NCBI GenBank assembly: GCA_019117125.1
Contig: DXAL01000024.1
Span: 1 to 39,220, forward strand
Length of the DNA: 39,220 bases
Source: Candidatus Mediterraneibacter merdipullorum
Lineage (GTDB): Bacteria > Bacillota > Clostridia > Lachnospirales > Lachnospiraceae
Direction: 5' to 3'
Shown here: positions 1 to 39,220 of the stretch, one piece after another
Position numbering within the stretch: the stretch's first letter is position 1
Layout of the letters: every line of letters begins with the position of its first letter
The notes under the pieces: generated by a model
Told to the model about the DNA's origin: nothing
Seen by the model: only the letters and a program-made list of their open reading frames with translations
Databases searched by the model: none
Program-made: the position numbers and the translations under genes

Positions 1-40
1 TTTCCAGGGGAGCCCCTTCGGCCAGCTTGGGTACTTCTCC
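1..40 (-). tRNA. tRNA-Ser (GGA), partial at window edge
   Basis: Read on the minus strand, these bases give the 5' acceptor strand GGAGAAG, a D-arm region containing AAGCTGG, and an anticodon arm ending in CTGGAAA. That places anticodon GGA, which reads UCC and UCU serine codons. The 3' half lies beyond the left edge. It sits four bases downstream of the tRNA-Ser(UGA) gene and probably shares its transcript. The serine identity rests on the anticodon and the start of the molecule; the long variable arm is not visible here. Confidence 0.85.
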
Positions 41-44
41 AAAA

Positions 45-130
45 CGGAGAGGGTGGGATTCGAACCCACGCGCCCTTTCGGACAAACGGTTTTCAAGACC
101 GCCTCGTTATGACCACTTCGATACCTCTCC
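45..130 (-). tRNA. tRNA-Ser (UGA)
   Basis: The minus strand folds as a complete class II tRNA of about 86 nt. The acceptor GGAGAGG pairs with CCTCTCC, followed by discriminator G. The anticodon loop is CTTGAAA, giving anticodon UGA. A variable arm (GTCCGAAAGGGC region) and the T-arm sequence GGGTTCGAATCCC are present. The CCA end is not encoded. A promoter-like sequence lies about 75 bases upstream. Confidence 0.96.
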
Positions 131-204
131 AAATGCATGCCGCACATGTATCGCTTATTCATTTGCGCCGCCAGTGAGCACGACCGCTCTGTGCGACGTG
201 AATT

Positions 205-234
205 ATTCTATCACAGTTACAAAATCCATGTCAA
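205..234 (-). promoter_or_regulatory. Probable sigma-A promoter for the serine tRNA pair
   Basis: On the minus strand a perfect -35 box TTGACA (229-234) is followed by an 18-base spacer and a -10 box TAGAAT (205-210). The predicted start site would fall about 65 bases before tRNA-Ser(UGA). The -35 box overlaps the ispD stop codon region, so the tRNAs can be transcribed apart from the ispD operon. This is a consensus match only; no start site is known. Confidence 0.7.
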
Positions 235-932
235 GACTTTCTTTGCAAAAAGACCTCCGCAACTGCAAGATCCTCCGGTGTGGTAATCTTGATGTTCTCA
301 TAGGAGCCGCTGAAGAGCTTCACCCGGCAGCCCAGCATCTGCTCCGCGACCATCGCATCATCGGTCACGGCGATCTCATCCTGCTCCATGAGCCTGGCAT
401 ATGCCCTGCGTATCAGGTCTGTATCAAACACCTGAGGGGTCTGTACGAGCCACACCCTGCTCCGGTCCGGCGTCTGCTGCACGGTATTGTCTTCATCCGC
501 TATCTTAACCGTATCTTTCGACGGCATCCCCGCCACACATGCATGACATTCGGACACGCAGCGATAAGCGCGCGCAAGCATCTCGCCATCTACAAACGGT
601 CGGGCTCCGTCATGGATATAGACATATCCGTCCTTTGTCTTCTGCAGACCGTTCCACACAGAATCGTACCGCTGGGCGCCGCCCGGGATAATGGCGCTTA
701 CTTTTTCAAAACCGTATTTCTCCACAATCTCACAGCGGCAGTACTCTTCTTCACCGCTGCCGCACACAAGGATAATCTCATCGATGAGCGGAGATTCCTG
801 AAATGTGTTCAGCGAATAATAGAGCACCGGCTTTCCTCCCATGAGCAGATACTGTTTATGTACTTTTGTCCCCATCCGTTTTCCGCTGCCTGCCGCCAGC
901 ACGACAGCGGTACAGTATGTTTTCTCCATCAT
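231..932 (-). CDS. ispD: 2-C-methyl-D-erythritol 4-phosphate cytidylyltransferase IspD
   Basis: The enzyme transfers CMP from CTP to methylerythritol phosphate in the non-mevalonate isoprenoid pathway, in the cytosol. The 233-residue length is normal. The nucleotide-binding signature [10 protein letters not shown], with the following conserved lysine in HKQYL, lies near residues 13-28. The later motifs HDGARPF and KDTVK are also present. The start at 932 overlaps the tsaD stop as ATGA and follows a GGGAG ribosome site; a second ATG directly after it is possible. It is the last gene of the minus-strand housekeeping series, and no hairpin terminator is evident before the tRNAs. Confidence 0.96.
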
Positions 933-1957
933 CTCTCTCCCAGCTTCAGGTTCGGCACCGCATTGAGGTCCCAGCCGTGTCTTGTGCCGGCAAGATATTC
1001 GTAGAATGCAGCCGCCCCGATCATTGCCGCGTTATCCGTGCAGTAGACTGGAGACGGATAGCAGAACCGCACGCCTTTTTCCGCGCACGCCTTTTTCATG
1101 GCAGCCCGGAGGGCGCTGTTGGACGCCACGCCCCCGGCAATGGCAAATGTATATACGCCGAAATCTTCCACCGCCTTCATGGAATTTTCCACCAGCACTT
1201 CCACCACTGCTTTCTGAAACGACGCCGCGATATCCGCAGGGTCAAACGTCTCGCCTTTCATCCTGCATCCATTGATGTGGTTGAGGACCGCCGACTTCAG
1301 TCCGCTGAAGCTGAAATCATACTCCGCGCCTTCGATATGCGCCTTCGGAAACTTCACCGCATCGGGATTCCCCTCCCTGGCAATCCGGTCAATCTTCGGT
1401 CCGCCCGGATAACCGAGCCCGATGGCACGCGCCACTTTGTCATATGCCTCTCCCGCCGCGTCGTCCCTCGTGCGCCCGAGTATCTCATACTCTCCATAAC
1501 CTTTCACGCGCACAAGGTGGGTGTGTCCGCCGGATGCCACAAGGCAGAGGAAGGGCGGCTCAAGGTCCGGATGTTCGATATAGTTCGCCGAGATATGTCC
1601 TTCGATGTGGTGCACGCCGACCAGCGGAAGATTTCTCGCAAACGCGATTGCCTTTGCCTCCGCCACTCCGACGAGAAGGGCGCCCACCAGTCCGGGTCCG
1701 TAAGTCACGCCGACCGCATCGATATCATCCAGCGTTACATCCGCCTCTCTGAGCGCTTCTTCGATGACCTGGTTGATTTTCTCGATATGTTTTCTCGATG
1801 CGATTTCCGGTACGACGCCGCCGTAAAGTTTGTGCAGGTCTATCTGCGACGAAATGACATTGGAGAGTACTTCTCTTCCGTTGTGCACGACCGCGGCCGC
1901 CGTTTCGTCGCAGGAGCTCTCGATGGCAAGGATATTCACATCTCTGATTTCTTTCAT
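929..1957 (-). CDS. tsaD: tRNA N6-adenosine threonylcarbamoyltransferase TsaD
   Basis: TsaD transfers the threonylcarbamoyl group from TC-AMP to A37 of ANN-decoding tRNAs, acting with TsaB and TsaE, both encoded a few kilobases upstream. The N-terminal [15 protein letters not shown] and the metal-binding histidines in HHIEGH are diagnostic, as is the late GGVASN motif. The ATG at 1957 gives 342 residues and follows a GAGAGG ribosome site at good spacing. An in-frame TTG at 1978 would overlap the RNase Z stop and is less likely. The last bases overlap the ispD start. Confidence 0.97.
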
Positions 1958-1967
1958 GTCACGCCTC

Positions 1968-2876
1968 TCAATCTTCAAACATCAGTTCCGCCGACATTCC
2001 GTCCTTCCCCGCTTTCGCCGCCGGGAATATCTTACGCACTTCCTCCATGTACGGTTCCGGTCTTGTCAGCGACGGGCTGTAATGCGTCAGCCACATTTCC
2101 CGCACATGCGCATCCCGGGCAATCTGCGCCGCCTCGTAGAATGTCATATGTTTATATTCCGCCGCTTTCGCCGCCTTGTCTTTTTCCCCGTACATCCCTT
2201 CGCATATAAACAGGTCGGAGCCTTCCGCATTCCTCCGAATGGATTCTGTGGGACGGGTATCTGTTGTGTAGGTCAGCTTCAGTCCTTTTCGCGGAGGTCC
2301 GAGCACCATATCCGGCGTGTAGGTCCGGTCCGGGTCTTCTATCGTCTCGCCGTTTTGCAGGCGGCTCCAGTACGGAAGGGGGATTCCCTGCTCTTTTGCC
2401 CTTGCCGCATCGAACCTGCCGCTCCGGTCTATCTCCAGCGTATATCCGTAGCAGAGCACGTTGTGGTTCACACGGAACGCACGGATGCGGTACCCGCTCC
2501 TCTCAAAGCACTGTTCTGCTCCCTGGATTTCCTGATAGATGATGGGAAACGGAAGCTCCGGCGCGATGACGCGGAGGCTCCCCACAACACGTTCCAGTCC
2601 CTTCGGTCCGATCATTGTCAGCGGCTCTGTCCGGTCGGCATTCCCCATTGTGAGGAGAAGTCCCGGCAGTCCGCTGATATGATCTCCGTGATAATGCGTA
2701 AAGCATATCGTATCGATCGGCTTAAAACTCCATCCTTTTTCTTTCACCGCGACCTGGGTGCCCTCACCGCAGTCGATGAGCAGGCTGCTGCCGTTGAACC
2801 GCGTCATCAGCGACGTCAGATACCGGTACGGCAACGGCATCATGCCGCCGCACCCAAGCAAACACACATCCAACAT
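1968..2876 (-). CDS. rnz: Ribonuclease Z
   Basis: RNase Z is a metallo-beta-lactamase-fold endonuclease that trims the 3' trailers of tRNA precursors. The 302-residue product carries the zinc signature THYHGDH, with H61, H63, D65 and H66 as expected ligands, and early residues DCGEGTQ typical of the family. The C-terminal LTHYSP motif supplies another metal-binding histidine. The start at 2876 is preceded by GGAG at eight bases; longer in-frame extensions have no family similarity. It lies between the zinc-ribbon gene and tsaD with short gaps. Since the nearby serine tRNAs encode no CCA, this type of processing enzyme is needed. Confidence 0.95.
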
Positions 2877-2889
2877 ATTAATTCTCCAC

Positions 2890-3132
2890 TTACTCCTGTA
2901 TTTCCGCCGGCACCCGGAAGGAAGCCAGCAGTCTGTCGTAACAGGACTCGCACAGGTCGAAACTGTGCCTTTCCCCGTCCTTATCCGAAAAGTAATCCCA
3001 CGTATAATCCACACGGAACACCCCTTCCACGGGCATGCCGTTCTGGACTTTTATCTCCCTGCCGCACTGATTGCAGATCATCCTGCAGACTTCTTTCGTC
3101 TCGTTTGTTTCTTTTAATCTGTACTGGCGCAT
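2890..3132 (-). CDS. Small zinc-ribbon-like protein of unknown function
   Basis: This 80-residue protein has two CxxC pairs, C20/C23 (MICNQCG) and C61/C64 (CESCYD), spaced as a zinc ribbon. Between them is a hydrophilic, aromatic-rich segment. The start at 3132 follows a strong AGGAGGAG ribosome site at about seven bases, so the 17-residue basic leader before the first CxxC is probably real. The stop is 13 bases from rnz, so the two are probably co-translated. I do not recognise a characterised relative. Position inside a tRNA-maturation operon hints at an RNA- or translation-linked role, but this is only context. Confidence 0.85.
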   Translation of the reverse strand: MRQYRLKETNETKEVCRMICNQCGREIKVQNGMPVEGVFRVDYTWDYFSDKDGERHSFDLCESCYDRLLASFRVPAEIQE

Positions 3133-3188
3133 CGTATCTCCTCCTGTGTCCGCGCCGTCCCGGGATGTCTCCCCGGAAACGGCACTCC

Positions 3189-3204
3189 CCTGCCTGACGG
3201 CAGG
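3189..3204. other. Intercistronic hairpin upstream of the zinc-ribbon gene
   Basis: CCTGCC and GGCAGG form a perfect six-base stem around a TGAC loop in the 101-base gap between the TsaB-RimI gene and the zinc-ribbon gene. No T-tract follows on either strand, so it is not a normal intrinsic terminator. It could modulate read-through or mRNA decay. Confidence 0.4.
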
Positions 3205-3233
3205 AATGGGTCTTCTAATCTGTTACGCCCACA

Positions 3234-4448
3234 TTATATCGAAACATCAGAGCAAAGAACAGTGGGAACTGCTGGCAGCTCCCTGCTCATGAGGATGGCA
3301 TCTTCTGTCGGATTTTCATAAAAATTCTGACGGATGCCGTCTTCGCGAAAACCTGCTTTTTCATACAGCGCCCTTGCGGCAGTATTGCCGGAACGCACAT
3401 CCAGCAATATCCTGTGTACTTCTCCTGCCCTGCAGGATGCTTCCAGCTCTGCGAGGAGCGCCTGCGCTGCGCCCTGCCTCTGGAATTCTTTCAGGACGGC
3501 GATTCTTGCGATTTCCGCCTCATCCGCCGCCTGATAGGCAAGCAGATATCCCGCCGTGCGCTCTGCTTTCGTCACAATAAGGCAGATGGAATTGGGCTGT
3601 TCCAGCGTCTCTATCACAGATTTTTCACTCCACGCATCCGGGAAGAGCTGATGCTCCATCTCCGCCACCGCCGCCGCGTCCTCCATCGTCATGGGACGGA
3701 CCTGGGGCACTGCATTTTTCTCCCGCTCGGCTCGCTCCCGCTCCGCCTGGGACCTGCGCAGATATTCCGGCCGGAACTCCGCCGCCGTCTCAAACCTGCC
3801 CGCTTCATAATAGCGGATGCCAAGGGCGCCGACTGCCGCCGCTCTCTGCCGGTTCATAAAAGAAGGCGCAAAATAGTAAGGAACCTTCAATCCCGCTGCC
3901 AGCATCTCCCGGTATACGGGCACCCCGTCCCCGAGAAAGACAACCCTCCTCCGGTACACGTTCAGATGACGGATGAGTTCCTCCACGGGAACCGCCATCT
4001 GCATCCGGAGCACCTGGAATACCGGTTCGTCATACAGAGCGTCCTCTCCGCATTTCTTGTGGGAAAAGGAATAAATCCCGGTATATACCTGTTTCCTCCT
4101 GGCATCCATGATGGGACAGATCAGGTCCTCACACCCGTACATGCTGTACGCCATCGCATCCACTGTCGGCACATGGACCAGAGGCTTGCCGAGCGCGAGC
4201 CCCAGACCTTTCGCCGTGGCTGAACCGATGCGAAGCCCTGTAAAAGACCCCGGACCTCCCGCCACGGCAATGGCATCGATGGAAGCCAGGTCCATGTCCA
4301 CCATCTTCACCATCTCGTCAATCATCGGGAGCAGCGTCTGCGAATGAGTCTTCTTATAATTCGTCGTATATTCGGCTGTCGTCTGGTCGTCCTCCACGAC
4401 CGCCACTGTTGCGGTAAGCCCCGAGCTGTCTATTGCCAGTACCTTCAT
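3234..4448 (-). CDS. Fused TsaB (t6A complex subunit) - RimI (ribosomal protein N-acetyltransferase)
   Basis: This 404-residue protein joins two enzymes. Residues 1 to about 235 match TsaB, the non-catalytic actin-fold partner that activates TsaD: it begins KVLAIDSSG and contains GGPGSFTGLRIG. Residues from about 250 match a GNAT acetyltransferase of the RimI type: it begins VRPMTMEDA, carries the acetyl-CoA loop FQRQGAA, and ends with the RALYEKAGF motif. RimI acetylates the N-terminal alanine of ribosomal protein S18. A short charged linker (RERAEREK) separates the halves. The gene starts 16 bases after tsaE. Such fusions occur in several Clostridia, so it is a natural gene rather than a sequencing artefact. 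Confidence 0.95.
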   Translation of the reverse strand: MKVLAIDSSGLTATVAVVEDDQTTAEYTTNYKKTHSQTLLPMIDEMVKMVDMDLASIDAIAVAGGPGSFTGLRIGSATAKGLGLALGKPLVHVPTVDAMAYSMYGCEDLICPIMDARRKQVYTGIYSFSHKKCGEDALYDEPVFQVLRMQMAVPVEELIRHLNVYRRRVVFLGDGVPVYREMLAAGLKVPYYFAPSFMNRQRAAAVGALGIRYYEAGRFETAAEFRPEYLRRSQAERERAEREKNAVPQVRPMTMEDAAAVAEMEHQLFPDAWSEKSVIETLEQPNSICLIVTKAERTAGYLLAYQAADEAEIARIAVLKEFQRQGAAQALLAELEASCRAGEVHRILLDVRSGNTAARALYEKAGFREDGIRQNFYENPTEDAILMSRELPAVPTVLCSDVSI

Positions 4449-4464
4449 AATCCGTCACGTCTCC

Positions 4465-4893
4465 TTATCCGATTTCCCTGACTGTAATCTTCCGGTAATC
4501 AAATCCCTGGTCCAGGTCTTTTTCTATCCGGACATCCGTCCGCTTCTCCGGAAGTATCTCAGCAATGAGGTCCGCCCACTCTATCAGGGAAACGCCGTCT
4601 CCCATGACATAGTCATCGAATCCGACTTCCTCCATCTCCTCCACGTCGCCGATGCGGTATACGTCAAAATGATAGAACGGAAGCCGTCCTTCTTCGTATA
4701 CCTGTACAATCGTAAAAGTAGGGCTGTTTACCGGTCCTTCAATGCCTAGACCTTTTGCCAGCCCCTGGGTAAAAACAGTCTTTCCCACGCCAAGATCCCC
4801 GGTCAGGGTAAACACCTGTCCGGGAATCGCATGTTCTCCAAGTCTTTTTCCTATATTAAACGTCTCTTCAGGACTTCTCGTCTCCAATACCAT
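4465..4893 (-). CDS. tsaE: tRNA threonylcarbamoyladenosine biosynthesis ATPase TsaE
   Basis: TsaE is the P-loop ATPase that turns over the TsaB-TsaD complex during t6A synthesis. The 142-residue length is typical. The Walker A motif GDLGVGKT lies at residues 32-39, followed by the family motifs SPTF and FYHFDVYR and by the conserved LIEWAD near residue 105. The start at 4893 has a GAGAGG ribosome site. It sits directly before the TsaB-RimI gene, a common arrangement, and 33 bases after the AICAR formyltransferase gene. The TsaC/YwlC partner is not in the window. Confidence 0.96.
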   Translation of the reverse strand: MVLETRSPEETFNIGKRLGEHAIPGQVFTLTGDLGVGKTVFTQGLAKGLGIEGPVNSPTFTIVQVYEEGRLPFYHFDVYRIGDVEEMEEVGFDDYVMGDGVSLIEWADLIAEILPEKRTDVRIEKDLDQGFDYRKITVREIG

Positions 4894-4926
4894 AAAGGCT
4901 GCCTCTCTCTTTCAACCCTGCCGGCT

Positions 4927-6105
4927 CTAGTGGTGGAACAGACGGATTCCGGTAAACGCCATGACCATGCCGTACTTGTTGCATGTGTCGATGACATTGT
5001 CATCCCTTACCGAACCGCCCGGCTGCGCGATATATTTCACACCGCTCTTATGTGCGCGCTCGATATTGTCGCCAAAGGGGAAGAACGCATCGGAGCCCAG
5101 CGCCACGTCTGTCATCTTATCCAGCCATGCGCGCTTCTCCTCGCGTGTAAATACATCCGGTTTTTCCGTAAAGATATTTTCCCAAGCGCCGTCTGCAAGC
5201 ACGTCCATGTACTCCTCGCCGATATACAGGTCAATGGCGTTGTCTCTGTCCGCACGCTTGATGCCCTCTTTAAATGGAAGCTCCATCACTTTCGGGCACT
5301 GTCTGAGCCACCAGTTGTCTGCCTTCTGCCCGGCAAGGCGGGTACAGTGGATACGGGACTGCTGCCCGGCGCCAATCCCGATTGCCTGCCCGTCTTTCAC
5401 ATAGCAGACAGAATTGGACTGGGTGTATTTCAGCGTAATCATGGAGATTGCCAGGTCCATCTTTGCCGCGTCCGTCAGTTCTTTCTTCTCTGTCACTACA
5501 TTGGAGAAGAAATCCTTGTCAATGTTGAGCTCGTTCCTTCCCTGCTCAAACGTGATGCCGTACACTTCTTTGTGCTCCAGCGCCGCCGGCACATAATCTG
5601 CGTCAATCTGAATCACGTTGTAGTTTCCTTTTTTCTTCTGCTTCAGGATTTCCAGCGCCTCCGGCTCATAGCCCGGCGCGATCACACCGTCGGATACCTC
5701 TCTCTTTATCAGCCGCGCCGTGTCCACATCACAGACATCGGACAGCGCGATGAAGTCTCCGAAGGAAGACATCCGGTCTGCGCCTCTCGCCCTTGCATAG
5801 GCGCTGGCGAGGGGAGAGAGTTCTCCCAGGTCGTCTACCCAGTAAATCTTTGCCAGCGTCTCAGAGAGCGGAAGTCCTACCGCCGCCCCTGCCGGGGACA
5901 CATGCTTGAAGGAAGTCGCCGCCGGAAGCCCGGTCGCTTTCTTCAGCTCTGACACGAGCTGCCATCCATTGAACGCGTCCAGGAAATTGATATATCCCGG
6001 GCGTCCGCACAGCACGGTGATCGGCAGGTCGCTGCCGTCGCTCATGTAGATTTTTGACGGTTTCTGGTTCGGGTTGCATCCGTATTTCAGTTCCAGTTCT
6101 TTCAT
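4927..6105 (-). CDS. Stand-alone AICAR formyltransferase (PurH C-terminal type)
   Basis: The product formylates AICAR to FAICAR with 10-formyl-THF, the ninth step of purine synthesis. It corresponds to only the transformylase half of bifunctional PurH: 392 residues with no N-terminal IMP cyclohydrolase (MGS-like) domain. The catalytic Lys-His pair is seen in TSFKHVSPAG, and the late motifs PFGDNIERAH and QPGGSVRDD are intact. The ATG at 6105 is chosen because AAAAGGAG lies 11 bases upstream and the family-like sequence begins there; the ATG at 6129 has no ribosome site. The missing cyclohydrolase is the next gene upstream. Confidence 0.94.
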   Translation of the reverse strand: MKELELKYGCNPNQKPSKIYMSDGSDLPITVLCGRPGYINFLDAFNGWQLVSELKKATGLPAATSFKHVSPAGAAVGLPLSETLAKIYWVDDLGELSPLASAYARARGADRMSSFGDFIALSDVCDVDTARLIKREVSDGVIAPGYEPEALEILKQKKKGNYNVIQIDADYVPAALEHKEVYGITFEQGRNELNIDKDFFSNVVTEKKELTDAAKMDLAISMITLKYTQSNSVCYVKDGQAIGIGAGQQSRIHCTRLAGQKADNWWLRQCPKVMELPFKEGIKRADRDNAIDLYIGEEYMDVLADGAWENIFTEKPDVFTREEKRAWLDKMTDVALGSDAFFPFGDNIERAHKSGVKYIAQPGGSVRDDNVIDTCNKYGMVMAFTGIRLFHH

Positions 6106-6129
6106 CTTATCATCCGCTCCTTTTTTCAT

Positions 6130-6843
6130 TTACTGATTCTTGTTCACAATCTTCGTCTCGTATTTTCCCGTCTCAATATCAATACAGCGGACAAAAAGCG
6201 AAACTTTGTTTTCTTCGTTCAGGCTGTTCCAGAGAAGGTCTGTAAACGCCTCCATATCATCCGGCACGCTGATGAGCTTCGGCTCGCCCTCAAAGCTGGG
6301 GAGCGGATTCCCGTCGCACAGATAGGTGTGGATGAAGTGTCCTTCTCCCGGAGCCGGATTCTCGTATGCGAATGTGTATCTGCAGCAGCTGTCCGGGCTT
6401 CCGTTATTGCTCTTTAAGATGGACATGGCATAATTGTATGTCCCGTTCCCGATGTGCATGATGCCGGATATCCTCGGCGTATAGTTCGGCGCATCCGGCT
6501 CGAACTCCCTGCTGCGCAGTGACTGCTCAAACGTCATCTGCTTATCCATTCCCTCATAAATGGTATCCGTCTGGTCGCCGTTTGTCACGATGGTCTTATT
6601 GCCAAGGACGCGCACCGGAGCATAGATGATGAGGCTCGGGTCCACCAGTTTGGACTCGTCATATGCCTGTGTGCGGATGCCTTCCCCGTCCTCCACAAAG
6701 ATGCGGTTACGGCTGTTTTCGCTGCGCCCCATGATGAAATAGGCTGTGACAGCCTTTTTTCCGTCCGGCGTCCTGCCGATAATGATACCCCTGCCGGGAT
6801 ATGGATTGTTCCTAAGTTCTTCCTCGATCAACAACTTCTTCAT
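6130..6843 (-). CDS. IMP cyclohydrolase, PurO type
   Basis: The product is predicted to close the ring of FAICAR to IMP, the last step of purine synthesis. The sequence resembles the IMP_cyclohyd (PurO) family known from archaea and some Clostridia, not the PurH N-terminal domain: early NPYPGRGIIIG, then AYFIMGRSENSRNR, and later the AYENPAPG and IHTYLCDGNP regions. Its neighbour supplies the preceding reaction, which strongly supports the call. The ATG at 6843 (237 residues) follows AAAGGAG. A GTG at 6864 overlaps the previous stop and is a weaker alternative. Confidence 0.9.
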   Translation of the reverse strand: MKKLLIEEELRNNPYPGRGIIIGRTPDGKKAVTAYFIMGRSENSRNRIFVEDGEGIRTQAYDESKLVDPSLIIYAPVRVLGNKTIVTNGDQTDTIYEGMDKQMTFEQSLRSREFEPDAPNYTPRISGIMHIGNGTYNYAMSILKSNNGSPDSCCRYTFAYENPAPGEGHFIHTYLCDGNPLPSFEGEPKLISVPDDMEAFTDLLWNSLNEENKVSLFVRCIDIETGKYETKIVNKNQ

Positions 6844-6860
6844 GGTCGCTGCATCTCCTT

Positions 6861-8219
6861 TCACTCTCTGCTTTCTTCTTCCTCGTGTTCCGCTTCCTGC
6901 TTCGGAAGTATCTTCAGCCTGACTCTGCTGATGCGGTTGTCCTTCACCTCTTCCACCGTAAAGACCAGGTTGTCCACCTCGATCACATCCCTGTCTTCTT
7001 TCGAGGGGATGTGCCCCAGTTTCTCTATCAGATACCCGGAAAGGGTGTCATAGTTTTCCGTCTCCAGCTTCAAATCCAGTTCTTCATTCAGGTCGTCGAT
7101 GAGCAGTCCGCCGTCCAGGCTGTACTCATCTTCGGTGACCGGCTCGATCTCCGGTATCACCTCTTCATATTCTTCATTGATATCGCCCATGATTTCTTCC
7201 ACAAGGTCCTCTATCGTGACAATGCCGGAAAATCCGCCGTACTCGTCCACGAGTATCGCCATGTGGTGCCGCGTCTCCTGCATATTGCGGAACAGCTCGT
7301 CCGCCTCTTTCGTCTCCGGGACGAAGAACGGTTCATGAAGCATCTCCCGGATGTTCATCTTTTCCGGGCTGTTGCAGTTCCGGCGCAGCTCGATCATCAC
7401 ATCTTTTACATGAAGCACACCGATGATATTATCTATATTCTCTTCATAGACCGGAATGCGGTTGTGCCGCGTCTCCAGTATCTCATCTATCAGCTCTTCA
7501 AACGGCTCGCCGATATCCAGCGTAACGACGTCGCGCCGCGGAACCATAATCTCCCGTGCCGTCCTGTCGTCAAAGGCGAACACCGAGTCTATCATCTCGC
7601 GCTCGTCGTCGTCAAACGTGCCGCTCTCATTGCCCATCTTAAGCAGTGCCTTTATCTCCTCCTCGGTCACCGCCTCCTCCTGGTCTTCGGTCTTCATCCT
7701 CAGAATCCGGAGCACCAGCTTGGTAGAGACAGAAAGCAGCCGGATAAATGGCGACAGGATGATGGATATATAGTGAATCGGCATCACCGTCAGCATGGAA
7801 AATGCTTCTGCCTTCTGGAGTGCGATACGCTTGGGCACCAGTTCTCCGAATACAAGGTTAAAAAACATCAGCACCAGCGTCACACCATTGTGGGCGATCG
7901 CGCCGCTGTAGGGAATTCCGGCTTCGCTCATCCATGACCCGAGCACCGGTGCGATGCTCGATGCCGCCGACGCCGAGGAATAGAATCCGGCAAATGTAAT
8001 GGCGACCTGTATCGTAGAAAGGAACTTCGTCGAGTCCTCAAACAGTCCCTCTATGATCTTCGCCCTCTTATTTCCGTCTTCCGCCAGGCTGCGTATCCGG
8101 TTCTTATTGACCGATACCACCGCCATCTCAGCTCCGGCAAAATAAGCGTTCATCAAAGTAAAAAATACCAACAGTAACAAGTCGAATAAAATCGTGTTCC
8201 CCGCAGGGTCTCCGTCCAT
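6861..8219 (-). CDS. CNNM/CorC-type membrane protein (DUF21, CBS pair, CorC_HlyC domain)
   Basis: The protein has an N-terminal DUF21 membrane domain (about residues 1-190) including the [12 protein letters not shown] motif. A cytoplasmic CBS-domain pair follows (about 205-330, with [11 protein letters not shown] and [19 protein letters not shown]). A C-terminal CorC_HlyC domain (about 355-435, with DEYSLDGG and DTLSGYL) completes it. Relatives are linked to magnesium or other cation efflux and are often annotated as hemolysin-like; transport activity here is inferred. The ATG at 8219 (452 residues) follows GGGAGGAG at eight bases and is preferred over the ATG at 8246. It is the first gene of the operon behind a good promoter. 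Confidence 0.93.
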
Positions 8220-8263
8220 AAAAAAACTCCTCCCAAATTCATTCATATTAAAGACTCAGGAGA

Positions 8264-8292
8264 AGTATATCATGTGCGTGCTGATTACGCAA
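8264..8292 (-). promoter_or_regulatory. Probable promoter of the CorC-purine-t6A operon
   Basis: On the minus strand TTGCGT (8287-8292) and TATACT (8264-8269) are separated by exactly 17 bases, 45 bases before the chosen CorC-like start. Gaps downstream are short through ispD, apart from 101 bases before the zinc-ribbon gene. This could therefore drive the whole series. It is a consensus match only. Confidence 0.6.
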
Positions 8293-8296
8293 GATG

Positions 8297-8337
8297 TCTT
8301 GTTTTCCGCCCCGCCGCATCTTGTTTTCCGCCCCGCC
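8297..8337. repeat. Short tandem duplication
   Basis: A 19-base unit beginning TCTTGTTTTCC and ending CCCCGCC occurs at 8297-8315 and again at 8319-8337 with no mismatch. A degraded third copy (CCTGTTTCCCGCC) follows. It lies in the gap between the CarD-like gene and the CorC-like promoter. No function is evident. Confidence 0.8.
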
Positions 8338-8389
8338 CGAACCTGTTTCCCGCCGCGCACACGCCTGTTTTACGCATCACTTTTCCGCG

Positions 8390-8884
8390 TTACTTTTCCG
8401 CGCGTTCTGTGTGCTCGGCGATGAACTGTCCAATCTCCTCTGCCGGGATTCCCAGTGCGTAAGAAAACTCACTGTAAAGGGCATGTTCCAGGAGCATCTG
8501 GTATTTCCGGTCCAGGCTCGTGACGCTGCCTCTGCTCTTCGTCCTCTTATAAGTCGTCTTGAGCACCCGCACCCAGTTCTCCGGGCAAAAATCAGCGATG
8601 CATGCTTTGTACTCCTGCTCCCGCGTCTTTTCATTCTTCACCTCCAGCGTCTCAATCTGGGGGATGCGCCCAATCAGTTCCAGCGCTTCCTCCCGGCTCA
8701 CCGGACGCCGGATATTCGCCGCGTCGTCCGCCGGCACATACGCCCTGTCCCTGGCATCCTCCACAGACCGGAGCGTGTAGTATTTCCTGCTGCTGTCCAC
8801 AAACGAGAAATCAAGCGTCCCGATATCTTCTACCTCATACAATCCTCTGCACTTATAAACCACCGCGTCTCCTCTGCTGAGCAT
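8390..8884 (-). CDS. CarD family transcriptional regulator
   Basis: CarD/CdnL proteins bind the RNA polymerase beta subunit and stabilise open promoter complexes. The 164-residue length fits the family. The N-terminal RNAP-interacting Tudor-like region is seen in the opening FSRGD-like sequence (here MLSRGDAVVYKCRGLYEV) and the KYYTLRSVED stretch. The remainder is helical and charged, with an RGSVTSLDRKYQ segment typical of the DNA-binding half. It has its own upstream gap, and the promoter-like TTACAT-17-TAATAT near 9000-9030 could serve it. It is divergent in sequence from well-studied members, so its regulatory target is unknown. Confidence 0.88.
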   Translation of the reverse strand: MLSRGDAVVYKCRGLYEVEDIGTLDFSFVDSSRKYYTLRSVEDARDRAYVPADDAANIRRPVSREEALELIGRIPQIETLEVKNEKTREQEYKACIADFCPENWVRVLKTTYKRTKSRGSVTSLDRKYQMLLEHALYSEFSYALGIPAEEIGQFIAEHTERAEK

Positions 8885-9195
8885 CCAATTCCTCCTTCTT
8901 TCATCCTGCCCGCCTCATCACATCTGTCCTGTTCTCCTTTCAGTATAGCCAAAGAAAGACCGGTACAACGCTGTAACGGCCTTTCGGTGGTCTCACTATA
9001 ATATATATTAACACATTTTCCCATCAGATGTAAGGACTTTTTGCACCAGTTCAGCCCATGCAGTGCACGTAAGCGGCAGGCATGCTCGCATGTCTGCGCG
9101 AACGGGCACGTGCATGGAGGGAGCGCCAGATAATGAGCAAAGATGTGGCGGCAGCCACAGTAAGCACGCAGTGCGGCTTTGCGAATGGCGCGGGT
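8885..9195. other. Noncoding gap with several GC-rich hairpins
   Basis: No credible gene was found in this 311-base gap. The part nearest the channel gene is rich in inverted repeats. GCAGGCATG/CATGTCTGC (9076-9084 with 9089-9097, CTCG loop, one G-T pair) is enclosed by CCATGCA (9056-9062) and TGCATGG (9111-9117). GTGGC/GCCAC (9145-9149 with 9154-9158) forms a further stem. None is followed by a T-tract. The part near 9000-9030 holds a candidate minus-strand promoter for the CarD-like gene. The hairpins could be a REP-like element or a structured 3' UTR. Confidence 0.6.
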
Positions 9196-12100
9196 TTAAT
9201 GCTCTTCTTCCTCTTCCTCCACATATCCGCCGGACGCCTCGCGCTGTTCTCTGGCGAATTTCTCGGATTTGTACTTCTCCCAGAGGGTCGCCTCCTGGAA
9301 TTTCGGCGGCTGGTTGACCACGACCTGGGGATAGGGGATGCTGATATTGTTCCGGTCAAAGAGCAGCTTCATCTCCCGGTTCAGGTCACGCTCCATCTGA
9401 ATCCTGTCAGCCTCTGCACAGAGCACCATGATACGGATATTGACGCTGTTGTCCCCGAGAGATACGACGCCTTTGTAGAACGGTCCGTCCAGTATCTGCG
9501 GGATACGCTCTTTGATGCGCGGGAACTCATCCGCAAGGACACTCTCCACGCGCTCCAGAGACTCGCCGTACTCGATGCCCACGTCAACCCAGGAGTACGA
9601 GTACTCTCTCGTCATATTGATAACGCCGGTCACGTCACTGTTGCTGATAATCTTGATATTTCCGCTGCCGTCCAGTATCTTTGTGGTCCGGATGCCAATC
9701 TCCACGACCGTGCCGCGCCAGTCGCCTATGGTGACAATGTCGCCCACCTGGAACTCGCCTTCAAAGATGATGAACAGTCCCGCAAGGATATCGGATACAA
9801 GCGTCTGCGCACCAAGCCCGACAATCAGAGTCAGGATGCCGGCGGAAGCAAGCAGCGTCGCCGTGTCTATCCCGAACAGGGACAGGCAGTAGAACAGAAG
9901 CGCCAGCACAGAGACATATTTCAGGAAATTCTGGAGCAGCCGGCAGATCGTCTCGCCTTTTGCACCGAATGTCCGCGCCAGCAGCGCAAGAATCTTCTGC
10001 GCAGCCATCGTTATCACACTTCCCACACAAATGATGAGCAACGAGCAGGTAAATGCGAAGATATTCAGTCCGTGCGCCCACTCTCCGCTCAGGACAAAGC
10101 GGAAGATGGACTGTCTTCCGAAGAACCGGTCCTGAAAGAGGACTGCAATGCAGATACCCACTGCAAGGACGGCCAGCAGCGTCTTGAACACCACGAGTAT
10201 CTGCTGCTCCGGCGTCTTCTCCGCCCACTTAATGGCAGTGTTCTGCCAGCGGCTCGCTGCGGACGTCACTTTTCTTGACGGTCTGTCTGCTTTTTCCGGC
10301 TTATCATCTTTTGCCGGCTCTACTTCTTTTATCAGCTCTTCTTTATTTTCCGGTGCATCCGTTCTGTTCACAGTATCTGCTCCGGACATCTGTCCTTCTG
10401 TTTCCTCCGGCTTCGTCCTGCTGAAGGTCAGAAGAGCGAACAGAATGAGCAGCGCCACCAGACTGGCAATACCGGATGTCACAGTGAGCGGCAGCCGGTT
10501 CCCCGCCACATTTTCAGACGGGACTGCAATATAGATATAGTTGCTTCCAATCTCAAGGGATGAGGCATAATATTTGCTGTTGTTTATCGTGAGGTAGCCG
10601 GTGTATCCGTCCATCTGCTGGGATTTCCCAATCCCGTAGGATGCCGCGTTCCTTCCAATCATCTTTTCCGTCGGATAGTAGACGAATTTTCCTTCTTCGG
10701 CGTCTACCGCAAAGACGATTCCGCCATTGCCGGCGCGGATGCCGCTTAAAACCGCTCCGAGCTCCATATTTTCCAGGACATTTTCTAGGAGAGAAGGTTC
10801 AATGCATATCTGCACAAAACCGTCCACATTTCCATCTTTATCTCTTAAAGTAACGCCGATGTACTGCTCGTACTCACCTGTCAGGTCATTGACCTGGGCG
10901 TCCTGTATCAGATACTCCATCCCGATAAGCAGCTTCTGGAACTCATAGGACTGGTCTTCCGGATCGTCGCTGATATGAAATTCCGTATACGGTGAATTCG
11001 TCGCTTTCTGGGCGCCGGTCTTGTCAAACACGCTGACAGACTGGACGCCAAGGATAGAACTCAATTCCGCCAGATGATCCCGGTCCGCAAGTTCCGGCGC
11101 CTTTGTCAGAATATGCGCCGCAATCTGCGCCTTGTTCAGGTAACGCTCATTGTACTGCTCCGTTACGTCTTCGCGTTCCTGTTCAAAGTTATTTATCTCC
11201 CGCTCAATCTCCGTCAGCTTCTGATCATTGCTGATGGACTGCTGGGACAGGGCGAATAGCGTCTGCATATAGAACGATACAAGCAGGATGCACACAAGCC
11301 CGACTACAGATATGGTCCCAATCTTGCGTCCCACTCCCAGATTGTAGAAAAGTCTTTTCGTCAGATGCCTGCGCTCCGACACCACCTCCTGCTGCACGAT
11401 AAAAAATGCATATGTAATGACCAGCGTGATGACGACGAAGAAGGAGAATACGATAATCATCACGGTGATATCCCTCGAAGAAAGTATCTCATCCTCCGGC
11501 ACAGCGCAGATGACATACGCGTCTTCCATGTGGGAAACGCCGCAGTAGAACCGCTTTCCCTGTATCGTCAGCCAGGTGTAATTGTCATCCGTCAGGTCCG
11601 CCACGGAGATTCCGGAAGACAGGGCATCCGCACCCACCAGCTCTTCGACAGGATAGTAAAGGAATGTATAGTCCTTATCCGATACCGCAAAGGTAAATCC
11701 GCTCAAACCCACCGTCACGCTCTTTAACATCGCCTCCCATGTGGAAGTAGAGGCAAGAAGCTGGTCCAGCTCTTTCGGATTCTTCTCAAGGACCGCCATC
11801 GTCTCATTGTCGATGCGGCACCCGTAATAACGGAAATCGCCCCGGTCTGTCTCCACCTCAAAGGCTGTGGACAGGCTGTTCTCGCCGAACACATTTCTCA
11901 GCTGGTTATAGCGCATCCATGTGAAATCTGCGGAAGTCGTCCTGGAGGAACCGAGAATATTTCCCTCCCGGTCCAGCACATAGACAGTTTCCGCATCCAG
12001 AAGGGCCGCGCATTCCTGCAGGTTCGCCTCCGTGTAGCCTTCCATGACGCCGTTCTGGAACATATACGCCATGCTCGCCACCTTTGCCTGCTGTATCTCG

Positions 12101-12306
12101 TCAAAAGACTGGGTCGTCTGTATTTCTGATTCATGAGCATCTGCAATCACCTCATCCATCTGGACAAGCTTGTCATGAGTGCTCTCGCGCTGGTTTGACA
12201 GGGAGAGGTTCGTCTGCATGAAAAACAGAAGACCGCCGAGCAGGACAAGGAATACCGCTCCGACCAGCACCATAAAAATCTCTTTTCGTCTCGTTTCTCT
12301 TTTCAT
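9196..12306 (-). CDS. MscS-family mechanosensitive channel with two extracytoplasmic sensor-like regions
   Basis: This 1036-residue membrane protein ends in an MscS channel core: the pore helix region about 814-849 (LLASAGILTLIVGLGAQTL), the beta domain with GDIVTIGDWRGTVVEIGIR (855-873), and the cytoplasmic alpha-beta domain to about 1000. In front are two large extracytoplasmic regions, about 32-278 and 355-603, flanked by membrane segments near 10-31, 280-304, 329-353 and 606-628. The two regions share repeated wording: FAVSDKDYTFLYYPVEELVG at 206 and FAVDAEEGKFVYYPTEKMIG at 532. This suggests duplicated Cache-like sensors. A charged linker (632-690) joins them to the channel, and the tail is a run of glutamates. 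It starts three bases after the binding-protein gene. Ligand gating is inferred. Confidence 0.9.
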   Translation of the reverse strand: MKRETRRKEIFMVLVGAVFLVLLGGLLFFMQTNLSLSNQRESTHDKLVQMDEVIADAHESEIQTTQSFDEIQQAKVASMAYMFQNGVMEGYTEANLQECAALLDAETVYVLDREGNILGSSRTTSADFTWMRYNQLRNVFGENSLSTAFEVETDRGDFRYYGCRIDNETMAVLEKNPKELDQLLASTSTWEAMLKSVTVGLSGFTFAVSDKDYTFLYYPVEELVGADALSSGISVADLTDDNYTWLTIQGKRFYCGVSHMEDAYVICAVPEDEILSSRDITVMIIVFSFFVVITLVITYAFFIVQQEVVSERRHLTKRLFYNLGVGRKIGTISVVGLVCILLVSFYMQTLFALSQQSISNDQKLTEIEREINNFEQEREDVTEQYNERYLNKAQIAAHILTKAPELADRDHLAELSSILGVQSVSVFDKTGAQKATNSPYTEFHISDDPEDQSYEFQKLLIGMEYLIQDAQVNDLTGEYEQYIGVTLRDKDGNVDGFVQICIEPSLLENVLENMELGAVLSGIRAGNGGIVFAVDAEEGKFVYYPTEKMIGRNAASYGIGKSQQMDGYTGYLTINNSKYYASSLEIGSNYIYIAVPSENVAGNRLPLTVTSGIASLVALLILFALLTFSRTKPEETEGQMSGADTVNRTDAPENKEELIKEVEPAKDDKPEKADRPSRKVTSAASRWQNTAIKWAEKTPEQQILVVFKTLLAVLAVGICIAVLFQDRFFGRQSIFRFVLSGEWAHGLNIFAFTCSLLIICVGSVITMAAQKILALLARTFGAKGETICRLLQNFLKYVSVLALLFYCLSLFGIDTATLLASAGILTLIVGLGAQTLVSDILAGLFIIFEGEFQVGDIVTIGDWRGTVVEIGIRTTKILDGSGNIKIISNSDVTGVINMTREYSYSWVDVGIEYGESLERVESVLADEFPRIKERIPQILDGPFYKGVVSLGDNSVNIRIMVLCAEADRIQMERDLNREMKLLFDRNNISIPYPQVVVNQPPKFQEATLWEKYKSEKFAREQREASGGYVEEEEEEH

Positions 12307-12309
12307 CGC

Positions 12310-13125
12310 TTACTTCTCCCAATCCCATTTGCTTATGAGTCTGTCGATAGTCCCGTCGTCGAGCATCTCCCGGATCGCCGCCTTCACTTCACCGGAAAGC
12401 TCGGAATCTTTCTTGGTCGCAACTCCGTAATTCTGGTATGCGATTTCCTCCTCCAGGAACATCCGGTCGCTGTCCATGTAAGTCTGTGCAATACATTCGT
12501 CCATGCACGCGGCGTCCACCCTGCCCTGCTCGAGCAGGACGTCCAGGTCCTGATAGGACGGCGCCTTCGTCACACTGACGCCTTCGTACTGGGTAAATGT
12601 ATCCGTATTGGAAATGACATTCTCCCCGATGATGCCAAGCTCAAAGAGTTTCGTCGCCAAAAGCGGCGATGCATTCGCCCCCGCCATAGTTCCGATATTG
12701 AGCCCCTTCAGGTCGTAGATGTCCTCGATGAGCGTGGACTTCTCCACCACAACGACTGTGCGGTCCGTATAATACGGGTCAGAAAAATCAAAATTCTCCA
12801 GCCGTGTGTCTGCGATGGAATAAGTCGCCACCACGCAGTCCACATCACCGGCAAGCAGCATGTCTTTCCTGGTGTCCGGCGTCACGGTCACATACTCCAC
12901 ATCCGAGTATCCCATCCGCTCTGCCATCTCCGCTGCGATGTCAATCTCAAGCCCGTAGTATTTTCCTGTCGTTTCATTCAGATATCCGAAATTCATGATA
13001 TCATCGCGCACGCCCACACGCAGTGTCCCACTGCTTTTTTCTCCGCCGCATCCTCCTGCAAGAAGTCCCGCAGCCAGCGCAAGCGCAGCGGTGAGCGCCG
13101 CCCGTTTTCTCATTGTACCTTTCAT
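12310..13125 (-). CDS. Solute-binding lipoprotein (amino-acid-type periplasmic binding fold)
   Basis: The 271-residue protein has a lipoprotein signal ending at C26 (LLAGGC). It continues as a type II binding protein of the HisJ/GlnH class: LRVGVRDDIMNFGY, YGLEIDIAAEMAERMGY, then VATYSIADTRLENFDFSDPY and DLKGLNIGTMAGA. Such proteins bind amino acids or similar small solutes outside the membrane. No ABC permease or ATPase is adjacent. Instead the gene runs with a three-base gap into the sensor-bearing MscS channel. Hence it may present ligand to that channel rather than to a transporter. The start at 13125 follows AGGAGAG. Confidence 0.9.
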   Translation of the reverse strand: MKGTMRKRAALTAALALAAGLLAGGCGGEKSSGTLRVGVRDDIMNFGYLNETTGKYYGLEIDIAAEMAERMGYSDVEYVTVTPDTRKDMLLAGDVDCVVATYSIADTRLENFDFSDPYYTDRTVVVVEKSTLIEDIYDLKGLNIGTMAGANASPLLATKLFELGIIGENVISNTDTFTQYEGVSVTKAPSYQDLDVLLEQGRVDAACMDECIAQTYMDSDRMFLEEEIAYQNYGVATKKDSELSGEVKAAIREMLDDGTIDRLISKWDWEK

Positions 13126-13327
13126 GTTTTCTCTCCTGCTCTTCTTTTACGGGATATTTCCAAATACATGGCGAAAAGCGGCAAAACAATATCAGCTGAT
13201 CACCCCTCATCCATACTGCTCTGCCGCCGTGTACCGGACGGACCAACCGTCCGCCGGGATTGCGTTCCAGTCCGTCCTGCCGGCGCTTTTTACAAGCCTG
13301 TCCGGCATGGTCTGTTCTGCGTAATTA

Positions 13328-14014
13328 TTATGAATTCTCTCCCTCTTTGTTCAGGAACATCCAGATGACAGCTGCGATCGCTGCACCTACGAGCGGTCCC
13401 ACGATAAATACCCATACCTGGGAAAGTGCTTCGCCGCCTGCAAAGACAGCCGGTCCAAGGCTTCTTGCCGGGTTGACGCTCGTTCCTGTCAGCGGGATGC
13501 CGATGATGTGAACGAATGTCAGCGTCAGACCGATTACAAGTCCTGCTACGCTGGAGAATGACTCTTTGGATGTCACTCCGAGGATTGCAATCAGGAAGAT
13601 GCATGTCAGCACAATCTCAACGATGAGCGCGCCTGTCATGTCAAGTCCCACATAGGAAGCATCTCCGTATCCGTTCGTTCCAAGTCCTGTGATGACCGGG
13701 TCGCACATGCTGCCTACGACTTTGAGCAGGCCTGCTGCCGCGAGACCGCCGATAATCTGTGCAATCACATAGCCGATGAAATCTTTTCCGTCCATCCTCT
13801 TGCTGATGAGCATTGCAAGGGATACTGCCGGGTTGATGTGGCATCCGGAAATATTTCCGATTGAGTAAGCCATTGCTACGATAGAAAGACCGAAAGCAAC
13901 TGCGATACCAAGGATACCGAGTACTCCGTCCACCCCTCCTGAAACTGCTGCCGCACCGCAGCTGACAAATGTCAGCACGAATGTGCCGATGAATTCTGCT
14001 ACATATTTTCTCAT
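13328..14014 (-). CDS. Aquaporin (AqpZ-like MIP family channel)
   Basis: A 228-residue six-helix channel with both half-helix signatures: HINPAV (NPA at 61-63) and SVNPAR (NPA at 181-183). The H170 in VHIIGIP and the TGTS stretch before the second NPA resemble water-selective AqpZ more than glycerol facilitators, so water transport is the favoured role. The start at 14014 follows AAAGGAGG. It stands alone, with a terminator-like hairpin upstream and a 202-base gap downstream. No glycerol kinase or other glycerol gene is near, which agrees with an aquaporin. Confidence 0.92.
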   Translation of the reverse strand: MRKYVAEFIGTFVLTFVSCGAAAVSGGVDGVLGILGIAVAFGLSIVAMAYSIGNISGCHINPAVSLAMLISKRMDGKDFIGYVIAQIIGGLAAAGLLKVVGSMCDPVITGLGTNGYGDASYVGLDMTGALIVEIVLTCIFLIAILGVTSKESFSSVAGLVIGLTLTFVHIIGIPLTGTSVNPARSLGPAVFAGGEALSQVWVFIVGPLVGAAIAAVIWMFLNKEGENS

Positions 14015-14070
14015 TCGTATAGTCCTCCTTTAAAAACAGTCCGCGGAATAAGTTACCATTTGAGGAAATA

Positions 14071-14108
14071 AAAAGCAAGCGAAATGCAAAAAATTACATT
14101 TCGCCTGC
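14071..14108. terminator. Intrinsic terminator after the GntR regulator gene
   Basis: A 12-base stem with one mismatch (14075-14086 pairing with 14097-14108) surrounds a ten-base A/T-rich loop. On the minus strand it is followed by TTTT. T-tracts on the other side make it potentially bidirectional. It closes the low-coordinate end of the 14-24 kb module. Confidence 0.85.
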
Positions 14109-14143
14109 TGTTTTTTACCTTTTCATTTTCTCTTATTTTGATT

Positions 14144-14791
14144 TCACTTACGTATCTTTGCAAATGCAGTCTGCGTAATTCCCCGGGCATTCTCGAAGTG
14201 AATCTTTAATTCTTTCTTTAATTCACCCAGGTCTTTTTTCCGGAGAAGTTCAATAATCTTTACATGAGAGCGGACAATATATTCCATATCGTCATAATAA
14301 GAAATTGTAAGACTTGCCCACTGAAGAGCACTCATCTGCCACATCTTTAAAAGCATTGGATTGTTCACCGATTTCACCATCACCGCATGCAGATTATTGT
14401 CTTCATTTATGATTGTCAGCCGATCCCCGGCGTCCAACGCTTTCCACATATTCTGAAGATGTTCTTCCATCTCGCAGATATCCTGTTCTTTCATCTTCTC
14501 CACTGCAAATTCCGCTGAATATGCCTCAAGCATATTGCGGAGTTCAAACGCCTGGTTGATGATCTCTGTGTTAAAGGGAAGCACATAACATCCTACATAA
14601 GGTTTACTCTCTACAAGCCCCATCCCTTCCAACTGGAGAAGTGCCTCTCTGACAGGCGCCTGAGACACTCCGAGATCCTTTGCAACCTGACTTTCTACGA
14701 TACGATCCCCCGCTCTCAGTTTCTGAGTCATAATCTGATCTCTGAGATATCTGCTAATATTATCACTAATCGTCTGTTTTTTAATTTTCAT
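14144..14791 (-). CDS. GntR family (FadR/FCD) transcriptional regulator
   Basis: The 215-residue protein has an N-terminal winged helix typical of GntR: ISRYLRDQIMTQKLRAGDRI, VAKDLGVSQAPVREALLQLEG at about 35-55. A C-terminal all-helical FCD ligand domain follows (about 80-205). FCD domains usually bind small organic acids or sugar acids, often with a metal; the histidine in NLHAVMV fits a metal-site position. It is the last gene of the catabolic module and probably senses a pathway substrate or intermediate. An inverted repeat in its own upstream region suggests autoregulation. Confidence 0.93.
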   Translation of the reverse strand: MKIKKQTISDNISRYLRDQIMTQKLRAGDRIVESQVAKDLGVSQAPVREALLQLEGMGLVESKPYVGCYVLPFNTEIINQAFELRNMLEAYSAEFAVEKMKEQDICEMEEHLQNMWKALDAGDRLTIINEDNNLHAVMVKSVNNPMLLKMWQMSALQWASLTISYYDDMEYIVRSHVKIIELLRKKDLGELKKELKIHFENARGITQTAFAKIRK

Positions 14792-14805
14792 ATAGTTTCC
14801 AGTCC

Positions 14806-14843
14806 GGTATTATTTTATATTTTCATTTCTTTATCATAATACC
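14806..14843. promoter_or_regulatory. Inverted repeat upstream of the GntR regulator, possible operator
   Basis: GGTATTAT (14806-14813) is repeated inversely as ATAATACC (14836-14843), a perfect eight-base match with a 22-base A/T-rich spacer. On the minus strand the upstream half covers a TATTAT sequence that could be a -10 box. A related TGGTAATAT sequence overlaps the promoter candidate of the operon at about 23964-23972. The assignment as an operator is inferred from position and symmetry. Confidence 0.4.
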
Positions 14844-14895
14844 ATAAATTTCCAGAATTTTCACTATATAATTACTTTTATACATCTCCCGTTTC

Positions 14896-15357
14896 TCAGG
14901 AATCAGGATACTCTGCCGGTTCTTCAATCAGCTCAAGATTCGTCCCATCCGGGTCTTTAAAATAGATCCATTTCATTCCGGCAATCGGACCGTCTTTAAT
15001 CTCCTCAAATGTGTCTGAGCAGAACTGTATTCCCTTACTTTTCAAATCAGTTATGGTCCCGGCAATATCGTCGACACGAAGTGCTATATGAACGCACCCC
15101 AAAGTGTTGACCGGTACGCCATACCCAAACAATGATGAAGGTTTCAGGTATTGAATCAGCTCAAATGTTTCCGCTGTCCCCGGTATTCCAATAACTGCAA
15201 GCTGAATTTCTGCTCCCGGGACTCCAAGTTTATCGCCTCGTGATTTCCGCACAGGTTCCTTTTTTAACAGCTCCAATCCAAGAATATTATGATAAAAATT
15301 TATGCTTTCTTCAAGATTCCTCACGGAAATTCCTGAATGAACTACTCCTGTAATCAT
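14896..15357 (-). CDS. VOC (glyoxalase/epimerase-fold) family protein
   Basis: The 153-residue protein has two beta-alpha-beta-beta-beta repeats of the vicinal oxygen chelate fold. Expected metal ligands are in place: H7 (GVVHSGISV), E66 (TFELIQYL), H90 (CVHIALRVDD) and E142 (LELIEEP). The family includes glyoxalase I, methylmalonyl-CoA epimerase and other isomerases, and the substrate cannot be told from sequence. The ATG at 15357 follows GGAGG at five bases, preferred over in-frame starts upstream. Lying between the binding-protein and regulator genes, it probably acts in the same catabolic route, perhaps as an epimerase or isomerase. Confidence 0.88.
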   Translation of the reverse strand: MITGVVHSGISVRNLEESINFYHNILGLELLKKEPVRKSRGDKLGVPGAEIQLAVIGIPGTAETFELIQYLKPSSLFGYGVPVNTLGCVHIALRVDDIAGTITDLKSKGIQFCSDTFEEIKDGPIAGMKWIYFKDPDGTNLELIEEPAEYPDS

Positions 15358-15422
15358 AAACGCCTCCATCAACAGAGGAAGAGGGACCGCCAGACAGTCC
15401 CCTTCCCACATTGTACATTGAA

Positions 15423-16415
15423 TTAATATACCTGATATTCAAAGTCTGCTGCGTTGTCTTTTGTCACAATATCCAGTTCTGCATTGATTCTCTTTTCAAC
15501 CGTTCCACCGTCAAGAACAGTTAAAATAGCGTCTAAAGCATTATCCAGCATCATCGGCGGAGTTGTGACATCCCATGCCTGGGTGCCGTCCAGAAGTCTC
15601 TGATAGCCGTCCGACTGAAGGTTTGCACCGCCGACCAGTATCTCATCTGTCCGTCCTGCCGCATCGATTGCCTGTACTACGCCGCCTGCCATCTCGTCAT
15701 TCGCACACCATACAGCATCAATCTCACTGTTTGCCTGCAGGATTGCTTCCATTGTCTCCATTGCTTTTGCACGGTTGTAATCACATGCCTGCTCTGCAAT
15801 AATTTCAATCCCATCATACTGATCGATGATATTGTGGAATCCTGTCGTACGGTCTTCCGCTGTGGAAAGTCCCGGCGTACCGGAAATATATACAATCTTT
15901 CCGGACTCTCCCATCGCATCTACCAGCCCCTGTGCTCCAAGCTCGCCCAGTTCGATATCATCTGTACCTGAGAATGTCACATACAGGTCCTGAACCGAAG
16001 GCATATCACGAAGTACAACTGCTACAGGGATATCCGCCTCCGCTGCCGCCTCAACTGCCGGTGCACATGCCTGTCCGTCAACAGGGCTAATCAGAAGACC
16101 ATCAATGCCCATCGCTATCAGAGCGTTTACGTCATCAAGCTGTGTGGATGAATCTCCCTGTGCATCCTTTACCGCGTACTCAATATTTTTCTCTTCGCAG
16201 ATATCTTCAAATCTGTTTCCCGTTTCTGCCTGAAGGATAACTTTGTAATCGCCAACGCTGTATCCTAAGAAATAACCTTCTTCATCTCCGCCTGTCTCTT
16301 CCTGAGCATTGCCTTCCGTTTTTTCGGCATCTGTGTCAGACCCGCCGCTGCATGCTGTCATTGAGAATAACATTGCCATTGCAAGACCTACCGCTACGAT
16401 TCTTTTGTGTTTCAT
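15423..16415 (-). CDS. Sugar-binding lipoprotein of a ribose-type ABC importer (RbsB-like)
   Basis: The 330-residue product has a lipoprotein signal with cleavage before C22 (FSMTAC) and a type I periplasmic-binding fold. This is seen in DDVNALIAMGIDGLLISPVDG, the hinge-region VVLRDMPSVQ, and later VWCANDEMAGGVVQAIDAAGR. It captures a monosaccharide or polyol for the permease and ATPase encoded just upstream. A GGAGG ribosome site precedes the start. The 59-base gap from the permease gene contains a hairpin that may raise the level of this protein. The specific ligand is unknown. Confidence 0.93.
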   Translation of the reverse strand: MKHKRIVAVGLAMAMLFSMTACSGGSDTDAEKTEGNAQEETGGDEEGYFLGYSVGDYKVILQAETGNRFEDICEEKNIEYAVKDAQGDSSTQLDDVNALIAMGIDGLLISPVDGQACAPAVEAAAEADIPVAVVLRDMPSVQDLYVTFSGTDDIELGELGAQGLVDAMGESGKIVYISGTPGLSTAEDRTTGFHNIIDQYDGIEIIAEQACDYNRAKAMETMEAILQANSEIDAVWCANDEMAGGVVQAIDAAGRTDEILVGGANLQSDGYQRLLDGTQAWDVTTPPMMLDNALDAILTVLDGGTVEKRINAELDIVTKDNAADFEYQVY

Positions 16416-16444
16416 GTTTTTTCCTCCTTTTTTACTTGTTTATA

Positions 16445-16469
16445 TTTAACCCTGCCTGTCCGGGTTAAA
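16445..16469. other. Intercistronic hairpin between permease and binding-protein genes
   Basis: TTTAACCC (16445-16452) and GGGTTAAA (16462-16469) pair perfectly around a nine-base loop. It lacks a proper T-tract. Hairpins at this place often stabilise the binding-protein mRNA or mark a processing site; that role is inferred here. Confidence 0.5.
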
Positions 16470-16474
16470 TTCTA

Positions 16475-17440
16475 TCATGACTTTTTCTTAAGACTGTTAA
16501 AGTCAACCAGAACTGCAAATACCATGAGCAGACCTTTGATAAACTGGTAGTACTGCGATGGTACATTTAACAGGACCAGTCCATTATTTAATACTGCGAT
16601 GATAAAAATACCAAGGATAGTATAAAATACTCCTCCTTCGCCGCCGCGCATTGATGTTCCGCCAATGATGACCGCTGAGATTGCATCCAGCGACCAGCCA
16701 TCTGCAGCTGCGACTTCCGCCGCCGATGTACGTGCTGTAAGGAGAATTCCGCCAAGCGCAGACAACAGCCCTGACAACACATATACGAACATTCGCACAC
16801 GTTCTACTTTGATACCGGAAAGTCTTGCAGCCTCGGCATTTGAACCGACCGCATAAACATATCTGCCTAATCTCGAATGATTCAGGAGCACATAGGAAAC
16901 GGCGATGATAACCGCAAAATAAATAATTGGTACTGGAAGAGGGCCTACCGTTCCTTTCGCAAGCTCCCGGAATTTCTCATCAATCTCGTAAATGGAAATT
17001 CCTTTCGTATAAATCATTACGATGCCTCTTCCAATCTGGCTCATGGCAAGAGTGAAAATAAACGGCTGTATATTCGTTCTTGTCAAAATAAATCCATTGA
17101 TAAATCCAAATATCAGACCAACTGCCAGACCGCTTAAAATCGCCGCCGGAAGATTGGAACTCAAAGCACCTGACACAATACCTGCCAGACATGCGACAGC
17201 TTCTGTTGAAAGGTCAATTCCTCCGGAAAGTATGACATATGTAACACCAATCGCCAGCAGTCCGGAAATCGAATTTGAACGGATAACATCAATCAGGTTT
17301 CCCGCTGTCAGAAAAGCGTCTGAAACAATGGTAAAAAATATACACATTGCAATAAAAACAATTAATAGTGCATATCTTCTTAAATCCGTCGCCTTAAGTG
17401 CAGTTGTTTTAAGAGCAGTTTTTTTATTCATTTGCTTCAC
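16475..17440 (-). CDS. Ribose-type ABC transporter permease (RbsC-like)
   Basis: A 321-residue polytopic protein of the BPD_transp_2 family. Hydrophobic segments begin at about residue 24 and continue to the C-terminus. Family motifs include VTYVILSGGIDLS, GFINGFILTRTNIQPFI, GSNAEAARLSGI (the loop contacting the ATPase) and SAVIIGGTSMRGGEG. It forms the membrane channel for the sugar delivered by the RbsB-like protein. The first 17 bases overlap the end of the ATPase gene, showing tight coupling. Confidence 0.94.
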   Translation of the reverse strand: MKQMNKKTALKTTALKATDLRRYALLIVFIAMCIFFTIVSDAFLTAGNLIDVIRSNSISGLLAIGVTYVILSGGIDLSTEAVACLAGIVSGALSSNLPAAILSGLAVGLIFGFINGFILTRTNIQPFIFTLAMSQIGRGIVMIYTKGISIYEIDEKFRELAKGTVGPLPVPIIYFAVIIAVSYVLLNHSRLGRYVYAVGSNAEAARLSGIKVERVRMFVYVLSGLLSALGGILLTARTSAAEVAAADGWSLDAISAVIIGGTSMRGGEGGVFYTILGIFIIAVLNNGLVLLNVPSQYYQFIKGLLMVFAVLVDFNSLKKKS

Positions 17441-18932
17441 CTCCCGTTATTGTCATAAGGATTTTCTCCTGATCCGCTTCCTCACCCGGCATCTCTCCTT
17501 TCATTTTCCTGTCGTGCAGAATCAGAATCCGGTCAGACAATGCAAGTACTTCCGGCATCTCCGAAGAAAGTACCATAACCGCCATTCCTGAATGAGCAAG
17601 TTTGTGAATCAGATTATAAATTTCTTCTTTCGACCCTACATCAATACCGCGCGTAGGCTCATCCAGCAGCAATATCCTGGGATTTCTCGCAATCCACTTG
17701 GATAAGACCGCTTTCTGCTGATTTCCACCGCTTAAGTGTTTCATCTTCTGATTGACGCTGTGGCATTTTACATTCAGGTTCCTGACACATTCTTCAGCAA
17801 GACTTTTTTCTTTTGAACGGCGTACCAAAAACCGCATTTTTCTCATTTGATTCAGATTAACTATGGCAATATTTGACTTTATATCAAATTCCTGAAACAG
17901 ACCGGTCTGCTTTCTGTCTTCCGGGACAAGTCCAATTCCTGCATTCATTGCCTGCAGCGGATTTTTAAAATTCACTTCTTTTCCCTCGACAGTAATAGTT
18001 CCGTCTGTTTTTTTATCAACTCCGAAAATTACATTTGCAAGTTCGGTTTTTCCGGCTCCAAGCAGTCCTGTAACACCCAGTATTTCTCCTGCTTTCAGTT
18101 CAAATGAAATATCCTCTATGTGCGAAGATGATACGTGTTCCAGTTTCATCACTACCGGAGCATTCGTTAAATCAACCCCTTCCTGTCTCTGCAGATATCC
18201 GGAAGCATCCTTTCCTACCATCTCACGGATGATTTCCGGAATCGAAATATCGCTGACTTCCGCCGTTCTTACATTCTTTCCGTCCCGCAGTATTGTTACG
18301 CGATCGCAGATATCTTTTATTTCATCCAGCCTGTGGGAAATATAAATAACTGAAATATGCTGTTCCCGAAGCTTTTTAATCGCCCTCAGGAAATAGTCAT
18401 ATTCGATCGGCGTCATGGCTGATGTCGGTTCATCCAAAATTACGATTCTGGCATTGCCAAGAAGACACCTGCAGATTTCTGTAAAAAACTGTGCCCCGAT
18501 TCCCAGAGTCCGCACCTGTCGTTTTACATCAAAATCCAGGCTGAGCAAATCCAGCATTTCCCGCGCTTTCCTGTATGTTTCCTTTTCGTTGACCCACATC
18601 TTTTTCCCCAGTTCCCGTCCGAGGAAAATATTGTCTGCCACGGAAAGATGGGGGACAAGTGAAAGTTCCTGATAAATACACTGAATTCCCAGCGCATGCG
18701 CATCCTGTGGATTGTGGATTTCCTTCTCTTCTCCGAATACTTTCACAACGCCCGAATCTTTTTCATGTGCTCCGGACAGGATTTTTATGAGTGTAGACTT
18801 TCCTGCTCCATTTTCTCCAAGGAGCGCATGTATTTCTCCCTCTTTCAGCTCAAAATCAACATCCTTCAAAACCGGCACTCCTGAAAACCCTTTATGAATA
18901 TGTTCCATCTTTATTGCATAAACATCACCCAT
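17424..18932 (-). CDS. Ribose-type ABC transporter ATPase with two nucleotide-binding domains (RbsA-like)
   Basis: The 502-residue protein has two ATPase domains. The first carries Walker A GENGAGKST (39-47) and Walker B VILDEPTSAM, but its signature is degenerate (LGIGAQ). The second has a GLLGAGKTEL P-loop, an intact LSGGNQQK signature and LLLDEPTRGIDVG. One good and one weak signature is usual for RbsA/XylG-type proteins. It powers uptake through the overlapping permease gene. It starts 30 bases after the lactonase gene, so uptake and catabolic genes share one transcript. Confidence 0.95.
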   Translation of the reverse strand: MGDVYAIKMEHIHKGFSGVPVLKDVDFELKEGEIHALLGENGAGKSTLIKILSGAHEKDSGVVKVFGEEKEIHNPQDAHALGIQCIYQELSLVPHLSVADNIFLGRELGKKMWVNEKETYRKAREMLDLLSLDFDVKRQVRTLGIGAQFFTEICRCLLGNARIVILDEPTSAMTPIEYDYFLRAIKKLREQHISVIYISHRLDEIKDICDRVTILRDGKNVRTAEVSDISIPEIIREMVGKDASGYLQRQEGVDLTNAPVVMKLEHVSSSHIEDISFELKAGEILGVTGLLGAGKTELANVIFGVDKKTDGTITVEGKEVNFKNPLQAMNAGIGLVPEDRKQTGLFQEFDIKSNIAIVNLNQMRKMRFLVRRSKEKSLAEECVRNLNVKCHSVNQKMKHLSGGNQQKAVLSKWIARNPRILLLDEPTRGIDVGSKEEIYNLIHKLAHSGMAVMVLSSEMPEVLALSDRILILHDRKMKGEMPGEEADQEKILMTITGGEANE

Positions 18933-18962
18933 GTTTTCACCTCCTTGCCTGATCTTATTATG

Positions 18963-20006
18963 TTAATATTTGTCGTACCAGTGGACCATCGGAAGACCTG
19001 CAACCGGTGAGCGGAAATACGGAATACTTGTTTCTTTTAAAGCTCCAATGTAGACCGTCTTCCTGTCCGGACCCCCGAAGCAGACACTCGCCGTCCATGC
19101 ACACGGACCTGCCGCCGTCGGAAACAGAATATCATTTGTCACTTTTCCCGCATAAAATGCGTCATCCAAAGCCTGTATTTTGTCATGGTCGCCAAAATCA
19201 AGAAGAATATGGCCTTCTCCTTCCGGGTCGATAAACCACACTTTATTGGAATATACCATCGTCCCCCACAGGTTTCCGTATTCATCAAAAGCAATGCCAT
19301 CCGGATAAGCTCCCTGTCCCCATTCGGAAGGCCCGTATACTTCTTTATTGTGCAAATCGCCGTTTTCATCACAGCGGAACCGTACAATCCGTCCGCCTTT
19401 TACTCCTGTCGTCTCAACACAGTACAGATATTCTTCCTTTGCATCAAAGCGGACTTCATTGGTAAAGTGAAGACCATCCGCCACAATATGCGCTCCTCTG
19501 TGGTCATAACGGATAATATACCCGTCATCTAGGTCCGGCCGGAGTGCTTCAAGCCAGTTTTTCTTCATCGTTGTTACTGTAATCCAGATACGGTCTTTGG
19601 AATCCCGCAGGACAAAATTAACTTTTCCTATTTCCCTCCCATCTACAGTATCGAATAAAACTTTTGTCTCTCCGGTTTTCCGGTCCATAAGTTCCAGACA
19701 GTCTGTTCCGAAATTAGAAATCAGGATATTCCCTTTCCGGTCAAACGCAAGTCCGTTTGGAAGTGTCCCGTTAAAAAAGCGGTCCACATCATTTGCCGCA
19801 TCCAGTCCGGATACGTTTTTCTGGGTGATAACATTCTGGGTCCCGTCTGCAAGAATATGACATACTCCTCCTCTTGCATCCGCCGCCCACAGACTTCCAT
19901 CCCGCTCAGCCAGAATACATTCCGGGCGCTGCAAATCTCTGCCGATAAATTGCAGCTGTTCCGGGTCAATTTCAAATCCATATAACGGATTATCTTTTTT
20001 CATCAC
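18963..20006 (-). CDS. SMP-30/gluconolactonase/LRE-family lactonase
   Basis: This 347-residue six-bladed beta-propeller carries the metal-ligand positions of the family: a glutamate in QRPECILAE (E29), an asparagine in LPNGLAFDRKGN and an aspartate in YPDGIAFDEYGNLWG. These enzymes hydrolyse sugar or other lactones using a divalent metal. No signal peptide is visible, so it should act in the cytosol. Placed after a dehydrogenase and CoA-transferase, it probably opens a lactone formed by oxidation of the imported sugar. The preferred lactone cannot be deduced. Confidence 0.9.
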   Translation of the reverse strand: MMKKDNPLYGFEIDPEQLQFIGRDLQRPECILAERDGSLWAADARGGVCHILADGTQNVITQKNVSGLDAANDVDRFFNGTLPNGLAFDRKGNILISNFGTDCLELMDRKTGETKVLFDTVDGREIGKVNFVLRDSKDRIWITVTTMKKNWLEALRPDLDDGYIIRYDHRGAHIVADGLHFTNEVRFDAKEEYLYCVETTGVKGGRIVRFRCDENGDLHNKEVYGPSEWGQGAYPDGIAFDEYGNLWGTMVYSNKVWFIDPEGEGHILLDFGDHDKIQALDDAFYAGKVTNDILFPTAAGPCAWTASVCFGGPDRKTVYIGALKETSIPYFRSPVAGLPMVHWYDKY

Positions 20007-20033
20007 TGCACCTCCTTATCTGTTCAACACCCG

Positions 20034-21614
20034 TCAGCTAATCATATCTTTTAATCCAAATTTACCTTCCACATAGATGCTCGTCGGAATCTGTTTCAGG
20101 TCAGGACTGATACGCGGAATGAATTCCATTTTGTCGAGGATATCTTTCTGAAGGTCAATTCCCTTTGCAATCTCAATCAATTCAGGACCGTTTTCATCAA
20201 TCCGGAATACACATCTTTCGGTTACATAATAAACGTTCTGCCCATTCCTGCTCGCAAGTTTTCCATTCAGAGACACCTGCGTTACTTCTTTGACAACTTT
20301 GCATATCTTTCCTTCGGAGAGTATCTCAACGCCTTTTTCCTCACTGAATCTGCACTTGAGACCTTTCCCCATAAAAGTTGAACAAAAGACTATGTTTTTC
20401 GCAGCAGATGTAATATCTACAAATCCCCCTGACCCCGGCGCGATATTTCCCATCTTTGTGGAATTAACATTTCCTTCTGCATCCATCTCACCGCATCCCA
20501 TAAAGGTATAGTCCACACCGGCACCCTCATAAAAATCAAACTGTTCATTTACAGATATAAGTGCAACTGTATTCTGTGATATACCAAAATCAATTCCGCC
20601 CGCAGGCACGCCGCCATAAACACCGGACTCTACCGTAATCATAATATCGTCCATCAGATTTTCTTCCGCCAGGATTGGACCGACTGTATCATTCGGGATA
20701 CCGGTTCCGACATTAATAATGGAATTTTTCTTCAGCTGCATTAAAGCGCGTCTTCCGATTACTTTACGCTCATTCATGGGATAGATATCCAGCTCCGCAT
20801 AAGGTGCTCTGATCTGTCCGGAATATGTATCATCCTGATACCATCCGGACGATTGTCTGTGATTCTCAAACGGATTTTCTGCAACAACGACATAATCCAC
20901 AAACACACCCGGGATTGTGACCTGTTTGGGCGGAATGGAACCCGTACCTACTTTCTGACGAACCTGAACTATAACCTTCCCGCCGAATTTCTTTGTTGCA
21001 AGCACTGCCGGCAGAAGTTCCAATATGCATCCTTCATCGATTGTAGATATATTTCCAAGTTCATCGGCATATGTTCCGCGAATAATCAGATGATCCAATT
21101 TTGTATAGTGATATTTCAGATAATCTTTCCCGTCTATCTGAATCAATTCCACAAGGTCTTCCTTCAACGCCTTTGTCCGCTCGTTCATTTTTCCACCTTC
21201 CAGACGGGGGTCTATAAAAGTTCCCAGTCCTGTCGTCGTAATGAGCGCCGGTTCTCTCCGGTTCACTGCACTGTGCAGATGTGCGCATACACCCAGCGGC
21301 ATGCAGAATGCTTCTACTTTATTATCCGTGATAATCTCCATCAGATTTGGGGCCAGACCCCAGTGCGAACCGATAATTCTTTTTAACATTCCTTCATGAC
21401 CAAGGCGGTTCATACCACCTACTTTGTCTGAAATTCCTGCTGAGTGAAAAAATGTAAGGTCTCTCGGTGTTCCTTCCTCCAGATAGGAACGCTCCATTTC
21501 TTTTAATATCTCTTCCGGCGAGCCGACCAGCGTCATCCCGACCATGCCAAAGACATCCCCGTCTTTTATTGTTTTTACGACCTCTTTTGCCGTAACAAAT
21601 TCTGGTACACGCAT
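20034..21614 (-). CDS. Single-chain acyl-CoA:acetate/3-oxoacid CoA-transferase
   Basis: The 526-residue protein contains both halves of a family I CoA-transferase in one chain, as in propionate CoA-transferase and YdiF. The alpha-like part spans about 1-240. The beta-like part, from about 285, holds the expected catalytic glutamate E329 in TVESGVYGG, followed by AGGIDFGIS and GCGEMDAEG. It would move CoA from acetyl-CoA or another acyl-CoA to a carboxylic acid product of the pathway. The thiolase gene lies 21 bases upstream, suggesting the acceptor is a 3-oxo acid. Exact specificity is inferred from context. Confidence 0.93.
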   Translation of the reverse strand: MRVPEFVTAKEVVKTIKDGDVFGMVGMTLVGSPEEILKEMERSYLEEGTPRDLTFFHSAGISDKVGGMNRLGHEGMLKRIIGSHWGLAPNLMEIITDNKVEAFCMPLGVCAHLHSAVNRREPALITTTGLGTFIDPRLEGGKMNERTKALKEDLVELIQIDGKDYLKYHYTKLDHLIIRGTYADELGNISTIDEGCILELLPAVLATKKFGGKVIVQVRQKVGTGSIPPKQVTIPGVFVDYVVVAENPFENHRQSSGWYQDDTYSGQIRAPYAELDIYPMNERKVIGRRALMQLKKNSIINVGTGIPNDTVGPILAEENLMDDIMITVESGVYGGVPAGGIDFGISQNTVALISVNEQFDFYEGAGVDYTFMGCGEMDAEGNVNSTKMGNIAPGSGGFVDITSAAKNIVFCSTFMGKGLKCRFSEEKGVEILSEGKICKVVKEVTQVSLNGKLASRNGQNVYYVTERCVFRIDENGPELIEIAKGIDLQKDILDKMEFIPRISPDLKQIPTSIYVEGKFGLKDMIS

Positions 21615-21635
21615 TTTTATCTTCCTTTCTTCCTT

Positions 21636-22832
21636 TTACTGACACTTTGTAAAATACATTGCTATTCCCTGTCCGCCTCCGATGCACATTGTAATAAGCG
21701 CGTCTTTCTTATCAGACCTCATTAATTCGTACATGACTTTTGTTGCCAGCACTGCGCCGGTCGCCCCGATCGGATGCCCTATAGATATGCCGCCTCCATA
21801 AATATTGACTTTTTCCATATCCAGTCCAAGGTCTCTTGTTACAGCTACGGATTGGCTTGCAAAAGCCTCATTGATTTCAAACATATCAACGGCCTTCAGG
21901 TCAATATCCAGTTCTGCTGCAATCTGTTCGCATGCATATTTGGGCGCATATCCCATAAGTTCCGCTTCATTTCCGACGATTTTAAATCCTTCTATCTTCA
22001 TTTTAGGCACTGCTCCAAGCCTCTTTGCCGCATCCAGAGACATTACGACTACCGCACCTGCGCCGTCATTCAGACTGGAAGAATTTCCTGCCGTAACGGT
22101 CGCTTCTTCGTCATTCATAAAGCAGGGTCTTAATTTGCCAAGGATTTCCATCGACTGATTTTCTCTCGGACCTTCATCTGTATCAAAGACAGTCACCTGC
22201 CCTTTTCTCCCTTTTATTTCTATCGGAACAATCTCATCTTTGAATTTCCCCGCCTGAATTGCTGCAACAGCCTTTTTGTGGCTCGACAGTGCAAATGCAT
22301 CCTGTTCCTCTCTTGTGACATGATATTTTCTGGCAACATTTTCTGCTGTAACGCCGTTATGGCTGTTGTTCAGCGGCCAGGTCAGAATATCTATCACACC
22401 GTCTTCAAATGTCTTATGTCCCATGCGTGCTCCCCAACGTGCATCTTTTACATAATAAGGAAGCTGGGAAATGCTTTCTGCACCGCCTGCCACAACTACT
22501 TCCGCATGTCCGGTCTGAATCTCCATCATTGCGTCCGCAATAGACTGCAGACCCGAACCGCACTGCCTGTTAACCGAATATGCCGTCGTCTTCTCCGGAA
22601 GTCCGGCTTTTAAACTAATCGCTCTCGCAATAAATCCGTTTTCTGCAATTTCGCCTACATTTCCGATAATGACTTCGTCTACATCATCCGGTGAGATTCC
22701 AGCCCGTTTCACCGCCTCTGCAACAACAACAGCCCCCAGATCGATTGCTGACATTGTTTTCAGACTTCCTCCGAAAGACCCTACAGCAGTCCTGGCTGCA
22801 CTGACAATTACCACGTCCTTTAATCCAACCAT
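21636..22832 (-). CDS. Thiolase (acetyl-CoA C-acyltransferase family)
   Basis: A 398-residue thiolase with all catalytic residues: nucleophile C91 in NRQCGSG, H353 in GGISIGHPIGATG and C383 in MCIGGGQG. In the degradative direction it cleaves a 3-oxoacyl-CoA with CoA to acetyl-CoA and a shortened acyl-CoA. Acetoacetyl-CoA chemistry is the default annotation, but its place in a sugar-uptake operon suggests a hydroxylated 3-oxoacyl-CoA as substrate. It lies 26 bases after the dehydrogenase gene. Confidence 0.95.
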   Translation of the reverse strand: MVGLKDVVIVSAARTAVGSFGGSLKTMSAIDLGAVVVAEAVKRAGISPDDVDEVIIGNVGEIAENGFIARAISLKAGLPEKTTAYSVNRQCGSGLQSIADAMMEIQTGHAEVVVAGGAESISQLPYYVKDARWGARMGHKTFEDGVIDILTWPLNNSHNGVTAENVARKYHVTREEQDAFALSSHKKAVAAIQAGKFKDEIVPIEIKGRKGQVTVFDTDEGPRENQSMEILGKLRPCFMNDEEATVTAGNSSSLNDGAGAVVVMSLDAAKRLGAVPKMKIEGFKIVGNEAELMGYAPKYACEQIAAELDIDLKAVDMFEINEAFASQSVAVTRDLGLDMEKVNIYGGGISIGHPIGATGAVLATKVMYELMRSDKKDALITMCIGGGQGIAMYFTKCQ

Positions 22833-22858
22833 GTTCTTCCTCCATTTGCCCTTGTAAT

Positions 22859-23914
22859 CTACGGTTTAATCACAACTTTTAATGACTTCTCTGCTCTGGT
22901 TGTAAATATTTCATATGCTTTTGAATATTGTGAGAGCGGGAAGACATGTGTTACCAATTTCCTCAATTCGTCCTTATGTCCGTCTGCAATACTGATTGCC
23001 CCTTCCAGAGTATTCGGATTCGCCCGGTTCCCGACAAATTCAATCTCATCCATCACAAGGTGCTTGACCGGTATCGCAACATCTTCCTTTGGAAGACCTA
23101 CGACAGAGATGGTTCCTCCCCTGGCTGCGGACCAGCATGCATTTCTTACCCCCTGCACTGTTCCTGTGGTTTCCATCACACGCATGACGCCATATCCGCT
23201 TGTGTATTCCATAACCTTTTGTACAACATCTTCCTTCCTGTAATCAATCGGGATCGCGCCGAGATTTTCCGCCATTTTCAGTCTGTCGCCGCTGCCCGCA
23301 CAATAAATATTCTTTGCTCCGAGACTCTTACAGCAGATTACAGCCATCCAGCCCTGCGCTCCCGCTCCGTTTACCAGAACATCGTCTCCTGCTTTCAGAT
23401 GGCTGTGTTCAACCATATGCAACGCAATGGATAACGGGTCCATCAGGCAGCCAATCTCAAACTCCATGTCATCTGGCAATTTACAAATCGATCTGATATT
23501 TACGGCTATATATTCTGCATAGGCGCCTGATGAAATATGTCCGTACATCCGGTGTATCTTCGGATTGCCATAATTAAGACAGAGAGTAAAACGACCTTCC
23601 ATACAGTTTTTACAGTGTCCACAGCCAAGATTTGCAATTCCGCACACCCGGTCACCGGCTTTATAACCATACTCAGAAACATTCCTCCCAAGAGCTACGA
23701 TTGTCCCCGCCCATTCATGCCCCGGAATCAGAGGAAATCTCTGAGGCCATTCTCCCGGAAAATCGCCCTGTATGATATGCGGGTCTGTTCCGCATATCGA
23801 AACTGCCTCAACTTTGCACAGGACTTCATTTTCACCTGCCTCGGGCTTTGGGACATCCGTATAAATAAAATCATTTGGTCCCCGCAGGACGATCGCTTTC
23901 ATTATGCCTCCCAT
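22859..23914 (-). CDS. Zinc-dependent medium-chain alcohol/polyol dehydrogenase
   Basis: A 351-residue MDR dehydrogenase. Catalytic zinc ligands are C41 (SICGTD) and H66/E67 (GHEW), with D159 where many relatives have Glu (LMDPLSIALH). Four structural-zinc cysteines are at 98, 101, 104 and 112. The Rossmann motif GAGAQG is at 183-188. The next strand ends in CAGSGDRL without the usual NAD-selecting acidic residue, so NADP use is possible. Relatives oxidise sorbitol, threonine or sugar alcohols. It is the first gene of the nine-gene operon. The start at 23914 has AAAGGAG at eight bases; ATG 23902 is an alternative. Confidence 0.92.
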   Translation of the reverse strand: MGGIMKAIVLRGPNDFIYTDVPKPEAGENEVLCKVEAVSICGTDPHIIQGDFPGEWPQRFPLIPGHEWAGTIVALGRNVSEYGYKAGDRVCGIANLGCGHCKNCMEGRFTLCLNYGNPKIHRMYGHISSGAYAEYIAVNIRSICKLPDDMEFEIGCLMDPLSIALHMVEHSHLKAGDDVLVNGAGAQGWMAVICCKSLGAKNIYCAGSGDRLKMAENLGAIPIDYRKEDVVQKVMEYTSGYGVMRVMETTGTVQGVRNACWSAARGGTISVVGLPKEDVAIPVKHLVMDEIEFVGNRANPNTLEGAISIADGHKDELRKLVTHVFPLSQYSKAYEIFTTRAEKSLKVVIKP

Positions 23915-23928
23915 CTGCTCATCTCCTT

Positions 23929-23949
23929 TATCGATTTTCGATTATCGAT
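23929..23949. repeat. Three 7-base direct repeats in the operon leader
   Basis: TATCGAT, TTTCGAT and TATCGAT occur end to end, followed by a partial TATC. They lie between the promoter candidate and the ribosome site of the dehydrogenase gene. A regulator or DNA-bending protein could bind, but function is unknown. Confidence 0.55.
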
Positions 23950-23960
23950 TATCTAGTTAC

Positions 23961-23993
23961 TAATATATTACCACTGTAGACGTTATTTTTAAA
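23961..23993 (-). promoter_or_regulatory. Probable promoter and operator of the catabolic operon
   Basis: On the minus strand TTTAAA (23988-23993) and TAATAT (23965-23970) are separated by 17 bases, about 50 bases before the first gene. The -10 box lies in a perfect ten-base palindrome TAATATATTA (23961-23970), preceded by TGG. The resulting TGGTAATAT resembles the TGGTATTAT half-site upstream of the GntR gene, so this may be where that regulator binds. It rests on pattern matching only. Confidence 0.5.
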
Positions 23994-24100
23994 TGATTTT
24001 TTCTCCTGTTTTGAATTTTTGTTTAAATTCTCTAATTTTAGTTTTCTTTTTTTAGTTAAATTCCTGATTCTAAATTTAGTTATCAGATTATTTTGGAGTG

Positions 24101-24140
24101 CAAAACACCTCCTGTCAGATATTCTGACAGGAGGTGCTTT
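24101..24140. terminator. Strong bidirectional-type terminator
   Basis: A perfect 13-base stem (24106-24118 with 24124-24136) closes a five-base loop. It is followed by TTTTG on the minus strand and by CTTTTA on the plus strand. It ends the MFS transporter transcript and insulates the operon whose promoter lies just beyond. The stem itself contains AGGAGG. Confidence 0.92.
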
Positions 24141-24161
24141 TAATTTCACAGGAACAAAGAA

Positions 24162-25325
24162 CTATATCCGCTCCGCCTCCGGCAGCATGCCCCACCCTGC
24201 CGCAGCGGCAGTCAGGGCAAATATGCAGTCTGCAACGTACATCACACGGAACCCCAACTGCCCCTCTATCCAGGAAAGTAGCAGCGGAAACACCAGATTG
24301 GATACACCGAACATCAGCATGGAAATAATACTGTAGCATCCGGCAGTCAGCCTGTCGTCCACGATTGCATGAAGATAGTCGAAGATGACTGTCAGAAATA
24401 CCGGAAACACAATGCAGTGCAGCAGGTCTCCCAACACAACTGCAGGCACAAAGCCGGTGGCAATGAGCGCAAACCGGAAAAAAGATATCAGAAATACCGA
24501 AAGAAAGATACGCTTGATGCGGAACCTTCTGATAAATTTTCCGACAATGATAAAGAATACAAATTCCAGAAATATCTTCGTCCCGGAACTGAGGCTGAAT
24601 ATCCGGTTTGCTTTCTCTACCGTACTGCACAGCTCCGTAAGATAAGTTGAAAAGGCAAAATCGCTCCCCACGTAGCTCCCCATCCCCAGAAAACATACCA
24701 GATAAAGCGGCTTGATATAACGTGGTCTGAACATATCCACAAAAGCAGTTTTCTCTTTTCCTCCCCGGATGTGCAGGACCGGGAAACAGATACTGACCGC
24801 TGCGATGCATATGATGAGGAAGAAAATTCCCAGCAAATCGAATCCAGTAAAGGAGAATGCCGAAATGATGCTCCCTCCCAGAAGCGTAACTGTTCCCATA
24901 CCGATGGAGCCCCATTTGCGGATGCGTGGATACGCGATTGTTTCCTGTCTGCACACTTCCTCGAGATAAATCTCATAGGTCCCTATCATCGGCAGCGCAA
25001 TACAGCCATACAGCACTGCGAATAAAAATATTATTTTCTCCGTAACCAGGATCATCCCGGTCAGCACCAGAATCAGTCCCAGAAAATAGAGCCGGATAAA
25101 GGTCTTTTTATCACGGCTCATGGAATAACGGTATCCGAGGAAGGGCTGGAACGCAAAGGAAAATACCGCACCAAACGACGTGACCTTTCCAATCTCTGAC
25201 AGTTCCAGTCCGACTTTCTGCTGCAAAAACATATAATAAAATGTGGATATAATGCCTGCAGTCCCAAAATAGAAAAACGTCACAGCAGCACATATTCCGG
25301 GACCGCCTTTCAGATGTCTTTCCAT
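24162..25325 (-). CDS. MFS transporter, probably sugar or oligosaccharide
   Basis: A 387-residue protein with about twelve hydrophobic segments and MFS features: an opening FFYFGTAGIISTFYYMFL helix, a GKVTSFGAVFSFAFQPFLGY second segment, and a basic loop (SRDKKTF) between helices 2 and 3. The layout is like the LacY-related MFS_1 group, which suggests a sugar symporter or exporter. It starts one base after the beta-phosphoglucomutase stop and so belongs to the glycan-use transcript. Direction and substrate are unknown. Confidence 0.87.
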   Translation of the reverse strand: MERHLKGGPGICAAVTFFYFGTAGIISTFYYMFLQQKVGLELSEIGKVTSFGAVFSFAFQPFLGYRYSMSRDKKTFIRLYFLGLILVLTGMILVTEKIIFLFAVLYGCIALPMIGTYEIYLEEVCRQETIAYPRIRKWGSIGMGTVTLLGGSIISAFSFTGFDLLGIFFLIICIAAVSICFPVLHIRGGKEKTAFVDMFRPRYIKPLYLVCFLGMGSYVGSDFAFSTYLTELCSTVEKANRIFSLSSGTKIFLEFVFFIIVGKFIRRFRIKRIFLSVFLISFFRFALIATGFVPAVVLGDLLHCIVFPVFLTVIFDYLHAIVDDRLTAGCYSIISMLMFGVSNLVFPLLLSWIEGQLGFRVMYVADCIFALTAAAAGWGMLPEAERI

Positions 25326-25326
25326 T

Positions 25327-25992
25327 TCACGCCTCCATCCGGTCTTCTTCCCGAAATTCTTTTATCCGGCAGTCTGTAAAATCCTTTATCCGAAAGTCCG
25401 CAGCTTCCAGCTGGTCAGAGTCTCCCACCCCGACACATCTCATTCCGGCGTTGTGTGCCGCTTCCACACCCGCTTTTGCATCCTCAAAGACAATGCACTC
25501 TTCCGCCCGCAGCTTCAGTCCTCCCGCCGCAGCGAGAAACACCTCCGGGTCCGGTTTGGCCCGGCTTATCATTGTTCCATCCACGATATAATCGAACAAC
25601 TCCCGGATGCCGAGCCTGTCAATGATGATTCCCGCATTTTTGCTTGCCGATGCCAGCGCGGTCTTCCGTCCTTCTCGACGGAGCCGAACAAGAAATTCTT
25701 TTGCACCCGGAAGAATGTCTTCTTCCGTCATTTTTGTTATGTACTCCAGATACCAGCCGTTTTTCATCTCCGCCCATTCTTTCTTTCTGGAATCCGCAGC
25801 TGTCACATGCCCGATTTTCAAAAGGATATTCAGAGACTCTTCCCTGCTTACTCCCTTCAGGCGTTCGTTGTCCGCCTCTGTAAACGGGACGCCAAGTATC
25901 CCGGCGAGTTTTTCCCATGCAAGAAAATGATATTTTGCCGTGTCGCAGATTACTCCGTCCAAATCAAATATCACGCCTTTTATCTCTTCCAT
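25327..25992 (-). CDS. pgmB: Beta-phosphoglucomutase (HAD superfamily)
   Basis: The enzyme interconverts beta-glucose 1-phosphate and glucose 6-phosphate. The 221-residue length fits. The HAD nucleophile and acid are D10 and D12 in FDLDGVICD. The cap motif KYHFLAWEKLA and the LKGVSREESL loop distinguish beta-PGM from generic HAD phosphatases. The later SASKNAG and VFEDAKAGVEAA motifs complete the site. It follows the GH172 and GH65 genes closely. The GH65 phosphorylases release beta-glucose 1-phosphate, so the two enzymes form a logical pair. Confidence 0.93.
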   Translation of the reverse strand: MEEIKGVIFDLDGVICDTAKYHFLAWEKLAGILGVPFTEADNERLKGVSREESLNILLKIGHVTAADSRKKEWAEMKNGWYLEYITKMTEEDILPGAKEFLVRLRREGRKTALASASKNAGIIIDRLGIRELFDYIVDGTMISRAKPDPEVFLAAAGGLKLRAEECIVFEDAKAGVEAAHNAGMRCVGVGDSDQLEAADFRIKDFTDCRIKEFREEDRMEA

Positions 25993-26021
25993 CTTTGTAC
26001 AACCTCCGGTTCTTTTCTGCT

Positions 26022-27089
26022 TTATACGACTTCCAGTCCATTCCTGTCCGGAAGGTCTTTCAGCTTCTGGTGGGGTTCTGTCTGATACCAGTATGCCACT
26101 GCCGAGATATCATCCCTGAGCGGATGGAACCTGCCGTATTTTCTCCAGCCAAGCGCCTGCATCGTAACCCGTATGTCTTCATCAAAATAGATGGGGTCCG
26201 GAATATGAAAGCGGTACATCCCAAACCGCTGGTTCGCCTGATACAACCCATCCGGGCATGTCACCTGGAATCCCTGGTACAGATTGCTGAACTCACCGTA
26301 TTTTCCTTTCGGGTCCTCAAAGTTCCACGCTCCGCCGAAATAATCTTCTGTCCCGGTGCCGCATATGGTAGGGTATTCTCTGTCTCCGTCCAGATAGAAC
26401 TTCACTTCTCCTTCCCCCCACCAGTCATTGGAGTTGACCTGCCACGAAACATACGTCCCGACATACTGCCCCTTCCCTTTTACCCCGTCCAAAATAGTAA
26501 AGGGCTCCATATATCCAACCGGATTTTCTCTGCGGAAAGAAGCATGGAAATACGCAGCGTCTTCCGCGATCCGACAGAGCTGGTAATCAATCTGATAAAA
26601 AAAGATGCGTTCTTCTTCACCCTGGTTTTCTACTGTTATCTTCGCCCGCCTGCAGAACGGCATGGGAAAATAGCAGTTCAGTCCGCCCGCAGGATTTACA
26701 GCGATCGGCACGGACCGGACATTTTTTCTCCGGCACCACCCGTTACAGAAAAAGTCGCCAAGGGGGACTTCTACAGACGGAATCTCTTCCTCGTCCCAGT
26801 ATATCCGGAGGATCAGTTCTCGCCAGCCGTCGGGAAACGCCGTCATCCAGATATGGGATATCTTTCCCATCCCGGAAATATCCGCAATCACAAAAGTTTC
26901 ATGAGCCGGAATAGTTACAGAGGGGCTTACTTTCCAGCCTTTCCCAAGCTCCCGTGCCGGATGCGTCCCATCCTGCGGGTCAATTTCTGCCATGCCACCT
27001 CTCCCCTTCTCACCCGTAGGGTTTTCCGCCGTGACAGCCCGAGACTGTATATTTTTTAACCGGTATAATTCTTCCATGCCTCCTGCCAT
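26022..27089 (-). CDS. DUF2961 / glycoside hydrolase family 172 protein
   Basis: The 355-residue protein matches the DUF2961 family: an N-terminal SRAVTAENPTGEKGRGG region, SHIWMTAFPDGWRELILRIY, VPLGDFFCNG, a central SNDWWGEGEVKFYLDGD and GTGTEDYFGGAW. The acidic residues in GEGE and GTEDY are candidate catalytic groups. GH172 members act on furanosides such as difructose dianhydride and D-arabinofuranosides. No signal peptide is seen, so it would act in the cytosol on imported sugar. It begins two bases after the GH65 stop, behind AAAGGAG. The true substrate is unknown. Confidence 0.9.
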   Translation of the reverse strand: MAGGMEELYRLKNIQSRAVTAENPTGEKGRGGMAEIDPQDGTHPARELGKGWKVSPSVTIPAHETFVIADISGMGKISHIWMTAFPDGWRELILRIYWDEEEIPSVEVPLGDFFCNGWCRRKNVRSVPIAVNPAGGLNCYFPMPFCRRAKITVENQGEEERIFFYQIDYQLCRIAEDAAYFHASFRRENPVGYMEPFTILDGVKGKGQYVGTYVSWQVNSNDWWGEGEVKFYLDGDREYPTICGTGTEDYFGGAWNFEDPKGKYGEFSNLYQGFQVTCPDGLYQANQRFGMYRFHIPDPIYFDEDIRVTMQALGWRKYGRFHPLRDDISAVAYWYQTEPHQKLKDLPDRNGLEVV

Positions 27090-27091
27090 AT

Positions 27092-29296
27092 TTATTCACG
27101 CTCCTTTATTTCTGCTTTGTCTTTTTCAACAGTCACCAGATACCGTTTCCCGGATACGCATATAGGATAAGTGATACGCCGGATATGTTCCGGCAAAGCC
27201 GGTTCCACCCGCAGGCTTCCATCCGGATAAATCCCGCTCAGACCGCCGAACCCGCAGACGACACCCTGCCACAGTCCGCCTGCATTTGCGATGTGTATTC
27301 CTTCCGCCGCTCCTTTTTCTTCCCAGTCAATCCTCATACTTTTGACTGCATGCGCATAACTCTTTTCCGATTCTTCCAGATCCCCGTAAACGATGGAATG
27401 TATGATATGAGAAAGGGAGGAGTCATGCGTCGTTATCTTTTCATAATAATCGATGCAGTTTCTTCTCACCGCCTCTGGAAAGCGGTCCCGGAAAAGATAG
27501 AAAAGCATCACCGTATCGCCCTGTTTAAGCGCCTTGCACCGATAATTACGCTCCTGGGAGATACAGTTCCCGAAAGGAACGGAGCGGTCTTTCCACACCC
27601 GTTCAAAGTCAATATCCTCATAGCTGGCAAAATCATCTGACTGCCAGATAAATCCTGCCTCCTCATCATACGGGAAATACATATTCCTGCCCATTTCTTC
27701 GTACAGTCCAGGCTCTTCTTCACGCATGCCCAGAGCCTGCTGTTCATCACTGGTCAGCTTTGAAAGTTCCTCCGCCGTCTTTTTCAGGGTATATGCCGCC
27801 ATATAATTCGTGTATGCACTATCCCGTGTAAACGGAAGATATTCATCCGGTCCCATCACGCCTTCCAAATGCCATTTTCCGTCTTTCTTTCTGGCACGGG
27901 ACATCCAGTAGCGTGCTGTTTCCAGAAGAATACGCATCCCTTTTTCCTTCAGGAACTGCCGGTCGCCTGTAATCCTGCAATACTCCAAAAGTCCGTACGC
28001 CACATCTGCCGTGATATGGATTTCCAGGTCGGCATACTGCCAGTTCGGGCACTGTTCCTCTCCGGAAATACAGGATTCCCATGGATATCTTGCTCCCTCA
28101 TAGCCGTAGCTCCTGGCGTTTTTCTTTGCGCCCTCCAAAGTGCGGTAACGATATTCCACAAGTTTGGCTGCCTGTTCCGGCTCCGTGTAAATATAGAACG
28201 GAAGCAGATAAATCTCCGTATCCCAGAAATAATGTCCGAAATAGGCTTCTCCGGCGTATCCCTTTGCGTCGATGGCAACATTCCCGCTCCGGTTTGCCGC
28301 CCTCAGAAGATGATAGATACAGAACCGCAGATGGAACTGGAGCTGGTCGTCTCCCTGTATCTCTACGTCCGCATCTTTCCAGCGGCGTTCCCACTCCTTT
28401 TGGTGCAATTCATAACCGTTTTCACACCGGGCATATTCATCCCGGTACTGCGCTGCCCGTTCTACCAGGTCAGAGACTGCATAGTCGGAAGCCCCTGGGG
28501 CACTCCTCTCTTCATCTGCATCAGTAACGATGATGCCGGTTTTTTTACATGTGACTTCTTTTCCAGCCTGTAAGTGCACCGGATAACGCTTCGCGATGCG
28601 GCGTCCCTGAACGTAGGTATGTCCTTTTTCCACGCCTGGGATTTCCATCCTGGAACTTAAAAACACATGCTGTCCGCTGTCCAGTTCCAGATACATCTCC
28701 AGGTCATTTTCACACACTGTCTCCACGCTCACAAAATGGTCATATCCGTTCGTTGTCACTGCTCCGTCAAGAAAGTTTTCCACTTCGATGACCGTATCTT
28801 TATCCGACCGGAGCACAACCTCCTGCACCATGCAGTGTGCGAACGTCAGACTGAGATATCTCTTCCAGACAATATCCACCGATACACCGGTCCGGGTCTT
28901 CCAGCAGACCCTCCTTCTGAGCACCCCATCTCTCATATCCAATGTTTTTTCATAGCCTTCGTACCGGGAATCATCCATGTCAAAGCGCTCGCCGCCACAG
29001 TACAGATTTACCCCGGGAAGGTAGGGAAGATTGACCAGTTCTTCTCCGAGCAGCGGGTGTCTCCCGTAAATCCCCGGCACATAAACGCCCCATTTGCTTA
29101 TCGGATTTCTTATCTTTTCCAACGTCACGTTTGCCGGAAGCCTCCAGTACCGCTCATCCTGCCGTTCTCCCGAAAGGTCTTCCTCAAAAGATGCGCGCAT
29201 GTTCATATAACCGTTCCCCTGCGTCATCGCACCCTCGTAATGCTTATTATCCTTCCGGCTGTATCTGTCTGTCTTCAATATCATCTGTCCGGTCAT
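27092..29296 (-). CDS. Glycoside hydrolase family 65 phosphorylase (alpha-glucoside)
   Basis: GH65 enzymes cleave alpha-glucosides with phosphate, inverting to beta-glucose 1-phosphate. This 734-residue protein has the N-terminal super-sandwich domain (QGNGYMNMRASFEE). An (alpha/alpha)6 barrel follows with HYFWDTEIYLLPF, the ARYPWES loop and the expected general acid E486 in VMGPDEY. The C-terminus carries GGLWQGVVCGFGG. Known activities cover trehalose, maltose, kojibiose, nigerose and other glucosides; the linkage cannot be decided here. The ATG at 29296 overlaps the GH2 stop as ATGA and follows AAAAGGAG. Nearby pgmB supports phosphorolysis over hydrolysis. Confidence 0.92.
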   Translation of the reverse strand: MTGQMILKTDRYSRKDNKHYEGAMTQGNGYMNMRASFEEDLSGERQDERYWRLPANVTLEKIRNPISKWGVYVPGIYGRHPLLGEELVNLPYLPGVNLYCGGERFDMDDSRYEGYEKTLDMRDGVLRRRVCWKTRTGVSVDIVWKRYLSLTFAHCMVQEVVLRSDKDTVIEVENFLDGAVTTNGYDHFVSVETVCENDLEMYLELDSGQHVFLSSRMEIPGVEKGHTYVQGRRIAKRYPVHLQAGKEVTCKKTGIIVTDADEERSAPGASDYAVSDLVERAAQYRDEYARCENGYELHQKEWERRWKDADVEIQGDDQLQFHLRFCIYHLLRAANRSGNVAIDAKGYAGEAYFGHYFWDTEIYLLPFYIYTEPEQAAKLVEYRYRTLEGAKKNARSYGYEGARYPWESCISGEEQCPNWQYADLEIHITADVAYGLLEYCRITGDRQFLKEKGMRILLETARYWMSRARKKDGKWHLEGVMGPDEYLPFTRDSAYTNYMAAYTLKKTAEELSKLTSDEQQALGMREEEPGLYEEMGRNMYFPYDEEAGFIWQSDDFASYEDIDFERVWKDRSVPFGNCISQERNYRCKALKQGDTVMLFYLFRDRFPEAVRRNCIDYYEKITTHDSSLSHIIHSIVYGDLEESEKSYAHAVKSMRIDWEEKGAAEGIHIANAGGLWQGVVCGFGGLSGIYPDGSLRVEPALPEHIRRITYPICVSGKRYLVTVEKDKAEIKERE

Positions 29297-31953
29297 ACCG
29301 TCTGCTCCTTTTCCAGATAATCTATCCACTCTCCCAGAAGTTCATATGCCAGTTTATTCCGGCAAAATCCGTCCGGCTGTTCTCCCTGCCCGCCCCTGAA
29401 ATTCAGAGTCGTCATCAGGACCTTCCCGTCGCCTTCCGGATATACCACTGCATATTCGGATACAAAGAATTTTCTCGCGTCATACCGGCGTATGAGGCTT
29501 TGATAGTCCGGATGTTCCCTCAGCAGTTCCAGCCGGTCCAGCGCCCGGTCTCCTGCCACGCCTAGAAACTGGACGCCCGCATATCCCCTGTGGGCTATTC
29601 CAGCCATCGCCGGATGATCCATAACCTGTATGATTCCTTCCCGGAAAAAGGGGACCCGGACAGCCGGCACAGCGCTGCAGTCCGAAAGCAGAGCAATAAC
29701 ATCCACACCCCGGCGCGCTGCATCCACAACCGCCTGCCCCCATCCTGTCGTCACAAGGACATCGCCTCTTCCAAGGCTGTACATTTCTTCATACCCGCAT
29801 ATCCGTTCTGCCGGAAAAACTTCTTCTACCCCCTCCAGAATATCCCGCGTATCATATACCGTTATATTCCGCTCCGGCGTCTTTCCGGGATAAACCCAAA
29901 CCTGCCAGGTGTTTTCACATGTACCTCCCTGCCATCTGAGTACTGCCTTCATTGTCATTCTCTGGGATGACTCCACCTCCGGCATGACAAACCCGGGCTG
30001 TGCCAGTTCAGCCGTCTCATGTGGAGCTGCAGAGAACATGCTCTCTGCAGCATCTGCAATACAGCCGTCATTTCCTTCCAGCGTGATGCAGTATGTCCCT
30101 TCCAAAGCTTCCCGGGACCTGTTGGAAAGCAGGAGCCTGCCCCTGAGCGCTTCCCCCGAGAAATAATTGAACCGGTCCTGATTCAGGAAACGGTCGCCGC
30201 CGTTTTTCCACTCTCTCGCCAGTTCTTTCTGAAAACAGACCACCACGTCAGCGTTGATCTGCCGCATCCACCCGGGAGATACTTTTGCTTCCATATCATC
30301 GTCAAAAATACCCGATGTGGTAATGGGAACATCCCGGACAGCAGTGATATTATACCCTTTTATCTCCGGGAAACTCCTGGTGGTCTCCAGGATGAATTTC
30401 CGGATGTCTTTCATCTGCTCCCGGCTCAACTCCTCCAGACATGCTACCTCTCCCAGAACTCTATACTTTTCAAGAATATTCTTCTGAAAGTAGACCGGCT
30501 GATCCGAACCGAATCCTTTATGCACTTTCCGCAAAGGATTTTTTGCCTCATCTGCATCGCACCACCATGCCTCTGTGTCCTCCCGGTTCAGGCGGAAGGT
30601 ATCGGCGTCGCAAAACTCTCCGAAAAGCCACGGCTTTTTCTTCCGGCTGCCCGCCGTAAATTCATGGAGCAGCTCCCCCAGATTCTGAAGTTCTGCATAG
30701 AAATGATAATCGTAGATGTCGGACTTGGAATCCGTCGTCCCGCCAAAACATTCTCCGGAACCGCTGTTGTCGCAGACCACTGCCTCCGGAATTTTCTTTT
30801 TCAACATCTGATAAAGGGTATTGAGCGTCTCCGGACCGGTTGTCCCGTCCAGCTCACATCCCAGACTTACAACCGACACAGACGGATGCACCTGGAACAG
30901 TTCCAGCATGCGCGGATACTGGGCAAAGATACGCTCTGTCACCAGAGGATTCTCTGTGGGCAGCCAGAGCGGGAATTCCTGCCAAGTCACAATGCCCATT
31001 TCATCGCACAGTTCATAATAATAATCCGGCGGGAAATACAGACAATGTTTCACTGTATTAAATCCCAGGCTCTTTATCTTTGTCAGTTCAGACCGTACTT
31101 CTTCATAAGACGGGGCAGGACACATCCGGTCCGGATAGCAGCCCCAGTGAAGCACGCCCCTCATATAGAACGGTTTCCCGTTAATAAGTATCTCGCCGTC
31201 CGAAACGCAGATCCTGCGGAATCCTCCGGAAAAGACCTGTTCATCAAGAACGTCTCTGCCCCGCAGCAGTCGAACTTTCCCGCGGTAAAGGGACGGCGCA
31301 TCCGGTTCCCATGCTGTAACTTTCCCAAGCGTGCAGCATACGGTCGGATAATATGGCTGCGTGAAAGCCTGTCTGCTCCCGTCCGGCGCTGTGATTTCAA
31401 CTTCCAGGCGCAAATCTTCCGGTTCCGGCTTGCCGGCATACAGAGATGACTCTATCACGACCTGTTTTGCTTCGGTACAAAAAGAGGCTTTCATTTCCTT
31501 CAAGCAGGTTTTATTTTTTATCTCCAGTTCCACATCTTTCCAAATTCCGCTAAAGGGGAGCATGACATCCGGGATAAAGCCAAAGAGCACGGAGCGGAAA
31601 TAATACGGACTCTCTTTATCAAAATCCGGTTTCCGGATTACCACTTCAATCTCGTTTTCCCCTTTGCAGAGCAGTTCCGTGATATCAGCCTCAAAAGCAT
31701 CCCATATCCCCTCATGCTCAGCTGCCGGCTTTCCGTTGCAGGATACATGACACTGACAGCTCACTCCATGAAACCGCAGGATGAATCTCTGACAGTCTTT
31801 CTTCTCTGTAAGCCCTATCTTTTTCCAAAATCTGGTCTCGCCATAGAAATCCCGCTCGGAAACGCGCTGTTCAATAACGCCGGGCACTGTCATCTCGCCC
31901 CGCTCTTTCCCCTGGTACTGCCATTCGCCATTTAAGCTGATTGTCTGTCCCAT
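29293..31953 (-). CDS. Glycoside hydrolase family 2 protein, unusual acid/base motif
   Basis: The 886-residue protein has the GH2 layout. A jelly-roll domain comes first (SLNGEWQYQGKER, RFHGVSCQCHVSCNG). An Ig-like domain follows, then a TIM barrel from about residue 250 (INGKPFYMRGVLHWG, LGFNTVKHCLYFPPDYYYELCDE). The acid/base position is E367 in SLGCELDG, where most GH2 members have Asn before Glu. The probable nucleophile is E446 in LFGEFCDA. The C-terminal 200 residues are extra and partly resemble a Rossmann-like sandwich. No signal peptide is seen. Beta-galactosidase-, glucuronidase- or mannosidase-like activity is possible. ATG 31953 follows AAAAGGAG. Confidence 0.88.
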   Translation of the reverse strand: MGQTISLNGEWQYQGKERGEMTVPGVIEQRVSERDFYGETRFWKKIGLTEKKDCQRFILRFHGVSCQCHVSCNGKPAAEHEGIWDAFEADITELLCKGENEIEVVIRKPDFDKESPYYFRSVLFGFIPDVMLPFSGIWKDVELEIKNKTCLKEMKASFCTEAKQVVIESSLYAGKPEPEDLRLEVEITAPDGSRQAFTQPYYPTVCCTLGKVTAWEPDAPSLYRGKVRLLRGRDVLDEQVFSGGFRRICVSDGEILINGKPFYMRGVLHWGCYPDRMCPAPSYEEVRSELTKIKSLGFNTVKHCLYFPPDYYYELCDEMGIVTWQEFPLWLPTENPLVTERIFAQYPRMLELFQVHPSVSVVSLGCELDGTTGPETLNTLYQMLKKKIPEAVVCDNSGSGECFGGTTDSKSDIYDYHFYAELQNLGELLHEFTAGSRKKKPWLFGEFCDADTFRLNREDTEAWWCDADEAKNPLRKVHKGFGSDQPVYFQKNILEKYRVLGEVACLEELSREQMKDIRKFILETTRSFPEIKGYNITAVRDVPITTSGIFDDDMEAKVSPGWMRQINADVVVCFQKELAREWKNGGDRFLNQDRFNYFSGEALRGRLLLSNRSREALEGTYCITLEGNDGCIADAAESMFSAAPHETAELAQPGFVMPEVESSQRMTMKAVLRWQGGTCENTWQVWVYPGKTPERNITVYDTRDILEGVEEVFPAERICGYEEMYSLGRGDVLVTTGWGQAVVDAARRGVDVIALLSDCSAVPAVRVPFFREGIIQVMDHPAMAGIAHRGYAGVQFLGVAGDRALDRLELLREHPDYQSLIRRYDARKFFVSEYAVVYPEGDGKVLMTTLNFRGGQGEQPDGFCRNKLAYELLGEWIDYLEKEQTV

Positions 31954-31969
31954 AACATGTCTCTCCTTT

Positions 31970-32797
31970 TCAGCCTTTGATACCGGAACCGGCATCGTTG
32001 TTCAATATCTGCTTCTGTCCAAGGAAGAATGCAATAATCGTTGGTATCGTCATAAGGACCGCGATTGCCATGATGGATGTATAATCTACAGTGTATGCTC
32101 CTTTAAACAGAGACAGCCCGATCGGAAGCGTAAATTTATCAGAATCCGAGATATATACAAGTGGTCCGAGATAATCGTTCCAGACGACGATCATATACAT
32201 GATGCCCGATAAGAACATCTGGGGTTTCATGAGCGGAACAAAAATCTTTGTAAAAATCTGCCAGTGGTTCGCACCGTCAATGACTGCCGATTCCTCAAAA
32301 TCTCTCGGTATTCCCCTTAAAAACTGAACCATCAGATAGATGTAGAACGCCCCGCCGAACCACGCCGGGATAATGAGCGGCTTAAAGGAATCCAGCCACC
32401 CAAAAGCGTTGTACTGCATATAGAGCGGGATGACCAGTACATCCCACGGAATCATCATCGTGGAGAGCATTACCATAAACAGAACTTTCTTTCCGCGGAA
32501 TTCAAAACGGGCAAATCCATACGCCACGATCGAGCTTGACAGGACCATCCCGATGACCGCCAATGATGTAACAATCAGCGAATTGATCAGATACCGTGTA
32601 AAAGGCTGTGCATTCCACGCCTCGCTGAAATTCTCCAGATGGACTTCTTTGGGCAGGATGCTCATCGGAACATCACTTAATTCCGCCGGAGCCCTGAGCG
32701 CAGTAACGATTGCCCAGAACAGGGGGAACAGGAATATCACCACGAGAATCCCGAGTATAAGATATATAAAAAACGTTTTTGATCTGTGCTTTCTCAT
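31970..32797 (-). CDS. Carbohydrate ABC transporter permease (MalG-like)
   Basis: A 275-residue BPD_transp_1 permease of the MalG/LacG class, with six predicted membrane segments starting near residue 10. The ATPase-contact loop EESAVIDGANHWQIF is intact, as is the early WNAQPFTRYLINS periplasmic segment. It pairs with the MalF-like gene 11 bases upstream. No ATPase gene is present in the locus, so a shared MsmX-type ATPase encoded elsewhere must energise it. Confidence 0.94.
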   Translation of the reverse strand: MRKHRSKTFFIYLILGILVVIFLFPLFWAIVTALRAPAELSDVPMSILPKEVHLENFSEAWNAQPFTRYLINSLIVTSLAVIGMVLSSSIVAYGFARFEFRGKKVLFMVMLSTMMIPWDVLVIPLYMQYNAFGWLDSFKPLIIPAWFGGAFYIYLMVQFLRGIPRDFEESAVIDGANHWQIFTKIFVPLMKPQMFLSGIMYMIVVWNDYLGPLVYISDSDKFTLPIGLSLFKGAYTVDYTSIMAIAVLMTIPTIIAFFLGQKQILNNDAGSGIKG

Positions 32798-32808
32798 ACC
32801 GTCATCTC

Positions 32809-33681
32809 CTAAACTTCATAATATGTCCGCTTCTTTGATATCCGCAGCACGAGCGCTGTCAGTGCCAGTACCACAAGGAACATAATCCACGCATTCGCCG
32901 CTGCATATCCGAGCTTGAATTTCTTAAATGCATTCTCATAAATGAACAGCGAATACATATACGTTGATTTCGACGGACCGCCGTTTGTCAGGTTCATCAC
33001 AACCGTAAGCTGCTGGAATGACGCTATGATCGCCATAATCAGGTTATAGACAAAGGTAGGGCTTATCAAAGGGAGCGTCACTTTCCAGAACCGTTTGAAT
33101 CCTGTCGCTCCGTCTATCTCAGCCGCCTCAACCACCTGCGCAGGGATTCCCTTCAACGCAGAAATAAACACGAGCATCATAGAACCCTGGGCCCATATCG
33201 TTGTAAGGACAACCGCCCACATTGACGCATCCGCACTTCTCAGCCACGGAATCGGATCAATGCCGAACGCAGACAGGAACTGGTTCAGGATTCCTGTGTC
33301 TTTGAGAATCCACGACCATATCATCGCCAGAGCGACACCGGAAATAATGGTCGGTATATAAAATACGGTCTTAAAAAATCCCTGTCCTTTTTTAACCCCG
33401 TTGATAAGGAGCGCCAGTACCAGCGCGATACCTACATTGATCGGTACGAGCATGGCGGCATACCTGAGCGTCACCCAAAGCGCATGATAAAAATCTTTAT
33501 CTCCGAACATGGTGATATAATTCTCAAGCCCGATAAACGTCTTTGTCCCGCTTATATTCCAGTCAAACAGACTCATATACAGTGAAAACATCAGCGGGAA
33601 TAACGTAAAGACAAGAAATCCGATGATCCACGGGAGTATGAACAGATATGGGATTATCTTTCTCTTTCCATGTAATCTCAT
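32809..33681 (-). CDS. Carbohydrate ABC transporter permease (MalF/UgpA-like)
   Basis: The 290-residue permease has an opening helix PYLFILPWIIGFLVFTLFP, a SLFDWNISG extracytoplasmic loop typical of sugar permeases, and the EAA loop VEAAEIDGATGFKRF. It forms the heterodimeric channel with the MalG-like protein. It lies downstream of the binding-protein gene, separated by 148 bases that contain two hairpins, one of which is a clear terminator, so its expression is probably lower than that of the binding protein. Confidence 0.94.
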   Translation of the reverse strand: MRLHGKRKIIPYLFILPWIIGFLVFTLFPLMFSLYMSLFDWNISGTKTFIGLENYITMFGDKDFYHALWVTLRYAAMLVPINVGIALVLALLINGVKKGQGFFKTVFYIPTIISGVALAMIWSWILKDTGILNQFLSAFGIDPIPWLRSADASMWAVVLTTIWAQGSMMLVFISALKGIPAQVVEAAEIDGATGFKRFWKVTLPLISPTFVYNLIMAIIASFQQLTVVMNLTNGGPSKSTYMYSLFIYENAFKKFKLGYAAANAWIMFLVVLALTALVLRISKKRTYYEV

Positions 33682-33742
33682 AACAAACTACCTCTTTTCT
33701 GTATTCACCGGGAGCTCAAAGATATATCCCGGGGTTGTAAGC

Positions 33743-33778
33743 AAGCGCAGGCTCTCGGGCAAACCCGGGCTTGTGCTT
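33743..33778. other. Large imperfect hairpin before the permease genes
   Basis: AAGCGCAGGC (33743-33752) pairs with GCTTGTGCTT (33769-33778), allowing two mismatches. An inner CGGG/CCCG stem (33756-33759 with 33764-33767) is enclosed. It lies directly after the terminator in the binding-protein/permease gap. It may protect the 5' end of a processed permease mRNA. This is inferred from position. Confidence 0.45.
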
Positions 33779-33787
33779 CCGCAAGTG

Positions 33788-33821
33788 CAAAAAAAGGCTG
33801 CCGCCAGACTGCGGCAGCCTT
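33788..33821 (-). terminator. Intrinsic terminator between binding-protein and permease genes
   Basis: On the minus strand AAGGCTGCCGC and GCGGCAGCCTT form a perfect 11-base stem with a six-base loop (33794-33804 with 33811-33821), followed by a T-tract. It starts only eight bases after the binding-protein stop. Partial read-through would give an excess of binding protein over permease. Confidence 0.92.
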
Positions 33822-33829
33822 ACTCATTA

Positions 33830-35089
33830 TTATTGAATAATTCCTTCTGCTTTGCTCTGCACTTCGTCAAGAATTGCTCCGATATCTGCGTCTTCCTCTG
33901 CAAATATTGCTTCCAGACCCGCATCGATCTCAGCGCTTATCTCCGGCCACTGAGCGGACTTAACAAGAGACGGTCTCTCGGATGTGGATCTCTCCAGCAT
34001 CTCATAGAACGGTGCGATCTGCTCGTCGTCGAGATATCCCATGTCGTCAGCTACAGACTGTCTTACCGGCATTTCAATCTCACAAAGAGTCTTTACGGAA
34101 TCATAGGAAGTATAGAATTTCATAAACTCCCATGCAGCATCCTGGTTTTTGCAGTCCGTTGTTACGGAAAGGAAGGATGCGTGTACCACGCTCATGCTTT
34201 CGCCGCCGTCAAATGCAGGCATGGTAGCGATCGCAAGGTTGACGCCCGCGTCTTTTACAGACTCGATGAACCATTTCCCGGACTCGCCGAATGCATAATT
34301 GCCTGATCCCATCGCCTGACCAAAATCATCGTTCCTGTTGCTTGCATATGCAGATTTGTCTTCATACAGCATGTCGTGGAAATACTGGATCACTTCTTTA
34401 TTTGCTTCGCTGTTGATGACCGGTGTGCCGTCATCTTCCAGCCATCCGCCTCCGTTGCACCAAAGCTGTGTTTCAAATGCATACGGGTCCGGATTGTAAT
34501 AGAAATACATGCCTGTCACGTCGCCGTTGGTCGTTGCTTTTGCATACTCTTTCAGGTCGTCCATTGTCCATCCGTCTTCCACTGTGATTCCTGCCGCATC
34601 GGTCAGGTCTTTATTGTAGTAGATGGCTCTTGTGGAGAAACCGATCGGCATTCCGTAGATATTATCATTCATATCTGCGTAGTTAAAAAGCGTCTCATAA
34701 AAGTCATCCTTGTCCTCCAGTGTGTCGATATAATCCTGGAGCGGAACAAGACTCTCATAGTACGCCGGGAAATTCCACATCTTCACGATGTCCGGTGCGT
34801 TCTTTGAGCCGATCGCAGCCGCCAGCTTCTGATCGAATGCGGTACCGTACGTCTCCAGTTTCACTTCAATCTCATCCTGTGACTCGTTAAATGCCTTTAC
34901 GATTTCCTCCTGCACCTCTACTGCCGGACCGGAATCACCCGTCGCATAACGCAGTTCAATCTTTCCGCCGCTTTCCTCAGATGCGCTTTCCTTCTCTGCC
35001 TCACCGCCTGAGCATCCTGCAAGGCAACCTGCTCCGAGAAGACCTGCAAGTCCTGCCGCGAGAACTCTTTTTGCCAGTTTCTTTTTCAT
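33830..35089 (-). CDS. Extracellular solute-binding lipoprotein, family 1 (sugar ABC importer)
   Basis: The 419-residue protein has a lipoprotein signal with the lipobox LAGC at C26. It continues as a maltose-binding-like type II fold: IVKAFNESQDEIEVKLETYG, AAAIGSKNAPDIVKMW, a YYNKDLTDAAGI segment and GKWFIESVKDAGVNLAIATMP. It delivers a sugar or oligosaccharide to the permeases encoded downstream. A strong AAAGGAGG site precedes the start. It follows the regulator gene across a terminator, and is the likely main target of the two-component system. Confidence 0.94.
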   Translation of the reverse strand: MKKKLAKRVLAAGLAGLLGAGCLAGCSGGEAEKESASEESGGKIELRYATGDSGPAVEVQEEIVKAFNESQDEIEVKLETYGTAFDQKLAAAIGSKNAPDIVKMWNFPAYYESLVPLQDYIDTLEDKDDFYETLFNYADMNDNIYGMPIGFSTRAIYYNKDLTDAAGITVEDGWTMDDLKEYAKATTNGDVTGMYFYYNPDPYAFETQLWCNGGGWLEDDGTPVINSEANKEVIQYFHDMLYEDKSAYASNRNDDFGQAMGSGNYAFGESGKWFIESVKDAGVNLAIATMPAFDGGESMSVVHASFLSVTTDCKNQDAAWEFMKFYTSYDSVKTLCEIEMPVRQSVADDMGYLDDEQIAPFYEMLERSTSERPSLVKSAQWPEISAEIDAGLEAIFAEEDADIGAILDEVQSKAEGIIQ

Positions 35090-35127
35090 ATTTTTTACCT
35101 CCTTTGTTTATTTGGTAATCTAATGAT

Positions 35128-35153
35128 AAAAAAAATAAGCCTCCGAAAAGGCT
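35128..35153 (-). terminator. Probable terminator after the response regulator gene
   Basis: On the minus strand AGCCT and AGGCT (35138-35142 with 35149-35153) form a short stem around TTTCGG, followed by a T-rich tract. It lies 20 bases after the regulator stop and separates the sensory genes from the transporter operon. Confidence 0.7.
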
Positions 35154-35172
35154 ATATTTTTTTTTATAAATG

Positions 35173-36795
35173 CTATACATTTTTAATCTTTTTTTCAAAT
35201 TCTGTCGGAGTACATCCTTCGACCTGCTTAAACACTTTGAAAAAATAATTGTACTGGTTAAATCCAACTTCCGCGCTTATTTCTTTGATACGATAGCGCC
35301 CCTCCCGTATCATCTCCTTCGCTTTCTCAATCCGGATATTATTTAAATATTCCCCGAAATTGACGCCTGTATCGTGTTTAAACACTTTGCTCAGATAAGC
35401 GTAGTGAATCCCCATCTGTTCTGCAAGTTCCCGGAGGGATACGGCTGTCCTGTAATTGGTGTTCAGATAGCTTACCGCCTGGCTCGTATATTTGCTGTAA
35501 CCGCTCGATTCCAGTTCTTCCTGCTTTTTCAGCTCATCTATGATGTCCTGATAGAAGCGGCAGATTTCGCTGCTCATCTCATCTGCGGTATCCTGCCTCT
35601 TGATTTTTCCGTACAGAACGTGGAAATTTTCCTTCTCACGGATTTCTTCCAGATTCTTTTCTTCAATCACTTTATACCCGGCATTGAGCATCTCGACGAC
35701 ACCAAGTTCGATCACCATTGCCGGCACTTTTTCTTCCTTGAAAACACGAAAGACATTCCGGATATCATCCATACAGCTCTCATCCCGAGAGAGCAGTTTC
35801 TGATAAACCCGGCTGCCCTGGAATTTCCCCGCTTTCCCGTGTGATTCATGAATGCCTGCTGTCTCCGCTGCAGTGTAGTGATTATAAATCTTTCCCTTTC
35901 CCTCGAAGAATTTGTTTTTTAACAGTGCTTCGCACTCCCCGTAAGATTTCCTCAGCTCTTTCAGAGACATGCAGAGCCTTCCCAGACTGATGGAAAGGTC
36001 CACATTCATAAGCTTCTTCATATTCGTGTTCAGCTGACGGGCATATTGCGCGCTGGATGAGTAAATATAAAGCTGGCTCTTTACATTGCTGAAAGAGAGA
36101 AGTACGACATACCGTTCTTCGCTAATCTTTATGATGACCCTGTCCGGCACCTTTTCCGTCACTTTTTCGATGATGTTTCTGGCAGCATTCAAAAATATCC
36201 TCCGGTCCTCTTCCTGAAAACGTTCGGAAAGGTCTCCATACCCGTCAATCTCGCACATCATAATAACCGTACTGCTGACATCCAGGGAAATCCGATATTT
36301 CTTCAGGTCCTCTTCCGCTTTTTCCACAGAAATCTCATCCCGGAACATCTGGGAAAAGATTTTTTCACGCAGGACCGTCTGCCCTTCTTCTATCATCTCT
36401 TCCTGCGGCATTTCCTCTTTGTTCTTCCGAACCTGTTTCATCGCCTCAAGAAGCGCGCCTGTCATATTTTCCTCTGTCATCATATGTTTTAAGATATAAT
36501 CGATGCTGCCTTCCCGGAAGCTTTCTTTTACATAATGAAAATCTTTGTAACTGCTGATGGCGATCACCTGGAGGTCCGGTCGGAACTGCTTTGCCAGTCG
36601 GATGAGTTCCACTCCGTCGATACGGGGCATCCGCATATCTGTTATCAGAATATCCGGCTGACTGTCCCGGATGTATTCCAGAGCCTGATCCGCCTGTGTA
36701 AACTCCGCCGCCACTTTTGCGCCTTTGATATGAATCAGGTCTTTCATCTTCGTCAGCGCCAGCGCGTCATCGTCTACCAAAACAATATTTATCAT
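35173..36795 (-). CDS. AraC-type response regulator (YesN-like)
   Basis: The 540-residue regulator begins with a receiver domain (about 1-120): acidic pocket VDDDA, phosphorylation site D53 in DILITDMRMPRIDG, and the conserved lysine in IDYILKH. A long middle region follows (about 140-420). Two AraC helix-turn-helix motifs close the protein (LRELAEQMGIHYAYLSKVF and IKEISAEVGFNQYNYFFKVF). It probably activates the adjacent sugar ABC and glycosidase genes when phosphorylated. The start overlaps the kinase stop as ATGA. Confidence 0.94.
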   Translation of the reverse strand: MINIVLVDDDALALTKMKDLIHIKGAKVAAEFTQADQALEYIRDSQPDILITDMRMPRIDGVELIRLAKQFRPDLQVIAISSYKDFHYVKESFREGSIDYILKHMMTEENMTGALLEAMKQVRKNKEEMPQEEMIEEGQTVLREKIFSQMFRDEISVEKAEEDLKKYRISLDVSSTVIMMCEIDGYGDLSERFQEEDRRIFLNAARNIIEKVTEKVPDRVIIKISEERYVVLLSFSNVKSQLYIYSSSAQYARQLNTNMKKLMNVDLSISLGRLCMSLKELRKSYGECEALLKNKFFEGKGKIYNHYTAAETAGIHESHGKAGKFQGSRVYQKLLSRDESCMDDIRNVFRVFKEEKVPAMVIELGVVEMLNAGYKVIEEKNLEEIREKENFHVLYGKIKRQDTADEMSSEICRFYQDIIDELKKQEELESSGYSKYTSQAVSYLNTNYRTAVSLRELAEQMGIHYAYLSKVFKHDTGVNFGEYLNNIRIEKAKEMIREGRYRIKEISAEVGFNQYNYFFKVFKQVEGCTPTEFEKKIKNV

Positions 36796-38492
36796 GACTG
36801 CTCCTTTCTGAACGGAACTCTTACCGTAATACTCGTAGATATCCCTTCTATACTTTCTGCTGTTATCCCATACTGTTCGCCATAGTGAAGTTTTATCCTC
36901 TTCTCTGTATTTGACAGCCCAATTCCGTTGAACATCGCAATCTTACGTGTATCAAATCCACGTCCGTTGTCCAGCACGGTAATGACAAGGTCTTCCTCTT
37001 CCCGTTTTGCTTTTATGAATATAACGCCTTCCTGGTCCTCACTGTTGCCCTCAAGGCCATGCACAATCGCATTTTCCACGATCGGCTGTATCATAAATTT
37101 CAGAATCCGGGCATCCTCCGTCTCCGGTTCGATATCCATATAGTACCGGATCGGATAGACCGATTTATATTTATAAATCTCAATGTAGCACTCCGTATAC
37201 TGCAGTTCCGTCTTGAGCGTGACAAATTCTTTATCCTGCTCCATGCTGATGTGCAGCAGCTTCATAAAAGCATCCACCAGATGCTCTACATTCGTCACTC
37301 TCTGAATATAGCACAGATTTTTTATCGTGTTCAGTGTATTGAAGAGAAAATGGAGATTAATCTGTCCCTGAAGAGAACGTATCTCAAGCGCCATCTTCTC
37401 CTTTTCCTTTTCACGGATATCTTCGGTGAGCTGCTTGATGTCCTGCGTCATGATATTAAAAGCCTGAGAGACTTTTGCAAATTCGTCTTTTCCCTCCAGC
37501 TGAAGTTCTGTATCCATCCTTCCTTTACCAAATGTCTGTATCGCCTCTGTCAGGATATCGATATTTCTTCCAATCCACCGCGTAAGGATGTAAACAACTC
37601 CGAGGAGCATTCCCAGCATCAGGACAGTTATCAGTATTACGTTGAGAAAGCGCTCACCCATATTACCCAGAAGCTCGGCTACCGGAACTGCCACACTCAT
37701 CTTAAACGGCGAATATTCCCGGTTTCCCACCAGAAGCCATTCCTCGCCTTTCTCGTCCTTTACGATCGTCTTCTCATCCCCCGAGTCCCGATGCTCCATC
37801 GCGCTGACTATATTTGTTTCACCTGTCTGTTCATCAATCTCATCCGATGCATACAATAGTGTACCATCCTGCGTTCCTATCAGTATCAGTGCGTCATCGT
37901 GAAAAGCATCTTCAAAAGTATCTTCAAACTCACGGCTTTCCAGCGTGACCGCGCAGTATCCGATATTTTTCCCATAATATGTCAGAAAACGAAAGAGCAC
38001 GATCTTATCCGGATGGTATCGGTCATCCCCGATTCCCAGAATCAGATAGTTCTGTCCCACTTTTTCAAGCTTTCGTTCCAACTCCTCCCGGTTCAGAAAT
38101 CCATTCTCGATTTTCTGCCCCCGGACAAGACTGTCCCCGCTGTAGTTGCTTATTTCAATGGAATATATCTCCGGATTGCCCGTATAGATGTTTGTTATCA
38201 AAGTTTCCATACGCTCCGTCGCCTGGTCATTGAGATATTTATTCTCCCATTTATTGTTCAGATAACGGTCGACAATATTGTTGTTGTATGCAAGAGTCCC
38301 TATCTGATTATTGATAGACTCAATGGTGTCTGTCAGGATTTTATCGCGCTCCCTCAAAAGCAGATTCGTGGATTCAAATGCATTCTCCACGATCATTTCT
38401 TTTGAATAACGATACCAGAGACCTGAAATGAGCCCTGTCGTCACAATCAGAATGCAGCACAATATGATAGTAATCTTATATTTGAACTTCAT
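36792..38492 (-). CDS. Sensor histidine kinase (YesM-like, His_kinase/HATPase_c)
   Basis: A 566-residue membrane kinase. A helix near residues 7-27 is followed by a large extracytoplasmic sensing region (about 28-282), a second helix (283-304), a HAMP domain and a coiled coil to about 370. The phosphoacceptor is H381 in QINLHFLFNTLN. The usual motif is NPHFLFN, so Pro has become Leu. The ATP-binding part has VENAIVHG, LDNGRGFD and GIGLSNTEKR. It likely senses a sugar or its binding protein and phosphorylates the overlapping regulator. ATG 38492 follows GGAGGAG; an earlier in-frame start would read through the terminator hairpin and is rejected. Confidence 0.94.
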   Translation of the reverse strand: MKFKYKITIILCCILIVTTGLISGLWYRYSKEMIVENAFESTNLLLRERDKILTDTIESINNQIGTLAYNNNIVDRYLNNKWENKYLNDQATERMETLITNIYTGNPEIYSIEISNYSGDSLVRGQKIENGFLNREELERKLEKVGQNYLILGIGDDRYHPDKIVLFRFLTYYGKNIGYCAVTLESREFEDTFEDAFHDDALILIGTQDGTLLYASDEIDEQTGETNIVSAMEHRDSGDEKTIVKDEKGEEWLLVGNREYSPFKMSVAVPVAELLGNMGERFLNVILITVLMLGMLLGVVYILTRWIGRNIDILTEAIQTFGKGRMDTELQLEGKDEFAKVSQAFNIMTQDIKQLTEDIREKEKEKMALEIRSLQGQINLHFLFNTLNTIKNLCYIQRVTNVEHLVDAFMKLLHISMEQDKEFVTLKTELQYTECYIEIYKYKSVYPIRYYMDIEPETEDARILKFMIQPIVENAIVHGLEGNSEDQEGVIFIKAKREEEDLVITVLDNGRGFDTRKIAMFNGIGLSNTEKRIKLHYGEQYGITAESIEGISTSITVRVPFRKEQS

Positions 38493-38534
38493 CTTCTCTC
38501 CTCCGGAGCTGCCGTATTTGAAATCACTTTCTTT

Positions 38535-38543
38535 ATCATAGCA
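38535..38543 (-). promoter_or_regulatory. Candidate extended -10 promoter of the two-component genes
   Basis: On the minus strand TGCTATGAT gives an extended -10 element (TGnTATGAT) about 45 bases before the kinase start. No convincing -35 box is at the right distance. It is directly downstream of a terminator, where a new promoter is expected. Confidence 0.5.
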
Positions 38544-38564
38544 CACCTCTTTTCGGAAAGATAC

Positions 38565-38596
38565 AAAAACCTCCCAGGACATCTGTCCTGGGAGGT
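38565..38596 (-). terminator. Intrinsic terminator upstream of the kinase gene
   Basis: ACCTCCCAGGAC and its complement (38569-38580 with 38585-38596) form a perfect 12-base stem with a four-base loop and, on the minus strand, a TTTTT tail. It ends transcription from the gene at the right edge. Confidence 0.93.
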
Positions 38597-38753
38597 CGTG
38601 CAGCGCCTTGCGGCGTCTGGATCGTATCTTGTTGTATCCGATTAACATTTGGGTAAACGAAAATGGCGGAATTGTGGAGAGTTCGCTGGAATATGTTGCA
38701 GATGCGTTACAAACCGTCCAGGACTGAACATGATTGAGGACACCTCTCTTTTA

Positions 38754-39220
38754 TCATTTAAACGCCAGTTCCATTAATTCAGCAGCAATTTTTTTATCGT
38801 TCACCCGCATCATATTGTCTTCGATTTTTTCTTTCCCCAACAAATGAATATTTCCATACCAGATAATTTCCTGATCTATAACTGCAAAATTTTCGCAAGA
38901 GTCTTCTACTGATTTAACAAAAAAACCTGCCTGGCGCATATCTTCATGTAACTGCATCCAGAACGCTGCATCACCAAAACCATAATCATCCGGTTGTGAT
39001 TTTCCATATAAATGAGCCAGTATATCATTCACAGTCAACTGTTTATACGATTGATGGGGACAGTCTTTACAATTCATTTTCTCATGACGCATTTTAGGGC
39101 AGATGTTCTCCCACCGATTGTGACACTGTGTGTAATGTCCTGCTTCTCCTGTGGCTTTTTTCTCGCTCCGGCTTGCGTAAACATCCTGACGCCCCCAGAA
39201 TCTGGCATAAAATAAATTTG
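38754..39220 (-). pseudogene. Shortened TOTE-type conflict-system protein (primase zinc region joined to PLD-like end), partial
   Basis: The frame is open from the right edge to the stop at 38754, so the start is outside the window. The first part resembles the N-terminus of TOTE conflict-system archaeo-eukaryotic primase proteins: FWGRQDVYASR, a cysteine cluster with QCHNRW, ICPK and CKDCP, then LTVNDILAHLYG. Only about 20 residues later the sequence passes into a PLD-like helicase-type C-terminus (ENFAVIDQEIIWYGN, DNMMRV, IAAELMELAF). Full-length relatives have primase and helicase cores between these parts. The frame is intact across the junction, so it may be an internal deletion or a natural short form. 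An ATG at 39092 is in frame but lies inside the conserved region. Confidence 0.6.

Follow-up and report, generated by a model that had tools for sequence, protein, structure and literature searches.

What compound does a nine-gene operon of Candidatus Mediterraneibacter merdipullorum (Lachnospiraceae) take up and degrade, and by which chemistry? The operon lies in the window, i.e., the whole stretch of DNA analyzed here (39,220 nucleotides; positions 1-39,220 of contig DXAL01000024.1, assembly GCA_019117125.1). The ORF listing of the window displays a run of nine ORFs between 14144 and 23914, all on the minus strand, the families of which agree with a Pfam profile search (Table 1). From the ADH to the GntR gene, the intergenic gaps amount to 26, 21, 27, 30, -17, 59, 11, and 104 bases, seven of the eight being shorter than 70. 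The 11-base gap between the SBP and VOC genes would widen to 65 bases if the VOC protein begins at its residue 19, where its match to L012 starts. The initial annotation, which described a nine-gene operon of single direction, with mostly short gaps and without kinase, aldolase, or isomerase, is borne out for these nine genes; a glycerate kinase gene is found elsewhere in the genome, on another contig. Between the operon and an upstream MFS-like gene, a hairpin with a 14-pair stem (24106-24136) was returned by a terminator scan listing the plus strand only, which gave 17 terminator-like sites in 12.5 kb against 10.4 ± 3.0 expected. Read on the operon strand, just four T follow its stem.

Table 1. 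Coordinates of the operon genes and of the upstream operator-like repeat in the window.
Feature	Position	Strand	Basis
Zinc medium-chain dehydrogenase (ADH), operon gene 1	22859..23914	-	Pfam ADH_N/ADH_zinc_N/Glu_dehyd_C
Thiolase, BktB-like	21636..22832	-	TIGR01930
Single-chain CoA-transferase, YdiF/FadX type	20034..21614	-	PF01144
SMP-30/gluconolactonase-type lactonase, separate clade	18963..20006	-	PF08450
Ribose-type (CUT2) ABC importer ATPase, RbsA-type	17424..18932	-	two ABC_tran stretches
CUT2 importer permease, RbsC-type	16475..17440	-	BPD_transp_2
Importer substrate-binding protein (SBP)	15423..16415	-	Peripla_BP_4
VOC-superfamily enzyme, possible epimerase	14896..15411, start probably 15357	-	Glyoxalase domain
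GntR/FCD regulator	14144..14791	-	PF00392 + PF07729
Operator-like palindromic repeat, upstream of ADH	23933..23953	.	two overlapping GATWATCGATWATC sites

Our preferred reading, tentative and a little short of even likelihood, is that the operon, under the control of GntR, enables growth-type catabolism without oxygen of a hydroxy acid and/or its lactone taken up from outside, the likeliest candidate being a 2-deoxy-aldonate (2-deoxyribonate class). The thiolase scores 437 bits against TIGR01930 (cut-off 240.6) and carries the motifs QCGSG, GHPIG, and CIGGG from residues 90, 352, and 383, respectively. The CoA-transferase matches the YdiF structure (PDB ID: 2ahu) with an E-value of 8e-106 and possesses an ESG motif at position 329, which we take to be catalytic. 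It is 50-56% identical to the CoA-transferases found at eleven Lachnospiraceae places; in the fetched stretches, a thiolase accompanies these nearest CoA-transferases at ten of the eleven places, its identity to the window thiolase being 69-77% in seven cases and 49% in three. This recurrent pairing speaks for the preferred reading. Both enzymes resemble the ligase-CoA-transferase-thiolase module of several Lachnospiraceae. YdiF-type transferases and BktB-type thiolases are, however, promiscuous, and the pair might act in acetoacetate/butyrate metabolism only, co-transcribed with an unrelated sugar-oxidation set. Such a fortuitous association is distinctly improbable, as the related Lachnospiraceae modules couple both enzymes with a ligase and often with FabG, the gene order is fixed in two species, and an operator-like site unique in the genome precedes the set.

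The top NCBIfam match of the ADH is L-threonine 3-dehydrogenase (204 bits, below the cut-off of 380), an enzyme acting on the 3-hydroxyl of an acid, threonine, in keeping with the preferred reading. The ADH is proposed to oxidize a 3-hydroxy (or lactol) group. It also scores 159 bits against the scyllo-inosose 3-dehydrogenase IolM, below the cut-off of 450. This match might point to a cyclitol or deoxycyclitol pathway, in which the ADH would form an inosose or a diketone and the SMP-30 enzyme would open the ring ahead of the CoA-transferase and thiolase. CUT2 importers are known for inositol, and a Treponema locus (L016) harbors two xylose-isomerase-like barrels and a malonate-semialdehyde-type dehydrogenase (MMSDH) beside SMP-30. 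A cyclitol pathway is nevertheless very improbable: the score of the ADH is better for threonine dehydrogenase, and inositol dehydrogenase, IolB, IolD, and IolE are absent from the nine genes. Furthermore, we know of no precedent for the opening of a diketoinositol ring by SMP-30. When the literature was searched for inositol degradation involving a thiolase and a CoA-transferase, two unrelated papers came up.

A CoA-bound thiolytic route for deoxyribonate was proposed in 2019 for a K. michiganensis gene cluster (Price et al., PMC6365646), and a K. pneumoniae plasmid cluster (L067) has the same gene content, as far as the accessible text of that article describes it. The window thiolase (53% identity over 396 aa) and single-chain CoA-transferase (47% over 522 aa) are homologous to those of L067, which argues for the preferred reading; a lactonase of the SMP-30 family and a VOC-type protein are likewise encoded in both clusters, and both would cleave a 3-keto acyl-CoA. 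However, the lactonases are non-orthologous members of different clades (21-23% identity), the VOC proteins are only 23% identical, and the CUT2 importer stands in place of the Klebsiella MFS transporter. The nine genes also lack the CoA ligase (CoA-synthetase), the FabG-type dehydrogenase, replaced by the zinc ADH, and the glycerate kinase of Klebsiella. These absences count against the deoxy-aldonate reading, the glycerate kinase elsewhere in the genome counting in its favor. The initial annotation is partly upheld: its CoA transfer and thiolysis of a 3-oxo acid and its deoxyribonate analogy are supported by these homologies. The word "undescribed" is too strong in view of the 2019 proposal, the lactonase falls outside the Klebsiella clade, and the nine-gene unit is uncommon in Lachnospiraceae (see below). 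Overall, the operon represents a scheme previously known for deoxyribonate, here in a new and rare form.

In the available part of the same article (PMC6365646), the oxidative deoxyribose pathway of P. simiae follows a three-step logic of molybdenum dehydrogenase, lactonase, and dehydrogenase. A lactonase and a dehydrogenase would likewise lead to a 3-keto acid in the window, where CoA transfer and thiolase would replace the BKACE cleavage described there. A search for BKACE (PF05853) gave no match in the window genome, which is 94% complete (the control rings in 1 of 14), and the absence of this alternative cleavage enzyme again favors a deoxy-aldonate cut by thiolysis.

The other half of the operon finds its relatives in "cluster B", which groups loci from gut Lachnospiraceae/Oscillospiraceae MAGs (L013, L015/L081, L018/L084, and L011). 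They share with the window the SMP-30 enzyme (76-82% identity), the ADH (67-74% to those adjoining the related SMP-30 in four B-type genomes), the GntR/FCD regulator (40% to the one beside cluster B in L081), and the operator GATWATCGATWATC, located in L081 between GntR and transketolase. In contrast, cluster B possesses a split transketolase, a molybdenum dehydrogenase, a split PEP-synthase-like pair, and a cupin, and is devoid of the thiolase, CoA-transferase, and CUT2 importer of the window. Because the thiolase and CoA-transferase match one module and the lactonase, ADH, GntR, and operator match cluster B, the window operon seems to combine parts of two catabolic modules into a hybrid. With its molybdenum dehydrogenase, cluster B would complete the three-step logic of P. 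simiae, and by this analogy the shared elements suggest a deoxy-aldonate. Three cluster B loci span the relevant region, and in two of them an MMSDH scores above its curated cut-off; where the acid carries a methylene at C2, this enzyme would yield acetyl-CoA, in favor of the same reading; the third, L013, has no MMSDH between its transketolase and molybdenum genes, which speaks against it.

A bolder proposal is that one front end (lactonase, ADH, GntR, and operator) has been joined to two unrelated end-modules, thiolytic in the window and thiamine-dependent in cluster B. In the latter, the split transketolase would break the C3-C4 bond of a 2-deoxy-3-keto acid, and the malonate semialdehyde so formed would be converted to acetyl-CoA by the MMSDH-type enzyme. 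We consider this proposal unlikely, and slightly more so because L013, one of the three covering loci, lacks MMSDH. The use of one front end by two different end-modules would constrain the chemistry of their common intermediate.

The SMP-30 gene product is a predicted lactonase by both family (84 bits against PF08450; cut-off 26.3) and fold: its structure model (mean pLDDT 73.6) matches the β-propeller lactonases 8djf, 7plc, and 3g4e in Foldseek, relatives of known structure being remote in sequence (best E-value 2e-6). Among the 16 clade sequences compared, 82 residues are invariant, including E29, N130, N183, and D236, presumably the metal ligands. No position is fixed differently between the gut and plasmid-homologue groups of these 16 sequences, which tells against the deoxy-aldonate reading. 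The plasmid homologues are full-length, 46-54% identical, and occur in nine records. In the eight neighborhoods read, they mostly adjoin ring-catabolic genes, with a cyclase-family gene in five, a fumarylacetoacetate hydrolase (FAH) in five, and a VOC gene in three; single neighborhoods hold BKACE, Rieske/FAD oxygenase, or C-glycoside-cleavage-type genes. In two further loci (L019 and L020), the lactonase lies at a contig edge and hence has no gene context.

Because of these plasmid neighborhoods, which together with the low identity to the Klebsiella lactonase weigh against a deoxy-aldonate, a ring-derived substrate retains some likelihood, albeit a rather low one. In this case, breakdown of a phloroglucinol- or pyrone-type ring, of polyphenol or polyketide origin, would supply a lactone or a cyclic 1,3-diketone, which would be opened by SMP-30 to a 5-hydroxy-3-oxo or 3,5-dioxo acid, oxidized by the ADH, and converted to acetyl-CoA units by the CoA-transferase and thiolase. 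In the C. scatologenes phloroglucinol cluster, as given in the accessible text of PMC10470551, a ring-opening hydrolase (cyclase), a dehydrogenase, BKACE, a thiolase, and a CoA-transferase are similarly grouped; the nine window genes, however, include no phloroglucinol reductase, cyclase, or BKACE, the last having no match in the 94% complete genome. At L069, a thiolase and CoA-transferase of the window type adjoin an ORF that appears cyclase-like by eye. On the other hand, the operon encodes a sugar-type importer, and a ring substrate would leave the molybdenum dehydrogenase and transketolase of cluster B unexplained. The plasmid context is itself uneven, R. rhizogenes K84 having neither cyclase nor FAH and Methylobacterium a cyclase without FAH. 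The accessible parts of papers on the fde naringenin operon mention FdeE and the Rieske protein FdeD, and no mention of an SMP-30/gluconolactonase protein was found in them.

Among the best 25 of 188 matches of the importer ATPase, xylose, arabinose, and ribose ATPase models come on top, all below their cut-offs; the permease scores 237 bits against the ribose permease model (cut-off 398), and the SBP matches ribose-binding-type PDB entries (2ioy, E-value 1e-41). Compared with RbsB, several positions which we take to be ribose contacts are changed: two alignments agree in pairing N64 with S110, D215 with N265, and Q235 with T285. RbsB D89 corresponds to L135 in the alignment with a close RbsB relative and to D137 in two others; the loss of both aspartates (D89 and D215), which would have favored an anionic ligand, was therefore dropped. 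The pocket was viewed by sequence, the SBP structure model being too poor for this purpose (pLDDT 47.9). As the alignments place Asp89/Arg90 differently and the model is poor, the importer ligand is unreadable, a point against the deoxy-aldonate reading. The VOC enzyme has glyoxalase and methylmalonyl-CoA epimerase structures among its matches, and is 84% identical in L012 from residue 19 onward.

The nine-gene order is repeated in one other Lachnospiraceae MAG, with proteins 70-92% identical, and is absent from all other genomes of the genus (58 genomes). The unit is thus rare. Its retention in a second species argues for the deoxy-aldonate reading, and its restriction to two genomes against. 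The conservation expected within Lachnospiraceae is real to the extent that the unit recurs, and rests on these two genomes; as a common trait of the family it is not borne out. In the operator-like repeat, the two GATWATCGATWATC copies are offset by 7, one exact and the other with a mismatch. Across the 2.3 Mb genome, the exact motif has a single site, which precedes the operon by 25 bases (backwards control, 0); the motif is also found upstream of the ADH in L083. Since the order repeats in a second species and the operator-like site is unique in the genome, the operon is a real unit, beyond chance. Cluster genes were found neither at the one-mismatch site G000 C1:1496 nor at those of L092, L095, L096, L098, L099, L100, and L102, five others (G641 C239, G641 C280, G640 C409, G167 C182, and G645 C434) having been left out of this neighborhood check. 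By eye, one of the ORFs flanking G000 C1:1496 resembles a repeat protein and the other an aldo-keto reductase.

From the gene families, their order, their homologies, and the shared operator-like site, we infer the substrate, the control by GntR, and the following reactions and their succession. The CUT2 importer would take up the unphosphorylated compound, the SMP-30 enzyme would open the lactone to a 3-hydroxy acid, and the zinc dehydrogenase would oxidize C3 to give the 3-keto acid. The CoA-transferase would then place CoA on this acid, with acetyl-CoA or the product acyl-CoA as donor, and the thiolase would release acetyl-CoA and a shortened hydroxyacyl-CoA (glyceryl-CoA for a C5 substrate), the CoA of which would be recycled by the transferase. 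The VOC enzyme may epimerize a carbon adjoining a carbonyl.

If this scheme is true, animal-gut anaerobes would be able to oxidize deoxy-sugar acids, or lactones related to them, and to cleave these by thiolysis with no ATP spent on activation. The common operator and lactonase clade would also offer a tractable handle on cluster B, a second unexplained gut cluster; cleavage by its split transketolase, if true, would amount to novel enzymology and establish a further, hitherto undefined anaerobic pathway for deoxy-sugar acids.

The initial annotation proposed a run of nine genes in one direction, and this is borne out. Nine ORFs fill the region, and the gaps between them, from the dehydrogenase (ADH) to the GntR gene, measure 26, 21, 27, 30, -17, 59, 11, and 104 bases, seven of the eight being shorter than 70. 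In operon order, the products match the Pfam families ADH_N/ADH_zinc_N, Thiolase_N/C, CoA_trans, SGL, ABC_tran (two stretches), BPD_transp_2, Peripla_BP_4, Glyoxalase, and GntR/FCD. The thiolase scores above the cut-off of TIGR01930, an NCBIfam subfamily model; among the matches listed (for the ATPase, the best 25 of 188), none of the other eight proteins reaches a curated NCBIfam cut-off. The hairpin upstream of the operon is called as a terminator for the plus strand alone, and four T follow it on the operon strand. The G+C content of the operon is 0.448, versus 0.536 to its left and 0.478 to its right in the window, which is compatible with acquisition of the gene set.

Coordinates of the features discussed (window positions unless a locus is named)
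Feature	Position	Strand	Description
Nine-gene operon	14144-23914	-	ADH to GntR/FCD
Operator-like site	23940-23953		25 bases before the ADH ORF
Hairpin	24106-24136		between operon and upstream MFS-like gene
Hairpin	14074-14109		16 pairs, terminator-like; separates GntR gene from aquaporin-like gene
Aquaporin/glycerol-facilitator-like gene	13328-14014		by eye; directly downstream of GntR gene
Solute-binding-protein-like ORF	12310-13125		by eye; adjoins the 1036-aa ORF
1036-aa ORF	9196-12306		by eye from the translation: MscS-type-channel-like C-terminus, long N-terminal region resembling paired sensor domains
Cyclase-family-like ORFs	L069:3951-4703; L070:16079-16813		by eye; near CoA-transferase/thiolase modules
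Cluster B	L013:1-11387; L015:1-13022 with L081:8867-12500; L018 with L084; L011		split transketolase, MMSDH-type aldehyde dehydrogenase, three molybdenum-hydroxylase subunits, split PEP-synthase-like pair, DUF1097, cupin, SMP-30, ADH, 302-aa protein
Cluster C (Treponema MAG)	L016:1460-12934; L017; L021		around the same SMP-30

The gene set is rare. The CoA-transferase has no match but itself in its own genome (2.3 Mb, 94% complete), and strong SMP-30 matches are found in two of 200 family genomes (its own and G167, 80%) and, in the genus (58 genomes) and class (391) surveys, in its own genome only; weaker matches, at 27-33% identity, number two in the family and five in the class survey. Across 84,980 species genomes, a search with a two-sequence alignment and two peptide patterns, which more distant members would escape, returned 10 loci in nine genomes; L014 and L011 are apparently one contig, and a single MAG supplied both L016 and L021. 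One of these loci, L012, a contig of an uncultured Lachnospiraceae MAG (G640), keeps the order from the thiolase (from residue 127) to GntR at 70-91% identity, while another contig, G640:C428, carries the ADH (81%) followed directly by thiolase residues 1-96 (89%). Allowing for one contig break within the thiolase, the nine genes thus occur in identical order in two species.

In the gut loci of cluster B (L011, L013, L015, and L018/L084), a close relative of the window SMP-30 (76-82%) is followed by an ADH that shares 67-74% identity with the window ADH. The MMSDH-type (malonate-semialdehyde-type) dehydrogenase of this cluster scores 544 bits, above its cut-off (448.5); its gene is present in L018 and L015/L081 and absent from L013, where the molybdenum genes directly follow the transketolase, L011 being too short to show either state. 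The 302-aa protein has no match in Pfam or NCBIfam. In L081, a GntR gene 40% identical to that of the window diverges from the transketolase. A FastTree tree nests the lactonases of the two nine-gene operons within the B group, with moderate inner-node support (0.85 and 0.75). In cluster C, the lactonase accompanies a split transketolase and MMSDH (562 bits) in L016, and a cupin in L017 and L021. Cluster C also holds xylose-isomerase-like barrels, SDR epimerases, a DUF362 protein, and ABC permease-like ORFs named by eye.

Comparison of upstream regions yielded TCGATTATCGATAATCGA in L083, upstream of the ADH, with L081 differing by one end base, and overlapping copies precede the window ADH. 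GATWATCGATWATC has a single exact site in the window genome, and its backwards control none. Among seven further genomes, G640, G642, G643, and G641 hold one exact site each and G167, G644, and G645 none, with backwards controls at 0 throughout. The site lies upstream of the ADH in G640, between GntR and transketolase in G642, 60-90 bases upstream of the transketolase in G643, depending on the start chosen, and, in G641, at the edge of a contig, close to a GntR gene with 28-30% identity. Since the motif came from G000 (the window genome), G640, and G642, G643 counts as an independent case and, less clearly, so does G641. One-mismatch sites precede a PEP-synthase-like gene in G641 and G642 and are also present on L084, the G643 contig that carries cluster B; others, in all eight genomes but G642, are unrelated where read. 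In the window alone, two matches at up to two mismatches do not reach significance (17 of 100 shuffles), and the case for a putative operator rests on position and genome-wide count.

The back end of the operon has relatives in a published pathway. The K. michiganensis deoxyribonate cluster of Price et al. (PMC6365646) comprises CoA-synthetase, beta-hydroxyacyl-CoA dehydrogenase, thiolase, CoA-transferase, glycerate kinase, and lactonase, along with two MFS transporters. A cluster on a K. pneumoniae plasmid (VOC, ligase, CoA-transferase, FabG, thiolase, MFS, SMP-30, MFS, glycerate kinase) probably encodes the same pathway, judging from gene content. Its CoA-transferase and thiolase are 47% and 53% identical to those of the window, whereas the lactonases share only 21-23%. 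Some CoA-transferase match occurs in 36 of 200 family genomes, own included. In the eleven highest-ranking places other than the window itself (50-56%), all stretches carry a gene resembling a CoA ligase (30-36% to that of Klebsiella), six a FabG (56-64% to Klebsiella FabG), and ten a thiolase, seven at 69-77% and three at 49% identity to that of the window; the eleventh runs out at a contig end. FabG is present in four of the seven. The window thus has its back end in common with a module of the Lachnospiraceae, but the ligase and FabG of that module are missing from the window operon.

The pathway had been called undescribed. In the listed titles and abstract openings on deoxyaldonates, gluconolactonase/thiolase/CoA-transferase, and Lachnospiraceae, subscription journals being largely outside the scope, neither the operon nor cluster B is described, and one search of similar scope on the cluster B families found no paper; the thiolytic deoxyribonate scheme itself, however, is already published. 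A 2-deoxy-aldonate substrate has, in our judgement, slightly less than an even chance, because the relationships of the thiolase and CoA-transferase favour deoxyribonate and because cluster B repeats the Mo-dehydrogenase, lactonase, and dehydrogenase series of P. simiae. Disposal of glyceryl-CoA would need a glycerate kinase; one is encoded elsewhere in the window genome, but such genes are common (seen in 5 of 14 controls).

The window lactonase may instead act on a ring-derived lactone. Searched by tblastn against plasmids, it gave 54 records, at least nine of them full-length at 46-54% among the 20 listed. The eight neighbourhoods read (H5, an apparent twin of H4, was left out) hold a cyclase-family gene in five cases, a fumarylacetoacetate hydrolase in five, and VOC in three, with single occurrences of BKACE (an alternative cleavage enzyme), acetoacetate-CoA ligase, a Rieske protein, and sugar-isomerase/DUF6379/GMC genes (Deinococcus); that of the R. 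rhizogenes K84 plasmid has neither cyclase nor fumarylacetoacetate hydrolase. The Azospirillum plasmid gene set resembles that of Herbaspirillum, in which, according to PMC8552027, naringenin is hydroxylated by FdeE plus a Rieske protein (FdeD). Sixteen compared lactonases share 82 invariant residues, and no position is fixed differently between gut and plasmid groups. Together with the plasmid contexts, this counts as a genuine weak point of the deoxy-sugar reading, which draws its support from the thiolase, the CoA-transferase, and cluster B.

Whatever the substrate, lactone or ring opening would be followed by oxidation to a 3-keto acid, CoA transfer, and thiolysis, and the cyclase-like ORFs of L069 and L070 possibly represent a ring-opening variant. 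This logic, independent of the substrate, is the best supported.
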